From Streptomyces sp. SLBN-31 (lineage in GTDB: Bacteria; Actinomycetota; Actinomycetes; Streptomycetales; Streptomycetaceae): a DNA stretch of 64,000 nt. Below, in pieces: positions 1 to 64,000 of the stretch (position 1 is the first letter of the stretch; every line of letters begins with the position of its first letter). The position numbers and the translations under genes were made by a program. Location of the stretch: contig NZ_VFNC01000001.1 of the NCBI RefSeq assembly GCF_006715395.1, positions 3,534,001 to 3,598,000 of the forward strand, in the 5' to 3' direction. The notes beneath the pieces were generated by a model. The model worked only from the letters and a program-made list of their open reading frames with translations. It ran no database searches and was not told where the DNA came from.

Positions 1-1025
1 AGGTCCGCAGCGTGGAGAAGAATCCGGACGGCACCTGGACGGTCATCCGGGCCGACGGCCGGGCCGGCACACACCGGCAGGTCGTGGTGTGCACGGGGTC
101 GCAGTGGCACCCCAACGTCCCCGATCTTCCCGGCCACTTCACCGGCGAGATCCGGCACACGGTCACCTACCGCAGCAGCGCGGAACTGCAGGGAAAGCGT
201 GTGCTGGTGGTGGGCGCGGGCAATTCCGGGCTGGACATCGCCTGCGATGCGGCGCGGTCCGCCGACCACGCGGCGATCAGCATGCGCCGGGGCTACTGGT
301 TCATTCCCAAGCACCTGTTCGGCCGGCCGGTGGACACCATCGCCGCGGGCGGCCCCCACCTTCCGATGTGGTTGCAGCAGAAGCTGTTCGGCGGCCTGCT
401 GCGGCTGGTCAACGGTGACCCGCGCAGGCTCGGTCTGCAAAAGCCGGACCACAAGCTGTTCGAGACCCACCCGGCCATCAACTCGCTGCTGATCCACCAC
501 CTCCAGCACGGGGACATCACCGCCCGGCCAGGCATTGCCCGCGCCGAGGGCCGGACGGTCCACTTCACCGACGGCACCAGCGACGACTTCGACCTGATCC
601 TGCTGGCGACGGGATACGTCCACAAAGTCCCCGTCGCCCAGCGGTACTTCGGCGACGAACAGCACCCCGACCTCTACCTGTCCTCCTTCTCCCGCGACCA
701 CGAGGGCCTGTTCGGCGTCGGCTTCGTGGAGACCAACTCCGGCGCCTACCAACTCTTCGACAGCCAGGCCCAGTTGATCGCCTCCTTCATTCAGGACTCC
801 AGGGCCGGGCTGCCGACCGCCGAACGGTTCGCCCGCCTGGTCCGCAGCGACCGGCCGGACCTGTCCGGCGGACTGAAGTTCGTCGACTCTCCTCGCCACA
901 TCGGCTACGTGCACAGCGACGCCTTCGTGAAGTACCTCGGCAAGGTCGCCGACGGGATGGGCTGGCGCACCGCGGGTCTGCCACCGCGGGCGACGTCCGT
1001 GCGGCAGGAGGCGGTGGCGTCATGA
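1..1025 (+). CDS. Flavin-containing monooxygenase (5' end outside window)
   Basis: Partial gene: the frame is open through base 1 and a GTG at 12 is only an internal codon candidate, so the N-terminal FAD-binding half lies upstream. Counting from that GTG, the second dinucleotide (NADPH) fold shows VVGAGNSG at residues 66-73 and the FMO/BVMO-type LLATGY motif lies at 197-202. Enzymes of this family use NADPH and O2 to oxygenate ketones, N- or S-compounds in the cytoplasm. The stop overlaps the next start (ATGA at 1022-1025), so it is translationally coupled to the SDR and the aldehyde dehydrogenase behind it. Together they could oxidise a ketone, alcohol and aldehyde series. Substrate unknown. 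Confidence 0.85.
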   Translation, partial: VRSVEKNPDGTWTVIRADGRAGTHRQVVVCTGSQWHPNVPDLPGHFTGEIRHTVTYRSSAELQGKRVLVVGAGNSGLDIACDAARSADHAAISMRRGYWFIPKHLFGRPVDTIAAGGPHLPMWLQQKLFGGLLRLVNGDPRRLGLQKPDHKLFETHPAINSLLIHHLQHGDITARPGIARAEGRTVHFTDGTSDDFDLILLATGYVHKVPVAQRYFGDEQHPDLYLSSFSRDHEGLFGVGFVETNSGAYQLFDSQAQLIASFIQDSRAGLPTAERFARLVRSDRPDLSGGLKFVDSPRHIGYVHSDAFVKYLGKVADGMGWRTAGLPPRATSVRQEAVAS

Positions 1026-1900
1026 CGTACGACTTCCGTGACAAGGTCATCCTGGTGACCGGCGGCGCCGGTGGTATCGGCAGCGCCCTGTGCCACCGTT
1101 TCGCGGCAGGCGGGGCACGCGTCCTCGTGGTCGACATCGACGAGGTGCGGGCCGAACGGACCGCCGCCGAACTGCCCGGGAGCGGGCACACCGGGGTGGG
1201 CTGCGATCTACTGGACGGCGCCGCCGTGCAGCGGATGCTCGACGGCGTCGCCGTCACCCACGGCCGTATCGACGTCCTGGTCAACAACGTGGGCATGACC
1301 AGCGCGGAGCGCTTCGACGTGCGCAGTGTCGAGAGCATCGAGCGGGAGATCGACGTCAACCTGGTCGCCCCGCTGGTCACCACCCGGATCGCCGTGCCGT
1401 TGCTACGGGCCTCCGGCGACCCGCGCGTGGTCACCACGGTGTCGCTGGGCGGGATCTTCCCGCTCGGTGAGACCCCGATCTACACCGCGTCGAAGTTCGG
1501 ACTGCGCGGTGCCATGCTCGCCATCGGGCTCGATCTGAGGGACAAGGGCATCCAGGCGGGTTCGGTGCTGCCGTCGGCGACCGACACCCGCATGCTGCGG
1601 CAGGAGGCGGTCGACGGCGGGAACTCCATGCAGTTCCAGGACCCGCCGCAGCAACCGTCCGATGTCGTGCACGCCGTGGTGAGCCTGCTCGACAAGCCCC
1701 GCCTGGAGTCCTACGTCCGCTCCGGAGAGTCTCGACTGGTGCGGTTCGCGATGCTGGCACCGAACCTGCTGCCCAGACTCTTCCCGCTGTTCCGTAAACG
1801 AGGCGAGCGGGGCATGGCCCGCTATCTGGAGGATCTGCGTCGCAGGGGGCTGGCCCGCCAGCTCGGCGGCGGGCGATGGGAACTGGTGGAGGAAGCATGA
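1022..1900 (+). CDS. Short-chain dehydrogenase/reductase
   Basis: Classical SDR of 292 residues. The cofactor motif TGGAGGIG is at residues 13-20, NNVG (the NNAG motif) at 88-91, the catalytic Ser at 141 and YTASK gives Tyr154/Lys158. The approximately 250-residue core is followed by a basic C-terminal tail of about 50 residues (LLPRLFPLFRKRGERG), which may associate with membrane and is common in SDRs acting on lipids or steroids. It overlaps both neighbours by 4 bases and is the middle gene of a monooxygenase-SDR-aldehyde dehydrogenase operon. The combination recalls mycobacterial mymA-sadH gene order, but substrate assignment is only inference. Confidence 0.9.
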   Translation: MTYDFRDKVILVTGGAGGIGSALCHRFAAGGARVLVVDIDEVRAERTAAELPGSGHTGVGCDLLDGAAVQRMLDGVAVTHGRIDVLVNNVGMTSAERFDVRSVESIEREIDVNLVAPLVTTRIAVPLLRASGDPRVVTTVSLGGIFPLGETPIYTASKFGLRGAMLAIGLDLRDKGIQAGSVLPSATDTRMLRQEAVDGGNSMQFQDPPQQPSDVVHAVVSLLDKPRLESYVRSGESRLVRFAMLAPNLLPRLFPLFRKRGERGMARYLEDLRRRGLARQLGGGRWELVEEA

Positions 1901-3327
1901 GCCGGTCGGGCGACACCCGTGTCGAGGAGACGCTCGACGTCGTCAATCCCGCGACCGGGGAACTGATCACGACCCTGCCGGCGGCGAGCGAGCATGACGT
2001 CGTACGGGCGGCCGAGCGCGCCCAGGCCGTCTTCGCCGGCGGCGTGTGGGCCGGCCGGCCCCCGCGGGAGAGAGCCGCAGTCCTGCTGCGCCTGGCCGAC
2101 CTCATGGGGCGCCACGCCGAGACATTGGCCCGGCTGGACTGCGAGGACGCGGGCAAGCCGATCACGGAGTGCCGTACGGGGGACGTGCCCGCAGCGATCG
2201 AGTCGATCCGGTGGTTCGCGGAGGCCGCCGACAAGGTCTTCGGCCGCGTCGCTCCCACCGGTCGCGACAGCCTGGGCCTGGTGAGCCGTGAGCCGGTCGG
2301 GGTCGCCGCCGCGATCCTGCCCTGGAACTACCCGCTCGCCATGGCCGCCTGGAGAGTCGGCCCCGCGCTCGCCGCCGGCAACTCGCTGCTGCTCAAGCCG
2401 GCCGAGGCCACCCCCCGCTCGACCCTGCACCTGGCCGCCCTGGCGACCGAGGCGGGACTGCCGGACGGCGTGCTCACGGTCCTGCCCGGCAGCGGAACCG
2501 TCACCGGTACGGCGCTGGCCCGCAACCCGCTGGTGCGCGCCCTGTCGTTCACGGGATCCACCGCCACCGGACGCCGCATCCTGACCGACGCGGCCGAGTC
2601 CAACTTCAAGCGGGTCTGCCTGGAGATGGGTGGCAAGAGCCCCCAGATCCTCACGCCGGACGCGCTCGCGTACGGCATCGAACTGATCGACCACATGATC
2701 GAGGCAGCGTTCCTGACCATGGGGCAGAACTGCACCGCCGGCTCCCGCGTCCTGGTCCACCGCAGCATCGCCGAGGAGGTACTGCACCAGTTCACCGCCG
2801 CCGCGGGGAAACTCACCGTCGGCGACCCCGCCGACGCGCGCACCCAGGTGGGGCCGCTCATCAGCCGTGCCGCCTTCGACCGGGTCGCCGCCGCGGTGGA
2901 CGCGGCCCGCTCCGCCGGCGCCCACATCCACACCGGCGGTCTGCCGCACGGTCTGCCGCCGTACGGTGCCTACTACCCGCCCACCGTGATCAGCCGGGCC
3001 CCGGCGGGCAGCGACGTACTCACCAAGGAACTGTTCGGTCCAGTCGTCACCGTCCAGACTTTCACCACGGAGGACGAGGCGGTGCGGTTGGCGAACGACA
3101 CCGAATACGGGCTCGCCGCCTCGGTGTGGACCCGCGACCTCGACGCCGCCTTCCGGCTCGCGCGAGCTGTCGAAGCCGGGGTGGTCTCCGTCAACGCCTA
3201 CAGCGAAGGCGACATCACGACTCCCTTCGGAGGGTGGAAACAGTCGGGATTCGGAGGAGCGGAGAAGTCCACCGACGCCTTCGCGCAGTGGACCAGAGAG
3301 AAAACCGTCTGGATCCGCACGCGTTGA
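1897..3327 (+). CDS. Aldehyde dehydrogenase (NAD(P)+-dependent)
   Basis: ALDH-superfamily enzyme of 476 residues that oxidises an aldehyde to the acid. I chose ATG 1897 rather than ATG 1876 because it overlaps the SDR stop (ATGA) and follows a GGAGGAAGC ribosome site. Visible catalytic residues are LPWNYP with oxyanion Asn144, the general base in LEMGGKSP (Glu243) and the nucleophile in GQNCTAG (Cys279). It closes the operon begun by the flavin monooxygenase, so it probably oxidises the aldehyde made by the two upstream enzymes. The betaine-aldehyde/gamma-aminobutyraldehyde branch is the closest by eye, but the substrate cannot be read from sequence. Confidence 0.92.
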   Translation: MSRSGDTRVEETLDVVNPATGELITTLPAASEHDVVRAAERAQAVFAGGVWAGRPPRERAAVLLRLADLMGRHAETLARLDCEDAGKPITECRTGDVPAAIESIRWFAEAADKVFGRVAPTGRDSLGLVSREPVGVAAAILPWNYPLAMAAWRVGPALAAGNSLLLKPAEATPRSTLHLAALATEAGLPDGVLTVLPGSGTVTGTALARNPLVRALSFTGSTATGRRILTDAAESNFKRVCLEMGGKSPQILTPDALAYGIELIDHMIEAAFLTMGQNCTAGSRVLVHRSIAEEVLHQFTAAAGKLTVGDPADARTQVGPLISRAAFDRVAAAVDAARSAGAHIHTGGLPHGLPPYGAYYPPTVISRAPAGSDVLTKELFGPVVTVQTFTTEDEAVRLANDTEYGLAASVWTRDLDAAFRLARAVEAGVVSVNAYSEGDITTPFGGWKQSGFGGAEKSTDAFAQWTREKTVWIRTR

Positions 3328-3375
3328 CGCCGCGGCACGGCGGCGATGTCGGTCCGTACGACACCGGCGCGCGCC

Positions 3376-4434
3376 TCACCGGTCGGCGGTGTCCGCGCGC
3401 AGCCGGGCCGGGGTCACCCCGTGCCAGCGGTGCACCGCCCGTCGCAGCGCGCGGACGTCGGAGAAGCCCGCCTGCCGGGCGATGTCCCGCAGGGTCAGCT
3501 CCGGCCGGCGCAGCAACTGCTCGACCCGTTCGCGGCGCACTCCGTCGACGACCGCCTCGTACGTCGTGCCGCATTCGACCAGCCGACGGCGCAGCGTGCG
3601 CTCGCTCAAGGCGTGCCGTCGGGCCTGCTCGACGATGGACGGCACCTCGGGCAGGCCCTGGGCGATCGAGATCTCCAGCCCCTCCAGCAGGTCCTGCCGG
3701 TCCCGCGTCGACGCCACCTGCTCCTCGAGAATCTCCACGACGGCGGTGTGGGTGACCGGGTCGCGGCCCGGCATCGGACGCCCTGCCCACGACGTGGCGA
3801 ACACCAGGCGGTTCGATTCGGCGCCGAAGCGCACCGGGCAGCGGAACAACTCCGTGAACGGCCCGGTGTCGCGAGGGGAGGGATAGGCGAAGTCGACGAC
3901 CCGCGGCGCGAACTCCGGCCCGAAACTCAGCCGTGTGAGGGTAACGACGCTGGCGAACGCCTCCTCCGCCAGGAAGACCGCGACCGGTGGATCGAGGGCC
4001 GGATCGGGCAGTTCGGTGCGCAACACGTAGCCGGCTTCCTCCGGCCGGGCCGACCAGACCACCATCGCCCCGGACAGGTTCTGGAAGCGCACGCCGGTCT
4101 CGATTGCCTCCCGCAGCGTGGGGGCCGCCATCTGGGCGAACCCGAGAAGCCCCCAGGAGGTCAGGTGCTGAGCGGCGCCCACCCGCAGGCCCAGGTGGGC
4201 GTCACCGGTCAGCTCCAGCGCACGCCGGATGACGGCACTGCCCTGGCGGTAGGAGACCCGCAGCGCCGCCGAGCGCATCATCGCCTCGTCCAGCCCGACC
4301 CGGTTCAGTTCGGGCCGGAGATCGACCCCGTACGCGTCGGTGACCGGACTCAGGCAGCGCAGGATGTTCGGAGCGATGGTCGCCGACGTGCTTCGGCTGG
4401 TTCCCGGCTGCATCGGGGCGGGGCTGTCGGGCAT
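3376..4434 (-). CDS. AraC-family regulator, VirS/OruR type
   Basis: Regulator of 352 residues with an N-terminal arabinose-binding-like ligand domain (about residues 25-210) of the kind found in OruR, ArgR and mycobacterial VirS, followed by a C-terminal AraC double helix-turn-helix (from about LSERTLRRRL to GFSDVRALRRAVHRW). A GAGGAACGCC ribosome site precedes ATG 4434 and TACTGT about 35 nt upstream may be its -10. It is convergent with the monooxygenase operon and could control it, as VirS controls mymA, but since the operon's promoter is outside the window this is inference. Confidence 0.88.
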   Translation of the reverse strand: MPDSPAPMQPGTSRSTSATIAPNILRCLSPVTDAYGVDLRPELNRVGLDEAMMRSAALRVSYRQGSAVIRRALELTGDAHLGLRVGAAQHLTSWGLLGFAQMAAPTLREAIETGVRFQNLSGAMVVWSARPEEAGYVLRTELPDPALDPPVAVFLAEEAFASVVTLTRLSFGPEFAPRVVDFAYPSPRDTGPFTELFRCPVRFGAESNRLVFATSWAGRPMPGRDPVTHTAVVEILEEQVASTRDRQDLLEGLEISIAQGLPEVPSIVEQARRHALSERTLRRRLVECGTTYEAVVDGVRRERVEQLLRRPELTLRDIARQAGFSDVRALRRAVHRWHGVTPARLRADTADR

Positions 4435-4533
4435 GGCGTTCCTCGTGGCCGGGTGGTCCTCGCGCCCACAGTAGAAGGAGTGTCGTGGACGCCGCCGCCC
4501 GGTTCTTGGTGGAACTCAGTGCGCGCCCGCGCT

Positions 4534-5565
4534 CTATGGACGCAGGTCCAGGACGATGTGCGGGGACAGCGCGCGGAGGAAGCCGGGCGCGTCGAAGATC
4601 TCGCCGGCCGAGGCGACGCCGACCGTCCTGATCCGTTCCGTGAGGATGCGGTCGACCGCTTCCACCGCGAGCGGCGCGGTGACCGCGTAGATGTCCTGGC
4701 CCCTTGCCACGGCTCGCCGCTCGACGCCGCCGGAGCGGACGACGACGTCGACGACGAACGTCTGCGCGGACCGGCCGCGTTCGTCGACCGCGGTCGGCGC
4801 CGGTGTGTCCGGGGCGGCCAGATCACCGGCCGCCTCGGTGCTCATGTAGGTGCGGACCTCGGGGACGGCCAAGTGGCTGGGGACGGTGACGACGTCGGCC
4901 ATCGTGAACTCCCCGATGACGGTCCGTGGGCCCATCGGGTCGGGGAACGGCCACGTCAGGGTGGGCAGGGGATCGTCGTGGTACTCCAGCCGCCCCTTCG
5001 TGTACCGCACCCGCCGCCCGTTGCGCCGCTCCCCGGAGACCTTGCCCGCGGCGCGGGTGCCGTCCGTGGGGTGCCAGCCGCTCAGTCCGTAGGCGACGTG
5101 CACCTCGTCGGCCGCGGTCCAGTCGTCCATCGCGGCGGTGGCGAGGAGGTCGCCGAGACCGCCGTAGAAGGCCATCGCGGGGACGACCGCCACGTCCGCG
5201 GCCCGAGCGCGGTCCGCGAAGCGCGCGAACGTGTCGGCGTTGGCCTCGATCTCGGCCGCCACGTCCACGTAGGGGATCTTGGCGCGCAGGGCCGCGTCGA
5301 TCACGGGGCCGGCGGTCGTGGCGAAGGGACCGGCGCAGTTGACCACGGCGGCCGCATCGGCCAGTGCGCGGTCGAGGGAGGCCGGATCATCGACCGATGC
5401 CGTACGGGGCTCGGGTCCGGGCCGTGACGCCGCCAGCTCCGTCAGCTTTCCGGTGTCGCGGCCGCAGAGCACCGGTACGAATCCGCGCTCTTGCAGGTGT
5501 GCGACCACGAACCGCCCCGTGTGGCCGTACGCGCCGTACACCGCCACCAGCTGCCCTGATCCCAT
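4534..5565 (-). CDS. Saccharopine dehydrogenase-like NAD(P)-binding protein
   Basis: Protein of 343 residues beginning with a Rossmann motif VAVYGAYGHTGR (residues 7-18), then the VNCAGPF and YVDVAAE segments typical of the saccharopine dehydrogenase / trans-acting enoyl reductase family (COG3268-like). Such proteins reduce or isomerise diverse substrates, and this sequence gives no evidence for lysine biosynthesis. It lies between the AraC gene (same strand, 100 bp downstream) and the divergent GlxA-type regulator whose start is 100 bp away, so the shared intergenic stretch 5566-5664 probably carries both promoters. Family call is solid, function unknown. Confidence 0.82.
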   Translation of the reverse strand: MGSGQLVAVYGAYGHTGRFVVAHLQERGFVPVLCGRDTGKLTELAASRPGPEPRTASVDDPASLDRALADAAAVVNCAGPFATTAGPVIDAALRAKIPYVDVAAEIEANADTFARFADRARAADVAVVPAMAFYGGLGDLLATAAMDDWTAADEVHVAYGLSGWHPTDGTRAAGKVSGERRNGRRVRYTKGRLEYHDDPLPTLTWPFPDPMGPRTVIGEFTMADVVTVPSHLAVPEVRTYMSTEAAGDLAAPDTPAPTAVDERGRSAQTFVVDVVVRSGGVERRAVARGQDIYAVTAPLAVEAVDRILTERIRTVGVASAGEIFDAPGFLRALSPHIVLDLRP

Positions 5566-5651
5566 GGCCTGCCCCCGCTCTCGAACGATCGACAGCGGCC
5601 ATCCTCACGGGGCGGACACCCCACCACCAGTGTCCGAAACGACATGCCCCG

Positions 5652-5657
5652 TACAAT
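5652..5657 (+). promoter_or_regulatory. -10 box (TACAAT) of leaderless GlxA-type gene
   Basis: TACAAT ends 7 nt before ATG 5665, so transcription should begin at or near the start codon. It lies between the arms of a TGTCCG (5631-5636) ... CGGACA (5660-5665) inverted repeat that could be an operator. Confidence 0.5.
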
Positions 5658-5664
5658 TACGGAC

Positions 5665-6624
5665 ATGAGCTCTGTCTCGCTGGCGGTCACCGACGGCATG
5701 CTGCACTTCGAGCTGTCCTTGGCGTACGAGATCTTCGGCACCGCCCCGGCTGGAGTGGCCGGCCCCTGGTACGACCTCGACGTCTGCGGACCGGACGCCA
5801 TACGGTTCGGCCCGTTCCGGCTGGAGCCCGACCACGGACTCGACCGGCTCCGCAGCGCCGACACCGTGATCGTCCCCGGCTGGGCCGACATCGACGCGGA
5901 CCCGCCCGCCGACCTGGTGGACGCCGTGCGCGCGGCCCACGAGGCGGGGGCGCGCGTGGCCTCCCTGTGCACGGGCGTCTTCGTGCTGGCCGCGGCGGGC
6001 CTGCTGGACGGCAAGCGGGCCACCACGCACTGGGCGCACACCGAGGCCCTGGCCGCCCGCTGTCCCGCGGTGGAGGTCGACCCGGACGTGCTGTACGTGG
6101 ACAACGGCAGCGTGCTCACCTCCGCGGGCAAGGCCGCCGCCCTCGACCTGTGCCTGCACATCATCCGTCTCGATCACGGCTCGTCCGTCGCCAACGCCGC
6201 CGCCCGCCGACTGGTCGTACCGCCCCACCGCGCCGGCGGCCAGGCCCAGTTCGTTACCACGCCGGTGGCCGCCCGGGACGACCACCCGTTCGCCGCCCTG
6301 CTCCCGTGGGCCCTGGAGCGCCTCGACCAGCCGCTGACGGTGGAGGACCTGGCGCGCCGGGCGCGGATGAGCTCGCGCAACCTGGGCCGCCACTTCCGTG
6401 CGGCGACCGGCACCACCCCGTTGCAGTGGCTGCTGACCCAACGGATCCGCCGCGCCCAGGAGTTGCTCGAGAAGACCGACGACACGATCGACAGCATCGC
6501 GGAGGCCACGGGCATGGGCACCGCGACGACCCTGCGCCGTCACTTCAACCGAACGGTCGGCGTGCCCCCGGACACCTACCGCCGCACCTTCCGCGCACGG
6601 ACGGGAGTCCCACCTGCACGGTGA
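5665..6624 (+). CDS. GlxA-family transcriptional regulator (DJ-1/PfpI + AraC HTH)
   Basis: Regulator of 319 residues. The N-terminal half is a DJ-1/PfpI amidase-like sensor domain with the nucleophile-elbow segment SLCTGVFVLAAAGLLDG. The C-terminal third is an AraC-type double HTH (LTVEDLARRARMSSRNLGRHF ... DTIDSIAEATGMG). I prefer ATG 5665 over ATG 5644 because the TACAAT -10 lies between them and would make the mRNA leaderless. It is divergent from the saccharopine-dehydrogenase-like gene, its most likely target. It is convergent with the tautomerase/SDR genes, which end 4 bp away. The ligand is unknown. Confidence 0.88.
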   Translation: MSSVSLAVTDGMLHFELSLAYEIFGTAPAGVAGPWYDLDVCGPDAIRFGPFRLEPDHGLDRLRSADTVIVPGWADIDADPPADLVDAVRAAHEAGARVASLCTGVFVLAAAGLLDGKRATTHWAHTEALAARCPAVEVDPDVLYVDNGSVLTSAGKAAALDLCLHIIRLDHGSSVANAAARRLVVPPHRAGGQAQFVTTPVAARDDHPFAALLPWALERLDQPLTVEDLARRARMSSRNLGRHFRAATGTTPLQWLLTQRIRRAQELLEKTDDTIDSIAEATGMGTATTLRRHFNRTVGVPPDTYRRTFRARTGVPPAR

Positions 6625-6628
6625 GGGG

Positions 6629-6838
6629 TCAGGCGTCGCCGTTGAGCATGGCAGCGGTCAGGACGGTGCCGCCGAACCCCCAACCACCGTCGACGACTTC
6701 GTCGATCAGTACGACGGTGTTGGGACGGGCCCGCTCACCGTAGATCTCCGCGTACAGGTCGGTGGTGCGCTCGACGATCTTCTTCTTGTCCTCGGCGCTG
6801 ATGGTGCCCGCGGGAACCTTGAAGTTGGCGAAAGGCAT
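6629..6838 (-). CDS. 4-oxalocrotonate tautomerase-like enzyme
   Basis: Small 69-residue protein starting Met-Pro, so that removal of Met exposes the catalytic N-terminal Pro1 of the tautomerase superfamily. The IVERTTDLYAEIYGE helix and the VVLIDEV strand fit the 4-OT/MSF beta-alpha-beta fold. An AAGGAGAAAC ribosome site precedes ATG 6838. It sits 43 bp downstream of an SDR gene on the same strand and is probably co-transcribed with the two SDRs (8539 to 6629), making a small redox/isomerase operon opposite the XRE regulator. Substrate unknown. Confidence 0.85.
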   Translation of the reverse strand: MPFANFKVPAGTISAEDKKKIVERTTDLYAEIYGERARPNTVVLIDEVVDGGWGFGGTVLTAAMLNGDA

Positions 6839-6881
6839 GAGTGTTTCTCCTTGAACGGGTTTTCCTGTTGGGGGGTGCTGG

Positions 6882-7787
6882 TCAGAGGCCGGCGTGAGGG
6901 GTGAGCAGTGCGTCGATGCCGACGCGGCGGAAGAACTCCGCGCGGATCCGGTCGTACACGGTCGACACCACTTCGCTGCCGTCGCGGCTGGGATCGATGT
7001 GGGTGCGGAAGGGGCGTTCGCCGTGCGGCAGACCGATGATTCGGACGATCTCGTCGGCCACCTCCCCGACCTCCCGTCCGGCGGGGAAGATCTCGCTCAG
7101 GGTCTCGGCCATGGTGTCCCTGAGCCGGCCGTACAGCTCGTCGTACTCCGCGGCTCGCCCGGGGTCGGCGGGGGTGCCGGCGTGGGCGAAGTGGTTGGTG
7201 CCGCTCGGGTAGGCGCCGGGAATGACGAGGGTGGTCTCGATGCCGAACTTGATCAGTTCGGCGGCGTAGCTCTCGGCGAGGGCGTCCATGGCTGCCTTGG
7301 CGGCGAAGTAGGGCGCCAGGAAGGGAGGGTGTCCGCCACGGGTCGAGGAGGAACCGACCCACACGAGCAGGCCCCGCTGCCGGCGGCGCATGATCGGCAG
7401 CACCGTGCGGTTCACGCGCTGCGTGGACAGCACGTTGATGTCGTAGACCTCGGCGAGCTGGTCGGGAGTGAACGCTTCGGCCGGCCCGAGGACCATGTGG
7501 CCCGCGTTGTGGACCACCACGTCGATACGTCCCTGCTCGGTCATGACGTGGTCGATGGCGGCGTCCACCGAGTCCTGTTCCTGGACGTCCATCTCCACGG
7601 CGGCCATCTGTACGCCGCGGTCCTTCGCGAACCGGGCGAGCGCGGCGACGGCGGGTTCGTTGCGGTCCGTGGTGGCGCGCATGCCCGCGTACACGATGTG
7701 GCCGGCCTCGGCCAGGGCGCGTGCGGTGAGGTTTCCGAAGCCACTGGACGCACCGGTGACGATCACGACGTCGGGTTGGTTCGTCAC
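6882..7787 (-). CDS. Short-chain dehydrogenase/reductase
   Basis: SDR of 301 residues with VTGASSGFG near the N-terminus, HNAGH for the NNAG motif, and a YFAAK active site (Tyr-x-x-x-Lys). Start is GTG 7787, which overlaps the stop of the upstream SDR by 4 bases (GTGA), so the two are translationally coupled. The roughly 50-residue extension after the catalytic core is typical of classical SDRs that act on bulky or hydrophobic substrates. It belongs to the SDR-SDR-tautomerase operon whose promoter carries the 8566-8600 palindrome. Confidence 0.9.
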   Translation of the reverse strand: MTNQPDVVIVTGASSGFGNLTARALAEAGHIVYAGMRATTDRNEPAVAALARFAKDRGVQMAAVEMDVQEQDSVDAAIDHVMTEQGRIDVVVHNAGHMVLGPAEAFTPDQLAEVYDINVLSTQRVNRTVLPIMRRRQRGLLVWVGSSSTRGGHPPFLAPYFAAKAAMDALAESYAAELIKFGIETTLVIPGAYPSGTNHFAHAGTPADPGRAAEYDELYGRLRDTMAETLSEIFPAGREVGEVADEIVRIIGLPHGERPFRTHIDPSRDGSEVVSTVYDRIRAEFFRRVGIDALLTPHAGL

Positions 7788-8539
7788 ACCATGCCTCCGT
7801 TGGCGCGCAGGATCTGGCCGTTCACCCAGTGCCCTGCCGGGCTGGTGAGGAAGGCGACCACCTGGGCGATGTCCTGCGGGGTGCCCAGCCGTTCCAGTGG
7901 CGGGGCCTTGGCGAGCCGGTCGATCTGCTCGGGCGCCTTGCCTTCGAGGAACAGATCGGTGGCCGTGGGGCCCGGGGCGACGGTGTTCACGGTGACGTCC
8001 CGTCCGCGCAGCTCGCGGGCGAGGATCATGGTCATCGACTCGACGGCGCCCTTGCTGGCCGCGTACGCGCCGTAGGTCGGGAACTGCGTGCCCACCACGG
8101 ATGTCGAGAACCCCACGAACGAACCGCCCGCGCGCAGTCGCCGGGCGGCCTGCCGCGCCATGACGAAGGTGCCGCGGATGTTGGTGCGGTGCATGGCGTC
8201 GAGCGCCGCGAGGTCGAGGTCGGCTATGGGCGCGAGGGTCATCCGGCCGGCCGAGTTCACCACGACGTCAACGCCGCCGAACTCCTCCTGCGTCCGGTCG
8301 AACAGCGCGTCGACCTCCTTCTCGTCCGCCACGTCCGCCCGTACGGCGATCGCCCGGCCGCCGGCGGCGGTGATCGCCGCCACCGTCTCCTCGGCGGAGG
8401 CGTCGTCCCGGGCGTAGTTGACTACGACGGCCAGGCCGTCCTGTGCGAGCCGGCGGGAGACCGCACGGCCGATGCCGCGCGATCCGCCGGTGACGACGGC
8501 GACCCGATCGGCCGCCGGCGTGCTGTGGTTCTTGGTCAT
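7784..8539 (-). CDS. Short-chain dehydrogenase/reductase (FabG-like)
   Basis: SDR of 251 residues. Start chosen at ATG 8539, preceded by GTGGAGGAC; a longer frame back to 8686 would read through the operator and the divergent gene. It shows VVTGGSRGIG, NSAGR and a YAASK active site (Tyr-Gly-Ala-Tyr-Ala-Ala-Ser-Lys) and ends with the FabG-like tail segment LRANGGMV. It is the first gene of a minus-strand operon and is divergent from an XRE regulator 88 bp away. XRE/MmyB-type regulators are very often paired with an SDR in Streptomyces, so this is the likely regulated enzyme. Confidence 0.92.
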   Translation of the reverse strand: MTKNHSTPAADRVAVVTGGSRGIGRAVSRRLAQDGLAVVVNYARDDASAEETVAAITAAGGRAIAVRADVADEKEVDALFDRTQEEFGGVDVVVNSAGRMTLAPIADLDLAALDAMHRTNIRGTFVMARQAARRLRAGGSFVGFSTSVVGTQFPTYGAYAASKGAVESMTMILARELRGRDVTVNTVAPGPTATDLFLEGKAPEQIDRLAKAPPLERLGTPQDIAQVVAFLTSPAGHWVNGQILRANGGMV

Positions 8540-8565
8540 GTCCTCCACGATGCGCGGCCCTGGCA

Positions 8566-8600
8566 GGCGGAACCAGGGGATGACATCCCCTGGTTCCGCC
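8566..8600. promoter_or_regulatory. 35-bp palindromic operator in XRE/SDR divergent promoter
   Basis: Perfect inverted repeat: arms of 16 bases (8566-8581, beginning GGCGGAACC, and 8585-8600, ending GGTTCCGCC) around a 3-base centre GAC. It lies 26 bp upstream of the SDR start and 27 bp upstream of the XRE start. By position it should bind the XRE protein and control both directions. Confidence 0.8.
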
Positions 8601-8614
8601 GCTCCGGCCGGACG

Positions 8615-8620
8615 CACAAT
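8615..8620 (+). promoter_or_regulatory. -10 box (CACAAT) of leaderless XRE gene
   Basis: CACAAT ends 7 nt before ATG 8628 and begins 14 bp after the palindrome, so bound regulator would cover the -35 region. Confidence 0.45.
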
Positions 8621-8627
8621 GGCAGGC

Positions 8628-9488
8628 ATGGGTTCTGGGAAATACACCGAGCTGGGGGTCTTCCTGCGTTCCCGGCGTGAGCGCATCCGTCCGGCCGACG
8701 TGGGACTGCCGTCCGGCCCCCGGCGCCGGGTGCCCGGACTGCGCCGCGACGAGGTCGCGCAGCTCGCCGGAGCTTCGGTGGACTACTACAACGAGCTCGA
8801 ACGCGGAGCCGGGTCCCAGCCCTCCGAGCAGATGGTCGCCGCGCTGGCCAGGGCACTGCGCCTGACCGCCGACGAGCGCGACTACCTCTACCACCTGGCG
8901 GACCGCCCGGTGCCCGCGCACGGCTCGGCCGCCTCGCACGTCCACCCCGGCATGCTCGACCTGCTCACTCGCCTGACGACGACACCCGCACAGGTCATCA
9001 CCGACCTGCACGTCACTCTCGTCCAGAACCCGCTCGCGGTGGCGCTGCTCGGGGACCACTCCGGCTTCCGGGGCTCCCGGGCCAGCTTCGTGCACCGATG
9101 GTTCACCGACCCCGCCGCTCGCCGCCTGTATCCCGAGGCCGACCACGGCGAGCAGTCCCGCGCCTTCGTCGCCGACCTGCGCGCGGCCGCCGCCCGACGG
9201 GACAGCAAAGACACCGAAGCCGGCTCGATGATCAGCTCGCTGCTCGGCACCTCCCCCGAGTTCGCCGCCCTGTGGGCCGACCACGACGTCGCGTTCCGGC
9301 GCAATGACCGAAAGCGGCTCAACCACCCCACACTCGGCCTGATCGAGGTCAACTGCCTCAGCCTGTTCAGCGAAGACGGCCGGCAGCGGCTGCTCTGGTT
9401 CACCCCTGCGGTCGGCACCGACAGCGCCGATGCCCTGGACCTCCTCGCCGTCATCGGCACCCAGCAGATCAGCGAACCGACCCCCTGA
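8628..9488 (+). CDS. XRE-family regulator with MmyB-like ligand domain
   Basis: Regulator of 286 residues. Residues 5-70 form an HTH_31-type XRE domain with the family signature RRRVPGLRRDEVAQLAG and the DYYNELERG segment. The rest (YLYHLADRPVP ... LWADHDVAFR ... LGLIEVNCLSLF) matches the MmyB-like ligand-binding domain, a PAS-like fold that binds lipophilic ligands in structurally known members. It is divergent from the SDR operon, and the 35-bp palindrome between them is the probable binding site. ATG 8628 is preferred because CACAAT sits 7 nt upstream and would give a leaderless mRNA. ATG 8619 is possible. Confidence 0.9.
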   Translation: MGSGKYTELGVFLRSRRERIRPADVGLPSGPRRRVPGLRRDEVAQLAGASVDYYNELERGAGSQPSEQMVAALARALRLTADERDYLYHLADRPVPAHGSAASHVHPGMLDLLTRLTTTPAQVITDLHVTLVQNPLAVALLGDHSGFRGSRASFVHRWFTDPAARRLYPEADHGEQSRAFVADLRAAAARRDSKDTEAGSMISSLLGTSPEFAALWADHDVAFRRNDRKRLNHPTLGLIEVNCLSLFSEDGRQRLLWFTPAVGTDSADALDLLAVIGTQQISEPTP

Positions 9489-9500
9489 AGTGCCGCACAT

Positions 9501-9531
9501 GGTTACGGTAGCGTAGGTTACGGAACCGTAA
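9501..9531 (+). promoter_or_regulatory. TTACGG-type operator/promoter motif
   Basis: GGTTACGGTAGCGTA (9501-9515) is followed by TTACGG AA CCGTAA (9518-9531), a 6-bp-arm palindrome. Three TACGG/CCGTA half-sites lie in 31 bp, ending 39 bp before the flavoenzyme start. The pattern looks like a TetR-type operator repeated around a -10 element. Confidence 0.55.
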
Positions 9532-9570
9532 GTAGGTGTTCCGAACCGGCGATCATCCTTGCGAGGAACC

Positions 9571-11022
9571 ATGAGCACACCCGGGACGAAAACCGACCTG
9601 CCCTGGCTGATCCAAGGGGGGATGGGGGTGGGGGTGTCCGGCTGGCGCCTGGCCAGGTCCGTCGCGGGCGCAGGGCAGTTGGGCGTCGTCTCCGGCACCG
9701 CCCTGGACACCCTGTTGATCCGGACGTTGCAGAGCGGTGACCCCGGCGGTCACCTCAGGCGGGCCCTGGCCGCCTTCCCCGTACCGGAACTCGCCGACTC
9801 CATACGGCAGCGCTACTTCGTCGAGGGCGGGATCGGCGCCGACGAGCGGTACGCCGCCACACCCCGGCTGACGGCCGACGAGACCTGCGCGGCACGGGAG
9901 TTGACGGTCGTCGCCAACTTCTGTGAGGTGTGGCTCGCCAAGGAGGGCCACGACGGACGGGTCGGCGTCAACTACCTGGCGAAGGTCCAACTCGCCACGG
10001 CGCCCGCCATGTTCGGCGCCATCCTGGCCGGTGTCGACTACGTGCTGGTCGGCGCGGGCATTCCCGCGCAGATCCCGGGCATCGCGACCAGGCTCGCCCA
10101 ACTGAAGCCCGTCACCGCGCGGTTGGACATCGAGGGTGACGACACGCCCGTAGAGCTGCCCTTCGACCCGGCCTCGGTGCTGGGCGGCGCGCAGCCGGGG
10201 CCCCTGCGTCGCCCCGACGTCCTGGCCATCGTCTCGCTCCCGGCCCTGGCGTCATACCTGAGCCGTTCGGCACAGACCACGCCCGACGGCTTCGTCGTCG
10301 AAGGGTACGGCGCCGGCGGACACAGCGCGCCGCCGCGCGGACCGATGCGCCTGGACGAGCAGGGCGACCCCGTCTACGGCCCTCGGGACATCCCGGACTT
10401 CGCCAAGATGGCCGCCCTTGGCCTGCCCTTCTGGATCGCGGGCGGCCAGTGCGGACCGGAACACCTGCGCCGGGCACGGGCGTTGGGAGCCGCCGGCGTC
10501 CAACTCGGCAGCGTCTTCGCGCTCTGCGAGGAGTCCGGCCTCGAAGCGCCGTTGCGGCGCCGGCTGGTCGAGCGGGAGCTGCGCACGGAACTGACCGTCC
10601 ACAACGATCCCGCGGCCTCCCCGACCAGCTTCCCGTTCAAGGTCGCCGACCTGCCCGGCACACTGGCCGACCCGGCCGTCAGCGCGGCGCGCCGCCGGCT
10701 CTGCGACCTCGGCTATCTGCGCACCCCCTACCGCACCGAGCAAGGCGCCGTCGCCTACCGCTGCCCTGCGGAGCCTGCCGCGATGTACGTCCGCAAGGGT
10801 GGCGCCGTCGAGCAGACGACGGGCCGGAAGTGCCTGTGCAACGGGCTGCTGGCCGCCATCGGGCTCGGACAACGCCGCCCGCACGGCGTGGTCGAACCCC
10901 CCATCGTCACCATCGGCCAGGACCTCGGCTTCCTCCGCCAGTTGGCCCCCGAAGGCCAGGAGTACAGCGCGGAGTCGGTGGTGCGATGGCTGTCGACGGG
11001 GCTGACGGAAGTGCCTGTGTGA
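9571..11022 (+). CDS. Nitronate monooxygenase / PfaD-type enoyl reductase-like flavoprotein
   Basis: Protein of 483 residues in the FMN-dependent NMO/2-nitropropane dioxygenase TIM-barrel family. It begins PWLIQGGMGVGVSGWRLA and has the VEGYGAGGHSAPPRG and FWIAGGQCGPEHLRRA phosphate-binding loops with LGAAGVQLGSVFA. It is longer than simple NMOs (about 320-370) and has a Cys-containing C-terminal part (GGAVEQTTGRKCLCNGLLAAIG), as in PfaD-related enoyl reductases and fatty-acid-synthase ER domains. Start is ATG 9571 after GAGGAACC. The single gene follows a repeated TTACGG operator, so it may belong to a lipid-related regulon. The choice between nitronate and enoyl chemistry is open. Confidence 0.8.
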   Translation: MSTPGTKTDLPWLIQGGMGVGVSGWRLARSVAGAGQLGVVSGTALDTLLIRTLQSGDPGGHLRRALAAFPVPELADSIRQRYFVEGGIGADERYAATPRLTADETCAARELTVVANFCEVWLAKEGHDGRVGVNYLAKVQLATAPAMFGAILAGVDYVLVGAGIPAQIPGIATRLAQLKPVTARLDIEGDDTPVELPFDPASVLGGAQPGPLRRPDVLAIVSLPALASYLSRSAQTTPDGFVVEGYGAGGHSAPPRGPMRLDEQGDPVYGPRDIPDFAKMAALGLPFWIAGGQCGPEHLRRARALGAAGVQLGSVFALCEESGLEAPLRRRLVERELRTELTVHNDPAASPTSFPFKVADLPGTLADPAVSAARRRLCDLGYLRTPYRTEQGAVAYRCPAEPAAMYVRKGGAVEQTTGRKCLCNGLLAAIGLGQRRPHGVVEPPIVTIGQDLGFLRQLAPEGQEYSAESVVRWLSTGLTEVPV

Positions 11023-11276
11023 GCACTGTCCCGTCCAGAGTGGCTGGATGCTGTCACTCGGCGTGCCGCGCCAGCCAGTGGTCGGCTCATCGGTCGGTGG
11101 TGCCGCGGTGCAGTCGATGGGCCGCGCGATCGGCCGGCCCGTAGCCGGTCCGTGCACGCACAGTGGCCCCCCGTCGTCGTCGCGCCTCACTTGCGGATCA
11201 CGGAAAGGCCGCCCAGATCCGCTGTGGCGTACGGAGCCGCCGCGACGCGGTTCCGCGGTCCGGTGCAAGCGTCGGA

Positions 11277-11975
11277 TCACAGAGGCGAGTTGTTCCGTGG
11301 GCCTCGCTCATTGGCAGAAGCCGTCCGGGAGACGTCTCGGCAGCCGATGTGTGCGGAGACCGAGACCACGCCGTCAACGTTGCGGCAGAGCCGTTCGATG
11401 ATGGGGATCAGGCTGTCCGCCTCGACGGACCCTTCGAGGGTCACCTTCCCCTCGTGTACGTCAGCTGTCACCTCCGAGGGCGCGAGGTGCAGCGTCCGCA
11501 GCAGTACGTCTCGGGTGATCTCGTCGCGGATGGCGTCGTCCCGGCGCAGGAAGATCCGCAGGATGTCGCCGCGACTGATGACGCCCCTGAGCCGGTCCGC
11601 CTCGTCCACCACGGGCAGACGCTTGACGTTCCGCAGCGCCATCAGGCGTGCCGCCTCCACCGCGGTCCACTCGGGACGCGCGCAGACGGCAGGGGCCGTC
11701 ATCAGCTCTCCGGCCGTGGCACCCTCGGCCTTGGCTTGCTCCCACGTCTCCAGGTGCGGTAGCGGCGTCCCGCTGGACGGATCGGTGTCGGCGGAGCACT
11801 TGCGTAGGAGGTCGGCCTCGGACACCACGCCCAGGGGGTGGTCCATCTCATCCACCACCGGTACCGCGGTGATGCCGTTCTCGGCCAGCAGCTCGACGAT
11901 CTCCTTGAACGGCGTGTCCTGCCTGGCCCGGACGACGTCATGGGTCATCAGGTCGGCAACAGTACGGTGCTGCAT
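11277..11975 (-). CDS. CBS-domain pair plus BON-domain protein
   Basis: Soluble 232-residue protein. Two CBS motifs (MTHDVVRARQDTPFKEIVELL ... VVSEADLL and MTAPAVCARPEWTAVEAA ... ISRGDILRIF) form an adenosine-nucleotide-sensing pair. A C-terminal BON domain (VTADVHEGKVTLEGSV to VDGVVSVSAHI) follows. Start ATG 11975 has an AAGGGAGGACGAC site; the upstream in-frame codons lie before it. Proteins of this shape occur in actinobacterial hypoxia/dormancy regulons next to universal stress proteins and Rv1733c-like proteins, both kinds of neighbour matching this island. A DosR-like box lies 90 bp upstream. Confidence 0.9.
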   Translation of the reverse strand: MQHRTVADLMTHDVVRARQDTPFKEIVELLAENGITAVPVVDEMDHPLGVVSEADLLRKCSADTDPSSGTPLPHLETWEQAKAEGATAGELMTAPAVCARPEWTAVEAARLMALRNVKRLPVVDEADRLRGVISRGDILRIFLRRDDAIRDEITRDVLLRTLHLAPSEVTADVHEGKVTLEGSVEADSLIPIIERLCRNVDGVVSVSAHIGCRDVSRTASANERGPRNNSPL

Positions 11976-12064
11976 GTCGTCCTCCCTTCGCGGCAACCGG
12001 CGGGTCACACATCAAGCGTGTCAGCGGCAGCGCGTCGGCAGGAGAGCCACCCAGGACCCGTTCA

Positions 12065-12078
12065 GGGCCGGACGGCCC
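12065..12078. promoter_or_regulatory. DosR/OsdR-like box 1
   Basis: GGGCCGGACGGCCC fits GGGNCNNNNGNCCC at every fixed position. It sits between the divergent CBS-BON gene (90 bp away) and DUF1918 gene (101 bp away). Confidence 0.5.
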
Positions 12079-12178
12079 GGAAACAGGTCCGTCCGGCCCC
12101 TCCGATCGGGCTTCCTGAGCCCATGCGGCCGCTCCCCCCAGGTGTCACGTTGGACACAGGAGCGGTTCGAGGAAGCGG

Positions 12179-12424
12179 GTGACGATCATGCGAGCTGAAC
12201 TCGGTGACGTACTTGTCGTCGAAAGCCCCACCACCGGAGTCACCAAGCGCGACGGCGAGATAGTCGGAGTCCACCACGAGGACGGAACGCCTCCCTACGA
12301 CGTGCGCTGGTCGGACACCAATGGGGTGACTCTCGTGTTCCCCGGCCCCGACGCACACGTCCGCCACATCGAACACACCTCGCGGAGGCCGGACGCCGAC
12401 CTCGGTGGGGCGGGGACGGACTGA
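12179..12424 (+). CDS. DUF1918 small protein
   Basis: Small protein of 81 residues matching the DUF1918 pattern: RAELGDVLVVESP, then GEIVGVHHEDGTPPYDVRW and a VFPGPDAHVR ending. The fold is an SH3-like beta barrel; its biochemical role is unknown, though members are frequent in actinobacterial stress clusters. GTG 12179 has an AGGAAG site 5-6 nt upstream, while ATG 12188 would be about 15 nt from it. I keep GTG with moderate certainty. It is divergent from the CBS-BON gene and shares the DosR-like box region. Confidence 0.82.
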   Translation: MTIMRAELGDVLVVESPTTGVTKRDGEIVGVHHEDGTPPYDVRWSDTNGVTLVFPGPDAHVRHIEHTSRRPDADLGGAGTD

Positions 12425-12539
12425 GGTCCGCACCGAGGCGCCTGTCGGGGACGTGCGAACGCCGGCCCCGACAACGCCGCAACCGCGCTGCACCGGGCCG
12501 CCCCCCGACGTCCGGCCCGGCTGTTCGGCCTTCGCCGAT

Positions 12540-12553
12540 GGGCCTGACGGCCC
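12540..12553 (+). promoter_or_regulatory. DosR/OsdR-like box 2
   Basis: GGGCCTGACGGCCC fits GGGNCNNNNGNCCC completely and differs from box 1 by one base. It lies 106 bp before the start of the small gene at 12659, a distance like that of box 1 from its genes. Confidence 0.5.
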
Positions 12554-12658
12554 CTACGCGGACCACACCGAACCGGACACCATGGACGCACGATGCTCAA
12601 GCGCGCCGTGGCGGAGCGGGCACGTGCCGTCACGGACACGTCCGGAGGTGAGGGATCG

Positions 12659-13006
12659 ATGTCGGTTCAAGACGAGTTGGCACAAGCTCGGCATGCTCTC
12701 GACGACCTGGTCCGTGCGGTGGATCGGCTTCAGATCCCCCTCGGAGACGACCCGGACGTCCGTCGCGTCCGAGTGGACACCGACCACCTGCGGGAGGATC
12801 TGGACCTGTTGCGGCAGAGCATGGCGGCCGGGGAGCCGGTCGTGGAGCGCGTGCAGCCACAGATCGTCTTCATTCCCCGCACTCCGTACGATCCCTCGAT
12901 GTGGGTCGGATGCGAGGACGAGGGCATCGGCTCGCGCCACGGCCCGGAACGGCGGCAGGCCCGTCCGGCACGCTGGTTGCCCCGCCGGGCCTCGGGTCTG
13001 ACCTGA
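12659..13006 (+). CDS. Hypothetical small acidic helical protein
   Basis: I do not recognise this 115-residue protein. ATG 12659 follows GGAGGTGAGG; an in-frame ATG at 12593 would give 22 more residues but has no better ribosome site. The first 65 residues are helical with coiled-coil-like heptads (ELAQARHALDDLVRAVDRLQ, then VDTDHLREDLDLLRQSM). The C-terminal part is Pro/Arg-rich with FIPRTPYDPSMWVG and a basic end. It sits inside the dormancy-like island and 106 bp after a DosR-like box, so a stress role is plausible. No enzymatic motif is visible. Confidence 0.65.
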   Translation: MSVQDELAQARHALDDLVRAVDRLQIPLGDDPDVRRVRVDTDHLREDLDLLRQSMAAGEPVVERVQPQIVFIPRTPYDPSMWVGCEDEGIGSRHGPERRQARPARWLPRRASGLT

Positions 13007-13086
13007 ACGCTGAACGGTGTACCCCGCCCCCGTCGCCTGGTCTGCCAGAAGCCTGAGATCAGGCGATCAGGACGAAGGGGGCGGCG

Positions 13087-13506
13087 TTGAACGGCCGAGC
13101 ATGGAAGTGGGCGCTGATCTCGGCCCCTATGGCGCTGTCGGTCTCCGCGTGCATCGGATGGGGCGGCTATCGGCAAGCGCAGAACGTCCGCGCTTCTCGG
13201 CTCGTCGGCACCTGGCGTGCTCAGGACTGCGACACCACGCTGACCTTGAGGCCCGATGGATCGGCCTCCGCCGCCGGTATCCCCACCGACATGGATCTCC
13301 ACGGCAAGACCGTGGACAGCCTCAGCGGCGACGGCACCTGGGACATGTACGAGTCCGGAGCCGAGCAAGAACTCGATGTGACCATGGGAAACGAAGAGAC
13401 CCCGTTCAACCTCTGCCTGGACAAAGGGCACTTGATGGTGGGTCTGACCGTGGGTGATCCAGACGACATGAACTGGTGCGTCCTGACCGGACACTCGGCG
13501 GGTTGA
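13087..13506 (+). CDS. Putative lipoprotein, function unknown
   Basis: Protein of 139 residues starting at TTG 13087, supported by a GGGGGCGG site just upstream. Residues 1-22 form a lipoprotein signal peptide (basic start, hydrophobic ALISAPMALSV, lipobox VSAC at 19-22), so the mature form is probably membrane-anchored outside the cell. The remainder (LVGTWRAQDCDTTLTLRPDG, then DGTWDMYESG) resembles small lipocalin-like or META-type beta proteins of Streptomyces that begin with a GTW motif. Cys residues at about 48, 116 and 133 could form a disulfide. Function unknown. Confidence 0.7.
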   Translation: MNGRAWKWALISAPMALSVSACIGWGGYRQAQNVRASRLVGTWRAQDCDTTLTLRPDGSASAAGIPTDMDLHGKTVDSLSGDGTWDMYESGAEQELDVTMGNEETPFNLCLDKGHLMVGLTVGDPDDMNWCVLTGHSAG

Positions 13507-13664
13507 TGCGAGCGGGTGGGCCGCCCCTCCGGGGTCGGCCGCATGAGGTTCACCGTTCGGGACAGTTGTATTACCTCAACCCGGTTCGAACTCCGCTGGG
13601 TTGGGGCTGCGGTCGGCACTGGCCCAGTCGGCGGGGCTGGTGCCGACCGCGCGATGGGACGGGG

Positions 13665-14285
13665 CTACGGCGATGTCGTCCATCGGGGTGCCGTTTCGGC
13701 CCACGCGGTTTCCCACGCGGCGAGGTTGTGCCGGTGCAGGACGCGGCTTGCGATGCCGTAGACGACGGCTGCGGTGGTGTGGACGCCGAGGGCGGCGATG
13801 ATGCCTGAGTCCACGGCGCGACCGCGGATCTCGCTGGGGTCCAGGGGCGGGGCGGTGATCCGTCCGCCGGTGTCGGTCCAGACGCGGATGATGCTGCCCC
13901 TGGGCTTGGCGGGCTCGACATCGGCGGTGGCCGTACGAGGGTGCCCGCGGGAATCGGTGAAGCGGACCTTGGTCGGATAACGGGTCTTCTTGGCTTCGGC
14001 AGACCCGGGCTCGGGATGACGCCGGGCGTCCTCGAGAAGGACGGCGATGGCCCGGTGACGGGTCTCGGACTGGTGCTGGGCGATGCGCGTGTAGTGGTGG
14101 CGAGCGGCGTCGCCGACCAGGAACACGGCGGCGGGAGTGGCTGCCAGTGCGGCCAGCACCAGGCCGAGCCCGATCCATCCCTGGAGCCGGTCACTGCGGC
14201 GACGCAGGGGATTGCGCCGCAGACGCCAGAACGCAACCCGGGGCAGCTCCTGCGGAGCCGGCGGCGGGGGAGTGCGGCCGGGCAT
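13665..14285 (-). CDS. Rv1733c-like membrane protein
   Basis: Protein of 206 residues; ATG 14285 follows an AAGGAGGACAC site. It has a basic N-terminus (RRNPLRRRSDRLQGW), a first membrane helix at about residues 35-58 (GLGLVLAALAATPAAVFLVG), an external region containing TKVRFTDSRGHPRTATADV, and a second membrane helix near the C-terminus (GIIAALGVHTTAAVVYGIA). This two-helix layout with the RRNPLRRRSDR start is that of Rv1733c, a DosR-regulon antigen of Mycobacterium tuberculosis whose function is unknown. It is the last gene of the TraR-TraR-MreB-like operon, 67 bp after the actin-like gene. Confidence 0.85.
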   Translation of the reverse strand: MPGRTPPPPAPQELPRVAFWRLRRNPLRRRSDRLQGWIGLGLVLAALAATPAAVFLVGDAARHHYTRIAQHQSETRHRAIAVLLEDARRHPEPGSAEAKKTRYPTKVRFTDSRGHPRTATADVEPAKPRGSIIRVWTDTGGRITAPPLDPSEIRGRAVDSGIIAALGVHTTAAVVYGIASRVLHRHNLAAWETAWAETAPRWTTSP

Positions 14286-14352
14286 GTGTCCTCCTTCTCG
14301 GCAGTGGACGCGGCGGATGCGGCGGATACCCCGGGCGATCCATGGCAAAGCC

Positions 14353-15174
14353 TTAGCGGCGGTCGGCAGTTGGCAGGCAATGGCGGGCAGTGGAGGGGTG
14401 GGTGTGAGCGGTTTGCAGGAGTTCGGCGGCGCCGCGTACGGCTGCTGTGTGCGGGGCCGGGACCACGCGCGGCGGCTCGTGCAGCCGTCCGGTGAGGTGA
14501 TGGGTGATCTCGGGACGCAGGGCGCCTCCACCCGCCAGGAGGATCCGGCGGTGGAGAGCGTCGACGGTGAGCGAGGTGCGGTCCTGGTGGAGCATCGAGG
14601 TGAGCATTGAGGCCACGGCCTCGGCGATCCGCTCGGGTGTGGCGGATGCGCCGAGGTCCTCGGTGCCCAGGGCGGTACGGCGTGCGTCGGCGACGGCCCC
14701 GTCGTCCAGCAGGACGACTTCGGTGAGGTGGGCGCCGATGTCCACCACCATCAGCGGACGGGACAGGTCCGCCCCGGCCGCCACGGCGATGGCCCGGGCG
14801 CTGGGCACGGTCAGAACGCACCGCGGCCGCAGTACGTCGACCGCCGTACGAGCCTCCGTGCGGTAGGCGACGCCGTCCAGGACGGGAGCGGTGAGGACGA
14901 CCATGGGGCGGGTGGCGCGGGGCAGGCGGTCGGCGAGGAGGCGCTGCAGCATGCGGGCACATCCCGGGGTGTCGACGATGGTGCCGCGCTGGACGGGATA
15001 CAGCGCGCCCGTCCCGGCGAAGGTCACGGTGGGCACGTCGACCACGACACCTCTGCCCGCCAGCCAGGCCCGGGTGCGGGCGCTGCCCATGTCCAGGGCG
15101 ATGCCGCAGCAGCCCCGGCATACCGGCCAGGGCCGGTGCGGGGCGGCGGTGTGCGGGTGGGACGCGCCGGTCAT
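14353..15174 (-). CDS. Short MreB-like actin-fold ATPase
   Basis: Protein of 273 residues with three actin-superfamily nucleotide motifs: phosphate-1 (IALDMGSARTRAW), phosphate-2 (MVVDIGAHLTEVVLLDDG) and adenosine (ILLAGGGAL). True MreB is about 340 residues. Here the subdomains that carry polymer contacts are reduced and a Cys-rich VCRGCCG precedes the first motif, so it may not form filaments. ATG 15174 overlaps the TraR/DksA stop by 4 bases and follows AAGGAGGCG. Such divergent MreB/Mbl paralogues are found in Streptomyces dormancy-type clusters. The role is unknown. Confidence 0.82.
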   Translation of the reverse strand: MTGASHPHTAAPHRPWPVCRGCCGIALDMGSARTRAWLAGRGVVVDVPTVTFAGTGALYPVQRGTIVDTPGCARMLQRLLADRLPRATRPMVVLTAPVLDGVAYRTEARTAVDVLRPRCVLTVPSARAIAVAAGADLSRPLMVVDIGAHLTEVVLLDDGAVADARRTALGTEDLGASATPERIAEAVASMLTSMLHQDRTSLTVDALHRRILLAGGGALRPEITHHLTGRLHEPPRVVPAPHTAAVRGAAELLQTAHTHPSTARHCLPTADRR

Positions 15175-15542
15175 GGGATCGCCTCCTTGACCTGCTGGCA
15201 GCGGGCGCAGTAACGGGCCTGCGGCACGATCATCAGCCGCTCCCGTTCGATGGCGCGGCGGCACAGGCGACAGCGGCCGTACGTGCCGTCATCCATACGG
15301 GCAAGGGCTGATTCGACGTCGGCGAGGACCATGCGGGCGGAGGCGGCGAGCTTGATGTGCACCTCTATCTGGGAGGCGGCCCGCTGTTGGAGCCGGTCCT
15401 CGGTGCGGGAGGTGACCGGTCCGGCGAGCCGGCGCAGCTGCTCCTGTCGGAACAGGCGCTGCTCGTGCAGGTTCTCGCGCAGGGCGGCATGGTCGTCGGC
15501 CGACAGCGGTGCCGTGCTCTGGCTGATGGTCTGGTAATTCAC
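15171..15542 (-). CDS. TraR/DksA zinc-finger protein (1)
   Basis: Protein of 123 residues (start GTG 15542, or GTG 15545, both after a GAGGGG site). A helical hairpin (residues 15-85) resembles the DksA coiled coil. It ends in a C4 zinc ribbon CRLC-x17-CARC (Cys91, Cys94, Cys112, Cys115) within the family segment GTYGRCRLC. DksA/TraR proteins insert in the RNA polymerase secondary channel. In actinobacteria the family also includes small proteins of unknown target. It overlaps the actin-like gene, so their synthesis is coupled. Confidence 0.87.
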   Translation of the reverse strand: MNYQTISQSTAPLSADDHAALRENLHEQRLFRQEQLRRLAGPVTSRTEDRLQQRAASQIEVHIKLAASARMVLADVESALARMDDGTYGRCRLCRRAIERERLMIVPQARYCARCQQVKEAIP

Positions 15543-15591
15543 CACTTCACCCCTCGGAGGGCATGGCGCAGAGGATGGAGACGGACGGTGG

Positions 15592-15903
15592 TCAGGTGGC
15601 GCGCCGCTGGCAGGCGACGCAGAGGCGGGTGTACGGGAGGATCTCCAGCCGTTCCGCGGGGATGGGCCTGGCGCAGTCCAGGCAGGTTCCGTAGGTGCCG
15701 TTCTCGATACGGGTGAAGGCCTTGTCGATCTCTTTGAGGGTTCGCTCCATGGCGGTCTTCTGCTCGGACAGCAGGTAGTCCTCCGAGGTGTACCCGGTCT
15801 CGTCGAGGGCCTGCAGTTGGGCCAGCCGGGTACTGCGGGCGTGTTCCAGGCGCCGGCGTGCCTCGAACAGATGGGGTTCGGTCCTGGGGACATCGAGGGC
15901 CAT
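15592..15903 (-). CDS. TraR/DksA zinc-finger protein (2)
   Basis: Protein of 103 residues, ATG 15903 after GAAAGGGA. It has the same layout as its neighbour: helical arm (ARRRLEHARSTRLAQLQAL), an acidic turn and helix, then a C4 ribbon in GTYGTCLDCARPIP with CVAC near the end. The pair probably arose by duplication and then diverged, since they share the zinc site but little of the arms. It is the first gene of the minus-strand operon 15903 to 13665 and is divergent from the histidine kinase, 362 bp away. Probable RNA-polymerase modulator; target unknown. Confidence 0.87.
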   Translation of the reverse strand: MALDVPRTEPHLFEARRRLEHARSTRLAQLQALDETGYTSEDYLLSEQKTAMERTLKEIDKAFTRIENGTYGTCLDCARPIPAERLEILPYTRLCVACQRRAT

Positions 15904-16265
15904 CGTCGATCCCTTTCGTGAGGACTCGTCCACTGCGCGGAAGCGCACCGCACGGGGTGGGTGCCGTACCGCGAGTCGGTGGGTGGTGCTGCGGGGCCGG
16001 GCCGAACCTGTCTGCCGGCCCGGTGCCCTCCAGCCTGTCCGGGCCGACGACGGATACCTATCGGGCGCGGGCCCCATTTACGGGGGGCCACGGGATCCAT
16101 GCGGCGACGTCATGGGTGTCGCGCGAGCCGGGAAATGGGGTCCGGGGCCCATCGACTGGGCACTCGGGACGGGGCAGGCTGGCCTTGGGACCACTTCAAG
16201 CACCTGGCACGGTGGACGATGGCGGTCACAGTGGAGATGACGCCAGAAGGGGAGGCGCAGGGCCG
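15904..16265. promoter_or_regulatory. Divergent promoter region of TraR operon and two-component system
   Basis: 362 bp without a gene. It contains CCCCATTT (16072-16079) and AAATGGGG (16133-16140) as a spaced inverted repeat, and GGGTCCGGGGCCCA (16138-16151), which fits the DosR-like consensus with one mismatch, 115 bp before the kinase start. Confidence 0.5.
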
Positions 16266-17228
16266 GTGTCGTTGTTCTGGCGGATCTTCGCCCTGAACGC
16301 CGTGGTGCTGGGAACGGCCACGGCGCTGCTGCTGTGGGCGCCGGTGACCGTTTCGGTGCCGGTTGTGCTCACCGAGGCGATCATCCTGGTCGGTGGCCTG
16401 GCCGTGATGCTGGTCGCCAATGCCGCCCTGCTGCGGCTCGGTCTGGCCCCGCTGGACCGGCTGAGGAAGCTGATGACCACCGTGGACCTGCTGCGCCCCG
16501 GCCAGCGCCTGCCCGCCTCCGGCGGCGGCGAGGTCGCCGAGGTGATCCGTACGTTCAACGCCATGCTGGAGCGGCTGGAGCAGGAGCGGGCCACCAGCAG
16601 TGCCCGGGCGCTGCTGGCCCAGGAGGCCGAACGCGGCCGTATCGCGCAGGAGTTGCACGACGAGGTCGGCCAGAGCATGACCGCGATCCTGCTGGGACTC
16701 AAACGCGCCGCGGACGGTGCTCCGGCACCGCTGCGCGAGGACATCCACGAGGTGCAGGAGATCACCCGAGGAAGCCTGGACGAGATCCGCCGCCTGGTGC
16801 GCCGGCTGCGACCCGGTGCGCTGGACGACCTGGGTCTGGTCAGCGCACTGACCTCGCTCACCGAGGACTTCGCCACCCATACGGGGCTGCGGGTCACCCG
16901 CCGTTTCGATGCCGATCTGCCGGTTCTGGCCTCGGAGACGGAACTGGTGCTCTACCGCGTGGCCCAGGAGTCCTTGACCAACGTCGCCCGGCACGCGGAC
17001 GCCCAACAGGTCACCGTCGCCCTGCGCCACGCCGATGACGGCGTGGTGCTGACGGTCACCGACGACGGCTCCGGCATCAAGGCGCTCCGCGAAGGCGCCG
17101 GCATTCGCGGCATGCGCGAGCGGGCGCTGCTCATCGGGGGCGGCCTTGAGATCACCCCGGCCCCCCGCAGCGGCACCCGCGTCCAGCTCACCGCGCCCGA
17201 TGCCAGGAAGCAGCCCGACGATGACTGA
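16266..17228 (+). CDS. NarL-type sensor histidine kinase
   Basis: Membrane kinase of 320 residues from GTG 16266 (AGGGGAGG upstream). Two helices (about residues 5-27 and 33-58) with almost no extracytoplasmic loop precede a HAMP domain (59-112). A HisKA_3 dimerisation segment follows, with phospho-acceptor His131 in RIAQELHDEVGQS, and a HATPase with LTVTDDGSGI and GIRGMRERA. The lack of an external sensor suggests membrane or intracellular sensing, as in LiaS-like kinases. Its stop overlaps the response-regulator start by 8 bases, so the two form one unit. It may control the surrounding island. Confidence 0.93.
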   Translation: MSLFWRIFALNAVVLGTATALLLWAPVTVSVPVVLTEAIILVGGLAVMLVANAALLRLGLAPLDRLRKLMTTVDLLRPGQRLPASGGGEVAEVIRTFNAMLERLEQERATSSARALLAQEAERGRIAQELHDEVGQSMTAILLGLKRAADGAPAPLREDIHEVQEITRGSLDEIRRLVRRLRPGALDDLGLVSALTSLTEDFATHTGLRVTRRFDADLPVLASETELVLYRVAQESLTNVARHADAQQVTVALRHADDGVVLTVTDDGSGIKALREGAGIRGMRERALLIGGGLEITPAPRSGTRVQLTAPDARKQPDDD

Positions 17229-17892
17229 ACCGACCTCGCCCGCCGGGACGATCCGCATCCTGCTCGCCGACGATCACGCACTGGTCCGCCGAGGGGTGAG
17301 ACTCATCCTCGATCAGGAACCGGACCTCGAAGTGGTCGCGGAGGCCGGTGACGGCGCCGAGGCCATCGACATGGCCCGCACCCACGACATCGACCTGGCG
17401 GTGCTCGACATCGCCATGCCCCGCATGACCGGCCTGCAGGCCGCCCGCGAACTGGCCGCCCTCAAGCCGGACCTGCGGATTCTGATGCTCACCATGCACG
17501 ACAACGAGCAGTACTTCTTCCAGGCCCTGAAGGCCGGGGCCAGTGGGTATGTGCTGAAGTCCGTCGCCGACCGGGACCTGGTCGCCGCCTGCCGGGCCGC
17601 GATGAGAGACGAGCCCTTCCTGTATCCCGGCGCGGTCACCGCGCTGATCCGCAACTACCTCGACCGCGCGCGCCAGGGCGAGGAAACCCCCGACCGGGTC
17701 CTGACTCCGAGGGAGGAAGAGGTCCTCAAGCTGGTGGCCGAGGGGCATTCCTCCAAGGAGATCGCCGACCTGCTGTTCATCAGCATCAAGACAGTGCAGC
17801 GCCACCGCGCCAACCTGCTGCAGAAACTCGGCCTGCGCGACCGTCTCGAACTCACCCGGTACGCCATCCGCGTCGGCCTCATCGAACCCTGA
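17221..17892 (+). CDS. NarL/LuxR-family response regulator
   Basis: Regulator of 223 residues starting at ATG 17221 inside the end of the kinase gene. The receiver domain shows the acidic pair DDH at 17-19, phospho-acceptor Asp63 in VLDIAMP, Thr in LMLTMHD and Lys in YVLKS. The C-terminal LuxR HTH runs from LTPREEEVLKLVAEGHSSKEIADLL to TVQRHRANLLQKLGL. It forms a cognate pair with the kinase. DosR/OsdR also belong to this family, so this protein is one candidate for binding the GGGNCNNNNGNCCC boxes nearby, which is inference only. Confidence 0.94.
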   Translation: MTEPTSPAGTIRILLADDHALVRRGVRLILDQEPDLEVVAEAGDGAEAIDMARTHDIDLAVLDIAMPRMTGLQAARELAALKPDLRILMLTMHDNEQYFFQALKAGASGYVLKSVADRDLVAACRAAMRDEPFLYPGAVTALIRNYLDRARQGEETPDRVLTPREEEVLKLVAEGHSSKEIADLLFISIKTVQRHRANLLQKLGLRDRLELTRYAIRVGLIEP

Positions 17893-17897
17893 CCCCG

Positions 17898-17970
17898 GCC
17901 CGCACCACGCATCATCAGGAAGCCCGCACCACCTGTCACGGGGAAACCGACACCACACATCACCAGCGAA
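17898..17970 (+). repeat. Three imperfect 24-25-bp tandem repeats
   Basis: Units at 17898-17921, 17922-17945 and 17946-17970 share the core CCGCACCAC (GACACCACA in the third) and end in GGAA/CGAA. They fill the whole gap between the response-regulator stop and the next ribosome site. Confidence 0.6.
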
Positions 17971-17977
17971 GGGGACG

Positions 17978-18403
17978 GTGCATGCACCACGCCGCGAGCA
18001 CCGCCCCCACCCCCGCAGCCCCCGGCCCCCGGCCGCCGCTGTGCCGGCGGCCATCGTGCTGGCCCTGCTGGCGCTGGTGGCCACACTCGGCATCGCCGGC
18101 CCGGCAAACGCGGCGAGGGGCGGTACAGCAGTCGCGGCGGCAGCGGTCGACCACCACCGGGATACCGGAACGCGTGCCGACGACGGACGGGACACCGCCG
18201 GCGTACTCCGGGTGGCGACCCGTTCTGAGACGCACCGCGAGCACCCCGCTCCGCGCTGCGATCTCACCGCCTGCGCCCAGGGCACGGGCACCACGCCACC
18301 CGCCCGCGCGCAGCCCCCGGCGTCCGGTGGGCACCTTCCCTCGTCCCGGCCCCACGCACACGATGACCGTGGGCGAGGACCCCCTGCGCCCTCCGGCAAC
18401 TGA
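17978..18403 (+). CDS. Small secreted His-rich protein upstream of SecDF
   Basis: Protein of 141 residues from GTG 17978, which has GAAGGGGAC just upstream. It carries a clear signal peptide: hydrophobic AAIVLALLALVATLGIAG followed by a PANA-type signal peptidase I site near residue 46. The mature part is low-complexity, rich in His, Arg, Pro and Thr, with two or three Cys and an end APSGN. I know no function for it. Its position immediately before the SecDF fusion (78 bp) suggests co-expression. Codon position bias supports coding in this frame rather than the overlapping frame at 17982. Confidence 0.6.
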   Translation: MHAPRREHRPHPRSPRPPAAAVPAAIVLALLALVATLGIAGPANAARGGTAVAAAAVDHHRDTGTRADDGRDTAGVLRVATRSETHREHPAPRCDLTACAQGTGTTPPARAQPPASGGHLPSSRPHAHDDRGRGPPAPSGN

Positions 18404-18481
18404 CATCCCCTTTTCCTGCCCTCACCTCGACAGCACCCGACCGCGCGCCCGCGTGGCCCGGTGCACCTGCCGGAGGCTCCG

Positions 18482-20737
18482 TTGCGCCGTTCCCTGCGCG
18501 TGAAGGCACTGCTCTCCCTCGCCGTGATCGCCGTATCCCTGTACATCGCCGTCACTGTGCCGGTCCGCCTCGGACTCGACCTGCGTGGCGGCACCCAGAT
18601 CGTGCTGCAGACCCGCTCCACCGCCACCATCGACGCCGACCGCGAGACCACCGACCGCACCCTGGAGGTGCTGCGCGGCCGCATCGACGCGCTCGGCGTC
18701 GCCGAACCCACCCTCGTCCGCTCCGGCGACAACCGGATCATCGCGGAACTGCCCGGCGTACAGGACCCGAAGAAGGCCGCCGATGTCCTGGGCCGTACCG
18801 CGCAGCTCACCTTCCACCCCGTGCTCGGCGCAGCCGACCGCGCCGACGACACCTCCCCGCCCCTTCCCAAGCGGCCGAACGAGCGTGTCCTGCCCGACGA
18901 GACCGGTACATCACTGCGCCTCGGGGCGGCGGCCCTGACCGGCGAACACGTCAAGGAGGCCGCCGCCCGCTTCGACCAGCAGAGCGGCGCCGGGTGGCAC
19001 GTCACCATCGACTTCGATGGCCGCGGCCGCGACGGCTGGGCCCGCCTGACCGGCGAGGCCGCGTGCCACCCGGCGGGTGAGCCGGCGCGGCGCGTCGCCA
19101 TCGTCCTCGACGACAGGGTCATCTCCTCACCCCAGGTGGACCCCGCCGTCCCGTGCGGCACCGGCATCCGCGACGGCGCCACGCAGATCACGGGCTCCTT
19201 CAACCCCGAGGAAGCCCGTGAGCTCTCCCTGCTCATCAACGGCGGGGCGCTGCCCGTGCCGGTCGAGACCGTCGAGCAGCGCACCGTTGGACCGACCCTG
19301 GGCGCGCAGGCCATCACCGCCAGCGCCTGGGCTGCGGCCATCGGCACGGCGCTGACCTCGCTGTTCATCATCGGCGTCTACCGGCTCATGGGTGTACTGG
19401 CGGCCGTCGCCCTGGCCTGCTACGGGCTCATCTCCTACGCCGCCCTGGCCGCCCTCGGCGCCACCCTGACCCTGCCGGGACTGGCCGGTTTCGTCCTGGC
19501 GATCGGCATGGCCGTGGACGCCAACGTGCTGGTCTTCGAACGCGCCCGTGAGGAGTACGCGTCCCGCCGCCGCGCAAGTACCCGCTCGGCGCTGGCGGCC
19601 GGATTCCGCAACGCCTTCGGTGCCGTCGCCGACTCCAACATCACCACGCTGATCGCGGCCACTCTGCTGTTCTTCCTCGCGTCCGGGCCCGTACGGGGCT
19701 TCGGTGTCACCCTCGGCATCGGCGTGCTCGCCTCCATGTTCAGCGCCCTGGTGATCACACGCGTGCTCGCCGAGTACGCCGTCGCCCGCCCCGTCCTGCG
19801 CCGCCGTCCCGGTCTCACCGGTATCGCCAATACGGGCGCCGTCCGCGACCGCCTCACCCGCCGCAACCCCCACCCGATGCGTCGTCCCCGCCGCTGGCTG
19901 GCCACCTCGGCCGCAGCCCTCGTCCTGGCCGCCGCGGGCATCGCGGTCCGTGGCGTCGACCTCGGTGTGGAGTTCACCGGTGGCCGTCTCATCGAGTACG
20001 CCACCAGCGCTCCCGTCGATCCCGACCGGGCCAGAACGGCGCTCGCGGACGCCGGATTCCCCCGTGCGATCGTGCACTCCTCCGGTGACACCAACCTGAC
20101 GGTGCGCACGGATCGGTTGACCAACGCCGAGGAGACCGAGGTGACCGGCACCGTGCGCGGCCTCGCCGACGGGGCGGACAAGGTCCGTGACGAACTGATC
20201 GGCCCCAGCCTCGGCGACGAGCTGCGCCGGGGCGCCCTGATCGCGCTGGCCGTGGCCCTCGCCACGCAGCTCGTCTACCTCGCGGCGCGCTTCCGTTGGC
20301 TGTTCGGCACCGCCGCGGTCGCGGCCCTCGTCCACGACGCGGTGATCCTCGTAGGCGTCTTCGCCTGGCTGGGCAAGCCCCTCGACGGGGTGTTCCTTGC
20401 CGCCCTGCTCACTGTCATCGGCTACTCGGTCAACGACTCCGTCGTCCTCTTCGACCGTGTCAGGGAACTGGCCCGAAGATCCCCCAAGGCGCCGCTGTCC
20501 GGCATCGCCAACCAGGCGATCCTGCAGACGCTGCCCCGCACGGTGAACACCGGCATGGGCGCCGCGTTCATCCTCACCGCTCTCGCCGTACTCGGCGGGT
20601 CCTCGCTCACCGACTTCGCCCTGGCCCTGCTGATCGGCCTGGCCGTCGGCACGTACTCCTCCGTCTTCACCGCCGCTCCGCTGGCCGTGGCACTTCACCG
20701 GCGCGGCGACCCGACCCCCATCTCAAGCAGGCCCTGA
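18482..20737 (+). CDS. secDF: SecD-SecF fusion protein translocase subunit
   Basis: Fusion of 751 residues. TTG 18482 is preferred because GGAGG lies 5 nt upstream; GTG 18461 would add 7 residues. The SecD half has a TM near the start, GLDLRGGTQIVLQ and a TM bundle with AIGMAVDANVLVFER. The SecF half has a TM, GVDLGVEFTGGRL and TVIGYSVNDSVVLFDRVRE. These Asp residues in TM segments are the proton-path residues of SecDF. SecDF uses proton motive force to help exported proteins leave the Sec channel. It is shorter than usual SecD+SecF pairs, with a reduced first periplasmic domain, so it may be an accessory paralogue beside the chromosomal secD and secF. Confidence 0.9.
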   Translation: MRRSLRVKALLSLAVIAVSLYIAVTVPVRLGLDLRGGTQIVLQTRSTATIDADRETTDRTLEVLRGRIDALGVAEPTLVRSGDNRIIAELPGVQDPKKAADVLGRTAQLTFHPVLGAADRADDTSPPLPKRPNERVLPDETGTSLRLGAAALTGEHVKEAAARFDQQSGAGWHVTIDFDGRGRDGWARLTGEAACHPAGEPARRVAIVLDDRVISSPQVDPAVPCGTGIRDGATQITGSFNPEEARELSLLINGGALPVPVETVEQRTVGPTLGAQAITASAWAAAIGTALTSLFIIGVYRLMGVLAAVALACYGLISYAALAALGATLTLPGLAGFVLAIGMAVDANVLVFERAREEYASRRRASTRSALAAGFRNAFGAVADSNITTLIAATLLFFLASGPVRGFGVTLGIGVLASMFSALVITRVLAEYAVARPVLRRRPGLTGIANTGAVRDRLTRRNPHPMRRPRRWLATSAAALVLAAAGIAVRGVDLGVEFTGGRLIEYATSAPVDPDRARTALADAGFPRAIVHSSGDTNLTVRTDRLTNAEETEVTGTVRGLADGADKVRDELIGPSLGDELRRGALIALAVALATQLVYLAARFRWLFGTAAVAALVHDAVILVGVFAWLGKPLDGVFLAALLTVIGYSVNDSVVLFDRVRELARRSPKAPLSGIANQAILQTLPRTVNTGMGAAFILTALAVLGGSSLTDFALALLIGLAVGTYSSVFTAAPLAVALHRRGDPTPISSRP

Positions 20738-20946
20738 TGCACCGGCCCGGGCGCGCACGCCAGGCTGTGAGCGATGGCGCGGGCCTGACCGCCGTGGCCT
20801 GCGAAGGAAACCGGCCGTGGCCGTGCAGTGCTGTCTGGCCGCGCGGTTGGGATGAATGCGGCCCGGCGCAGCTCCCCGCATCGTGTCCTGCCCCTCTCTC
20901 GCGGGTACTCGGCTGCTCTGCGCCAACCACGGTGGAGGAGGTCATC

Positions 20947-21591
20947 ATGCGTATTGGGATCATCGGGGCCGGCAACGTCGGTGGCGGCCTGGCCACGGCG
21001 GCCACCGCGGCGGGCCACGAGGTCGCCGTCGCTGCCGCGCACCAGGCCCACGCGGCCAAGGTGGCCGAGCAGGCCGGTGCCGCAGTCGCGGCCGACCCGG
21101 CGGAGGCTGTCCAAGGCGCGGATTTGGTGATGCTGGCCGTACCGGCCGCAGCCGCCGCTGGGGTGCTGGGCCGGCTGGGTGACGCCGCCGCTCCCGGCAC
21201 AGCGGTCGTGGATGTCACCAACCCGCTCAACGACACGTTCAGCGACCTGACCACCTCCGGTATCAGCCACGCCGAGCAACTGGCTGCGGCCGCGCCGCAG
21301 TTGAAGCTGGTCAAGGCGTTCAACACGATTCTGGCCTCGCGGCTGAGCAATCCCAGTGAGGATGGTCAGCCGCTGGACGGCTTCTACGCGGGCGACGACG
21401 AGGCGGCCAAGGCCACGGTGGCGCAGCTGCTCGGCTCACTGGGGTTCCGGCCGATCGATGTCGGCGGTCTACGCATGGCACGCGCGCTGGAGGAAATGGC
21501 GTTCCTGAACATCACCCTCAACGCCCGCAACGGGTGGTCGTGGCAGAGCGGCTGGAAGCTCGTAGGCCCCGTCAGTCGAACCACGGCGTAG
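20947..21591 (+). CDS. F420H2:NADP-type oxidoreductase-like (NAD(P)-binding) protein
   Basis: Protein of 214 residues, ATG 20947 after GGAGGAGG. It starts with the Rossmann motif MRIGIIGAGNVGGGLA. The NPL segment (VVDVTNPLNDTF) and VKAFNTI segment (KLVKAFNTILASRL) follow, both typical of the NADPH-dependent F420 reductase/Fno family. Many such actinobacterial proteins lack proven F420 activity, so the exact electron partner is open. It is a single gene with a strong hairpin (21639-21669) 48 bp after its stop. A distant paralogue lies at 32483-33079. Confidence 0.85.
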   Translation: MRIGIIGAGNVGGGLATAATAAGHEVAVAAAHQAHAAKVAEQAGAAVAADPAEAVQGADLVMLAVPAAAAAGVLGRLGDAAAPGTAVVDVTNPLNDTFSDLTTSGISHAEQLAAAAPQLKLVKAFNTILASRLSNPSEDGQPLDGFYAGDDEAAKATVAQLLGSLGFRPIDVGGLRMARALEEMAFLNITLNARNGWSWQSGWKLVGPVSRTTA

Positions 21592-21638
21592 CCACTCCTG
21601 TCGCAGCCATGGGCCCTCGCCGGCGCGCGTGACGCCCG

Positions 21639-21669
21639 GCGGGGCTGTGTGGCCGGCTCACAGCCCCGC
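21639..21669 (+). terminator. Hairpin terminator
   Basis: 11-bp perfect stem GCGGGGCTGTG / CACAGCCCCGC with a 9-nt loop, lying between convergent genes. There is no clear U-tract, as is usual in Streptomyces. Confidence 0.65.
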
Positions 21670-21855
21670 GACCGTCATTTGCTGCCACGTAGGTAGTGGC
21701 AGCTCCCAGCCGGCGGGAGGTCGCCGAGGCACGGCCTCACCGGGGAGCCAGGCCGGATCGTGGTGGCGCCTTTCATCGCCGTGTCGGCAGGGCGGCCCCT
21801 GATGATGGGGTGGACCGACTTGCGCTGGTCTCGGACGTGGCGGAGCCGGGATCGG

Positions 21856-22263
21856 TCAGCCGGGGGACGGATGCGGCCAGCGGGCCAGGCTGCCGGGCGA
21901 GGGGGCGGTCTGCGCCGCTTCCACCGTCGAGGGGTAGATCTCGTAGGTCTTGCGCATGCCGCTGAGCTCGAAGAGCCGCAGCACCCGGCCGGAGACGGAC
22001 GCGATACGCAGCGAGCCCTCGCTTTCACGGATGCGTTTGGTGATCGCCACCATCGCGCCCAGGCCCATCGAATCCATGAAGGTGACGAAGCCCAGGTCCA
22101 GGACGAAGTGGCGGTACCCCTCATCGAGGAGCTTGATCACCGCCGCGCGGATCATGGGGGCGGTGTGGGCATCGACCTCACCGTCGACCTCGGCGACGAC
22201 CCAGCCGTTGACCACGTCGTAGCTCACCATCATGCTCTCGTGCCGGATGATGTTCGTTCGCAC
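21856..22263 (-). CDS. STAS-domain anti-sigma factor antagonist
   Basis: Protein of 135 residues from GTG 22263, which is 5 nt after GAGGGG; the earlier GTG 22269 is too close to that site. The single STAS domain has strands GWVVAEVDGEVDAHTAP and HFVLDLGFVTFMDSMGLG, where Ser65 after Asp64 is the conserved phosphorylation site of SpoIIAA/RsbV/BldG proteins. Dephosphorylated antagonists bind anti-sigma kinases and release the sigma factor. No anti-sigma kinase gene is adjacent. The C-terminal 20 residues are Pro-rich and outside the domain. Confidence 0.9.
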   Translation of the reverse strand: MRTNIIRHESMMVSYDVVNGWVVAEVDGEVDAHTAPMIRAAVIKLLDEGYRHFVLDLGFVTFMDSMGLGAMVAITKRIRESEGSLRIASVSGRVLRLFELSGMRKTYEIYPSTVEAAQTAPSPGSLARWPHPSPG

Positions 22264-22518
22264 GGTCACCCCTCGTCACTTTCTCTGGACGGTGAAGGTC
22301 CCCTGGTTGTGGGGCAGTTGGCGTGGAAGCCGCCAACGTCCCGCGGTGATGGCCGCCGACCTTCCTCCAGCCGGCCGGCGAGGACGGCGGCTCGACCGTG
22401 GTGTACGTCCGTGGTGGCGGTCAGCGGGCCGCCCGGGTCTTGAGCGGCGCGATTTCTCCGTAGCCCTGCTGCGAAGTGGATGTTCCGGGTTCACCCCATT
22501 TTACCGAGAGCCGCCCGG

Positions 22519-23307
22519 TCAGCGGTGGGTGAGCAGCAGACGCCATGCCTCCGGGCCGCGCTGGAGGTACTCCACCGCGAACGCGCCCGGGTGGCGGTCC
22601 TCGATCTGGCCCAGCAGAGGCAGCGGGTCGTGCGGCGCCACCAGGACCATCGACTGCCCGGAGGGCACCGCGGCGATCGCGCCGAACACCGTGGCGTGCC
22701 TCAGTGAGTGGGGGACTTCGCGTACGTCCAGCTCGGGCACCTCGGTCTCGTTGGAGCCGCCGCAGCCACAGGCGCCTCCGCAGCCGCCTCCGGTGGTGGC
22801 CGCTTCGCCGGCAGTGCCGTGCTCGTGGCCGAGGAGTTCGTGCATACCCGCGAGGAGTCCGGAGAGGGAGATGTCGGGGGCGCCGGCCAGCAGGGGCAGG
22901 ACGAGGGTGTTCTCCTTCTCCAGGTGTTCCTCGAAGAGCACCTGCAGTGCCCGGCCGTCGGCCGCCGCCCGCACGGGCGAAGCGGCGGTGCGCAGCGCGT
23001 CGACGAGCGCGGCCAGCCTGCGGTGCTCGGCGAGCATGCCGTCGATCAGGAGGCGGGCGGCGGGCAGGTCGTGGGCGACGGGGTAGAGCGCCTTCTCCTC
23101 GGCGGCCGCGTGCGGCAGCAGGTCGCGGTCGCAGAAGGACACCAGGTCCGTACGGACCCGGTCGACCGCCGCCGGCTCGCGGTCGGCGGCCTCGATCAGT
23201 ATCGCGACCCGCCCGGCCAGGTCACCCGCCAGTTGCGTGTGGTGCGCCTCGACGGCTTCGGCGGCCGCCGCGTCCTGCGGGTCCGATGCGATGGTCAGGG
23301 TGCTCAT
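22519..23307 (-). CDS. Hemerythrin-like / DUF2249 fusion protein
   Basis: Protein of 262 residues, ATG 23307 after GGAAGGACGAC. The N-terminal hemerythrin HHE domain (about residues 10-160) has the His/Glu ligands in EAHHTQLAG, LLPHAAAEEKALYP, EHRRLAALV and EEHLEKENTLVLP for a di-iron site that binds O2 or NO. A Gly/Cys-rich linker (GGGCGGACGCGG) follows, then DUF2249 (LDVREVPHSLRHATVF ... LLLTHR). The linker could bind metal. It is divergent from a Cys-containing regulator and next to nirK. In that context NO/O2 sensing or storage is likely. Confidence 0.88.
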   Translation of the reverse strand: MSTLTIASDPQDAAAAEAVEAHHTQLAGDLAGRVAILIEAADREPAAVDRVRTDLVSFCDRDLLPHAAAEEKALYPVAHDLPAARLLIDGMLAEHRRLAALVDALRTAASPVRAAADGRALQVLFEEHLEKENTLVLPLLAGAPDISLSGLLAGMHELLGHEHGTAGEAATTGGGCGGACGCGGSNETEVPELDVREVPHSLRHATVFGAIAAVPSGQSMVLVAPHDPLPLLGQIEDRHPGAFAVEYLQRGPEAWRLLLTHR

Positions 23308-23368
23308 GAGCGTCGTCCTTCCGACGGCCGGCAGCCCGTCCGCGTTCAGGTCGGGCCCGTGACTGCAA

Positions 23369-23376
23369 TATACTAC
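23369..23376. promoter_or_regulatory. Overlapping divergent -10 boxes
   Basis: TATACT (23369-23374, plus strand) lies 6 nt before ATG 23381 and would give a leaderless mRNA. The minus-strand TAGTAT (23370-23375) covers the same bases and could serve the hemerythrin gene, so the two promoters may exclude each other. Confidence 0.45.
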
Positions 23377-23380
23377 GGAC

Positions 23381-24121
23381 ATGACCGTGGAAAATAAGGG
23401 GCCGCTTCCCGGCAGCGGAACGAACCGCGTACCGCTGTCCCGGCAGCGCCGCGGTGTCCTGCAGTACCTGCGCGGCCAGGCCGCCCCCGTCACCGCGAGC
23501 GCGCTCGCCCGGGTGTGCGCGCTGCACGTCAACACCGTCCGCGAGCACCTGGACGCCCTCGTCGACGACGACCTCGCCGTGCGTGAACGGTCCAGCCCCT
23601 CCGGCCGTGGCCGGCCCGCCTTCCGCTACCGGGCCCGCCCGCCACAGGAGTCACCCGCACGCGAATACGCCGGGCTCGCCGCCGTTCTCGCCGCGCAGAT
23701 CGCCCGCTCCAGCTCCGACCCCCGCCGGGACGCCCTCGCCGCCGGCGAGGACTGGGGGCGTGTCCTCACCGCGGCGCAGACGCCGTCGGCGGACCCCAAG
23801 GAGGCGCGGACCCGGCTGCTGGACCTGCTCGACGAGATCGGCTTCGCGCCGGAAGCGGACGAGAACGCACGCCAAGTCCGCCTGAGACGCTGCCCGTTCG
23901 TGGAGACGGCACGTGAACACCCCGGTGTCATCTGCGGTGTTCACGAAGGCCTCGCCCGGGCCGGACTCGCCGCGCTGGGCGGCGCACCGCAGGGGGTCGA
24001 GCTGCTGCCCTTCGCCGAACCGGACGCCTGCCGACTGCACTTGGGCATGACCGAGCGTGCCGACGATGACGACGACACCAGGCGCCCGACATCGCCCGGC
24101 ACCCCTGGGGCGCACCGGTGA
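23381..24121 (+). CDS. HTH regulator with Cys triad (possible Fe-S or NO sensor)
   Basis: Regulator of 246 residues. The N-terminal winged HTH (VTASALARVCALHVNTVREHLDAL, then SGRGRPAFRYR) is of the ArsR/SufR-like COG2345 type. The C-terminal domain carries Cys171 (LRRCPF), Cys185 (GVICGVHEGL) and Cys217 (DACRLHL) plus nearby His, the arrangement that binds an Fe-S cluster in SufR-like proteins. It stands between the hemerythrin gene (divergent) and the NnrS/NirK genes, whose first start overlaps its stop (GTGA). An NO- or redox-responsive role for this operon is a fair inference. Confidence 0.85.
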   Translation: MTVENKGPLPGSGTNRVPLSRQRRGVLQYLRGQAAPVTASALARVCALHVNTVREHLDALVDDDLAVRERSSPSGRGRPAFRYRARPPQESPAREYAGLAAVLAAQIARSSSDPRRDALAAGEDWGRVLTAAQTPSADPKEARTRLLDLLDEIGFAPEADENARQVRLRRCPFVETAREHPGVICGVHEGLARAGLAALGGAPQGVELLPFAEPDACRLHLGMTERADDDDDTRRPTSPGTPGAHR

Positions 24122-25296
24122 ACCCGGTGTCCGGCCCCCCTCCCGCCGGCACCGCCGCCCGACGTGTGGGCGCCCGCCGCGCACCCCTGCTGCTCGCCGC
24201 CGGACTCTGCCTCCTCGCCGGTCTCGACGCCGCCCTCGGCCTGCTCGGCCTTCCGGCCCCCGTCACCACCGACCGACTCCCGCAGGTGCACGGCGTGTTG
24301 ATGGTGCTCGGCTTCGCCGGAACGCTCGTCGCTCTGGAACGCGCCGTCGCCCTGGGCGGCCCCTCGGCCTATCTGGCCCCCGGCTGCCTCGGCGCCGGGG
24401 GCCTGTTGCTGCTCAGCCCGGTCGACCTGCTCGTACCCCGGCTGCTGCTCGTCGCCGGATGCGCCGCCCTGGTCGCACTGTACGTACGCTTCTGGCGCCG
24501 GCAGCCGAGCGCCGCCCTGATCGCCCAGGCCGCGGGCGCGGTGTCCGGGCTGGGTGCGGCACTGCTGTGGCTGGGCGGGATCGACGTACCGCGCATGCTG
24601 CCCTGGCTGGTGGCGTTCCTCGTGCTGACCATCGCGGGGGAGCGGCTGGAACTCGCCCGGGTGGCCGTCCTGGCGCCGTCGGCGGAACGGACGTTCCTGG
24701 GCTGCGTCGGCGCGGTCACCGCCGGTGTGGTCGCCACGCTGCTGTGGCCCGCGACCGGCACCGCACTGCTCGGTGCCGCTCTGCTCGCCCTGGTCGCCTG
24801 GCTCGTCGCGCACGACATCGCCCGCCGGCTGCTGCGCTCCACGGGCCTGCCCCGCTTCACCGCGGCGTGCCTGCTCGCCGGGTACGCCTGGCTGGGCCTG
24901 GCGGGCGCACTGTGGCTGCTCGGCGGCCCGGTCACCGAGGGGACGCGGTACGACGCGGTGGTGCACGCCGTGTTCCTGGGCTTCGTGATGTCGATGATCA
25001 TGGCGCACGCCCCGGTGATTCTGCCCGCCGTCCTGCGCCGTCCCCTGCCCTATCACCCGGCGCTCGCGGTGGCGGCCTGGCTGCTGCATCTGTCGCTGGC
25101 GCTGCGCGTGGTCGTCGGCGACCTGCGCGCCGTCCGGGGCGCGTGGCAGGTCGGCGGAGTGCTCAACATCGTCGCCGTGCTGCTGTTCGTCGTATCGGCG
25201 GCCACCGCCTCCGTCATCGCCACGCGGCGCGCATCGTCGGCGGCGACGGCCTCCGCCGTCGCGTCGGCACCCTCCGATCCGAGGACCTCCCGGTGA
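24118..25296 (+). CDS. NnrS-like polytopic membrane protein
   Basis: Protein of 392 residues with about 11-12 predicted membrane helices from residue 20 to 365 (for example RAPLLLAAGLCLLAGLDAAL, FLGFVMSMIMAHAPVILPAV). The motifs QVHGVLMVLGFAGTLVALERA and MIMAHAPVILPA are characteristic of the NnrS/haem-copper-like family connected with NO stress and denitrification. GTG 24118 overlaps the regulator stop, and the gene's own stop overlaps the nirK start (GTGA at 25293-25296). The operon therefore encodes regulator, NnrS-like protein and nitrite reductase as one unit. Biochemical function is not established for the family. Confidence 0.8.
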   Translation: MNPVSGPPPAGTAARRVGARRAPLLLAAGLCLLAGLDAALGLLGLPAPVTTDRLPQVHGVLMVLGFAGTLVALERAVALGGPSAYLAPGCLGAGGLLLLSPVDLLVPRLLLVAGCAALVALYVRFWRRQPSAALIAQAAGAVSGLGAALLWLGGIDVPRMLPWLVAFLVLTIAGERLELARVAVLAPSAERTFLGCVGAVTAGVVATLLWPATGTALLGAALLALVAWLVAHDIARRLLRSTGLPRFTAACLLAGYAWLGLAGALWLLGGPVTEGTRYDAVVHAVFLGFVMSMIMAHAPVILPAVLRRPLPYHPALAVAAWLLHLSLALRVVVGDLRAVRGAWQVGGVLNIVAVLLFVVSAATASVIATRRASSAATASAVASAPSDPRTSR

Positions 25297-28010
25297 CCAC
25301 GAACCTGTCCCTCTCCCCGGCGAGCGGATCCGCTCCGAAGCCTCCGGGCCGCTCCCCGCGCTCGCGCTGGCATCTCGGCGTGAACGCGATCGTGGCCGTC
25401 TGGCTCACTCTCTTCGCCGCGGTCGGCTCCGCCCACCACTTCCTGCCGCACGCCTTCTGGCTGCTCGTCCATGTGCTGCTGCTCGGGGCGGTCACCAACG
25501 CGATCGTCATCTGGTCCGGCCACTTCGCCGCGTCCGTCCTGCGGCTGCCCGAGGCCAACCGGGGTGCGCCCGCCGCACTGCGCCTGGTCTGCCTGAACGC
25601 CGGCGCGGTCGGCGTGATCGGCGGCATGCTCTTCGAGCGGTGGTACGTCGTCCTGGCCGGCGCGTGCCTGGTCGCGGCCGCGGTCACGGCACACGCCGCA
25701 TGGCTTGTACGACTGATGCGCCGAGCGCTGCCCGGCCGGTTCTCGATGACGGTGCGCTATTACGTGGCCGCCTCCGCCCTGCTGCCCGTGGGAGCGGCGC
25801 TCGGAGTCGTCATGGCCCGCGGCGATCTCGCCGGTGACCTGTCCGAGCGGCTGCGTGTCGCACACGAGACGATCAACCTGCTGGGCTGGGTCGGCCTCAC
25901 CGTCGCCGGAACACTCATCACCCTGTGGCCGACGATGCTGCGCACACGAGTGGCGGACGGCGCCGAACGGGCCGGCCGCACAGCCCTCCCCGTCCTGCTC
26001 GCCGGACTCGGCGCCGCCGTCACCGGCACCCTGCTCGGACCGCCGCCTCTGGCCGCCCCGGGCATGGTGGCCTACGCCGCCGGGCTGGTCGTCGCGGGCC
26101 GGCCCTGGTTGCGCGAGGCCCGGGCGAAGTCGCCGCGATCCTTCGCCGCGTGGTCGGTGGCCGCAGGCTGCGGATGGCTCGCCGGATCACTGGCCGTCCT
26201 GGCCGGCATCCTCGTCTCCACGACCTCCTGGATCACGGTGGGGGAGCGGATCTCGCTGCTGACAGCGCCGCTCGCCGCCGGCTGGATCGCCCAAGTGCTC
26301 CTCGGCGCGCTGAGTTTCCTCGTCCCCGTCGTCCTGGGCGGCGGCCCCACGGCCGTACGCGCCGCCACCGCGAGCCTCGAACTCGCCTGGCCGGCCCGGC
26401 TCGCCGTCACCAACGCCGCACTGCTGCTGTGCGTGCTGCCGGTGCCGTCGACGGTCCGGGTGGCGTGCTCGGTACTGCTGCTGGTGATGCTGCTGTTCTT
26501 CCTGGTGCTGCTCGTCCAGACGGTCGTACGGGGTATGCGCGACCGTCGCAGGGCCGCACAGGGAGATTCCGTTCCCGCGGCCGCCCCGGCCGAGGATCCC
26601 GCGCGTCCGCACCGGGTGCTCGGTGGCGTCGCGCTCGGGCTCGCGGTCGTGATGCTGGCCGTCGCGGGCGGCGCCGCGGCGGACGTGCGGTCGCTGCCGA
26701 TCCTGGAGCGGTCCGCGGCCGCGAACGCCGACGGGGCGACGGTGACGCCGACCGGCCGCACCACCACGGTCACGGTGACGATCCGCGGCATGCGCTTCTC
26801 GCCGTCCTCCGTCGACGTACCCGCCGGAAACCGCCTGGTGATCACCCTGCACAACTCCGGTACCGACACCCACGACCTGGTGTTGGAGACCGGCGCCCGC
26901 ACCGACCGGCTCAGTCCGGGACACACGGGCACGCTGGACGCGGGAGTCGTCGGCCGTGACCTCGACGGCTGGTGCTCGATGGTCGGCCACCGGCAGATGG
27001 GGATGACCTTCACCGTGGAGGTCACCGGAACCGCTTCCAACTCCCGCACGAACAGCGGCGGCACCGTCCACGACCACAGCGGCCGGGGCACCTCCACCGC
27101 CACGAAGGACACCGCCGCGGAGGCGTTCGACCCGATGGCCGAACCGGCCGCCGGCTTCACCGCCCGCAACGCCCAACTCCCGCCCGCCACCGGCGGATCC
27201 GGCCACCAGGTGCACAAAAAGACGCTCACCGTGAAGGAGGTGACGAGGGAAGTCGCGCCCGGCGTACGGCAGAAGCTGTGGACCTTCGACGGAACGGCCC
27301 CCGGGCCCTTGCTGCGCGGACGCGTCGGCGACACCTTCGAGATCACCCTCGTCAACGACGGATCGATCGGCCACTCGGTCGACTTCCACGCCGGATCCCT
27401 CGCGCCGAAGCGGCCGATGCGCACCATCAAGCCCGGCGAGTCCCTGACGTACCGGTTCACAGCCACCCGCAGTGGCATCTGGATGTACCACTGCTCGACC
27501 ATGCCGATGTCCCTGCACATCGCCAACGGCATGTTCGGCGCAGTGATCATCGACCCGCCGAAACTGCGCACGGTCGACCGTGAATACGTGCTGGTCCAGT
27601 CGGAGTTCTACCTCGGCCGGCAGGGTGGCACGGCCGACGCCGCCAAGGTCAACGCCAAGGACTACGACATGGTCGCCTTCAACGGCTACGCCAACCAGTA
27701 CGATCACGACCCGCTGACCGCCAGGACCGGTGAGCGCGTACGGATCTGGGTGCTGGCGGCCGGGCCGAACGAGTCCAGCGCGTTCCACGTCGTGGGCGGC
27801 CAGTTCGACACGGTTTTCCGCGAGGGCGCTTACGACCTGGGAGGGGGAGGGGCGGGATCGCCGAGCGGGGGCGCGCAGGTCCTCGATCTCGCCCCCGCCT
27901 CGGGTGGGTTCGTCGAGCTGTCCTTCCCACAGACCGGCGACTACCCGTTCGTCACGCACATCATGAGCGACGCGGAACGTGGCGCGCACGGTGTCTTCCG
28001 GGTGCGGTGA
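25293..28010 (+). CDS. nirK: Membrane-anchored copper nitrite reductase with extra cupredoxin
   Basis: Protein of 905 residues, far longer than free NirK (about 360). Residues 25-430 are a polytopic membrane domain related to the preceding NnrS-like protein. Residues 490-575 are a cupredoxin with His527, Cys561, His566 and Met569 as a possible type-1 copper site. From about 620 the two NirK cupredoxins follow. Type-1 ligands are His694, Cys734, His742 and Met747. Type-2 ligands are His699, His733 and His889. Catalytic Asp697 and His832 are present. The 8-residue Cys-His spacing resembles AniA-type enzymes. All ligands are intact, so nitrite reduction to NO outside the membrane is likely. Confidence 0.9.
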   Translation: MTTNLSLSPASGSAPKPPGRSPRSRWHLGVNAIVAVWLTLFAAVGSAHHFLPHAFWLLVHVLLLGAVTNAIVIWSGHFAASVLRLPEANRGAPAALRLVCLNAGAVGVIGGMLFERWYVVLAGACLVAAAVTAHAAWLVRLMRRALPGRFSMTVRYYVAASALLPVGAALGVVMARGDLAGDLSERLRVAHETINLLGWVGLTVAGTLITLWPTMLRTRVADGAERAGRTALPVLLAGLGAAVTGTLLGPPPLAAPGMVAYAAGLVVAGRPWLREARAKSPRSFAAWSVAAGCGWLAGSLAVLAGILVSTTSWITVGERISLLTAPLAAGWIAQVLLGALSFLVPVVLGGGPTAVRAATASLELAWPARLAVTNAALLLCVLPVPSTVRVACSVLLLVMLLFFLVLLVQTVVRGMRDRRRAAQGDSVPAAAPAEDPARPHRVLGGVALGLAVVMLAVAGGAAADVRSLPILERSAAANADGATVTPTGRTTTVTVTIRGMRFSPSSVDVPAGNRLVITLHNSGTDTHDLVLETGARTDRLSPGHTGTLDAGVVGRDLDGWCSMVGHRQMGMTFTVEVTGTASNSRTNSGGTVHDHSGRGTSTATKDTAAEAFDPMAEPAAGFTARNAQLPPATGGSGHQVHKKTLTVKEVTREVAPGVRQKLWTFDGTAPGPLLRGRVGDTFEITLVNDGSIGHSVDFHAGSLAPKRPMRTIKPGESLTYRFTATRSGIWMYHCSTMPMSLHIANGMFGAVIIDPPKLRTVDREYVLVQSEFYLGRQGGTADAAKVNAKDYDMVAFNGYANQYDHDPLTARTGERVRIWVLAAGPNESSAFHVVGGQFDTVFREGAYDLGGGGAGSPSGGAQVLDLAPASGGFVELSFPQTGDYPFVTHIMSDAERGAHGVFRVR

Positions 28011-28049
28011 GGGCGCCATGAAGTTGACGCGTCCGGGCGATCGCAGGTC

Positions 28050-30179
28050 TCAGGTCCCGGTGAGATGGGCGAGCAGGAGCGCGGAGTCGTCATGGGGCCG
28101 AAGCGGAGTGAGGCAAGCGGTGGCGACCTCGTGGAGGGCGTGAGCGCCGACCTTGGGGTCCGTGGCCACCAGCAGGTGGCGCAGTTGCTCGCGGGCGTGA
28201 TCGGGGTCGGTGTGGGGGATGTCGGTGAATCCGTCGGTGTACAGCAGGAGCTTGCTGCCGGTCGGGAGGCTGAGGCTGGTGGTGGGGTAGGGGGTGCCGG
28301 CGAAGGCGCCGAGGGGGAGTCCGGTCGGGAAGTGCGGAACGGGCGTGTCGCCGGGGGTGTGGATGAGCGGGGCCGGGTGGGCCGCTGTGGCGCAGTCGAG
28401 CCGGCCGGTCTCCGGGTCCAGGGCGATGAGACAGCAGGTCGCCAGCAGCGCGTGGTCGGGGTCGGCGTCGTTCTCCGCTGTGAGCAGGTCGTTGGTGAGG
28501 GCCAGAACGGTGGCGGGGTCGGGGTTGAGGGCGGCGTAGGCGCGCAGGGTGGTGCGCAGCCGGCCCATGAGAGCGGCGGCTTCGGTGTGATGGCCTTCGA
28601 CGTCGCCGATGGTCAGGGCGATCCGTCCGTCGGGCAGGGGGAAGGCGTCGTACCAGTCGCCCCCGGCGTGGGCCTTGGGGGCGGCGGGACGGTACGAGGC
28701 GGTCAGCAGCAGTCCGGGGCGCTCGGGCAGACGGGCGGGCAGCAGGCTGCGCTGCAGACTGACCGCGCGTTCGTGTTCGGCGTCGTAGGTGCGGCAGCGC
28801 TCCAGAGCACGCCCGAGCAGCGCCGCGCCGGCGATGAGCAGCGGCTGGTCGGAGAGCTGGAAGGCGTGGGCGCGGGTGAAGGAGAACATGCAGACCGCCG
28901 GTGTGGTGCGGTCGGCCAGGGGGAGTGGGATGGCCGCCCAGGCGTGACGTCTGAGTCGGGGCAGGGTGGCGGCGTAGTGGGGGTAGGCGGACACCAGGTC
29001 GCGGTGGGACGGGGCGAAGACGGCCTGCTGGTCACGCAGGGCGTCGGTGAGCGGCGTGCGAGCCGAAAGCGACAGGCCATCGAGCACGGCGCGGTGCTCG
29101 CGGTCGTAGCCGGCCGCTGTCACGACACGGGTACGGCCGTCGTGGGCCTCGACGATGACCAGGGCGTCGGCACCGAAGACGGCGAGGGCCTCGCAGGCCG
29201 CGGCCGCCAGCTCGCGGGTTCCGCTCGCACTGGCGGCGCTGGCCGCGAGGGAGATCATGCGGTCGGCACGTCGTAGCTGCTCCCGCAGAAGCGCTTCCCG
29301 CTCGCCGATCCGCTGCGCCTCGGTGGTGACGTCGGTGACCTCCCCCGAGATGTCTCGGACCTGGTTGTCCTCAGTCCGGCTGCTGGTGCAGTGCGCGCGC
29401 AAGTGGCGCATGCCGCCGCTGTCCAGGGTGAGGCGGTAGGAAACCTCGAAGGTGCCGGGCCGCTCACGCAGCTCGCCCAGGATCTCCTCGATCCGCGGCA
29501 GGTCCTGCGCGGGGATACGGCACAGGATGTCGGCGAGCGGGTAGCGCCCGCGACCGGGCAGGGCGTGCTGCTGGGCGAAGACCTCGTCGCACTCCACCCG
29601 CTCGTCGGCCAGATCGAGGCGGAAGACGCCGGCCGACCGCGGCCTCAGCCGTGGGGCGGGTTCCGAGGTGCGTCCGGTTCGCTCCACGCCGGGCAGATAA
29701 CGGTCCAGCAGGCTCACGGCCCCGCGCAGGAAATCCTGCTCCACCGAGTGGAAGGCGCTGACACCGGGCCTCAGCGCCACAGCGACGCCCTGCCTCTTGG
29801 CCAGTGGCAGCACCATCCAGGCCGCGGCCCCGGCTTTCGCCGACAACGGGTAAGGGCCCGTCGTCCCGCAGCCCACGTCCTCCTGGCCGAGGGCCGCCTG
29901 CCCCACGGGCCACGCGTCCCCCGTGGACAAGGGCTGCAACGGCGGCTGCCAGCGGCCGCCCAGACCGGCCATCCCGCAGGGAAACAGGTGCGTGCCGTCA
30001 GCCTGGAAGAGCATCACGGCCCAGCCCACGAGCCCCATCCACGCGGACGCCCGCACCAGGGCCTCGGTCATACCCTGCAGCTCGGCCGCCATCGCCAATG
30101 ACTGCTCCAGCTGGCCCAGGCCGGGCGGCGCCTGCCTCGATCCCTCTCCATCTGCCGCATCGACCACGGCCACCCTCAC
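28050..30179 (-). CDS. PAS/GAF-SpoIIE PP2C-type phosphatase
   Basis: Protein of about 709 residues if it starts at GTG 30179 (GAGGGCGA upstream; the start is uncertain and GTG codons a few residues later are also possible). An N-terminal GAF-like region (residues 20-170) is followed by a PAS fold (180-300), a second GAF (310-470) and the SpoIIE/RsbU phosphatase domain. That domain has metal-site segments AGGDWYDAFPL, LTIGDVEGHH, LLLYTDGFTDIP and HDDSALLL. Such enzymes dephosphorylate STAS antagonists in sigma-factor cascades. Two STAS proteins are encoded in this window, though not adjacent. Confidence 0.88.
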   Translation of the reverse strand: MRVAVVDAADGEGSRQAPPGLGQLEQSLAMAAELQGMTEALVRASAWMGLVGWAVMLFQADGTHLFPCGMAGLGGRWQPPLQPLSTGDAWPVGQAALGQEDVGCGTTGPYPLSAKAGAAAWMVLPLAKRQGVAVALRPGVSAFHSVEQDFLRGAVSLLDRYLPGVERTGRTSEPAPRLRPRSAGVFRLDLADERVECDEVFAQQHALPGRGRYPLADILCRIPAQDLPRIEEILGELRERPGTFEVSYRLTLDSGGMRHLRAHCTSSRTEDNQVRDISGEVTDVTTEAQRIGEREALLREQLRRADRMISLAASAASASGTRELAAAACEALAVFGADALVIVEAHDGRTRVVTAAGYDREHRAVLDGLSLSARTPLTDALRDQQAVFAPSHRDLVSAYPHYAATLPRLRRHAWAAIPLPLADRTTPAVCMFSFTRAHAFQLSDQPLLIAGAALLGRALERCRTYDAEHERAVSLQRSLLPARLPERPGLLLTASYRPAAPKAHAGGDWYDAFPLPDGRIALTIGDVEGHHTEAAALMGRLRTTLRAYAALNPDPATVLALTNDLLTAENDADPDHALLATCCLIALDPETGRLDCATAAHPAPLIHTPGDTPVPHFPTGLPLGAFAGTPYPTTSLSLPTGSKLLLYTDGFTDIPHTDPDHAREQLRHLLVATDPKVGAHALHEVATACLTPLRPHDDSALLLAHLTGT

Positions 30180-30280
30180 TCGCCCTCGCGCCGAACTGTA
30201 GAACGACCATATATCGGAATTTTCACCCGTTGGGGCCAGAGTGCAAAGTTGACCATTAAATGAAACCCCGCCCGGCGTAG
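30180..30280. other. AT-richer upstream region of the SpoIIE gene
   Basis: Locally lower GC around 30200-30262 (CATATATCGGAATTTTC; CATTAAATG) next to the aadA remnant. It probably includes the minus-strand promoter. No gene is seen. Confidence 0.4.
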
Positions 30281-30471
30281 ATCCTTCACCCGGTTCCGCA
30301 GGCCGATCTGGTCCGGGCGAGCCTTGCCGGTATCCCCAATCCGCTCGGTGACCTGGACAGCGATACCCGCAACGTCCTGCTGACCCTGGCTCGCATCTGA
30401 CGACGGTCGCCACCGGTCAGATCAAGTCGAAGGACGCCGCCGCGGAGTGGGCCCTCGCGCGTCTGGCATGA
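30281..30471 (+). pseudogene. Remnant of aminoglycoside adenylyltransferase (AadA-like), 5'-truncated and frameshifted
   Basis: The plus strand from ATC 30281 reads ILHPVPQADLVRASLAGI, then GDLDSDTRNVLLTLARI, and at about 30398 one base is missing. One frame over it continues TTVATGQIKSKDAAAEWAL and ends ARLA at TGA 30469-30471. This is the conserved C-terminal helix region of ANT(3'')/AadA-type nucleotidyltransferases. The whole N-terminal nucleotidyltransferase domain is absent, and TAG precedes 30281, so no active enzyme can be made. Confidence 0.75.
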
Positions 30472-30537
30472 GGTGCCCGACCCGGCGCCCGACCGAACGA
30501 CCCAGTCCTTGGTTTGCACTGCCGGGCGGGCTTGAGG

Positions 30538-31089
30538 TCAGGTGGGCGTCTCGTCGTGGGTGCGGCGGCGGTAGGCGGCGGCGTTCATTCTGCTGCCGCA
30601 GCCTCGTTTGGAGCACCAGCGTCGGGTGGCTGCTTGGGAGCGGTCGACGAAGAGGCGGGTGCAGGGTTCACCGGCACAGAGGCGGATGAGCCGGTGGTCG
30701 GGTCCGCCGAGCAGATCGCTCGCGCTCGCCGCGAGGGTGGCCAACACCTGTTGGACCCCGCCGCGCCGTTCCACCCGGCCCAGGGCTTGGAGCGTGAGGC
30801 TGACGGGAGGGTGTGCCGTGGCCTGCCGGATGCGGGCGACGTCCTCGGGCTCGGACGGCTGTCGTTCGGCGGCTGCCAGGGCCAGCCGGTAGATCGACTC
30901 GCGCAGCGCCCGCGCCTCGGCCAGTTCCTCCTGGGCCACCGCCTCCAGTTGGTCGACCACCCCGGCCTCGACAGTCCACCGGGCGAAGTCTGTTGGCTCG
31001 GCCAGCAGTTCTTTGCGGCGCGTCGTGCGCCACGCCATCGTGGCGGCGAAATCGAGGGCCAAGTGATCACTGACGAAAGTGAAGCTCAC
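30538..31089 (-). CDS. CGNR zinc-finger transcriptional regulator
   Basis: Protein of 183 residues of the stress-associated CGNR family (ABATE-like N-terminal domain plus C-terminal zinc finger). It begins FVSDHLALDFAATMAW, has RESIYRLALAAAE, and ends with CAGEPCTRLFVDRS and RRWCSKRGCGSRMNAAAYRRR. The family CGNR tetrapeptide reads CGSR here, but the four Cys are present. GTG 31089 is preferred: CATAAT lies 6 nt upstream (leaderless), and starts farther out would overlap the palindromic operator. It is divergent from the MFS transporter and probably controls it. Confidence 0.85.
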   Translation of the reverse strand: MSFTFVSDHLALDFAATMAWRTTRRKELLAEPTDFARWTVEAGVVDQLEAVAQEELAEARALRESIYRLALAAAERQPSEPEDVARIRQATAHPPVSLTLQALGRVERRGGVQQVLATLAASASDLLGGPDHRLIRLCAGEPCTRLFVDRSQAATRRWCSKRGCGSRMNAAAYRRRTHDETPT

Positions 31090-31095
31090 TCCCCG

Positions 31096-31101
31096 ATTAT
31101 G
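31096..31101 (-). promoter_or_regulatory. -10 box (CATAAT) of leaderless CGNR gene
   Basis: On the minus strand CATAAT is followed by 6 nt and then GTG 31089. Confidence 0.45.
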
Positions 31102-31128
31102 AGCATCGCCCAGGCCGGGCACACATGT

Positions 31129-31151
31129 CGTCATACCTTCAGGGTATGACG
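31129..31151. promoter_or_regulatory. Palindromic operator between CGNR gene and MFS gene
   Basis: 9-bp perfect arms CGTCATACC / GGTATGACG separated by TTCAG. It lies 40 bp from the CGNR start and 48 bp from the MFS start, so a regulator bound here could control both. Confidence 0.65.
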
Positions 31152-31199
31152 TCAAGGGGCGAGGTGCCCGAGCAATAGAGCTCCGGTCTGGAGGCGTCA

Positions 31200-32450
31200 G
31201 TGCGTACGCAGACTTCCGTGAAACCGCGAAAGCCTTCAGGCCTGCACAAGTGGACGCTCATCCGTTACTTACAGGTGGCGCTGCTGGTCCGGCTCGCCTC
31301 CGAAGGGGCTCGTGTCGCCCTGGTGTTGCTCGCCGTGGACCGTACCGGCAGCACCAGCTTCGGTGGCGCTCTCATCGCGGCTCTCCTGGTGCCCAGTGTC
31401 ATCGCCGCCCCGCTGGCCGGCGCCCTCGCCGACCGGATTCGGCGACGTCGGTTGTTCTACGGCGGCTGCCTGGTCTTCCACGGGACGGGACTGGCCACCG
31501 TGGCGATGTTGGCCGGGCGGGCCTCCGCCCCCACCGTTCTGGCCGTGGCTGGCGCGGCGGGCTGCTGCACCCCCGTGCTGACGGGTGGGTTGACCAGCCT
31601 GCTGAGCGACCTGCTGCCGCCCACGGCGCTGAGCCGTGCTTTCAGCCTGGACGCCGTCTCCTACAACCTGGCCGGGATCGCCGGGCCGACCCTTGCCTCC
31701 GCCCTCGCGACCTTGTACGGGCCTGCCCGCGCCCTCGTAGCGCTGGGTGTGGGCGCGGTGGCCGGCGGGCTGCTCGTCTTCGCCTTGCCATTGCAACCCC
31801 GGGCTGCCGGCACCCACGCCCTGCGCCCCGCAGACCTCGGCGCCGCAGTCGTCCTGCTGTTCCGCAACCCCCCGCTACGCTCGCTCACATGGTCCAGCGC
31901 AGTGGGCCAACTCGGCGTCGGCGCCCTGCCCGTGGCCTGTGTGCTGCTCGCCGCCCGTTACCAGGCGCCCTGGGCCGCAGGCGGCCTGATGACCGCCATG
32001 GCACTCGGCTCGCTGGCCGGTTCGCTGATATACGCCTGGCGACCGTGGGGCACCCGACGCCCCGAATGGACCGTCATCGTCATGCTGCTCGCGACCGGGG
32101 CGACGCTGCTCACCGTGCCCTGGGCGGACAACGCCGCCACCGCAGCCGGCGGCTTCGTGTTGAGCGGGTGCTGCACCGGGCCGCTGTTCGCCGCGCTCCT
32201 GACCGGGCGCGACCGTTACGTGCCCCCGACCGCACGCACTCAGGTGTTCACGCTGGGAGCAAGCATCAAGAGCGCCTTCGCCGCGGGAGGGGCCGCACTC
32301 GCGGGCGCGTGGCAGTCCTCCGGGTCGGGAAGTCTCGTCGTCGCGGTGGCCGGCTGTCAGGTCGCCGCGGCCGCACTCGGCGTGCTCTTGCTGAAGAAGC
32401 GCCAGACCGAAGCGGATTGCCCGGACCCGGAGAGGATCCTGCGGCACTGA
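31200..32450 (+). CDS. MFS transporter (drug-efflux type)
   Basis: Membrane protein of 416 residues, GTG 31200 after GGAGGCGTCA. Twelve predicted helices and the MFS loop motif between TM2 and TM3 (GALADRIRRRRLFYGG, a variant of GxLaDrxGrr) identify it. The long helices IAALLVPSVIAAPLAGALA and VAVAGCQVAAAALGVLLL fit the antiporter subgroup that exports hydrophobic compounds. It is divergent from the CGNR regulator with a palindrome between them, the usual layout for an inducible efflux pump. Substrate unknown. Confidence 0.88.
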   Translation: MRTQTSVKPRKPSGLHKWTLIRYLQVALLVRLASEGARVALVLLAVDRTGSTSFGGALIAALLVPSVIAAPLAGALADRIRRRRLFYGGCLVFHGTGLATVAMLAGRASAPTVLAVAGAAGCCTPVLTGGLTSLLSDLLPPTALSRAFSLDAVSYNLAGIAGPTLASALATLYGPARALVALGVGAVAGGLLVFALPLQPRAAGTHALRPADLGAAVVLLFRNPPLRSLTWSSAVGQLGVGALPVACVLLAARYQAPWAAGGLMTAMALGSLAGSLIYAWRPWGTRRPEWTVIVMLLATGATLLTVPWADNAATAAGGFVLSGCCTGPLFAALLTGRDRYVPPTARTQVFTLGASIKSAFAAGGAALAGAWQSSGSGSLVVAVAGCQVAAAALGVLLLKKRQTEADCPDPERILRH

Positions 32451-32482
32451 CCCCTTCTCCAGCGGGGCGTACGGAACGAGTA

Positions 32483-33079
32483 TCAGCGCGCGACCGAGAT
32501 GGCGAAGGGCGAGAATCCGCTGGACCGGATCACGTGCGGTACGAACAGGACCGCGGCCTCCGTGGCGCGGGCGGTCCGGATCCCGCCGAGGTCGGTGATC
32601 CATTCCTCTCGCCAGCCAACGTCGGTGAGGAGTTGGCGAACGGTCTGCTTGGCCTGCGGGTCCTCACCGGAGAGGAAGGCGTCGGGAGCCCGGGTGAGCG
32701 CGGTAGGCGCGGTCATGACCGTGAACAGCATGGTGTTGAGCGTCTTGACGACGCGCGTTTGGGGGAGTGCTTCCTGAAGTTGCTCGGCCAGGCTCGAGCC
32801 GGGGTAGAGCAGGTCGGCGGGCAGGCCGTCCGGGTCGTCGACGGTGGCGTTGGAGACGTCGACGAGGATCTTGCCGCGCAGTTCCTCGCGCAGGGCGACC
32901 AGCCGCTCCAGCGAGCCTGCGCCCGGCATGGCGTTGATGACGACCTGGGCGGTCCGGGCAGCGTTGGCGGCGGCGCCCGGCGTGCGGTCCGCCGTGGTCA
33001 CCTCATGCCCTGCGCGGGTGAGTGCGGTGGCCAGATTGCTGCCGACACGGCCGTTTCCGAGAATGGCGATGACTGTCAT
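32483..33079 (-). CDS. NADPH-dependent F420 reductase-like NAD(P)-binding protein
   Basis: Protein of 198 residues beginning MTVIAILGNGRVGSNLATAL, a Rossmann GxGxxGxxLA motif. The segments VVINAMPGAGSLE, ILVDVSNATVDD and VVKTLNTMLFTVM occupy the positions of the NPL and KAFN motifs of its relatives. It is more diverged than the copy at 20947. It is followed (same strand, upstream) by an inositol-monophosphatase-like gene 42 bp away, and the two may be one operon opposite the LysR regulator. Substrate unknown. Confidence 0.82.
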   Translation of the reverse strand: MTVIAILGNGRVGSNLATALTRAGHEVTTADRTPGAAANAARTAQVVINAMPGAGSLERLVALREELRGKILVDVSNATVDDPDGLPADLLYPGSSLAEQLQEALPQTRVVKTLNTMLFTVMTAPTALTRAPDAFLSGEDPQAKQTVRQLLTDVGWREEWITDLGGIRTARATEAAVLFVPHVIRSSGFSPFAISVAR

Positions 33080-33121
33080 GGATGATCCGGTCCTTCCCTC
33101 TGTACGAGCTGTGGTGTGCGG

Positions 33122-33940
33122 TCAGCGTGAGAGCGTGGTGACCGCTTCGGTGTGGACACCGGGCGCGGCGGCCAGGAAGCTCTCGCTATGCGGGGTCCAC
33201 GGGCGGCCCTCGGCGTCGGAGATCCGTCCGCCGGCCTCGGTGACGAGCAGCGCTCCGGGCAGGAGGTCCGCGCGGGCGCCGGCGAACTGCCAGAAGGCGT
33301 CGATCCGGCCGGCGGCGACGTTCACCAGGTGCAGGGTCGCGGGCACGGCGGTGCGGACGACCAGCGCGTCGGCGAGCATCGCGGTGATCGAGGAGCCGAC
33401 ACGTCGTACGACGTTCTCGTTCTCGTCCGGCCGGGCCTGGCTGGTGGCCACGATGCTCAGGTTGAGGTCTGCGGTCGCGGAGACGTGCAGCGAACGGCCG
33501 TCGAGGTGGGCACCGGCGCCCGCGAGCGCCGTGTAGGTCTCTCCGGTCAACGGCAGGTGAACCACGGTGAGCACCGGCTGGTTCACGCGTACGAGGGTGG
33601 CGGTGACCGCCCATTCCGGCAGGGCGTGCAGGTGGTTGACGTTGCCCTCGGCCGGGTCGACGACCCACCATTCGCCGGGCGGCAGCGCTCCGCCGTCCAG
33701 TTCGTCCTCCACCCAGCCGGCGTCCGGGCGCAGCCGCGTGAGGCTGGGGCGCAGGATGTCGAGGGCCGTGTCGTCGTTCGCGGCGAGGGCGCGCATCAGC
33801 TCTTCCCGGGTCCGGTACCGGACCACCTGGCCGAAGCGTTCGCGCAGTGCCGAACCGGCCGCGCGCACGGCGACGGCGGTTTGCTCGAGCAGGTCGGCGT
33901 AGGAGGTGGCGGCGTCGGCGGCTGACAGGGTTTCGGACAT
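33122..33940 (-). CDS. Inositol monophosphatase-family protein with altered metal motif
   Basis: Protein of 272 residues with the IMPase fold signatures: WVEDELDGG (metal Glu), the central WWVVDPAEGNVNH, and LLPGALLVTEAGGRISDAEG. In active enzymes the central motif is DPLDGTxN; here it reads DPAEGNVN, so a metal-binding Asp is replaced by Glu and Thr by Asn. Catalysis may be weak or on a different substrate. The position divergent from a LysR regulator suggests that LysR controls this gene and the F420-type reductase downstream. Confidence 0.82.
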   Translation of the reverse strand: MSETLSAADAATSYADLLEQTAVAVRAAGSALRERFGQVVRYRTREELMRALAANDDTALDILRPSLTRLRPDAGWVEDELDGGALPPGEWWVVDPAEGNVNHLHALPEWAVTATLVRVNQPVLTVVHLPLTGETYTALAGAGAHLDGRSLHVSATADLNLSIVATSQARPDENENVVRRVGSSITAMLADALVVRTAVPATLHLVNVAAGRIDAFWQFAGARADLLPGALLVTEAGGRISDAEGRPWTPHSESFLAAAPGVHTEAVTTLSR

Positions 33941-34074
33941 GGAGGTGCTCCCGTGCGAGGAAGGGCGAGGAGGGGTGATGCGGAGCGAGGAGACGCGCTG
34001 TGCGTTGCGTCTTGCGCTCTGATCTCGACGGTATAGAGGCCGGGCATTGACTTCAAATGCATGTCAGGCACGCA

Positions 34075-34080
34075 TAGAGT
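34075..34080 (+). promoter_or_regulatory. -10 box (TAGAGT) of leaderless LysR gene
   Basis: TAGAGT ends 7 nt before ATG 34088. TGCATG (34048-34053) and GCAN-type sequences just upstream may be part of the LysR site. Confidence 0.4.
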
Positions 34081-34087
34081 TACTCGC

Positions 34088-34993
34088 ATGCAATTGGATT
34101 TGAACCTGCTCACCGCGCTCGACGCGCTCCTGGAGGAGGGAAGCGTGGCCGGGGCGGCCGCGCGCCTGCATGTCACCGCTCCCGCGATGAGCCGGAGTCT
34201 GGGCCGGATCCGACGCACGACCGGGGATCAGATCCTGGTGCGCACCGGTCGCACGATGACTCCGACGCCGTACGCGAGCGCCGTCCGGGAGCAGGTGCAC
34301 GAGCTGCTGCACCAGGTCCAGGGAGTGCTGGCTCCGAGCCGTGAACTCGATCTGGCGACGTTGGAGCGCACTTTCACCCTGCGCTGGCACGATTCCCTGG
34401 TCGCCTTGAGCGGCCCCGCCCTGCTCGCTGCCGTGCGCGAACAGGCACCGGGCGTGCGACTTCGCTTCGTCGCGGAATCGAGCATCGACACGCCCGAGTT
34501 GCGGCGCGGCGAGGTCGACCTGGAGGCGAACGCCAACCGACCCAGTGCCCCGGACGTCCGTGCCGAGATGGTGGGGGAGAGCCGCATCGTCGTCGTCGTG
34601 AGGCACGGACACCCCCTCACCCGCGTCAAGACCGTCACCGCGAAGCGGTACGCCGCCGCGGAGCACGTGACCGTCTCGCGACGAGGGAACCTCAGCAACG
34701 CCCTCGACGACGCTCTCGCACAGCTCGGCCTCACCCGCCGCGTCGTGGCGACCGCGCCCACGGAAGCCGCCGCGTTTCAGTTCGCGCGTGGCTCGGACCT
34801 TCTGGTCAGCGTCCCCGAGGTCACCACGCGGACCGCGGTCGCGGACATGGGCCTGGAGGCTCTTCCCCTCCCTCTCGAACTGCCGTCGGCACCGGTGTAC
34901 CTGTCATGGCATCAGCGCTACGACACCGACCACGCCCATGCCTGGCTGCGCGGGCTGGCGCGAACCGCGCTGGCCATGGGCGGAGCGTCGTAG
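34088..34993 (+). CDS. LysR-family transcriptional regulator
   Basis: Regulator of 301 residues. ATG 34088 (MQLDLNLLTALDALLEEGSV) gives the typical LTTR start; ATG 34061 would add nine residues without support. The N-terminal winged HTH is followed by a type-2 periplasmic-binding-protein-like effector domain (from TFTLRWHDSLVALSGP). The sequence resembles the NodD/SyrM-like or PBP2_DntR_NahR_LinR subgroup, which responds to aromatic compounds, but that is only by general pattern. It is divergent from the IMPase-like gene 147 bp away, its likely target. Confidence 0.88.
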   Translation: MQLDLNLLTALDALLEEGSVAGAAARLHVTAPAMSRSLGRIRRTTGDQILVRTGRTMTPTPYASAVREQVHELLHQVQGVLAPSRELDLATLERTFTLRWHDSLVALSGPALLAAVREQAPGVRLRFVAESSIDTPELRRGEVDLEANANRPSAPDVRAEMVGESRIVVVVRHGHPLTRVKTVTAKRYAAAEHVTVSRRGNLSNALDDALAQLGLTRRVVATAPTEAAAFQFARGSDLLVSVPEVTTRTAVADMGLEALPLPLELPSAPVYLSWHQRYDTDHAHAWLRGLARTALAMGGAS

Positions 34994-35034
34994 CCGGTTG
35001 CTTCGGCCGCTCATCCGGTACGGGACACCTCGCT

Positions 35035-35613
35035 TCAGCCCAGTGACGCGCTCGCCGCGCGCAGTTCGGCCAGGGCCGCCAGGGTGTACCCGGCGAGCTC
35101 GTCCTTGCCGTCACGGTCGCCCTCGGACCATTGGGCGTATCCCCGCTTGAAGGCGAGGAGGCCCAGCTCGCCCGCCAGTGCCGCGGTCGCGCCGGGTACG
35201 CCGCGGGCGACCAGAGCGTTCGTCATCGCGGCCGCGAGGCTGACGCTCTTGAGGGCGTCGCGCTCTTGGAGTTCGGCGCTGGCGGCGACGGCCGCCTTGA
35301 GGCGCGGCGCGAGTTCGCGGCTCATGGGGCCCATCGCGCTTGATGCGCGCTCCAGGCCGGCGGCGACCGCCTCGAGGGGGCTGGCGTCGGCGGGCGCGTC
35401 GGCGATCCCCTCGGTCAGCAGTCGGCTCAGCGTCTCCTGTCCGGCCACGAGCAGCTCGCGCTTGTCGGGGAAGTGCCGGAAGAAGGTGCTCTTGGTGACC
35501 CCTGCGCGCTCGGCGATCTGCGCGACCGTCGTGGCGTCGTACCCCTGCTCGGTGAACAGGTCGACGGCGGCCACGACGAGGCGTTCACGTGCGCCTGGTT
35601 CCCATCTGCCCAT
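35035..35613 (-). CDS. TetR-family repressor
   Basis: Repressor of 192 residues. The N-terminal HTH reads AAVDLFTEQGYDATTVAQIA, then AGVTKSTFFRHFPDKRELL; the C-terminal domain is of the MftR-like alpha-helical type. ATG 35613 is preferred because a TAGGAT -10 lies 7 nt upstream (leaderless). The 24-bp operator at 35628-35651 lies between its -10 and -35 positions, so it should be autoregulated. It is divergent from an NAD-dependent epimerase-like gene, and a second copy of the operator covers that promoter. Confidence 0.9.
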   Translation of the reverse strand: MGRWEPGARERLVVAAVDLFTEQGYDATTVAQIAERAGVTKSTFFRHFPDKRELLVAGQETLSRLLTEGIADAPADASPLEAVAAGLERASSAMGPMSRELAPRLKAAVAASAELQERDALKSVSLAAAMTNALVARGVPGATAALAGELGLLAFKRGYAQWSEGDRDGKDELAGYTLAALAELRAASASLG

Positions 35614-35620
35614 GGTCACC

Positions 35621-35626
35621 ATCCTA
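35621..35626 (-). promoter_or_regulatory. -10 box (TAGGAT) of leaderless TetR gene
   Basis: Minus-strand TAGGAT, then 7 nt (GGTGACC), then ATG 35613. The operator O1 begins 1 bp upstream of it. Confidence 0.45.
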
Positions 35627-35627
35627 T

Positions 35628-35651
35628 GTGATGGGACTCTTGTCCCGTCAC
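35628..35651. promoter_or_regulatory. TetR operator O1
   Basis: 10-bp arms GTGATGGGAC / GTCCCGTCAC around TCTT, one mismatch between the arms. It matches O2 in inverted orientation and is centred 33 bp from it. Confidence 0.8.
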
Positions 35652-35660
35652 CGCGGTAGG

Positions 35661-35684
35661 GTGATGGGACAAGAGTCCCATCAC
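35661..35684. promoter_or_regulatory. TetR operator O2
   Basis: Perfect 10-bp arms GTGATGGGAC / GTCCCATCAC around AAGA. It lies 16 bp before the epimerase start; TAGGGT (35657-35662) overlapping its left edge may be that gene's -10. Confidence 0.85.
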
Positions 35685-35700
35685 TTTGGGGAGTTTTCCC

Positions 35701-36582
35701 ATGCGCGTGTTTCTCACCGGCGGCACCGGTCTGATCGGTTCCGCTGTCGTCGCCGAACTGCTCGACAACGGCCACACGGTCCTCGCCCTCGCTCGCTCCG
35801 AAGCATCCGCGCAGGCCGTGGAGGCGGCCGGTGCCGAGCCCCTTCGGGGTGCCCTGGCGGATCTGGACACTCTCCGCGCCGGTGCCGCGCGGGCCGACGG
35901 GGTGATCCATCTCGCGTTCAACCATGACTTCAGCAGCTCCGACGTCATCGCGAAGTCGGTCGCGGAGGAGAGTGCGGCCCTCGCGGCCATCGGCGAGGAA
36001 CTCGTCGGCAGTGACCGCCCGTTCGTCACCTGTTCGGGTACGCCCTACGTGCCCGGCCGCGCCTCCACCGAGGCCGACCCGCTCATGACCGAGGGGCCGG
36101 TCGGTGGTCGGGGCCGTACGGTCACGGCGGTGCTGAGCCTGTCCGAGCGCGGGGTCCGCAGCAGTGCCGTACGTTTGCCGCGCACGGTCCACGACCAGGG
36201 GTCCGGTGGATTCGCCGGGCTGTTGACCGACATCGCCCGCCGGACGGGCGTGTCCGGTTACCCGGGTGACGGCGCACAGCGCTGGCCGGCCGTGCACGCG
36301 CTCGACGCGGCCGTTCTCTTCCGGCTCGCCCTGGAACAGGCGGAAGCGGGTACCTCCTGGCATGCCGTGGCCGATGAGGGGGACAAGGTGCGCGACATCG
36401 CCACGGTCATCGGTCGGCGGCTGGGCCTGCCGGTGGAGTCGGTACCGGCGGAGACCTTCGGCCCCCTCGGCCAGATCTTCGCGAACGACCAGCCCTCGTC
36501 CAGTGCGTACACCCGGCAGACGCTCGGCTGGGAGCCCAAGCACCCCGGCCTGCTGGAGGACCTGGGGAACATCCAGCCCTGA
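35701..36582 (+). CDS. NAD-dependent epimerase/dehydratase-type SDR
   Basis: Extended or atypical SDR of 293 residues, ATG 35701 with GGGGAG upstream. The Rossmann motif MRVFLTGGTGLIGSAVV has the GxxGxxG spacing of extended SDRs. HALDAAVLFRLALE and YTRQTLGWEPKHPGLLEDL near the end are shared with the common actinobacterial group annotated as NAD-dependent epimerase/dehydratase regulated by TetR. It is under the duplicated operator of the divergent TetR gene. Substrate unknown. Confidence 0.9.
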   Translation: MRVFLTGGTGLIGSAVVAELLDNGHTVLALARSEASAQAVEAAGAEPLRGALADLDTLRAGAARADGVIHLAFNHDFSSSDVIAKSVAEESAALAAIGEELVGSDRPFVTCSGTPYVPGRASTEADPLMTEGPVGGRGRTVTAVLSLSERGVRSSAVRLPRTVHDQGSGGFAGLLTDIARRTGVSGYPGDGAQRWPAVHALDAAVLFRLALEQAEAGTSWHAVADEGDKVRDIATVIGRRLGLPVESVPAETFGPLGQIFANDQPSSSAYTRQTLGWEPKHPGLLEDLGNIQP

Positions 36583-36665
36583 CCGGCGACCGGGACGGTT
36601 CGGGCAGGCCGCGCCGAAGCGGTCCCGACCTTCCGCCCCGTGCATGAATCTCATAGCTGAGTGAC

Positions 36666-36692
36666 GATGCCGAGCAGCCGCTGCTCGGCATC
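36666..36692 (+). terminator. Hairpin terminator
   Basis: 12-bp perfect stem GATGCCGAGCAG / CTGCTCGGCATC with a 3-nt loop CCG, 84 bp after the epimerase-like stop. Confidence 0.75.
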
Positions 36693-36791
36693 TCGCGTAG
36701 GGCATGCCGGCTGAGCGAGTTGCCGCTCGCCTTTTCTTTTCTTCCGCATAACCGGGCGCACAACCGGTCGCCGCCAGTACGCTAAACGGGC

Positions 36792-36816
36792 ATTCGCCAG
36801 GAATTTCCTAGCGAAT
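36792..36816. promoter_or_regulatory. 25-bp near-perfect palindrome upstream of the kinase operon
   Basis: Outer arms ATTCGC / GCGAAT and inner arms AGGAA / TTCCT around T 36804, with one mismatched pair (36798 C, 36810 A). It lies 72 bp before the first start codon and immediately upstream of TTGACC. It is the best operator candidate for the six-gene cassette. Confidence 0.6.
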
Positions 36817-36887
36817 CCGCACCTGTTGACCCATGTCCGCACGGAAAAGATCAGGTGTGACCGCTCTCGGGGGGAATCGAACGCGCG

Positions 36888-37889
36888 GTGGAACAAAATC
36901 GCATGCCTATGCGAATAGGCCCTTATCAGGTTTTGGATTTTCTGGGGCAGGGCGGCATGGGGGCCGTCTATCTCACCCGTAGCCGGGGCGGACGGTCGCT
37001 GGCCGTCAAGGTCATTCGCGCCGACCTGGCCGCGAACCGGGACTTCCGTCGGCGTTTCGCGCGGGAGGTGGCCGCGGCGAGGAAGGTGAGCGGGGCGTAC
37101 ACGGCGCCCGTGGTGGACGCCGACACGGAGTGCGTCGAACCGTGGCTGGCCACGATGTTCGTACCGGGTCGCTCCCTGTGGGAGACGATCCGGGCCGAGG
37201 GTGCCCTCGATGGCGAGCGGGCACGGGAACTCGGAGCCGGTCTTGCGGAGGCGCTGATCGACATTCACGCTGCCGGGATCATCCACCGCGATCTCAAGCC
37301 GCACAACGTCCTGATGGGAGCGGACGGCCCACGGGTGATCGACTTCGGTATCGCACACGTGGCGGATCTTCCACCGCTGACCGATCCCGGCGCATTGCTG
37401 GGCACTCCGCAATTCATGTCGCCGGAACAGATCAAGGGAAACAGACTGACGTTCGCCAGTGACGTGTTCTCCTTCGGTCTGGTTCTCGCTTATACGGCGA
37501 TCGGAGGCAGCCCATTCGGCCCGGGAAGCAATGCACAACTGCTCCTGCGCACCCTGCACGAGGATCCCGACCTCACCGCGCTTCCCGGCGGCCTGCGCCA
37601 GTTGGTCGCCGCCTGCCTTGCCCGGCGACCCGAGCAACGGCCGTCGCCGAGCGACCTGCTCGACACACTCGCGGCCGTGACCGCCCCTGACCCACAGATG
37701 GTGCGGCCCGCCCCTCTGCCGCCGGTGCCGACCGTGTGGGTGCCGGAAGCAGGGCCGGGCGGTACGGACTTCGCGCACAGCGCTCACGCCGCGCCGGGCA
37801 GTACGGACTTCGCCCGCAACGCGCACGCCGTGCTGGACGACGGACTGACCGACGCCCTGGTGATCGAGGCGGCCCGGCATGACGGCTGA
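36888..37889 (+). CDS. Ser/Thr protein kinase (soluble, Hanks type)
   Basis: Kinase of 333 residues with all Hanks motifs: P-loop GQGGMGAVYL (20-29), Lys41 in AVKVI, catalytic loop HRDLKPHN with Asp135, DFG at 152-154 and MSPEQ. It lacks the transmembrane segment of PknB-like receptor kinases and ends in a Pro-rich tail with an approximate repeat (TDFAHSAHA, TDFARNAHA). GTG 36888 is the longest reasonable start; ATG 36903 or 36909 are alternatives because no strong ribosome site is seen. It overlaps the next gene by 11 bases and opens a six-gene phosphorylation cassette. Its substrate may be among the products downstream. Confidence 0.9.
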   Translation: MEQNRMPMRIGPYQVLDFLGQGGMGAVYLTRSRGGRSLAVKVIRADLAANRDFRRRFAREVAAARKVSGAYTAPVVDADTECVEPWLATMFVPGRSLWETIRAEGALDGERARELGAGLAEALIDIHAAGIIHRDLKPHNVLMGADGPRVIDFGIAHVADLPPLTDPGALLGTPQFMSPEQIKGNRLTFASDVFSFGLVLAYTAIGGSPFGPGSNAQLLLRTLHEDPDLTALPGGLRQLVAACLARRPEQRPSPSDLLDTLAAVTAPDPQMVRPAPLPPVPTVWVPEAGPGGTDFAHSAHAAPGSTDFARNAHAVLDDGLTDALVIEAARHDG

Positions 37890-38337
37890 CCACGAAGCGC
37901 ACCCGGCGCACGTCCTTCTGCACACGGATTGGAGCCGACTGGTGAAGCAGTGGGCCACCACGGCAGGCCTGCCGGTCCATGACGAAGACACCCATGTCTC
38001 ACTCGATGTGACGCGCCGTCAGGCAGCGGCCGACGACCTGCACGTCCACCTCACGACCTCCAGCCGCTTCCTGGTCGCCTTCATCACCAACGGCCGGACG
38101 CTCGGGCCGGGCGAACTGGCCCGGGCGGCCGCGGCCGCCAACGCCTGGAACATCGAACAGCTGATGCCGACCCTGTCGGTCTGGAACGTGCGCGGCAAGC
38201 AGCCCCACCTGGCCGGCGTCTGCACCCTGCCGCTGCTGTGCCGGATGAGCCAAAACGACTTCGACGGCACCGCATCCGGCTGGGTCGACCAGGCCACGAC
38301 CATGTTCGCCCGCTGCCGCGAGGTCTTCCGACTGTGA
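37879..38337 (+). CDS. YbjN-like (T3SS-chaperone fold) protein
   Basis: Protein of 152 residues of the YbjN-domain type, recognised by the VSLDVTRRQAAADDLHVHL strand pair and by RAAAAANAWNIEQLMPTLSVW, the segment in which YbjN proteins have AANxWN. The fold resembles type III secretion chaperones and usually mediates protein contacts. It begins inside the kinase gene and ends inside the next one (GTGA at 38334-38337), so all three are coupled. An adaptor or substrate role for the kinase is plausible but not shown. Confidence 0.78.
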   Translation: MTADHEAHPAHVLLHTDWSRLVKQWATTAGLPVHDEDTHVSLDVTRRQAAADDLHVHLTTSSRFLVAFITNGRTLGPGELARAAAAANAWNIEQLMPTLSVWNVRGKQPHLAGVCTLPLLCRMSQNDFDGTASGWVDQATTMFARCREVFRL

Positions 38338-39593
38338 TCCACGAACCGACCCGACCACGCCGTGCGCACCGGCCCGAGACAGGTCGCCGGGCCGCCCTCG
38401 CCCGGACCCTGGTGGGCATCGCCCTGCTGGGCTCGGTGCTGACGTTGGTAGCCGCCTTGCCGGCCGGCGCCGAACGACCCGAGCCGCCCCCTCCCGCCAC
38501 GTCGGTCCCGGCGACACAGGACGACACCACGCACTTCACGGCAGGGCACTGCCCCACGACCGACTTCGGCGCTGCCGTGCGCTGTTGGGGAGATGACGCG
38601 TCCGGCGACCACATGGCCGTCGTCACCGTCACGGCGCCCCAGGAGTTCCACCAGGACGCCGGTTCGCGGTCCATGGCCGAGGCCGTGCGGCGCCTGCGCG
38701 GCAAGCTGACCGTGATCGTCCCGGACGGAGTGCGCACCGGCTCCGGAGGCACCCTCCTGCTCGCCCTCGCCGCCTACCGGGTCGTCGGACCGCACACCCT
38801 GATCAGTCCGCTGACGGAACGCGACGGACAACAGCTGGCGGACCAGGGCGGTTGTCCGCAGAACGGCTTCTGCGATGTCGTACGGACACACCAGCGCAGC
38901 GGCGACGAGCTCGTGCGGCGCGGGCTCGCCCAGGACACCCGTACGTCGTTGTTCACCGCCGGTCCCGGGATGGCGGGCGCGACGGCGGACGCCGGTGGCG
39001 GCACCGAGTCCGGGGTATCCGGTGACGTCGCCTTCCTGCTCGTCGTCCTGGCCGTTCTGCTGTGCCTGGTGACCGCGCTGGGCCTGCTGGTCGGCCGTAC
39101 CCGCAGGCCCCGCCGACCGTCCGCGCCCGCAATGGCCGCCGCCGGATCCGCCGCGGCGGCCACGGGCTCCGCCGACGGGTCCGTCGGAGGTGCGCCGAGG
39201 CGGTCCGGGGACAGTCCGGACCGCCGGGACCGGGCCGACCACCGCGGGCACCGCGCCGGGTCACGACCGTCGACGGTCCCGGTCGCCGCCATGACCGCGG
39301 ATCCGGGCCGGCAGCACGGTGAGGAGAGCACCGTCCCGCCGGCGCGGGTCCGCGAGCCCGCGGCCCGGCAGCGGTCGACGGGCGGCCGTGGCCGCGGGGA
39401 GGGTCTGCTGTCGGCCACCGTGCGTACCGTGCTCGGGCCGCAGGGCTATGTGGCCATCAACGGCCTGCTGTACCGGGCGCGTTGGGGCGGAGCCGGAGAG
39501 CCACCGGAACCAGGCCGGCCGGTGGAGGTCCGCCGGGAGAGCACCGGCGAGCTGACGGTGCTCGGCGACGACGAGATCTCACGGTTCGGCTGA
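38334..39593 (+). CDS. NfeD-like membrane protein with degenerate serine-protease-like domain
   Basis: Protein of 419 residues from GTG 38334. Residues 22-46 are a signal peptide or anchor helix (LVGIALLGSVLTLVAALPAGA). The external region 60-225 has paired Cys (73/84, 174/180). It contains GVRTGSGGTLLLALAAYRVV with ISPLT, which resembles the ClpP/NfeD protease region; Ser137 is a possible nucleophile. A TM helix at 232-253 is followed by a low-complexity Ala/Arg/Pro linker. A C-terminal OB-like domain (GYVAINGLLYRARWGG, PGRPVEV) matches NfeD. The protease-TM-OB order is that of long NfeD proteins. Activity is unproven. Confidence 0.6.
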   Translation: MIHEPTRPRRAHRPETGRRAALARTLVGIALLGSVLTLVAALPAGAERPEPPPPATSVPATQDDTTHFTAGHCPTTDFGAAVRCWGDDASGDHMAVVTVTAPQEFHQDAGSRSMAEAVRRLRGKLTVIVPDGVRTGSGGTLLLALAAYRVVGPHTLISPLTERDGQQLADQGGCPQNGFCDVVRTHQRSGDELVRRGLAQDTRTSLFTAGPGMAGATADAGGGTESGVSGDVAFLLVVLAVLLCLVTALGLLVGRTRRPRRPSAPAMAAAGSAAAATGSADGSVGGAPRRSGDSPDRRDRADHRGHRAGSRPSTVPVAAMTADPGRQHGEESTVPPARVREPAARQRSTGGRGRGEGLLSATVRTVLGPQGYVAINGLLYRARWGGAGEPPEPGRPVEVRRESTGELTVLGDDEISRFG

Positions 39594-39653
39594 CCCGGAC
39601 TCGGCACGACAGCAACTGCGACAACTGCGACAGCGATCCACAGGGGTATGCCC

Positions 39654-40415
39654 ATGCACGACGACGCCTCGCGAAGCGTTCCTCTCTACTACAACGACAT
39701 CCTGCCCGAGGGCAATGCCCAGAGGCAGCCTCTGGTGCTGTGCCTGGACACCTCCTCGTCCATGGCGGACGAACCCATCACGATGCTCAACCGGGCGTTG
39801 CAGGACTGGGTTCGGGAACTCCGGGCGGACATCAACCTCACCAACAGCGTTGAGGTCGCCCTCGTCACGTTCGGCGGCCGGCGCGTGTGCACCTGGAAGG
39901 GCACCACGATGCTGGCCGACACCGCGGACCCGGACGCCTTCGTCGCGGCGCACGCGTTCGGCGCACCGCATCTGCAGGCCAGCGGCGTGACGTTGATGAC
40001 GGATGCGCTGCGCACCGCCGTTCACCTGGTCGCGGCCCGCAAGGCGGCGCTGCGGGCCGCGGGCCACCTCTACTACCGTCCGCAGATCTGCCTGATCACC
40101 GACGGACAGCCCACCGACACCGAGGGCCGCCTGAGCGACGACTGGCGGCAGATCGTGCCGATGCTCACCGACCAGCAGGAGAAGAAGAAGTTCCGGCTGT
40201 TCGCCATCGGCGTCGGAGGCATTTCCCCGCACGGCGAGCAGGTGTTGCGTGCCATCGCGCCCAGGTACTACGCCCGTCTGCAGGGATTCCCTTTCCGGCA
40301 GGTGCTCCAGATGCTGTCCGCCAGCGCCGGCACCCAGGACAAGGGGGACGGTGAGGAGGTCTACCAGAAGATCTTCGCCCGGTTCACCACACAACGGTCG
40401 GCGTGGAACACATGA
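39654..40415 (+). CDS. vWA-domain protein, TerY-like
   Basis: Protein of 253 residues from ATG 39654, 7 nt after AGGGG (ATG 39648 is too close to it). The single von Willebrand A domain shows the MIDAS motif LCLDTSSSM, the conserved Thr in SGVTLMTDAL and the Asp of ITDGQPTDTE, so a metal-dependent adhesion site is intact. It has no signal peptide and is cytoplasmic, as TerY proteins are. It precedes PP2C and kinase genes (stop and next start overlap as ATGA at 40412). That order is the TerY-P triad described for tellurite-resistance-related stress systems. Confidence 0.87.
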   Translation: MHDDASRSVPLYYNDILPEGNAQRQPLVLCLDTSSSMADEPITMLNRALQDWVRELRADINLTNSVEVALVTFGGRRVCTWKGTTMLADTADPDAFVAAHAFGAPHLQASGVTLMTDALRTAVHLVAARKAALRAAGHLYYRPQICLITDGQPTDTEGRLSDDWRQIVPMLTDQQEKKKFRLFAIGVGGISPHGEQVLRAIAPRYYARLQGFPFRQVLQMLSASAGTQDKGDGEEVYQKIFARFTTQRSAWNT

Positions 40416-41212
40416 GCGCGGCGAACATGAGCACCAGGACGACACACTGGCGGCTGCACGGAACCAGCGTGACCGGTCACCGGCACCGCCGCGACAACGC
40501 GGCCTGCCAGGACGCCTTCCAGTACCGCGGCACCGGCCCGGACACCTTCCTGCTCGCCGTCGCCGACGGAGCGGGCAGCCGCCCACACTCCCGCGAGGGC
40601 GCGCAGACGGCCGTGGAACTCGCGGACCTGCACTTCCTGCCCTCCTCCGGGCTGCCCGACGACCCGCGGGACGTGGAGGAATTCCTGCGGTCCCGGTTCA
40701 CCGTGCTGCGCGCCGAGTTCCTGCGCCGGACCCGACCGCGTCCGGAGGACTTCGCCACCACCTTGACCGTCGTCATCCACACGCCGCGCTGGCTCGGCTA
40801 TCTGAGCGTGGGCGACGGCTTCGCCGTACTGCGCGCCGGAACCCGCGAGGGGGAGCCGCTGTTCCACCTGCTGCCCCAGCCCGCACCGGTGAGCGAGTAC
40901 AGCAACGAGGCGTTCTTCGTCACCTCGGACGATGTGTCGCGGCGGCTGGAGACCGCCTGCGTCCTGGACGAGGAGGTGACGGGAATCCTGCTGTCGACCG
41001 ACGGACTGACCCAGGCCGCCGTGGAGTTCCCGGGCAACCACCGCAAGCGCGCCAAGCACGACTTCGTGTCCCGGGTGCTCGGCGCGATGGAGCGAACGGA
41101 CATCGGTGCCGAGCAGGAGGAGGCTGAACTGACCAGGCTGCTGGAGTCCCGACGGCTGGCCGCCGACAACGCCGACGACAAGACCCTGGTCAGGGCGGTC
41201 CGAGGCCGATGA
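40412..41212 (+). CDS. PP2C-family protein phosphatase (TerY-P triad)
   Basis: Phosphatase of 266 residues from ATG 40412 (GTG 40403 is an alternative). It shows RHRRDNAACQDAF (metal-site segment), AVADGAGSRPHSREGA (the VADGMGG motif with metal Asp), LGYLSVGDGFAVL (GDS motif with Ser to Gly), ILLSTDGL and NADDKTLV (the DN metal motif). Mn/Mg-dependent dephosphorylation of Ser/Thr is expected. Its stop overlaps the following kinase start by 4 bases. The phosphatase and kinase probably act on the same targets, perhaps the vWA protein or its partners. Confidence 0.9.
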   Translation: MSAANMSTRTTHWRLHGTSVTGHRHRRDNAACQDAFQYRGTGPDTFLLAVADGAGSRPHSREGAQTAVELADLHFLPSSGLPDDPRDVEEFLRSRFTVLRAEFLRRTRPRPEDFATTLTVVIHTPRWLGYLSVGDGFAVLRAGTREGEPLFHLLPQPAPVSEYSNEAFFVTSDDVSRRLETACVLDEEVTGILLSTDGLTQAAVEFPGNHRKRAKHDFVSRVLGAMERTDIGAEQEEAELTRLLESRRLAADNADDKTLVRAVRGR

Positions 41213-42429
41213 GCGAGGTCTTCGTCGACGGTGAGCGCACCCCGCTGGAGCAGGAGCCACTGGCCTCGGGCGGACAGGCGACGGTCTACGCGATCAGCGG
41301 ACAGCCGCAGCGCGTGGTGAAGATCTACCACGACCCTCCCGGCGAGGATCAGCGCCGACGGCTGAGCAGCATGATCCGGATGCGCCCACTGGCCGACCGC
41401 GCCACCGACGGCAGCCAGGCCCCGGAACTCGCCTGGCCCACCGCCCTGGCCAAGGGCACCGACGGCACGACCGTCGGCTACGTCATGCGGCGGTTCGCCC
41501 AGCCGGACCATGTGCCACTGGCGGCTCTGTTCGACCAGCGGACCCGGGCCTCCTTGTTCCGGCCCGAGCTGAACTGGGGTTTCCTGCTGGGAGTCTCCTG
41601 GAATCTGGCGTACTTGACGGTCCGTCTGCACAGCGAGGACATCGTGGTGGGCGACTTCTCCGCCCGCAACATCGTGGTGGACCAGGGCGGATTCGTGACC
41701 TTCCTGGACTGTGACTCGATGTCCTTCGACGATCCGGGCGGGGGCCCGCGCTTCCGCTCCCAGATGCACACGCCCGCCTACAGCGCGCCCGAGCGCCAGG
41801 AGGGTGCGCCGGCCTCCCAGGCGAGCGACAGTTTCGCCCTGGCGATCTGTGTCTTCCAGCTGCTGACCGGCGGCACCCATCCGTTCGGCGGCTACCCCAA
41901 GGATCTGGGCTCGGTCAGCATCTCCATCGGCAGCCGCATCGCCGAGGGCACCTCGTACGTGACCCAGCCGCAGCGGGTCATCATGCCCCGGGGGACGGTC
42001 ACACCGGAGATCCTGCCGCCCGCGCTCCGCGCCCTGGCCGAGCGCACCTTCGCAAGCTCGCCCTCCGATCCCACGCTCCGACCCACACCCGCCGAGTGGT
42101 TCGAGGCACTGGAGACGACACGGAACGAGACGGCGTCCTGCGCCGTCCGCACCCAGCACACCTACGCCGCCCACCTGGGCGCCTGCCCTTGGTGCGCTCG
42201 CGTGGCCCGCCAGGAAGCCGACCTGTTCGAGTCGGTGCCGGTCGCCTCGGTGCCCGCACGGACGCCGGCCACGAGTCCGAAGACGACCGTCACCGCGGAC
42301 AGTGCGGCGGGCGCGGTTCCGCTCCCGCAGCCCCCCGATCCGCCACAGCCGAGCTCGTGGGGCGCCGTACCCGTGGCCGTGCTGATCGCCCTCTTCGTGA
42401 TCGCCGTCCTCCTCCTCGGTTTGCACTGA
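41209..42429 (+). CDS. Atypical Ser/Thr kinase with zinc-ribbon-like segment and TM tail
   Basis: Protein of 406 residues, kinase component of the TerY-P-like triad. P-loop LASGGQATVYAI, Lys38 (VVKIY), catalytic loop VVGDFSARNIVVD (Asp149, Asn154; HRD replaced by VGD), LDCDS in place of DFG (Asp167) and YSAPE. The essential Lys/Asp/Asn/Asp are kept, so activity is possible. After the kinase domain, CAVRTQHTYAAHLGACPWC resembles a zinc-binding finger. A Pro-rich linker and a C-terminal membrane helix (AVPVAVLIALFVIAVLLLGL) tether it to the membrane. It is the last gene of the cassette. Confidence 0.87.
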   Translation: MSEVFVDGERTPLEQEPLASGGQATVYAISGQPQRVVKIYHDPPGEDQRRRLSSMIRMRPLADRATDGSQAPELAWPTALAKGTDGTTVGYVMRRFAQPDHVPLAALFDQRTRASLFRPELNWGFLLGVSWNLAYLTVRLHSEDIVVGDFSARNIVVDQGGFVTFLDCDSMSFDDPGGGPRFRSQMHTPAYSAPERQEGAPASQASDSFALAICVFQLLTGGTHPFGGYPKDLGSVSISIGSRIAEGTSYVTQPQRVIMPRGTVTPEILPPALRALAERTFASSPSDPTLRPTPAEWFEALETTRNETASCAVRTQHTYAAHLGACPWCARVARQEADLFESVPVASVPARTPATSPKTTVTADSAAGAVPLPQPPDPPQPSSWGAVPVAVLIALFVIAVLLLGLH

Positions 42430-42490
42430 GGGGGCGGACGCCGGACCGGCCGGACGGCTGACCGAAATTCTCATTTTCAGTGGGCTACGT

Positions 42491-42496
42491 CACAAT
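42491..42496 (+). promoter_or_regulatory. -10 box (CACAAT) of leaderless NAT gene
   Basis: CACAAT is followed by AGGTTC and ATG 42503. Transcription would start at or next to the ATG. Confidence 0.45.
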
Positions 42497-42502
42497 AGGT
42501 TC

Positions 42503-43390
42503 ATGTTCGAGGCGACAGCTCGAATGAACCCGGACATCCAGCGAGCGTATCTGGCCCGCCTCGGCGTCGAGGCGGCGCCACCATCGGTACCTGCGCTGCG
42601 TCTGTTGGTACGGCGCCATGCCGAGCGGGTGCCGTACGAGACTCTGTGGATCACGGCAGGCGAAGCCTGGAACATCGATCCGTACGAGGCGGCAGCGCGC
42701 ATCGCCCTCCACGGTCGTGGCGGCTACTGCTATCACATGAACGGAGCGCTGGGCTTGCTGCTCGGTTCGCTCGGATACGCGGTACGGGGCCATGTCGGGG
42801 GAGTGCACGGCCCGGACGCTCCTCAGGCCTCCGTGATGGGCAACCACCTGGTTCTGACGGTGGAGGGGTTGCCGAGCGAGACGAATCCCGGTGGTGTCTG
42901 GTACGTCGACAACGGCTTGGGAGATGCTCTGCACGATCCGCTGCCGTTGGTCGCCGGAAGGCACGATCAGCCGCCGTTCGTGCTCGGTCTGGAGCAGGTC
43001 GCTGAGCGGTCGGAGTGGCATCTGACCCATGACCCGGGTGGCGGATTCACCGGAATGACCTGGACCACGGCTGAGGCACGTCTGGCCGACTTCGAGGCGC
43101 AGCATCAGTTCTTGTCGACCTCGCCGCTGTCCCCGTTCGTCCAGGTGCCGATGGCCGAACGGCGCGACGCGACCGGGGCTGACGTGATCCGCGGGCTGGT
43201 GCTGAGCCGGATCGGCGACGGCGCACGCACCGATGCGCCCGTCACCAGCCGCGCGGAATGGTTCGATCTGCTCGCCGATCTGTTCGGCCTGCGCTTGTAC
43301 GCCCTGCCGGCTGAGACGCGCGAGCAACTCTGGACGAACGTTCTCGCGGCGCACCGTCGCTGGCAGGAGGCGCAGAGCTCGCAGAGCTGA
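42503..43390 (+). CDS. nat: Arylamine N-acetyltransferase
   Basis: Enzyme of 295 residues that transfers acetyl from acetyl-CoA to arylamines, hydrazines or related substrates. The Cys-His-Asp triad is visible as Cys76 in GRGGYCYHMN, His115 in MGNHLVL and Asp136 in WYVDNGLGD. Length and motif spacing fit the usual 270-290-residue NATs. The gene starts leaderless after CACAAT. The last two residues and the stop codon lie inside a 27-bp tandem repeat that continues 76 bp beyond the gene, so the C-terminus (WQEAQSSQS) may be variable between strains. Confidence 0.92.
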   Translation: MFEATARMNPDIQRAYLARLGVEAAPPSVPALRLLVRRHAERVPYETLWITAGEAWNIDPYEAAARIALHGRGGYCYHMNGALGLLLGSLGYAVRGHVGGVHGPDAPQASVMGNHLVLTVEGLPSETNPGGVWYVDNGLGDALHDPLPLVAGRHDQPPFVLGLEQVAERSEWHLTHDPGGGFTGMTWTTAEARLADFEAQHQFLSTSPLSPFVQVPMAERRDATGADVIRGLVLSRIGDGARTDAPVTSRAEWFDLLADLFGLRLYALPAETREQLWTNVLAAHRRWQEAQSSQS

Positions 43391-43466
43391 GTTCCGGCGC
43401 AGGGCTTGCGTAGCTGAGTTCCGGCGCAGATCTCGCAGAGGTGAGTTCCGGCGCTGAATGCGCGCG
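43359..43466 (+). repeat. 27-bp tandem repeat, four copies
   Basis: Units at 43359, 43386, 43413 and 43440. Copies 2-4 share (G)CTGAGTTCCGGCGC; copy 1 shares CGCAGA...CTCGCAGA with copy 3. The stop codon of the N-acetyltransferase lies in copy 2 (TGA 43388-43390). The period of 9 codons keeps the frame open except for that stop. Confidence 0.8.
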
Positions 43467-43488
43467 CTGCGGCAGCCGCCGGGCCGCG

Positions 43489-43716
43489 TCATTCGCTTTC
43501 GCATTGAGCGGCCTCCGGCTCCCAGCGCAGGAGGTCCCCCGGCTGGCATTCGAGCACTTCGCACAGTGCGGCGAGCGTGGCGAAGCGCACGGCCTTGGCG
43601 CGGCCGTTCTTGAGTACCGCCAGGTTGGCGGGGGTGATTCCCACGCGGTTGGCGAGCTCGCCCACGGACATCTTCCGCTTGGCCAGCATGACGTCGATGT
43701 CGACGGCGATCGGCAT
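43489..43716 (-). CDS. Small XRE-family regulator (YozG-like)
   Basis: Protein of 75 residues: a single HTH_26-type XRE domain (KRKMSVGELANRVGITPANLA, then VLKNGRAKAVRFATLAALCE) with the common ending LECQPGDLLRWEP. Start ATG 43716 overlaps the stop of the upstream membrane gene by one base, so they are one operon. Single-domain YozG-like regulators are almost always paired with a DUF2975 membrane protein, as here. It probably binds the CTATCGA palindrome upstream of the pair and is autoregulated. Confidence 0.92.
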   Translation of the reverse strand: MPIAVDIDVMLAKRKMSVGELANRVGITPANLAVLKNGRAKAVRFATLAALCEVLECQPGDLLRWEPEAAQCESE

Positions 43717-44207
43717 CAGATGACCTCGTCCAGCTCGGCCTGCAGCTGCGACGCCTCGAGGTCGCGGGCTACGGCCTGGGCGAGCAGCATCCGCAGCACG
43801 AGCACGATGAGCGCGACCCCCAGAATGGCCACGCCGACGCCGGCCATGATGACGGTGACGCCCGGGTCGTCCCGCTGACCCGGTGCATTGACGATCGTGA
43901 CCGCGAACCACAGGCACGCGGCCGTCACGATCGCGCCGATCACACGATCCACGTACCGGAAGGCATCGTGGGAGAAGACGGTGCCGCGGCGCACCATCGT
44001 CACCAGCCGCCATACGCTGCTCAGGGCGACTTGGGCCGCCACCATGCCCAGGGCGGTGATCACGCGCAGTGCGGTCAGTGGCAGCGTCCCGTCTTCCTTG
44101 TCGTTGCCGCCGACCAGCATCCACACCATCCCGGCCTGCACGAACACCGTGCCGGCGAGAACCACCACGAGCACGGCGCGCAATGCACGCACTGCCAGCT
44201 TTCCCAT
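43716..44207 (-). CDS. DUF2975 membrane protein
   Basis: Protein of 163 residues with four membrane helices (approximately 7-30, 44-66, 84-105, 117-141), matching DUF2975. The FSHDAFRYVDRVIGA segment between the second and third helices is characteristic of the family. The last 20 residues are acidic and cytoplasmic. Function is not known. The gene is always found with a small XRE regulator and may sense a membrane state and convey it to that regulator, which is inference. ATG 44207 is preceded by GGAGGGTGGGTC. Confidence 0.88.
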   Translation of the reverse strand: MGKLAVRALRAVLVVVLAGTVFVQAGMVWMLVGGNDKEDGTLPLTALRVITALGMVAAQVALSSVWRLVTMVRRGTVFSHDAFRYVDRVIGAIVTAACLWFAVTIVNAPGQRDDPGVTVIMAGVGVAILGVALIVLVLRMLLAQAVARDLEASQLQAELDEVI

Positions 44208-44238
44208 GACCCACCCTCCATCGACTTACGATGTGAAT

Positions 44239-44255
44239 CTATCGATATTCGATAG
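44239..44255. promoter_or_regulatory. CTATCGA / TCGATAG palindrome
   Basis: 7-bp perfect arms CTATCGA (44239-44245) and TCGATAG (44249-44255) around TAT, located 31 bp upstream of the DUF2975 start and 76 bp from the amidohydrolase start. Confidence 0.6.
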
Positions 44256-44331
44256 GTGTGGCAAGTGTGGGTCGCCGTAGCGTCTCGTGCCCGTGGATAC
44301 GCTGAGAGTCACGAGCACCGGCAGGAGTGCG

Positions 44332-45555
44332 ATGCAGATGCAGGTGGCAGGCCAGGTGATCCGGGCTCCGCGAGCCTTCGACGGGACACGTGCGCTTCAC
44401 GACGGCATCAGCGTGTTCGTGCAGGACGGGAAGATCGCCGGTGTGGAGCCCGTGGATGCCCCGGTCCCCGAGAACTGGCAACTGATGGACTACCCCCAAG
44501 GGACGCTGCTGCCCGGACTCATCGACATGCACTGCCACCTCGGCGCCGACAGTCACGACGGCGGACTGCAGCGGATGGACACCGACAGCGAGGAGCGGCT
44601 TGAGGAGGTCATCGACGACTCCCTACGGCGCCAACTCGCCGCCGGCGTCACCACAGTGTGCGATCTCGGTGACCGTAACTGGTCCGTCGTGCGCCGCCGC
44701 GATATGGCGCGCGGGATCGGCACGGCGGACCGGATGTCGCCGACGATCGTGGCGGCCGGTCCGCCGATCACCACGCCGGACGGTCACTGTGCCTTCATGG
44801 GGGGCGCCGTTGAGGGGCCGCAGCACCTGCGCGCGGCGGTACGCGCACGCGTCGAGCGGGGCGTCGACGTCGTCAAGGTGATGGGCAGCGGCGGACTGAA
44901 CACACCTGGCACCGATGTGTCGAGCTGCCAGTTCACCTTGGAGGAGCTCCGGCTCATCGTCGATGACGCACACACCGCCGGTCTGCCGGTTACCGTGCAC
45001 GCGCATGCCCTCGCCGCCGTCGAGCAGGCCCTGGATGCCGGGGCCGACGGCATCGAACACTGCACCTGCCTGACCGCCGACGGCGTCCGGATCACGGACG
45101 CGCTGCTGGAGCGTCTCGCCCGGCAGGGCACCACGGTCTGCCCGACGCTCGGGGTGACCGCGCGGGGAGTCCCACCGCCGCCCGTGAAAGCGACGATGGA
45201 GCGCTTCGGCATCACTGTCGAGGAGCGGCAGCAGGCGTCGGCCCGAATGCACCGTGCAGGGGTCCGCCTGGTGTCCGGTGCTGACAGCGGCATCAACGCC
45301 GGGAAGCCGCATGGCATCCTCTTCGCCGCCATCGCCGGTCTGGCTGCGGGAGGAGTCCCGGCGGACGCGGCGCTCGCCACCGCGACGTCGCTCGCGGCGG
45401 ACGCGTGCGGAATCGCCGCCCGCAAGGGCCGGCTCCGGCGGGGGCTGGACGCCGATCTGCTGGTGGTACGTGGTGACCCACTGGAGGACATGGCCGCGCT
45501 GGCCGAACCCCTGGCCGTGCTGATCTCGGGAGTTCAGGCGCGGGGTGCCGCCTAG
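44332..45555 (+). CDS. Amidohydrolase-family metal-dependent hydrolase
   Basis: Enzyme of 407 residues (ATG 44332, 4 nt after AGGAG; GTG 44287 would be longer). It has the TIM-barrel amidohydrolase layout: GTLLPGLIDMHCHLG (HxH metal pair), GVDVVKVMGSGG (Lys or carboxylated Lys position), VHAHALAAVEQALDAG (metal His) and SGADSG (metal Asp). The final LADLLVVRGDPLED segment is typical of imidazolonepropionase/dipeptidase-like members. The substrate is unknown; close families cleave dipeptides, organophosphates or cyclic amides. It stands alone, divergent from the DUF2975/XRE pair. Confidence 0.9.
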   Translation: MQMQVAGQVIRAPRAFDGTRALHDGISVFVQDGKIAGVEPVDAPVPENWQLMDYPQGTLLPGLIDMHCHLGADSHDGGLQRMDTDSEERLEEVIDDSLRRQLAAGVTTVCDLGDRNWSVVRRRDMARGIGTADRMSPTIVAAGPPITTPDGHCAFMGGAVEGPQHLRAAVRARVERGVDVVKVMGSGGLNTPGTDVSSCQFTLEELRLIVDDAHTAGLPVTVHAHALAAVEQALDAGADGIEHCTCLTADGVRITDALLERLARQGTTVCPTLGVTARGVPPPPVKATMERFGITVEERQQASARMHRAGVRLVSGADSGINAGKPHGILFAAIAGLAAGGVPADAALATATSLAADACGIAARKGRLRRGLDADLLVVRGDPLEDMAALAEPLAVLISGVQARGAA

Positions 45556-45607
45556 AACATGAGAGCCGGTGCCCCGCAGGAACGCCTGTCAGGTCTGCCT
45601 TCGCAGG

Positions 45608-45979
45608 TCAATCGACGGCGTCTTCGACGGTGGGCCGCAGGTCGAGCAGGGTGTCGGCGCCGGTGATCTCCAGCACGCGCAGCAGTTGAGGGGGCGGTGC
45701 GGCCACGCGCAGGTCGGTCTGCCGGTGGGTGGTCAGCAGCAGGTTGAGGAAGGTCGAGTCGGCGAAGGTGAGGCCGGAGGCGTCGACGACCACCCGGGCG
45801 TGTTGTGCGGCTGCGGTCTCCAGGGCGTTTGCGAGTGGGTCGATCGAGTCCAGGTCGTAGGCGCCGTGGGCGACGACGATCCACGCTCCGCCGCGTTCGT
45901 ACTGGGTCACCCCGCTCTGCGGTGGAGCATGCCCGTTGAGCTGCTGAGACATCGTCTTGTCGTCGTCGGCGGTTGCCAT
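45608..45979 (-). CDS. STAS-domain anti-sigma factor antagonist
   Basis: Protein of 123 residues. The STAS domain spans about 25-115, with AWIVVAHGAYDLDSIDPL and ARVVVDASGLTFADSTFLNL. Ser75 following Asp74 is the conserved phosphorylation site. ATG 45979 lies 6 nt after a minus-strand CATACT -10 at 45986-45991, so the mRNA should be leaderless. The sequence is much more diverged from the antagonist at 21856 than expected for duplicates. No kinase partner is adjacent; the SpoIIE phosphatase at 28050 is a possible partner in the window. Confidence 0.88.
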   Translation of the reverse strand: MATADDDKTMSQQLNGHAPPQSGVTQYERGGAWIVVAHGAYDLDSIDPLANALETAAAQHARVVVDASGLTFADSTFLNLLLTTHRQTDLRVAAPPPQLLRVLEITGADTLLDLRPTVEDAVD

Positions 45980-45985
45980 AGTGCA

Positions 45986-45991
45986 AGTATG
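45986..45991 (-). promoter_or_regulatory. -10 box (CATACT) of leaderless STAS gene
   Basis: Minus-strand CATACT, then 6 nt, then ATG 45979. Confidence 0.4.
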
Positions 45992-46089
45992 CCCATCCAG
46001 GGTCACGCATGGGTTACGGCTTCCGCGCGGGGTTGGATCGGCTGTTCCGATCCTTGGCCGGCCTACGGAGGAAAGATCATCATGTTGGC

Positions 46090-46626
46090 ATGTCTGAGAA
46101 CCAGCCCTCTGCGCCACCGACCGTGATGCGGCTCCCCAGTTACACCAAGACCGAGCAGGAGGAAATCCTCGGCAACGGCGATGATCCCTTCGGTGTCGCC
46201 GAGGCCGGTCTCGCGTGGCTGCCCAAAGAAGAACACTTCGGCGTCACACTCGGTGACCGACTCGTGGCACACGCCGGCCTGCTACGGCTGCCCCTGGCGA
46301 TCGGGGACACGAAGACAGAGGTGGTAGGCGTGGGAGGAGTAGCCGTCGCACCTCAGGAGCGTGGCCGAGGGATGGCTCGCCTCGTGGTCGCAGCGGCACT
46401 CCACCATGCTCGGACGATGGGCCCTCAGCACGCGCTCTTGTTCTGCCGGCCTTCCCTCGTGCCGCTGTACCAGCGCCTCGGATGGCACCCACTCGACCAG
46501 GAAGTCCTGGTCGAACAACCGGAATCGCGCGTGGTCACCATGCCGCTGCGGACCATGGTGACGCCGCTGCGCGACAACGTGGCCTGGCCCTCCGGGCCGG
46601 TACGTCTGTTCTCCCTGCCGATGTGA
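46090..46626 (+). CDS. GNAT-family N-acetyltransferase
   Basis: Protein of 178 residues with the GNAT acetyl-CoA-binding motif VGVGGVAVAPQERGRGMARLV (the Q/RxxGxG/A loop as QERGRG) and the following helix. The LLFCRPSLVPLYQRLGWHP segment is the common ending that places the Tyr/Leu near the substrate. ATG 46090 has GGAGGAAAG about 16 nt upstream, a little far, so an unusual leader or another start is possible. It stands alone between a STAS gene and oleate hydratase; its substrate is unknown. Confidence 0.82.
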   Translation: MSENQPSAPPTVMRLPSYTKTEQEEILGNGDDPFGVAEAGLAWLPKEEHFGVTLGDRLVAHAGLLRLPLAIGDTKTEVVGVGGVAVAPQERGRGMARLVVAAALHHARTMGPQHALLFCRPSLVPLYQRLGWHPLDQEVLVEQPESRVVTMPLRTMVTPLRDNVAWPSGPVRLFSLPM

Positions 46627-46722
46627 CGTGCGCCGCGGCGGACGTGGTGATCGGTGGCCGGTGACCGGAGGCTACGAAGAGCTGTTGCCCCGCGCCCTCC
46701 GGTCCGCCGTTCGGCGCGTTGC

Positions 46723-48318
46723 TCAGGCCAGGGCGGCCTTGAGAACAGTGAGTGCCGTCTTGGGGTCGGCGAGGGCGTGGTAGATGCCGGGGATCTCGTG
46801 GTCGTCGAGGCCGAGGAGGCTGTAGACGGCGTGCATGGCGCCGCGCACGGAGTACTCGACGGTGAAGACCACATCCTCCGGGATCTCCGTGAACTGGCCC
46901 AGGAAGGCGAAGTTCGTGGAGCCCTGGGGGACGACCAGCGGCCGGTCGTGGACGGTACGCGGGGCGAACTGGCTGGTGATGTAGGGCATCATCACCGGTA
47001 TCACGGTCGTGGTCGCCGCGACCTGTTCCTCGATGTCGGACAGCCCGAGGTGGCCGAGGAGTTCGGTGAGAATCTCCCGACCGGTGGCCTCGGCCATCGT
47101 CTTGCCGGTGAAGTCGCCCTCGCGGTCGACGAACAGGCCGTATCCCCACAGGGTGTAGACGTCCTCCGGCTGCCCGTCGAAGTGCGGGGCGTGCGGCACC
47201 ACGACGGACATCAGCCAGTTGGAGTCCTTGAACGTCATCAACGCGCCGGTGCCCGGGAGGTTGCCGGACAGTTCCTCGATGCGGTGCAGCAGCAAGGGGC
47301 TGCGCATGGTGAGGGTGAAGGACTCCCACTTCGCCTCGTCGACGTTGCCGTTGAAGGCGCCCGGCCGCCCGAAGTCATCCGCCTTGGCGGCGATCGTCTC
47401 CCACAGTCGCCAGCTCCCGTCCCGCTTGCCGCGAACCAGCTCCGGTGCCGTGGCGTCGTCGCCGTAGGCGGCGTCGGCGGTCATCGAGCCGAGTGTGATG
47501 AACGCGTAGTCCCCGTCGGTGAGTTCGTAGGCGTCCGGCTGTCCGGCGCGGTCGAGGTGCAGGCGTCGTACGCGACGAGTGCCGTCGTCCTCGGTGGTGA
47601 AGTCCACGTCGGTGACCCGTACTCCGTGCTCGAAGAGCACGCCACGGGCTTCAAGCCAGGCCCGCACCGGGCAGATGATGGAGTCGTACTGGTTGAGCCG
47701 GGTGCGGCGTACGCCGGACAGCGTGTGCATGCGCGGGAACTCCTGCATGAAGCGCAGGAAGTAGCGCTTGAGCTCGATGGCGCTGTGCCAGTTCTGGAAG
47801 GCGAAGGTGGTGCGCCACAACGCCCAGAAGTTGCTCTCGAAGAAGTGCGGCGAGAAGAAGTCCTCGATCCGGCGGGCCCCGATCACCGCCTCGGGCAGCA
47901 CGAGCAGCCGGGTCAGCTCGAGCCGGTCGCGTGCGTCGAGTCCGTAGTCCGCGGCATCCAGGATCGTGGTGCCCTTGCCGATCAGGCGGGCCTTGGCGTC
48001 GGTGGGCCACTTGGCGTTGAACTCCTGGATCTCATCGCGTACGGAGACCGTGTCGTCGGTGAGGGTCGGGATGCTCTCGAGCAGGTTCCACAGGCAGACG
48101 TACGCCTCTTCCTCCAGCATCCGTCCGCCACGGGAGACGTAGCCGGCGGGCTGGTCGCCGCTGCCGTCCATGGAGCCGCCGACGACCGGGAGTTCTTCCA
48201 GGATGTGGATGTGCTCTCCGGGGAAGCCGCCGTCGCGGATCAGGAAGGCTGCGGCGGCGAGGGTGGCGATGCCGCCTCCGACGAGGTAGGCGTGGGACTG
48301 CTGCGGAGCGTCGGTCAT
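46723..48318 (-). CDS. ohyA: Oleate hydratase (myosin-cross-reactive antigen family)
   Basis: FAD enzyme of 531 residues that adds water to the cis-9 double bond of oleic acid, giving 10-hydroxystearate. N-terminal Rossmann segment SHAYLVGGGIATLAAAAFLI, followed by the long MCRA-specific core: EELPVVGGSMDGSGD, CLWNLLESIPTL and SNFWALWRTTFAFQNWHSA. EEQVAATTTVIPVMMPYITSQF and STNFAFLGQF lie near the end. The size fits the shorter actinobacterial group. ATG 48318 follows GGAGGGACGTC. It may detoxify unsaturated fatty acids. The nearby GNAT gene is not obviously related. Confidence 0.93.
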   Translation of the reverse strand: MTDAPQQSHAYLVGGGIATLAAAAFLIRDGGFPGEHIHILEELPVVGGSMDGSGDQPAGYVSRGGRMLEEEAYVCLWNLLESIPTLTDDTVSVRDEIQEFNAKWPTDAKARLIGKGTTILDAADYGLDARDRLELTRLLVLPEAVIGARRIEDFFSPHFFESNFWALWRTTFAFQNWHSAIELKRYFLRFMQEFPRMHTLSGVRRTRLNQYDSIICPVRAWLEARGVLFEHGVRVTDVDFTTEDDGTRRVRRLHLDRAGQPDAYELTDGDYAFITLGSMTADAAYGDDATAPELVRGKRDGSWRLWETIAAKADDFGRPGAFNGNVDEAKWESFTLTMRSPLLLHRIEELSGNLPGTGALMTFKDSNWLMSVVVPHAPHFDGQPEDVYTLWGYGLFVDREGDFTGKTMAEATGREILTELLGHLGLSDIEEQVAATTTVIPVMMPYITSQFAPRTVHDRPLVVPQGSTNFAFLGQFTEIPEDVVFTVEYSVRGAMHAVYSLLGLDDHEIPGIYHALADPKTALTVLKAALA

Positions 48319-48688
48319 GACGTCCCTCCGTTCTGGCCCCGTGTGTCACGGGCGGCCGATCCGTTCTCAATTCCGTGCGCCGCCTGTCCCCGGATGGCGG
48401 GCCCTGGGGGCGTGCGGATGGCGCCGACGCGGTCAGTCCGAGCGTGGCGCCCGTAGTGTCCAGTCAACGTGGTGGCTGATCGTGCGGGCAGGGCCGGATG
48501 TCCCTGCCCGTGTGCCGAGGGGCCCAGGCCGGAGTGCCGTACAGCGACGTCGGCGCCTGGCACAGCGAGGCTGCAGTGCCATGCCGACCGCCGACGTCGC
48601 CTGATCTAGGCTGCGGAAGATCGGCGGTCCCCTGTCCTGCCCTCGCTGGGCTGCAGGAGGGCCCACCCGCTATATGAGAGGCGCAGTT
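48319..48688. other. Intergenic region
   Basis: 370 bp, no supported gene. TAGGCT at 48607-48612 is a possible -10 for the DUF1003 gene. Short open frames here look non-coding. Confidence 0.4.
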
Positions 48689-49093
48689 ATGGGTGTGCAG
48701 CACGGTACGGACCGGCATCACCCGGCGGTGGTGGCGCATCGCAAGCACCGTGCGGAGGACGTTCAGCTGCGGATCGCCGACGGCATCACCCGGTTCGCGG
48801 GCTCGATGCCCTTCGTCTACGTGCACGCGGTCGTCTTCGCCGTCTGGATGCTGTTCTTCGAAGCCAGTCCCTGGCCGACGCTGACCCTGGTGGTGTCGCT
48901 GGAGGCGATCTTCCTGTCCACCTTCGTCATGATCGGCCAGAACCGGCAGGCGGCCTTCCAGCAGCTGAAGGCCGACCACGATTTCGTCGAGCAGGAACTG
49001 GAGCTCAAGACCAACACCGATCTCACGCGCGCGATCCACGCCATGACCCAGGAACTCCACCGCCGCCTGATCGAAGACGACGCCGAACAGTAG
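48689..49093 (+). CDS. DUF1003 membrane protein
   Basis: Protein of 134 residues (ATG 48689 preceded by GAGAGGCG; ATG 48674 with AGGAGG farther upstream would add 5 residues). Pattern of DUF1003: IADGITRFAGSMPFVYVHAVVF, the second helix region LTLVVSLEAIFLSTFVMIGQNRQAAF, then a charged C-terminal coil (ADHDFVEQELELKTNTDL). Two membrane helices span about 30-53 and 62-85. Family function is unknown. It is a single gene in the divergent interval next to oleate hydratase. Confidence 0.85.
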   Translation: MGVQHGTDRHHPAVVAHRKHRAEDVQLRIADGITRFAGSMPFVYVHAVVFAVWMLFFEASPWPTLTLVVSLEAIFLSTFVMIGQNRQAAFQQLKADHDFVEQELELKTNTDLTRAIHAMTQELHRRLIEDDAEQ

Positions 49094-49334
49094 GGGCTCC
49101 GCACGTCGCTGCTTCGGCGCGCTGCCGCCTGGCCGACGGTGGGCGGTCCAGCCGGCGGCGCAGCGGACAAGTTGGTCTTGGGCGCGGGCCGGGCCACTGG
49201 CCAGGGTCGAATACACCGGCCGTTCCGCTGAGCGGACCGGTGGGCGACAGCCGGCCGGTGGTGCACCACGCTTGCCGTCGGTCGCTGACGACGGTGGGTC
49301 GTTCGGCTCAAGCGCGCAACCAACAGGGGGAGTT

Positions 49335-50018
49335 ATGAGACAAGCATCGAGTCCTGCACCTCGCCGCCTACTCACCAGGGCGGCGGCAGGACTGCGGAGG
49401 CGGACGGCCAGGGTCGCCCGCTCGCCCAAAGCGGTGGTGCTGGTCGTGGCAGCGCTGGTGGCCACGGCCTTCGCCGCGACACCCGCCTACGCGGACGATC
49501 CTGGACTGAACTGCGCCGCAACAGCGACCGCCACCATCTCGGTGACGCCCAATCCCGTGCTCTACGGCCACAACGCTCTGGTGCAGTGGAGCGCGGACTG
49601 TGTGAGCAACACGGCGGAGGACGTGCTCGTGATCAGTGGGCCGGGCTTCAACCCCTCGACCACCGTCTTCCCGGTCGGCGGGGGATCGCAACCGGTGTTC
49701 ATCGCCCAGACCGGAACCGTCGGCTGGAACATCACGGTCGTCGACACGTCGTCGGACACCGGATTCAGCCGAGACCTGGCGTCCGTCTCGGCCTCGGTGG
49801 TCGGCGTGACGACCGTGCCCGATGTGCTGCATGACACGCCGGCGCAGGCCGGCCAGGCGCTTTCGGGGGCTGGATACGTCCTCGGCAGCGTCGTCGATTG
49901 CGACAACCTCAACCGGGTCAGTTCGCAGAGTCCCCGTGCGGGCACCGTACTGCCTGCGGGATCCTCGGTCTCCGCAAAGATCGGCAAGAAGCCCGCTCCG
50001 CCCGCTCAGTGCGAGTGA
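49335..50018 (+). CDS. Secreted PASTA-domain protein
   Basis: Protein of 227 residues from ATG 49335, after GGGGGAG. A long basic N-terminus leads to a signal segment AVVLVVAALVATAFAATPAYA with cleavage near residue 54. Then follows a Cys-containing beta domain (CAATATATISVTPNPVLYGH, later WSADCVSN) and a C-terminal PASTA domain (TTVPDVLHDTPAQAGQALSG, then SPRAGTVLPAGSSVSAKIG). PASTA repeats usually bind peptidoglycan or muropeptides, so it may act at the cell wall. A strong hairpin follows at 50047. Confidence 0.82.
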   Translation: MRQASSPAPRRLLTRAAAGLRRRTARVARSPKAVVLVVAALVATAFAATPAYADDPGLNCAATATATISVTPNPVLYGHNALVQWSADCVSNTAEDVLVISGPGFNPSTTVFPVGGGSQPVFIAQTGTVGWNITVVDTSSDTGFSRDLASVSASVVGVTTVPDVLHDTPAQAGQALSGAGYVLGSVVDCDNLNRVSSQSPRAGTVLPAGSSVSAKIGKKPAPPAQCE

Positions 50019-50046
50019 ACCTTCCGATCCACCTGCGTCATGTCTG

Positions 50047-50079
50047 CGTGCCGGAGCCGCACTTCGCGGCTCCGGCACG
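50047..50079. terminator. Bidirectional hairpin terminator
   Basis: 14-bp perfect stem CGTGCCGGAGCCGC / GCGGCTCCGGCACG with loop ACTTC. It lies between the PASTA gene (ending 50018, plus) and the membrane protein gene (ending 50132, minus), so it can end both transcripts. Confidence 0.85.
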
Positions 50080-50131
50080 TTCACGACGTGACATCCGTGG
50101 GCCGAGCCGTATCTGCGGTGACTTCTGAAAC

Positions 50132-50977
50132 TCAGGGGCGTTCGTACATCTGGAGCAGACCGCCGACAGAGAAGCAGAAGGCGCCGATGAGAGTGGTCCA
50201 GTTGGCGATGTCGGCGTTGATCAGGCTGCCGGTGGCGGGGCGGGTGTAGGCGGCGAGTGCCGAGAACATGAAGAGGACGGAGCCGAGTTGGTTCACGGCG
50301 ACGATCCACCAGCCGAGGCTGCGCCGACGCAGGCAGGGCCATCCGCGGTGACAGATCTCGACGAAGGCGAGGTGGCCGGAGATCAGGAAGAGCAGGCAGC
50401 CGATCACGTCCGGGGTCCAGATGAGCCGGTTGATCTGCTGGACGCTGAGTCCTTTCAGGAAGGAGTCCAGCAGGTTGATGCCGAACACCAGGGTGCCGGC
50501 GAAGAGGACGAGCGTGCTCAGCCAGTCAACCCGTGTCGGCTCGTAGCTCCACCAGCGCCATGCGCGGGTGACCAGGCGGCCTTGGCCACCCGGTTCGTGG
50601 CGGGGCGCGTTGACGACCTGGAGCAGGGAGACGTAGCCGCCGGTGTTGAAGAACAGTCCGCCGGCGAAGTAGATCGAGGCGCAGGTCGTGGCGTCGCCGG
50701 AGCCGAACTGGGCGACAGCGGCGCCCGCCGTGAAGAGTGCGCCTCCGATGATGAAGGCGGTCGCGGCGATGGCGTTGAGCTTGCGCAGGCGGCCGAGGGT
50801 GAGGTCGTCGACGCTGACGTCCCGGCCGGCCGGAGCGCCGGACGGACGGACCGCGATGGTGCCGCGGCGCCGGGCGGGCCGCGACTCCCATACCGCGGTG
50901 CCGCCGCCGGGCGGCTGCCAGGTGAGCCGGGTCGTGAACGGTCCCGCACCCTCGGCGCGCTGCTCGGCAGCCTTCAT
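50132..50977 (-). CDS. Polytopic membrane protein of unknown function
   Basis: Protein of 281 residues. The first 60 residues are hydrophilic (W/R/P-rich, PARRRGTIAVRPSGAP). Six to seven membrane helices follow, for example NAIAATAFIIGGALFTAGAA, WLSTLVLFAGTLVFGINLLD, DVIGCLLFLISGHLAFVEI and WIVAVNQLGSVLFMFSALAAY. The pattern is that of YrhK-like proteins in actinobacteria, without a known role. ATG 50977 overlaps the stop of a 42-codon upstream reading frame (ATGA) and has no independent ribosome site, so coupled translation is possible. It is convergent with the PASTA gene. Confidence 0.75.
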   Translation of the reverse strand: MKAAEQRAEGAGPFTTRLTWQPPGGGTAVWESRPARRRGTIAVRPSGAPAGRDVSVDDLTLGRLRKLNAIAATAFIIGGALFTAGAAVAQFGSGDATTCASIYFAGGLFFNTGGYVSLLQVVNAPRHEPGGQGRLVTRAWRWWSYEPTRVDWLSTLVLFAGTLVFGINLLDSFLKGLSVQQINRLIWTPDVIGCLLFLISGHLAFVEICHRGWPCLRRRSLGWWIVAVNQLGSVLFMFSALAAYTRPATGSLINADIANWTTLIGAFCFSVGGLLQMYERP

Positions 50978-51102
50978 GCGGGCTGGAGCGCGGCGGCGCC
51001 CTGCGTGCGGGACGGAGCACTGTCGGGGGCGCTCCGATCCGCATCTCGGCCAGGGCCGCTCCGGTCCGCATTCCGGCCAGAACCGCCTTGTGCGTCACTC
51101 AT
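50974..51102 (-). CDS. Possible small upstream ORF (42 aa) coupled to the membrane protein
   Basis: Reads MSDAQGGSGRNADRSG then repeats GRDADRSAP; 42 residues, low complexity, with a two-fold repeat (GRNADRSGP, GRDADRSAP). It has a GGGAA site about 8 nt upstream of ATG 51102. Its stop overlaps the start of the membrane protein (ATGA), so it could be a leader ORF, or the true N-terminus separated by a frameshift. No known homologue comes to mind. Confidence 0.3.
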   Translation of the reverse strand: MSDAQGGSGRNADRSGPGRDADRSAPDSAPSRTQGAAALQPA

Positions 51103-51399
51103 GACATTTCCCGGTTCGCTGGGCTGGGGCAGCCGGCCTGGCGCGCCCCTTGAACATGCCTCGACTCTGCCAGAGCAGACCGCACATAACGGCTATTTCG
51201 TGAGCGTTCAGCCGTATGCGTCTACGAGCGAAGCAGCTGCCGACCGAGACCCGCGGCCGCGCAAGCCGCTGGAAGCGAGCTCACTGACGACTGGGGGCAG
51301 GGACCCCGACGCCCCGGGTGGAGTACATCCGCTGTCGGCCGCCGGTTCTCGCCCATAGCCTCCGAAGAGACAGGGCAGGACGAGGCGAGAGGTGCCACG
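51103..51399 (+). promoter_or_regulatory. Promoter region of gadB
   Basis: 297 bp between the divergent genes. TAGCCT at 51356-51361 could be the -10 of the decarboxylase mRNA, giving about 35 nt of leader; no clear -35 or operator. Confidence 0.35.
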
Positions 51400-52791
51400 G
51401 TGGCTTTGCACGATGCTCAGGAGAGGGCCGCCGACCCGGCCGGCGACATCTTCACGTCACCGATCAGCGAGCAACCCCTGCCCAAGCGGGCCATGCCGGA
51501 TCTGCCGGCGCCCCCGAACGTCGTCCTCCAGCTGCTGCGCAGCGAACTGCTCCTCGACGGCAACGCGGCCCAGAACCTCGCGACGTTCTGCACCACTTGG
51601 ACCGACGACGAGGTCCGGCGCCTGATGGACCTGTGCCTCGACAAGAACATCGTCGACAAGGACGAGTACCCGCAGACCGCGGAGATCGAGTCCCGGTGCG
51701 TCAACATCCTCGCCGGCCTGTGGCACGCGCCCGGTGGCGCCGAGGGGACCGAACCCGCCGTGGGGTGCTCCACCACCGGATCCAGCGAGGCCGCCATGCT
51801 CTGCGGCCTTGCCCTGAAATGGCGCTGGCGCGACCGCCGACGGGCCGCCGGACAGTCGACCGACCGTCCGAACCTCGTGTGCGGGCCGGTCCAGGTGTGC
51901 TGGGAGAAGTTCGCCCGCTACTTCGACGTGGAGCTGCGCCAGGTGCCATTGGAGCCGGGCGCGACCGGCCTGCAGGCCCACCAGCTGCGCGAGTACGTCG
52001 ACGAGAACACCATCGGCGTCGTGGCGATCCTCGGGGTGACCTACACCTGCACCTACGAACCCGTCGCAGAGATCGCGGCCGAACTCGACCGTCTCCAGTC
52101 CGAGACCGGTCTCGACATTCCCCTGCACGTCGACGCGGCGTCCGGCGGGTTCATCGCTCCCTTCCTCCACCCCGACCTGGAATGGGACTTCCGCCTGCCC
52201 CGGGTCGCCTCGATCAACGCCTCCGGGCACAAGTACGGCATGGCCCCCCTCGGCGTGGGCTGGGCCCTGTGGCGGGACAAGGCGTCCCTGCCGGCGGACC
52301 TGGTCTTCCACGTCGACTACCTCGGCGGCGACATGCCCACGCTCGCCCTGAACTTCTCCCGCCCCGGCGGCCAGGTCGTCGCCCAGTACTTCATGTTCCT
52401 GCGCCTGGGCCGCGAGGGTTACCGGCGCGTCTACCAGGCATGCTCCGACACCGCGCAGCACCTCGCCCGCCAGGTCGCCGACATGGGCCCCTTCACCCTC
52501 CTCTACGACGGCGCCGGGGCGCTCCCGGCGGTCTCCTGGACGCTGACCGACCCGACCTCGGTGGGCTGGAGTCTGTACGACCTGTCCGACCAGCTCCGCA
52601 TGCGCGGCTGGCAGGTCCCGTCGTATCCGCTGCCGCGCGACCGTCAGGAGACCGTCATCCAGCGGGTGCTCGTGCGGCACGGCGTCGACCGTGACGAGAT
52701 CGAACTCCTCGCCGAGGACATGCGCCGGGCGATCGAGCGTCTCGACAAGGGGCACCCGCGCGACTCCGCCCGCGTGGGCTTCCACCACTGA
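51400..52791 (+). CDS. gadB: Glutamate decarboxylase
   Basis: PLP enzyme of 463 residues that converts glutamate to GABA and consumes a proton, as in GadB. PLP Lys278 in SINASGHKYGM and PLP-ring-contacting Asp245 in PLHVDAASGG match GadB, as do the substrate-region segments VGCSTTGSSEAAMLCGLAL and NFSRPGGQVVAQYF. Length is normal for bacterial GadB (about 465). GTG 51400 follows GAGAGGTG. It is a single gene with no gadC antiporter beside it, so acid export by exchange is not evident. GABA metabolism or redox balance are other options. Confidence 0.94.
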   Translation: MALHDAQERAADPAGDIFTSPISEQPLPKRAMPDLPAPPNVVLQLLRSELLLDGNAAQNLATFCTTWTDDEVRRLMDLCLDKNIVDKDEYPQTAEIESRCVNILAGLWHAPGGAEGTEPAVGCSTTGSSEAAMLCGLALKWRWRDRRRAAGQSTDRPNLVCGPVQVCWEKFARYFDVELRQVPLEPGATGLQAHQLREYVDENTIGVVAILGVTYTCTYEPVAEIAAELDRLQSETGLDIPLHVDAASGGFIAPFLHPDLEWDFRLPRVASINASGHKYGMAPLGVGWALWRDKASLPADLVFHVDYLGGDMPTLALNFSRPGGQVVAQYFMFLRLGREGYRRVYQACSDTAQHLARQVADMGPFTLLYDGAGALPAVSWTLTDPTSVGWSLYDLSDQLRMRGWQVPSYPLPRDRQETVIQRVLVRHGVDRDEIELLAEDMRRAIERLDKGHPRDSARVGFHH

Positions 52792-52857
52792 CGGCCGCGG
52801 CCGGACTGTCGGCCTGAGGCCGGTCTTCCGGAGGGTTCACGATCGCTGACGGGGCCG

Positions 52858-53418
52858 TCAGCTCCTGGGGGCCGAGCGGTACAGGCGGATCGCAGAGGCG
52901 AGGAAGAAGATCCCGCCGAGGGTGGCGTAACCGGCAAGAGCAGCCAGAGACGGGTCGTCCTGGGCGGCGCCTCGGATGAAGCCCGCGCCGGCCAGGACAG
53001 AGATGCCGCCGCTGAGGATCATCGCCCACTGGCCTCCCATCGGACGGCGCGCGACGCCCACGAGAAGCTGGATGAGGCCGGAGGCGACCGCCCACGCGCC
53101 CCAGACGCGCAGGACGTCGGCGACGCCCGAAGTGCTGGCGATCGCCACGCCGACGGCGGCCAGCGCACTGACGGCCATGTTGGTGTACAGGCCCTTGAGC
53201 GGTGCGGCGGCGCGGGCCGACCTGGCGTCGACGACGGACGCGGCCACGTCGAAGGCGGGATAGACGAACAGCAGCAGCTTGGTGCCCACGGTGAGTTCGG
53301 AGCCCGACACCAGCAGGAGCGCGGCCCAGGCGGCGGCGAAGACAAAGCGGACGACGTACAGCCGGCGCAGGGAGGGCAGGGCGTCGGTGGACTCGGCGGA
53401 GGCGGTGGTGGTTGCCAT
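52858..53418 (-). CDS. DUF308/HdeD-like membrane protein
   Basis: Protein of 186 residues with six predicted helices, e.g. LYVVRFVFAAAWAALLLVSG, LYTNMAVSALAAVGVAIA, WAMILSGGISVLAGAGFI and ATLGGIFFLASAIRLY. The repeated GG-turn helices resemble HdeD/DUF308 stress membrane proteins, though the match is general. It begins at ATG 53418 only 4 bp from a perfect 20-bp palindrome and is divergent from a TetR repressor, so it should be TetR-controlled. The function may be in membrane or acid stress, as GadB is adjacent. Confidence 0.75.
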   Translation of the reverse strand: MATTTASAESTDALPSLRRLYVVRFVFAAAWAALLLVSGSELTVGTKLLLFVYPAFDVAASVVDARSARAAAPLKGLYTNMAVSALAAVGVAIASTSGVADVLRVWGAWAVASGLIQLLVGVARRPMGGQWAMILSGGISVLAGAGFIRGAAQDDPSLAALAGYATLGGIFFLASAIRLYRSAPRS

Positions 53419-53422
53419 GAGG

Positions 53423-53442
53423 AAGAGAGAACGTTCTCTCTT
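53423..53442. promoter_or_regulatory. TetR operator, perfect 20-bp palindrome
   Basis: AAGAGAGAAC/GTTCTCTCTT, 10-bp arms without spacer. A degenerate second copy (AAGAGAGAGCGTTCT) lies at 53476-53490, just before the TetR -10. Confidence 0.85.
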
Positions 53443-53495
53443 GTCGGGAGCTCCGCACACCCTTCTCCAGGAAACAAGAGAGAGCGTTCTACCCC

Positions 53496-53501
53496 TACAA
53501 T
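53496..53501 (+). promoter_or_regulatory. -10 box (TACAAT) of leaderless TetR gene
   Basis: TACAAT, then GGGCGGC, then ATG 53509. The degenerate operator copy ends 6 bp before it. Confidence 0.45.
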
Positions 53502-53508
53502 GGGCGGC

Positions 53509-54210
53509 ATGGCAAAGACGGAAGCCGGCACTGGCACCGGCAGGCGAGTCTCCGAGGCCCGGGAAAGGCTCCTGAAGACCGCCGCGCAGCTCTTCTACGC
53601 GGAGGGCATCCACACGGTGGGCGTCGACCGTCTCGTCGCCGAATCGAAGGTCACCAACGCCACCTTCTACCGCCACTTCCGCAGCAAAGAAGACCTTGCC
53701 GTCGCCTACCTCCAGAGCGTCGACCAGGCGATCCGCATCCAGATCGACACCCTGACGGCCGCGGACGTGCCGACCGACGGCATCCTGCGCGGCATCGGTG
53801 CGTCCCTGGTCGATCAGATCCGCTCGCCCGGTTACCGCGGATGCGCCTTCCTCAACGCGGCAGCGGAATTCCCCGATCCCGACCACCCGGTCCACCGCGC
53901 CGTCGTGCAACACCGCGACTGGTTCCTTCAGACGATCACCGGCCTGTTCGCCCCGATCACCGTCGAACAGGCCGATCACGCCGGGCGGCACTTCGTCATG
54001 CTCCGCGACGGCGCGATGAGTGCCGGCTACCTCGGTGACCCCGTCCTGGCCGGCGAGACCTTGCTGCGCGGCATCGAAGGACTGCTGCGGATCCACGCCG
54101 CCCGAGGGAAGGACGAGCGCGCCTCTTCCGACTCCGCATCCGATCAGACATCGTCGGCGGCCGAGACGGTCTCCGACATCGAGTGCTCGCCCAGCGCGGG
54201 TCCTCGGTGA
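53509..54210 (+). CDS. TetR-family repressor
   Basis: Repressor of 233 residues with HTH LLKTAAQLFYAEGIHTVGVDRLVAESKVTNATFYRHFRSK split across residues 25-65 (helix-turn-helix of AcrR type), then a C-terminal ligand domain including SPGYRGCAFLNAAAEFPDP. That GCAFLNAAAE segment is typical of the TetR_C_33 group that represses nearby small membrane proteins or oxidoreductases. ATG 53509 follows the TACAAT -10 by 7 nt. It probably represses the divergent HdeD-like gene and itself. The C-terminal 25 residues are Ser/Thr-rich and disordered. Confidence 0.9.
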   Translation: MAKTEAGTGTGRRVSEARERLLKTAAQLFYAEGIHTVGVDRLVAESKVTNATFYRHFRSKEDLAVAYLQSVDQAIRIQIDTLTAADVPTDGILRGIGASLVDQIRSPGYRGCAFLNAAAEFPDPDHPVHRAVVQHRDWFLQTITGLFAPITVEQADHAGRHFVMLRDGAMSAGYLGDPVLAGETLLRGIEGLLRIHAARGKDERASSDSASDQTSSAAETVSDIECSPSAGPR

Positions 54211-54663
54211 CCAGGGCGGCTGCAGGGCGCAACGACGTGTCAAACAACCGACGGCTTCACAACGCGAGCCGCTGACCATCGGTAGGAAAACCGTCGTCTC
54301 CTCGGCGGCGGACCTAGTCGGGCATGGCCACGACCGGCGTGCGAACGCGTGCCGTCCGCTGGCGACAGGGCGGGTGGGTGAACCGCTTTGTCCAGGGCGG
54401 TACTTGCGCTTCAACGGCGTTGTTTTGGGTGAGTGGGGCTTCGGTCGGTGGGGCGCGGCGGTCCGGGCCTCGGGCGGCCGCTCGTCCCGTGCGTTTGATC
54501 CTGCGGGGTGGAGGCTACCCGCTCCCGCAAGACTGCCCGCGGCCTGGAGGCCCGCGGTGAGCTGCGGGAACGATCGTGGCTCCCGGAGTGCCGACTGAGG
54601 TGCGGGCGTGGTGTGGCGTGGTACCGCGCGGCGGAACGCACGCAGGGCGAGGGGTTGATCGTG
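54211..54663. other. Intergenic region before gvpJ
   Basis: 453 bp without a convincing gene. A short plus-strand frame at 54324-54560 is low complexity. The promoter of gvpJ should be here. GAGGGG at about 54650 is its ribosome site. Confidence 0.4.
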
Positions 54664-55029
54664 ATGACGGTGGCAACACAGCAGGGTGGTGGCGGAGGTT
54701 CCAGTGGCCTCTACGACGTCCTGGAACTGATTCTCGACCGGGGGCTGGTGATCGACGCGTTCGTGCGGGTCTCCCTGGTCGGGATCGAAATACTCAAGAT
54801 CGATATACGGGTCGTGGTGGCGAGCGTCGATACGTATCTGCGTTTCGCCGAGGCGTGCAACCGCCTTGACCTGGAGTCCGGCCCGCGCAAGCCGGCCGGC
54901 CTCACCGAGCTCCCCGGAAAGCTCACCGAATCGGGTGCCCGCGGCAAAACCAAAGGGGCGCTGTCCGGGGCCGCGGAAACGATCTCGCAGGCCTTCCAGG
55001 AAGCCCGGGACGAGGGACGTAAGCGGTAG
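54664..55029 (+). CDS. gvpJ: Gas-vesicle structural protein GvpA/GvpJ family (orphan)
   Basis: Protein of 121 residues from ATG 54664 (GAGGGG 9 nt upstream). The core [23 protein letters not shown], then [23 protein letters not shown], is the GvpA/GvpJ amphipathic repeat that builds the gas-vesicle wall or its tip. The extra C-terminal 45 residues are charged and disordered, as in GvpJ/GvpM rather than GvpA. No gvpF, gvpL, gvpN or other gvp gene is within 9 kb on either side, so it is unlikely to make vesicles unless the rest is elsewhere. Confidence 0.82.
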
Positions 55030-55308
55030 GGAGAGGGCCCCTCACCGAACGGCGCACGTGCGATGAGCGCGTGCTTACGGGAGGGGCCGGCGCGGATGCG
55101 GCTGGTTTCTCACGGCGCGGCGGATACTGTGCCGTGAGAAGCTCGCCGCGGCAAGGCGAAGACGAGTGGTGAAGCGGCGCGGCGTCAGAGGCCGAAGACG
55201 CGTTCGGCCTCGTCGCGGTGGGTTGTGTGGAGCTCCAGTAGACAGGGGAGATCTCTTCGGGGGTCGTTTCGTCTGGCGGACGCGCAGGGGGTCCACACTC
55301 ACCCGCGA
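55030..55308. other. Intergenic region with possible terminator
   Basis: 279 bp. GGCCCCTC (55036-55043) and GAGGGGCC (55081-55088) could close a long hairpin after gvpJ. No gene is supported. Confidence 0.4.
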
Positions 55309-56337
55309 CTACTTGTCCGCCGAAGTCGCTTCCCGGGGCGGCGCTGTCGAGGCGCGTACGACGAGTTCGGTGGCGAGTTCGATGTGGTGGGACTCGGCCT
55401 TCTCGCCGTTGGCCAGTCGGAGGGCGGTGCGCAGGGCGGCGCCGCCCATCTCCCGTAGCGGCTGGCGCACGGTGGTCAGCGGTGGCGAGGCCATCTGGGC
55501 GAGGCTCGTGTCGTCGAAGCCGACCACGCTGAGGTCTTCGGGGATGCGCAGGCCTCGGGTGCGCGCTGCTTCCACGGCGCCGAGGGCGATCTCGTCGTTG
55601 CCTGCGAAGATCGCCGTCGGTGGCTCTTCCAGGTCCAGCAGTGCCACGGCGCCGAGCAGGCCTGTCTCGTACGTGAATTCCCCGGGCCGGACGTAGGCGT
55701 CGCGTACCGGCGCTCCTTGCGCCTCCATGGCCGCGCGGAAGCCGTGCATGCGTGCTTGGTTGCACACGGCCATGGTGGGTCCGCCCAGATAGGCGATGCG
55801 CCGGTGGCCGAGGGAAAGCAGGTGCTGGGTCGCGGCCAGGCCGCCGGCGAAGTTGGTCGCCCCGACGCTGTTGACCCGGTTGTCGGGGAGGTGCAGCGGG
55901 TCCAGCACGACCAGGGGCAGCCCGGCCCGGGCCAGTTCGTTCAGGTGGGTCGTGGTGTACACGCTGGTGATCGCGATGACGGCGCGGCGCCCGGCCGAGA
56001 CCAGGTCCCGGGCCCAGTGCGGGGCGCGGGAAGCCCTGCTGATCACCACCGACGCTCCCAACTCGGCGGCGGAGTCGATGATGCCTTCCAGGGTCTCGGC
56101 CACATACGACTTGAGGCCGCCCTTGAACTGCACCTCGATGGTGGGGCCTTCGACGGTTTCGGTGTGCCGGAACACGGGCGCGAGGTAGTGGTGCTGATGC
56201 AGAAGTTCCTGTACCCGGGCGCGGGTTTGCGGCGCCACGTCACCGCGGTCGTTGACCACTTTGGACACGGTCGCGACGGAGACCCCAGCCGCTTGGGCGA
56301 TGTCCGCCAAAGTGGTGCGTCGCGCGTTCCGTGGCAT
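55309..56337 (-). CDS. LacI-family sugar-responsive repressor
   Basis: Repressor of 342 residues. N-terminal LacI HTH TTLADIAQAAGVSVATVSKVVNDRG with hinge region, then the periplasmic-binding-protein-like sugar domain ending FAGNDEIALGAVEAARTRGL and VVGFDDTSLAQMASPPLTTV. It is divergent from the ABC importer operon and lies next to the two CGAAA operators, so it should repress this transport and catabolic locus until a sugar ligand binds. GGGGGAGGAACC precedes ATG 56337. The ligand may be xylo-oligosaccharide or xylose. Confidence 0.93.
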   Translation of the reverse strand: MPRNARRTTLADIAQAAGVSVATVSKVVNDRGDVAPQTRARVQELLHQHHYLAPVFRHTETVEGPTIEVQFKGGLKSYVAETLEGIIDSAAELGASVVISRASRAPHWARDLVSAGRRAVIAITSVYTTTHLNELARAGLPLVVLDPLHLPDNRVNSVGATNFAGGLAATQHLLSLGHRRIAYLGGPTMAVCNQARMHGFRAAMEAQGAPVRDAYVRPGEFTYETGLLGAVALLDLEEPPTAIFAGNDEIALGAVEAARTRGLRIPEDLSVVGFDDTSLAQMASPPLTTVRQPLREMGGAALRTALRLANGEKAESHHIELATELVVRASTAPPREATSADK

Positions 56338-56590
56338 CGGTTCCTCCCCCTTGTACGTCCACCGGTGTGGTGAGAGCCGCCGGGCGCACCGGCAACGCTG
56401 GTGGAACCGGTCAACCGTACGGCAACCGGGCGCCGAGCTCGTCGGGTGCCCGGCTGGCGAGAGATTCGTGCCCGCAGCGTGCCGGTGTGCCGGACCCGGT
56501 CGAACCGTCGCTTACCGCCCCGCCTCGAGTCCTACGCGTCAGGTCCAGCCGTGGGCATCGAACCCCTCTCTGCTCCTGCCTCTGTGCACT

Positions 56591-56605
56591 TCGAAAACGT
56601 TTCGA
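56591..56605. promoter_or_regulatory. LacI operator O1
   Basis: TCGAAA ACG TTTCGA: 6-bp perfect arms around ACG, close to the consensus of LacI-family sugar regulators in Streptomyces. Confidence 0.7.
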
Positions 56606-56744
56606 TCTCCTGCCGAGGTCCCTCGAGGGCGCTTTTCCCTGACCCTACCCAGCTGTTGGGCGCACGACAACGCCTCTGCAGACGCCTTGACAGGGTGTCA
56701 GTTCGAAACCTAATTTGCACGAACGGAGCTCGAAGACGTCCATT

Positions 56745-56759
56745 TCGAAAAGCTTTCGT
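56745..56759. promoter_or_regulatory. LacI operator O2
   Basis: TCGAAA AGC TTTCGT: arms identical to O1 except for the last base, 45 bp before the solute-binding-protein start. Two operators about 154 bp apart would allow DNA looping. Confidence 0.7.
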
Positions 56760-56803
56760 CCTGACTCACGAGAAGCCGATGGCTCTCGAGTGCGGAGAAA
56801 AAC

Positions 56804-58114
56804 ATGGCGCTCTCCCGACGTACCCTCCTCGGCCTGGCCGCCGGCGTGCCGGTCTCCGCGGCGCTGGCGGCCTGCGGCTCGTCCGGTCCCAGCAAGAGCG
56901 GCGGTGGGGCCACGTACTGGTATCTGAACGGCCAGCCGCAGGAAGGCGTCAGGGCCGGCGCGGTGGACGCGTTCAACAAGGCCCACCCCAAGGAGCAGAT
57001 CAAAGACACCACGTTCCAGAACGACGCGTACAAGACGAAGATCAAGACCGCCATCGGTGCCGGGCAGGCGCCCACCATCATCTGGGGCTGGGGCGGCGGG
57101 ACGCTGCGCACCTACGTCGAAGCGGGCCAGGTCGAGGACCTCACCTCGTGGTTCGACGAGCACGCCACGGTCAAGAAGGGGTTGTTCCCCTCCTCGTTCG
57201 GCGCGGCGACCGTCGACGGCAAGATCTACGCGATGCCGTGCGAGACGGTGCAGCCGATCATCCTCTACTACAACAAGAAGGTCTTCGAACGGGTTGGCGC
57301 GAAACCGCCGAAGTCCTGGGACGACATCATGGCGCTGGTGCCGAAGTTCAACGCGAAGGGCATAGCGCCGTTCTCCCTCGGTGGCCAGTCCCGGTGGACG
57401 AACATGATGTGGCTGGAGTTCCTGTTCGACCGCATCGGCGGTCCCGAGCTGTTCCAGGCGATCATCGAGGGTGAGAAGAACGCGTGGAACCACCCGGACG
57501 CCATCACCGCGCTGACCAAGGTGCAGGAGCTGGTCAAGGCCCACGGGTTCGTCAAGGGCTTCTCCTCGATCACCGCGGACTCCAACGCCGACCAGGCGCT
57601 GCTGTACACCGGCAGGGCGGCGATGATGCTGCACGGCGCCTGGTCGTACGGCATCCAGAAGGCCGACGGCGGGGACTTCGTCTCCAGCGGTGCGCTGGGC
57701 TACATGACCTTCCCGCCCGTCGAAGGCGGCAAGGGCGATCCGAGCGACACCGTCGGCAACCCCGCGCAGTACCTGTCCATCTCCTCGAAGGCCGACGCCG
57801 AGGAGAATAAGGTGGCCAAGGACTTCTTCGCCAAGGGCGTGCTCCAGGACGAGGAGGTGAAGAAGTGGATCGACAACGGGTCGGTGCCCATCCGGCTGGG
57901 CACCGAGAAGCTGCTGGCGGCCTCCAAGAACGCCGACTTCCTGCAGTTCACGTACGACATCGCCAGCAAGGCCAAGGTGTTCGGCCAGTCCTGGGACCAG
58001 GCGCTGAGTCCGACGGCAGCCGAGACACTGCTGGACAACATCGCCAAACTGTTCCAACTCTCCATATCACCAGAGCAGTTCGCCCGTAACCTCAATGCGG
58101 TCACCGCCAAATGA
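56804..58114 (+). CDS. ABC sugar transporter, substrate-binding lipoprotein
   Basis: Lipoprotein of 436 residues. The N-terminus SRRTLLGLAAGVPVSAALAAC has a twin-Arg motif and a lipobox (LAAC, Cys at 25), so it is exported probably by Tat and anchored outside. The rest is a family-1 (CUT1) extracellular binding protein with GQAPTIIWGWGGGTLRTYVE, LYYNKKVFERVG, and AMMLHGAWSYG. It delivers an oligosaccharide or disaccharide to the two permeases. ATPase is not in the operon; as in most Streptomyces CUT1 systems a shared MsiK ATPase is likely. Confidence 0.92.
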   Translation: MALSRRTLLGLAAGVPVSAALAACGSSGPSKSGGGATYWYLNGQPQEGVRAGAVDAFNKAHPKEQIKDTTFQNDAYKTKIKTAIGAGQAPTIIWGWGGGTLRTYVEAGQVEDLTSWFDEHATVKKGLFPSSFGAATVDGKIYAMPCETVQPIILYYNKKVFERVGAKPPKSWDDIMALVPKFNAKGIAPFSLGGQSRWTNMMWLEFLFDRIGGPELFQAIIEGEKNAWNHPDAITALTKVQELVKAHGFVKGFSSITADSNADQALLYTGRAAMMLHGAWSYGIQKADGGDFVSSGALGYMTFPPVEGGKGDPSDTVGNPAQYLSISSKADAEENKVAKDFFAKGVLQDEEVKKWIDNGSVPIRLGTEKLLAASKNADFLQFTYDIASKAKVFGQSWDQALSPTAAETLLDNIAKLFQLSISPEQFARNLNAVTAK

Positions 58115-59013
58115 GCGCTCTCACAGGCCATCCGCCGCGTCGTGAACCGCGCAGCATCCTGCCGTGGCTGGCAACGCCGGCGCTGGTGGTCTTCGTCGGC
58201 TTCGCCGTGATTCCGCTCGTCGGCGTCTTCGCGCTGAGCTTCACCACCTGGGACGGAATCGGCGCCATCCATCCGTCCGGGCTGACCAGTTGGCGCGCGG
58301 TGCTCACCAACCCCGGGCTGCCGCACGCCCTCTGGGTGACCTTCCTGGTGATGGTCGTGTCCTGGGCCGTTCAGACGCCACTGAGTATTCTGCTCGGCAC
58401 GTTCCTGGCAGGCCGCCAGCGCTACCGCGCGGTGCTGGGCGTGGTGTACTTCGTCCCGCTGATGCTCAGCTCCGCGGCGATCGCGATCGCGTACAAGGCC
58501 CTGCTCGACCCCAACTTCGGGCTCGGCGCCGGGCTGAGGATCCACGCACTCAGCCAGGACTGGCTGGGGCGGCCCGGGCTCGCGTTCGGAGTCGTCGTCT
58601 TCGTCGTCTCCTGGCAGTTCATCCCGTTCCACTCACTGATCTACCAGGGCGGTGTCCAGCAGATACCGAAGTCCCTCTACGAAGCGGCACAGTTGGACGG
58701 AGCCGGACGGATCCGGCAGTTCTTCAGCATCACGCTGCCCCAGCTGAAATACACCGTCATCACCTCGTCCACGCTGATGGTGGTCGGGTCGCTGACCTTC
58801 TTCGACCTCATCTTCGTCCTGACCGAAGGCGGCCCCGGCGATGCCACCCGGGTCCTCGCACTGGACATGTACAAGCGGGGATTCCAGGCCAATCTGATGG
58901 GTCCGGCCAGCGCCATCGCGGTCATCCTGGTCCTGGTGGGACTGGCCCTCGCCCTGCTGCTGCGCCGGCTCGGCGGCCGGGACGCCGGAGCCAGCCAACT
59001 CGAGGGGGTCTGA
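58111..59013 (+). CDS. ABC sugar permease (MalF/UgpA type)
   Basis: Integral membrane protein of 300 residues with six helices, an EAA loop (EAAQLDGAGRIRQFFSITLPQL) that contacts the ATPase, and a signature SLTFFDLIFVLTEGGPGDATRV near the fifth helix. The start ATG 58111 overlaps the binding-protein stop by 4 bases. It pairs with the next permease to form the importer channel. The N-terminal extension before TM1 (RREPRSILPW) is short. Confidence 0.93.
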   Translation: MSALTGHPPRREPRSILPWLATPALVVFVGFAVIPLVGVFALSFTTWDGIGAIHPSGLTSWRAVLTNPGLPHALWVTFLVMVVSWAVQTPLSILLGTFLAGRQRYRAVLGVVYFVPLMLSSAAIAIAYKALLDPNFGLGAGLRIHALSQDWLGRPGLAFGVVVFVVSWQFIPFHSLIYQGGVQQIPKSLYEAAQLDGAGRIRQFFSITLPQLKYTVITSSTLMVVGSLTFFDLIFVLTEGGPGDATRVLALDMYKRGFQANLMGPASAIAVILVLVGLALALLLRRLGGRDAGASQLEGV

Positions 59014-59014
59014 G

Positions 59015-59908
59015 ATGACCACCACGCTGACCGAATCGCGACGACCGCAGAAGACCACCCACGGCGAGAGGCAAGGCAAGTCCCGTCCTGCCCGCCGTCG
59101 CAACTGGGCCGGTGGCCTGGCCGGATGGCTCTGGCTCGTCGTCGTCGCCGTACCCCTGTACTGGGCCCTGATCACCAGCCTCAAGGTCCAGAGCCGCTAC
59201 TACGCGAGCAACCCGCTGGTGCCCTCGGGTGACCCGACCCTGGACAACTACCGGCTGGTCATCGAGTCCGACTTCCTTCGCTACTTCGTGAACAGCGTCG
59301 TGGTCACCGCCGGCGCCGTAATCCCGGCGGTCGTGTTCTCCTTCATGGCCGCCTACGCGATCGTCCGGGGTTGGCGCATGCGGGCCCTGCGCGCGATGAA
59401 CGGGCTGTTCCTCATGGGCCTGGCCATCCCGCTGCAGGCGACGGTGATCCCGGTCTACCTGATCATCATCAAGCTGCATCTGTACGACAGCCTGCTGGCT
59501 CTGATCCTCCCGTCGATCGCCTTCGCCATCCCGCTGTCCGTGCTGGTACTCACCAACTTCATCCGCGACGTGCCGAAGGAACTGTTCGACTCGATGCGGG
59601 TCGACGGAGCCACCGAATGGACGACGCTGTGGCGGCTGGCGGCACCGCTCACCCGGCCGGCCATCCTCACCGTGACCATCTTCAACGCACTGACCATCTG
59701 GAACGGATTCCTGCTCCCGCTGGTCCTCACCCAGAGCCCCGAGCGCCGGACCCTGCCGCTCGCCCTGTGGACCTTCCAGGGCCAGTACGGGGTCAACGTT
59801 CCCGCCGTTCTTGCCGCCGTGGTCCTCACCACACTGCCCGTCCTGGTCCTGTACGCGTTCGGCCGCCGTCAACTGCTGAGCGGTCTGACCGCCGGGTTCA
59901 GCCGTTGA
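59015..59908 (+). CDS. ABC sugar permease (MalG/UgpE type)
   Basis: Integral membrane protein of 297 residues with six helices and an EAA loop (ELFDSMRVDGATEWTTLWRL). The WNGFLLPLVLTQSPERRTLPL segment near the end is typical of MalG-type permeases for oligosaccharides. It begins one base after the previous gene's stop (TGAGATG). A long basic N-terminus (RRPQKTTHGERQGKSRPARRRN) faces the cytoplasm. It is followed by a strong hairpin and the GH3 gene. Confidence 0.93.
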   Translation: MTTTLTESRRPQKTTHGERQGKSRPARRRNWAGGLAGWLWLVVVAVPLYWALITSLKVQSRYYASNPLVPSGDPTLDNYRLVIESDFLRYFVNSVVVTAGAVIPAVVFSFMAAYAIVRGWRMRALRAMNGLFLMGLAIPLQATVIPVYLIIIKLHLYDSLLALILPSIAFAIPLSVLVLTNFIRDVPKELFDSMRVDGATEWTTLWRLAAPLTRPAILTVTIFNALTIWNGFLLPLVLTQSPERRTLPLALWTFQGQYGVNVPAVLAAVVLTTLPVLVLYAFGRRQLLSGLTAGFSR

Positions 59909-59983
59909 CCGACGCCAACGCCAAAGCCGGAACCCACGCTGTGGCCGGCCCGTGGCTCGGGCGACATGACCTGCATACCTGTT

Positions 59984-60018
59984 CGCCCGTCAGGCACTCA
60001 CACAGGGCCTGACGGGCG
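59984..60018 (+). promoter_or_regulatory. 12-bp hairpin directly before the GH3 ribosome site
   Basis: Perfect stem CGCCCGTCAGGC / GCCTGACGGGCG with an 11-nt loop, ending 2 bp before GGGAGGAAA. It could be a partial terminator, an RNA processing barrier stabilising the transporter mRNA, or affect GH3 translation. Confidence 0.65.
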
Positions 60019-60028
60019 TGGGAGGAAA

Positions 60029-62410
60029 GTGAACGCCAACGTGGCCGTAGACAACACCCGCGCAATCCCCCTCTGGAACGACCCCAGCCTGCCCGTCACC
60101 GCGAGAGTCGACGCCCTGACAGAGGCGATGACCCTGCAAGAGAAGACCGCCCAGCTGTACGGAGTGTGGGTGGGCGCCTCCGACCAGGGGGGTGAAGTAG
60201 CCCCCCACCAGCACGAGATGGAGGAGGCCGTCGATCTCGACGCACTCCTGCCCACCGGACTGGGGCAGTTGACCCGGCCCTTCGGGACGCTCCCCGTCGA
60301 TCCTGCCCTGGGTGCGCTTTCGCTGGCCCGCACCCAGACTCGTATCGCCGCCACGAACCGCTTCGGCATACCCGCTCTCGCACATGACGAGTGCCTGGCC
60401 GGCTTCGCCGCCTGGGGTGCGACGGCCTACCCCGTTCCGCTGTCCTGGGGCGCCTCCTTCGACCCCGACACGGTGCGGCGCATGGCCGCCGCCATTGGCC
60501 GCGACATGCGTGCCGTCGGCGTCCACCAGGGACTCGCGCCCGTCCTGGATGTGGTGCGCGACGCCCGCTGGGGTCGGGTCGAGGAGACCATCGGCGAGGA
60601 TCCCTACCTCGTCGGCACCATCGGGACGGCATACGTGCAGGGCCTGGAGTCCGCCGGGATCGTCGCCACCCTCAAGCACTTCGTCGGCTACTCGGCCTCC
60701 CGAGCCGGCCGGAACCTCGCCCCCTCGTCCGTGGGCCCGCGCGAGCGCGCCGACGTTCTGCTGCCGCCCTTCGAGATGGTGATCCGTGAAGGCGGCGCCC
60801 GGTCGGTGATGAACGCCTACACCGACACCGACGGCATGCCCTCCGCGGCCGACGAGGATCTGCTCACCGGCCTCCTGCGCGACACATGGGGTTTCGACGG
60901 CACGGTCGTCGCCGACTACTTCGCCGTCGCCTTCCTCAAGACCCTGCACGGCATCGCAGCCGACTGGGCCGACGCCGCCGGGACAGCGCTGCGCGCGGGC
61001 ATCGACGTCGAACTGCCCAACATCAAGACGTACGGCGAGCCCCTGACCGAGGCCGTCACCGACGGCCGCATACCGGAGGCGCTGGTCGATCGTGCCCTGC
61101 GCCGGGTCCTCACCCAGAAGGTGACGCTCGGCCTGCTCGACAAGGACTGGAACCCCGTACCGGCCGCGCTCGACGGGGCCGACCTGGACGACCCGGCCGG
61201 CCTGCGCGGGAAGGTCGACCTGGACCGGCCCGAGAATCGTCAACTGGCCCGCGGGATCGCCCAGAAGGCGGTCGTACTGCTGAGCAACGACGGCACCCTG
61301 CCGCTCGCAGGGCCGCGCCGCATCGCCCTGCTCGGTCCCAACGCCGACGAGCCCACCGCCGTACTGGGCTGCTACTCCTTCCCGCAGCACATCGGAGTCC
61401 GCCACCCCGGGACCCCGCTCGGCATCGAGCTTCCGACGCTGCGCGGCACGCTCGCCGCCGAGTTCCCCGACGCCGAGATCACGTTTGCCCGCGGCACCGG
61501 AATCGACGACGGGGATCTCTCCGGCATCCACGAGGCCGCGCGGGTGGCACGCGAGGCCGACGTGGCCGTGGTGGTGCTCGGCGACCGCGCCGGGCTCTTC
61601 GGGCGGGGCACCAGCGGCGAGGGATGCGACGTCGAGACGCTGGCGCTGCCCGGCGCGCAGCAGCAACTGCTCGACACCTTGCTCGACCAGGGGACACCCG
61701 TGGTCACCGTGCTGCTCGCGGGTCGGCCGTACGCCCTGGGCCGCGCCGTGGGGGAGTCCGCCGCGATCGTGCAGTCCTTCTTCCCGGGGGAGGAGGGCAC
61801 GCACGCGATCGCCGGCGTGCTCAGCGGCCGTGTCAATCCCTCCGGGCGTCTCCCGGTCAGTGTCCCGCGCGGGCCGGGCTCACAGCCGGCGACGTACCTG
61901 GGAGCGCGGCTCGCGCACGCCAGCGAGGTGTCCAACATCGATCCCACCCCCGCGTTCGCCTTCGGCCACGGCCTGTCCTACACGCGGTTCGACTGGGCGG
62001 ACCTGACCGTGGACGCGCAAGAGGCCTCCACAGGCGGCGAGTTCACCCTCAGCTTCAGCGTCCGCAACACAGGCGAGCGGTCCGGAACCGAGGTCGTCCA
62101 GCTCTATCTGCACGACCCGGTCGCCTCTGTCGTCCAGCCGGTGCAGCGCCTCGTCGGCTACACCCGGGTCGAACTGGAGCCGGGTCACGCCCGCCGCCTC
62201 CGTGTCACCGTCCCGGCCGACCTCGCCTCCTTCACCGGACGCGACGGCCGGCGCGTCGTCGAACCCGGCGAGCTCGAGGTGCGGTTGGCCGCCTCCAGCG
62301 CCGATCCGCGCCTCACCGCCAGGGTCACGCTGACCGGAGACGAGCGCCACGTGGATCACACGCGGCGTCTGCACGCCACCTTCGAGCAGGAGCCGGTTGT
62401 CGGGACATGA
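60029..62410 (+). CDS. Glycoside hydrolase family 3, beta-xylosidase/beta-glucosidase type
   Basis: Enzyme of 793 residues from GTG 60029 after GGGAGGAAA. The first domain ends with the nucleophile region GFDGTVVADYFAVAFL (Asp296) and GIDVELPNIKTYGEPL. The latter is typical of beta-xylosidase-like GH3 enzymes, and VATLKHFVGYSASRAG binds the substrate. The second domain is followed by a fibronectin-III-like domain (EVVQLYLHDPVASVVQPVQRLVGY). There is no signal peptide, so it cleaves imported oligosaccharides in the cytoplasm, consistent with the ABC importer just upstream. Xylo-oligosaccharides are my preferred substrate; gluco-oligomers remain possible. Confidence 0.92.
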   Translation: MNANVAVDNTRAIPLWNDPSLPVTARVDALTEAMTLQEKTAQLYGVWVGASDQGGEVAPHQHEMEEAVDLDALLPTGLGQLTRPFGTLPVDPALGALSLARTQTRIAATNRFGIPALAHDECLAGFAAWGATAYPVPLSWGASFDPDTVRRMAAAIGRDMRAVGVHQGLAPVLDVVRDARWGRVEETIGEDPYLVGTIGTAYVQGLESAGIVATLKHFVGYSASRAGRNLAPSSVGPRERADVLLPPFEMVIREGGARSVMNAYTDTDGMPSAADEDLLTGLLRDTWGFDGTVVADYFAVAFLKTLHGIAADWADAAGTALRAGIDVELPNIKTYGEPLTEAVTDGRIPEALVDRALRRVLTQKVTLGLLDKDWNPVPAALDGADLDDPAGLRGKVDLDRPENRQLARGIAQKAVVLLSNDGTLPLAGPRRIALLGPNADEPTAVLGCYSFPQHIGVRHPGTPLGIELPTLRGTLAAEFPDAEITFARGTGIDDGDLSGIHEAARVAREADVAVVVLGDRAGLFGRGTSGEGCDVETLALPGAQQQLLDTLLDQGTPVVTVLLAGRPYALGRAVGESAAIVQSFFPGEEGTHAIAGVLSGRVNPSGRLPVSVPRGPGSQPATYLGARLAHASEVSNIDPTPAFAFGHGLSYTRFDWADLTVDAQEASTGGEFTLSFSVRNTGERSGTEVVQLYLHDPVASVVQPVQRLVGYTRVELEPGHARRLRVTVPADLASFTGRDGRRVVEPGELEVRLAASSADPRLTARVTLTGDERHVDHTRRLHATFEQEPVVGT

Positions 62411-62468
62411 GCCGGGTGTGCGCAGCGCGGGTCGCAGCAGCGGCGGCGCTGCGCACACCTTCCTGGTC

Positions 62469-63656
62469 TCACAGCACGCCGCGCTTGGCGAGGTTGCGCA
62501 TCAGCGCTCCCACGCCGAACGTCCACGGCGTGGCGTGCTCACTGGGCACGACGGTGTTGACCAGGGCGCCGAGTCGCGGGCTGGAAATCCGTACGACGTC
62601 GCCGTACTCGTGGGTGAAGCCCGCGCCGGGTGCCTGTCGGTCCTCGGTGGGGGCGAACAGCGTTCCGGTGAACAGCACGAAGCCGTCCGGGTATTGGTGG
62701 TGCGGACCGTGCGTGGCGGCCACCAGGTCCAGTGCGTCGCGGCTGATCTCGCGCATGGAGCTGCTGCCGTGCAGTACGTAGCCGTCCGTGCCGTCGACCC
62801 GCAGGTCGATGTCGAGGCTGCGTACGGTGTCGAGGTCGAAGTCGTCGTCGAACAGGCGGATGAACGGGCCGATCGCGCAGGAGGCGTTGTTGTCCTTCGC
62901 CCGGGACAGCAGCAGGGCGCTGCGGCCCTCGATGTCGCGGAGGTTCACGTCGTTGCCGAGCGTCGCGCCGCGTACCCGGCCGCGCGAGTCCACGACGAGC
63001 ACGGCCTCGGGCTCTGGGTTGTTCCACACCGAGGCGCCGAGCACTCCGATGTCGGCGCCGGTGCCGACCGCGGACATCACCGGGGCCTTGGTGAACACCT
63101 CCGGGTCCGGCCCGATCCCGACCTCCAGGTACTGCGACCACAGGCCTTCGGAGACGAGCAGCTCCCTGGCCTTGTCCGCTTCCGGTGATCCGGGGCGGAT
63201 GCCGTCGAGCGCGCCGCCCACCACCTGCTTCACGCGGGCACGCACCCGTGCGGCCTGCGCCGGATCTCCGCCCGTACGCTCCTCGATGACGCGTTCCAGC
63301 AGACTCCGCGCGAAGGTGACACCCGCGGCCTTGATCACCTGCAGGTCGATGGGGGCGAGCAGGTGGGGAACGTCACGGTGGCCCGTCGGCGCCTGCAGCA
63401 GTTCCTCCAGGCGCCAGGTGCGTCCGCCGTCGGCCTCGCGTACGACTGCCGCCGCGTCGTCGCGTTCCATCAGGTCGGAGACGGTGGGTGCGATGGCCGT
63501 CAGGTCGACGACCTGATCGCCGCGGACCGCGGCCACACACGGTCCGTCCCACTCCGGGTGGTGGACGCGCGCGACGAGGGCGGCCCGGTCGGCGTCCTCC
63601 GGCAGGACGGAGCCTGTTGTGAGGCCCGGACGGGGGCGCGCTGCTGCCGATTCCAC
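62469..63656 (-). CDS. Fumarylacetoacetate hydrolase-family enzyme (pentonate pathway type)
   Basis: Protein of 395 residues from GTG 63656 after AGGAGAG. The C-terminal FAH fold has the metal residues in WNNPEPEAVLVVDSRG and ATLGNDVNLRDIEGRS. The N-terminal region (about 190 residues) is like that of AraD1-type 2-keto-3-deoxy-pentonate dehydratases. It lies next to an IlvD/Edd dehydratase gene on the same strand. In Weimberg-type routes these two enzymes act one after the other: pentonate to 2-keto-3-deoxypentonate and on to the semialdehyde. It is convergent with the GH3 gene. Confidence 0.85.
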   Translation of the reverse strand: MESAAARPRPGLTTGSVLPEDADRAALVARVHHPEWDGPCVAAVRGDQVVDLTAIAPTVSDLMERDDAAAVVREADGGRTWRLEELLQAPTGHRDVPHLLAPIDLQVIKAAGVTFARSLLERVIEERTGGDPAQAARVRARVKQVVGGALDGIRPGSPEADKARELLVSEGLWSQYLEVGIGPDPEVFTKAPVMSAVGTGADIGVLGASVWNNPEPEAVLVVDSRGRVRGATLGNDVNLRDIEGRSALLLSRAKDNNASCAIGPFIRLFDDDFDLDTVRSLDIDLRVDGTDGYVLHGSSSMREISRDALDLVAATHGPHHQYPDGFVLFTGTLFAPTEDRQAPGAGFTHEYGDVVRISSPRLGALVNTVVPSEHATPWTFGVGALMRNLAKRGVL

Positions 63657-63699
63657 GATCGATGCTCTCCTGATCCGAGGGTGCGGCCGCCTGAGGGGC

Positions 63700-64000
63700 T
63701 CAGTGCGAGTCGCGGGGGACGTCGTAGCCACGGCTTCCGCGCAGGAAACCGAAGTCGGCCCCCTGGTCGGCCTGTTGGACGTTCTGGGTGTAGAGCCAGG
63801 CGTAACCGCTGGTGTGCCGCTCGACGGGTGCCCGCCACGCCTCCCGGCGCCTGGTGAGCTCGGCGTCGTCCACATCCAGGCGAAGGGTGCGGTTGGGGAC
63901 GTCGAGGACGACGGGGTCCCCGTCACGCACCAGGGCGAGAGGCCCGCCGACGGCGGCTTCGGGCGCCACGTGCAGCACCACCGTCCCGTACCCGGTGCCG
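63700..64000 (-). CDS. IlvD/Edd dehydratase, probable pentonate dehydratase (5' end outside window)
   Basis: C-terminal fragment of about 100 residues, open to the window edge. The segments VLHVAPEAAVGGPLALVRDG, then VVLDVPNRTLRLDVDD and FLRGSRG are the ending of the dihydroxy-acid/sugar-acid dehydratase family. The Fe-S cluster cysteines lie in the missing part. It is 43 bp upstream of the FAH-family gene on the same strand and both should be co-transcribed. D-xylonate or L-arabinonate is the likely substrate given the xylosidase neighbour; dihydroxy-acid dehydratase for branched amino acids is less likely in this context. Confidence 0.85.
   Translation of the reverse strand, partial: GTGYGTVVLHVAPEAAVGGPLALVRDGDPVVLDVPNRTLRLDVDDAELTRRREAWRAPVERHTSGYAWLYTQNVQQADQGADFGFLRGSRGYDVPRDSH

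Follow-up and report, generated by a model that had tools for sequence, protein, structure and literature searches.

A conserved six-gene TerY-P-type operon of Streptomyces as a possible membrane-gated Ser/Thr phosphorylation switch

TerY-P triads combine a TerY-like vWA protein, a PP2C phosphatase and a Ser/Thr kinase with a zinc ribbon, according to the consulted sections of PMC11090510, and antiphage activity has been reported for them (same source, and the consulted part of PMC7699616). In E. coli, the products of the yegL-pphC(yegK)-yegI genes include YegI, a membrane Ser/Thr kinase that autophosphorylates and is dephosphorylated by PphC (2026, PMC13232886, sections consulted). In actinobacteria, Kaur et al. 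2020 described GAP1-N2 conflict systems with genes for a kinase (bearing a zinc ribbon or a TM segment), a PP2C and a vWA protein (PMC7159879, sections consulted). The three-gene core being known from these last two cases, the six-gene form described here appears to be a new variant. An earlier note on this DNA had called the whole unit undescribed; this stands for the six-gene form, on which we found no paper in a search mostly outside subscription journals, but not for its core.

The locus lies in a stretch of 64,000 nucleotides from Streptomyces sp. SLBN-31 (the window) and consists of six uninterrupted open reading frames on the forward strand, each closed by a stop codon (36888–42429):

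36888..37889, + strand: gene 1, soluble Hanks-type Ser/Thr kinase, 333 aa (Pfam Pkinase 130 bits)
37879..38337, + strand: gene 2, YbjN-like protein, 152 aa (predicted YbjN / type III secretion chaperone fold)
38334..39593, + strand: gene 3, NfeD/1510-like membrane protein, 419 aa (Pfam NfeD 17.5 bits, below cut-off; predicted structure)
39594..39653, no strand: gap of 60 bases between genes 3 and 4, without a sigma-70-type promoter or terminator match
39654..40415 (alternative ATG start 39648), + strand: gene 4, TerY/YegL-like vWA protein with a complete MIDAS (Pfam VWA 40 bits)
40412..41212, + strand: gene 5, PP2C-type phosphatase, 266 aa (PF13672, PP2C_2, 122.5 bits)
41209..42429, + strand: gene 6, atypical YegI-like Ser/Thr kinase, 406 aa (Pkinase 28.8 bits, below cut-off; C-H-C-C zinc site)

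The overlapping starts and the single larger gap that had been noted earlier are both borne out, with four overlaps of 11, 4, 4 and 4 bases where three (11, 4 and 4) had been listed. A scan for sigma-70-type promoters, which is weak for Streptomyces, gave none in 36580–42620, the 60-base gap included.

Judged by sequence features and by the order vWA, PP2C, kinase, genes 4 to 6 are a TerY-P triad, as had been claimed. The MIDAS residues of gene 4 (D34, S36, S38, T115 and D152, numbered from 39648) are invariant in 28 of 28 aligned rows, and the protein shows 36% identity to YegL by BLASTP. Gene 5 shares 28% identity with PphC over 177 aa (BLASTP), and its putative metal-binding aspartates D34, D52, D135, D197, D255 and D256 do not vary in any of the 28 rows. 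Regarding gene 6, which is 30% identical to YegI over 334 columns (BLASTP), its description as an atypical kinase holds (Pfam Pkinase 28.8 bits against a cut-off of 31.7), but the catalytic Lys, Asp, Asn and Asp are retained, with K38, D149 and D167 invariant and N154 present in at least 90% of 25 rows. The C-terminal C-H-C-C (CPWC) zinc motif is found in 24 of these 25 rows, being missing in L016, and the hydrophobic residues 380–406 would form a final TM helix after the putative zinc site.

The kinase domain of gene 1 covers residues 13 to 260, approximately, and is followed by a Pro-rich tail; no hydrophobic stretch was found in this protein. Its VAVK, HRDxKxxN, DFG and PE residues are conserved in 12 of 12 rows, and so is a GL(T/S) motif that closes the tail. 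The best NCBIfam match, a partial one, is the AfsK kinase domain, with 273 bits against a cut-off of 1300. Gene 2 gave no Pfam match at an E-value of 1, so the PF10722 cut-off is not reached, and its homologue in L032 scored 18.9 bits with this model (cut-off 22). The structural model of gene 2 (pLDDT 74) resembles YbjN 6vu7, AmyR and DR_1245, and a YbjN fold is predicted for it. Because PF10722 stays below its cut-off, we refer to gene 2 as YbjN-like rather than as a member of the family.

Gene 3 reached 17.5 bits with the Pfam NfeD model, whose cut-off is 29.1, and its sequence profile, run against the PDB, did not retrieve any NfeD entry. As gene 2 has no Pfam match and gene 3 falls below the NfeD cut-off, the YbjN-like and NfeD-like labels of the earlier note rest on predicted structures, which agree with them, and not on Pfam matches above cut-off. 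The model of gene 3 (mean pLDDT 62.5, with higher values for the two domains) finds a match in each half of the Pyrococcus 1510 protein. It comprises a hydrophobic N-terminal helix (16–40), a predicted exported ClpP/crotonase-type domain (63–222), a TM segment (around 231–256), a low-confidence linker and, downstream of the TM helix, a predicted C-terminal OB domain (358–409). A Ser-Lys dyad is absent: the sole lysine of 63–222 is K124, which precedes the candidate serine S137. This serine would occupy the nucleophile position, to judge from the helix start in the model, and the 13 aligned proteins vary between S, D, Q and P there. Since the dyad lysine is missing, a sensor role is more probable for the exported part than a protease role. 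The exported domain is missing altogether in L030, L034 and L035, so an external signal would not be required in every version.

We ran an OB profile on the open reading frames of the triad strand only (1455). Matches were above the inclusion threshold in 21 of the 28 loci, or 22 when one weak match is counted, all of them directly upstream of the vWA gene; six loci have no OB gene at that place. The seven matches outside the training set are not seven independent cases (L049–L052 are closely related), and the binomial value of 4.9e-11 ignores kinship. According to these results, the triad frequently has the NfeD-like gene as its partner, and this gene, which does adjoin the triad, as had been noted, is not peculiar to the six-gene operon.

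A close vWA homologue is present in 14 of 121 Streptomyces genomes. The full six-gene order is found in 12 of these, the window's among them, and in the remaining two, four of the genes are contiguous and the YbjN gene lies some 7 kb downstream. An order peculiar to one strain is thereby ruled out, and its recurrence in 11 other Streptomyces genomes, which the conserved-order search suggested earlier has now brought out, places it beyond chance. All 14 genomes that have a close vWA also have the YbjN-like gene, which did not turn up in the 107 others (Fisher p 1.3e-18, kinship ignored). The unit occupies five or more kinds of chromosomal site, and the PEPCK-side site, occupied in seven relatives, is empty in the window's genome. 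Besides, a related-locus search with the vWA protein returned only two distant Propionibacteriaceae loci. At the level of the class, the vWA search gave at least 10 of 394 genomes at E 1e-15 (up to six candidates were scored per genome, and up to 15 in one further search), and a search with the Spirillospora YbjN homologue gave three of 394, all Streptomyces. The genes of the relatives come from a simple ORF caller, with approximate start positions. A prophage or plasmid cassette was also considered and rejected, there being no close copy of the unit among phage or plasmid records: in the phage collection there were two vWA matches, and in the plasmid collection 1491 records matched the vWA protein and 70 matched kinase 2, every match being below 60% identity.

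None of the ten flanking genes had a PADLOC match at E 0.001, and no effector was recognised among them. They resemble ordinary metabolism and regulators; the gene after kinase 2 encodes an arylamine N-acetyltransferase, and no yegD-like HSP70 gene lies beside the kinase. No recognised effector gene is found in the operon either. Its vWA and PP2C genes had no PADLOC match even at E 10, and its kinases match many generic kinase models (PD-T4-6, MADS6), so we discarded them as PADLOC-listed defence genes. The statement that no Ter genes are near also stands, as a Ter domain was not seen in the neighbours scanned.

Relatives of the core adjoin caspase and CHAT genes, CHAT, RES, Macro and DO-GTPase2 genes, or an Mrr gene. 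In a related layout without kinase 1, the same four-gene core adjoins genes for dynamin and HSP70, and two of its three loci also carry caspase and CHAT protease genes; the caspase/CHAT context is confined to these two loci. HSP70 genes occur near the core in L032, L037 and L048, and the neighbours in L033 were named by clustering with L032. By analogy, the caspase, CHAT, RES, Mrr and dynamin neighbours of the relatives favour a conflict role.

Our preferred reading, to which we give an even chance, is that these six genes, a conserved operon of the TerY-P type, encode one membrane-gated Ser/Thr phosphorylation switch for stress or phage defence. The patchy distribution and the several chromosomal sites were counted in its favour. 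Points against it are the lack of a recognised effector and of PADLOC matches for vWA and PP2C, the ordinary flanking genes, the confinement of the caspase/CHAT context to two loci, the three loci whose gene 3 has no exported domain, the six loci without an OB gene, and the PDB search that gave no NfeD entry. The NfeD-like protein would span the membrane, its exported pseudo-protease-like domain meeting an envelope signal that the cytoplasmic OB domain would relay to the vWA protein, which in turn would scaffold the YegI-like membrane kinase and the PP2C phosphatase. At rest, the phosphatase would keep the pathway off, until the signal tipped the balance and activated two kinases, the YegI-like one and the soluble AfsK-like one. 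Through its conserved C-terminal motif, the latter may be docked by the YbjN-like protein, for which a peptide-binding chaperone fold is predicted. Host targets would then be phosphorylated and growth slowed or stopped, while in the related layout the caspase and the CHAT protease would be the effectors.

One could argue that the operon is instead a housekeeping one for envelope or development signalling, in which growth or secondary metabolism supplies the targets of the AfsK-like kinase and the NfeD-like protein serves to report membrane state. AfsK is indeed the closest named family of gene 1, the operon holds no effector gene and its neighbours are ordinary, and the L034 and L035 variant adjoins conservon genes (Robl, DUF742, GTPase, NIT-histidine kinase). 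Yet a unit present in only 14 of 121 genomes of the genus, at several sites, is unlike a core developmental function, and relatives of the core adjoin death-type effectors. We consider this explanation rather improbable. A switch for toxic-anion or metal stress, as the Ter name would have it, is unlikely. It could account for the putative zinc site of kinase 2 and the MIDAS of the vWA protein, and for the TelA and SBP-vWA genes just downstream of the unit in six of the seven PEPCK-site relatives; genomes with the unit also have TelA more often (10 of 14) than those without it (36 of 107; p 0.0086, kinship ignored). However, L027 has the unit at that same site without TelA and SBP-vWA genes, a Ter domain is not seen among the neighbours scanned, and the window's genome gave no TelA match, for which we rejected tellurite or TelA as a fixed function.

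The 60-base gap could also separate two half-operons without any relation, kinase-YbjN-NfeD on one side and the triad on the other, which are neighbours by chance, and L032, L033 and L048, which lack kinase 1 and have the YbjN gene about 7 kb downstream, could be read in the same way. Against this, 12 of 14 genomes preserve the order, and do so across at least five kinds of site, the NfeD gene stays by the triad even where kinase 1 and YbjN are elsewhere or absent, and the YbjN gene never occurs without a close triad among the 121 genomes. We consider this explanation very improbable.

Returning to the single membrane-gated switch, it can be carried further, in a form that we offer as decidedly tentative. 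Actinobacterial TerY-P would be a four-part machine in which the OB domain of the NfeD-like membrane protein is applied to the vWA-PP2C-kinase triad, which this protein gates, with a pseudo-protease ectodomain as an exchangeable sensor. The six-gene form would be an immune kinase cascade complete in itself, with the soluble AfsK-like kinase as its toxic output; the YbjN-like chaperone would arm this kinase and the PP2C would restrain it, in the manner of KKP in Gram-negatives. TerY-P-like triads range from E. coli to Streptomyces. The conserved OB-domain membrane partner beside the triad is a concrete candidate for signal input, and the YbjN gene, with a close triad in 14 of 14 genomes, a candidate adaptor. 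The core has two settings, one alone with a second kinase and one with adjoining caspase, CHAT, dynamin and HSP70 genes; the six-gene operon may therefore allow a larger conflict system to be tested on a small scale in a multicellular bacterium.

In comparison with TerY-P, the locus has the same three families in the same order, the full MIDAS and the C-terminal CPWC zinc site of the kinase, but it lacks adjoining restriction, CoCoNuT or Ter genes in the window and adds three upstream genes and a TM helix after the zinc site. The E. coli yegL-pphC(yegK)-yegI locus (L056) is homologous member for member, in the same order and with the zinc motif kept; it differs in having no NfeD-like, YbjN-like or second kinase gene in the stretch shown, and in the HSP70 gene yegD beside yegI, HSP70 being absent from the window neighbours scanned. 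The third theme of the GAP1-N2 GTPase-centric systems likewise places a kinase (zinc ribbon/TM), a PP2C and a standalone vWA gene side by side (PMC7159879, sections consulted), but no GAP1 or DO-GTPase was found among the window neighbours scanned with Pfam, while L037 has DO-GTPase2. From the NfeD/Pyrococcus 1510 stomatin-partner proteases, gene 3 differs in lacking the dyad lysine and in a serine position that is unconserved among homologues, and no stomatin gene was seen among the neighbours scanned. Finally, in the consulted sections of PMC11341870, the KKP kinases have CSD or FHA domains (neither gave a Pfam match in genes 1 and 6), the system is mostly found in Gram-negative prophages, and vWA, NfeD and YbjN are not among its parts. 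KKP (PfkA, PfkB, PfpC) nevertheless shares with our locus two Ser/Thr kinases and one PP2C, has an antiphage use (same source) and, by analogy, may be a natural model for an output through kinase toxicity.

The following features of the window (G000:C1:3534001-3598000, from a genome of 9.47 Mb in 3 contigs) concern us here:

36888-42429, plus strand: six genes, in order a soluble kinase (kinase 1), a YbjN-like, an NfeD-like, a vWA, a PP2C and an atypical kinase (kinase 2) gene
43489-44174, minus strand: genes for a small Cro/C1-type regulator and for a DUF2975 membrane protein, just downstream of the N-acetyltransferase gene

Judging from sequence, the six genes are a real, conserved and patchily distributed operon, made up of a TerY-P core (genes 4 to 6), an NfeD-like gene that is the core's near-constant partner, and another two genes. 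The earlier note had described a cassette with overlapping starts, and so we found it: none of the six ORFs is interrupted, four junctions overlap (by 11, 4, 4 and 4 bases), and the remaining one is a gap of 60 bases. Genes 1, 4 and 5 passed the Pfam cut-offs, the family matches of genes 3 and 6 fell below the cut-off, and gene 2 gave no Pfam match; its predicted structure (pLDDT 74) has a YbjN/type III chaperone fold. Named homologues of gene 3 were all from Streptomyces, the genus to which we therefore assign the window. The GC3 of gene 1 (36888-37889) was 0.784, versus 0.862-0.910 in the other five genes.

Among 121 genomes of the genus, 21 contained a vWA match at E 0.001, and in 14 of these, the window's genome included, the match was close (47% identity or more). 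Twelve of the 14 keep the full order kinase, YbjN, NfeD-like, vWA, PP2C, kinase, and in every one of them a profile search confirmed the C-terminal OB domain of gene 3; hence, the gene order is not unique to this strain. The YbjN-like gene was found in exactly the 14 genomes with a close vWA (14/121; Fisher p 1.3e-18, a statistic that ignores relatedness). Kinase 2 was found at E 1e-25 in those same genomes and in G088 and G091, whose triad is a distant one. Gene 3 is short at three loci (L030, L034 and L035), with the TM and OB domain present and the exported domain absent.

Regarding the NfeD-like partner, we built an OB profile from 14 gene 3 C-termini, chosen by sequence motif, and searched it against 1455 triad-strand ORFs from 28 loci. 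All 21 matches over the inclusion threshold (14 trained, 7 untrained) lay directly upstream of a vWA gene, as did the next match, at L036 (E 0.043), so that an OB gene precedes vWA at 22 of the 28 loci; the match after that (E 0.045) was not in this position. In the triad-strand ORFs of L016, L017, L038, L039, L054 and L055, the profile found no OB gene. At L036 and L037, a tiny or short OB ORF overlaps the vWA start of a distant triad.

The reading of the last three genes as a TerY-P triad was borne out by their sequence features. All five MIDAS residues of vWA and the PP2C Asp residues are kept in 28/28 aligned rows. In kinase 2, Lys38, Asp149 and Asp167 are kept in 25/25 rows and Asn154 in at least 90%, its HRDxKxxN motif reads without the Lys, and a C-H-C-C zinc site lies at the C-terminus in 24 of 25 rows (all but L016).

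A second layout occurs in the other two of the 14 genomes (L032 and L033) and in an additional genome (L048) that came from a class search: NfeD-like, vWA, PP2C, kinase, dynamin, C39-like peptidase, one or two small genes, dynamin, HSP70 and YbjN. A small gene of L048 gave a GrpE match.

L032, 8238-19340 (oriented): second layout of the core

In L032, this layout comes with CHAT-TPR and caspase genes in divergent orientation beside the core, and the same families are found in L033. Neighbours were noted in other relatives too: the distant triad of L036 has CHAT, RES and Macro genes on its upstream side; ClpA-type AAA, HSP70 and DO-GTPase2 lie downstream of that of L037, with a Fer4_12 gene also adjacent; and an Mrr endonuclease gene upstream at L054. 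The flanking genes scanned around the six-gene form in the window included no such neighbours. In another actinobacterial family (L049-L052), an NfeD-vWA-PP2C-kinase set is followed by another vWA-like gene and another kinase gene.

The chromosomal place of the unit varies. It adjoins the PEPCK gene in seven relatives (L023-L029), prephenate dehydrogenase and PucR-type genes at L030 and L031, and conservon genes at L034 and L035. In the window's genome, 3.1 Mb separate the unit from the PEPCK gene, and the genes flanking PEPCK are contiguous, with neither the unit nor TelA-type genes in between. These varied sites and the empty PEPCK site suggest gain, loss or transfer of the unit. Besides, six of the seven PEPCK-site relatives (L023-L026, L028 and L029) have a convergent TelA gene and an SBP-vWA fusion gene downstream, adjoining the unit; TelA gave no match in the window's genome. 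At L034 and L035, two conservon gene sets (roadblock, DUF742, GTPase, NIT-histidine kinase) lie directly upstream on the same strand.

The operon's mechanism and role we infer. A GL(T/S) motif at the kinase 1 C-terminus is conserved in 12/12 rows, and this tail may dock on the YbjN-like protein.

The earlier note suggested that the unit is perhaps not yet described. A literature search largely confined to non-subscription journals found no paper on the six-gene unit and none combining three of YbjN, NfeD, PP2C and Streptomyces, and a term search of PMC8195603 gave no mention of PP2C, TerY, YbjN or NfeD. The kinase-PP2C-vWA theme is already described in actinobacterial GAP1-N2 systems (PMC7159879); the three-gene core is thus known, and the six-gene form appears to be new. 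TerY-P is defined in PMC11090510, which, crediting Gao et al. 2020, treats TerY-P-like modules as stand-alone antiphage systems; TerY-P is reported to act against T7-like phages (PMC7699616), and kinase-kinase-phosphatase (KKP) antiphage modules are described in PMC11341870. Finally, E. coli yegL, pphC and yegI (L056) are the same three genes as the triad, in identical order, with 36, 28 and 30% identity, respectively, over the aligned parts.
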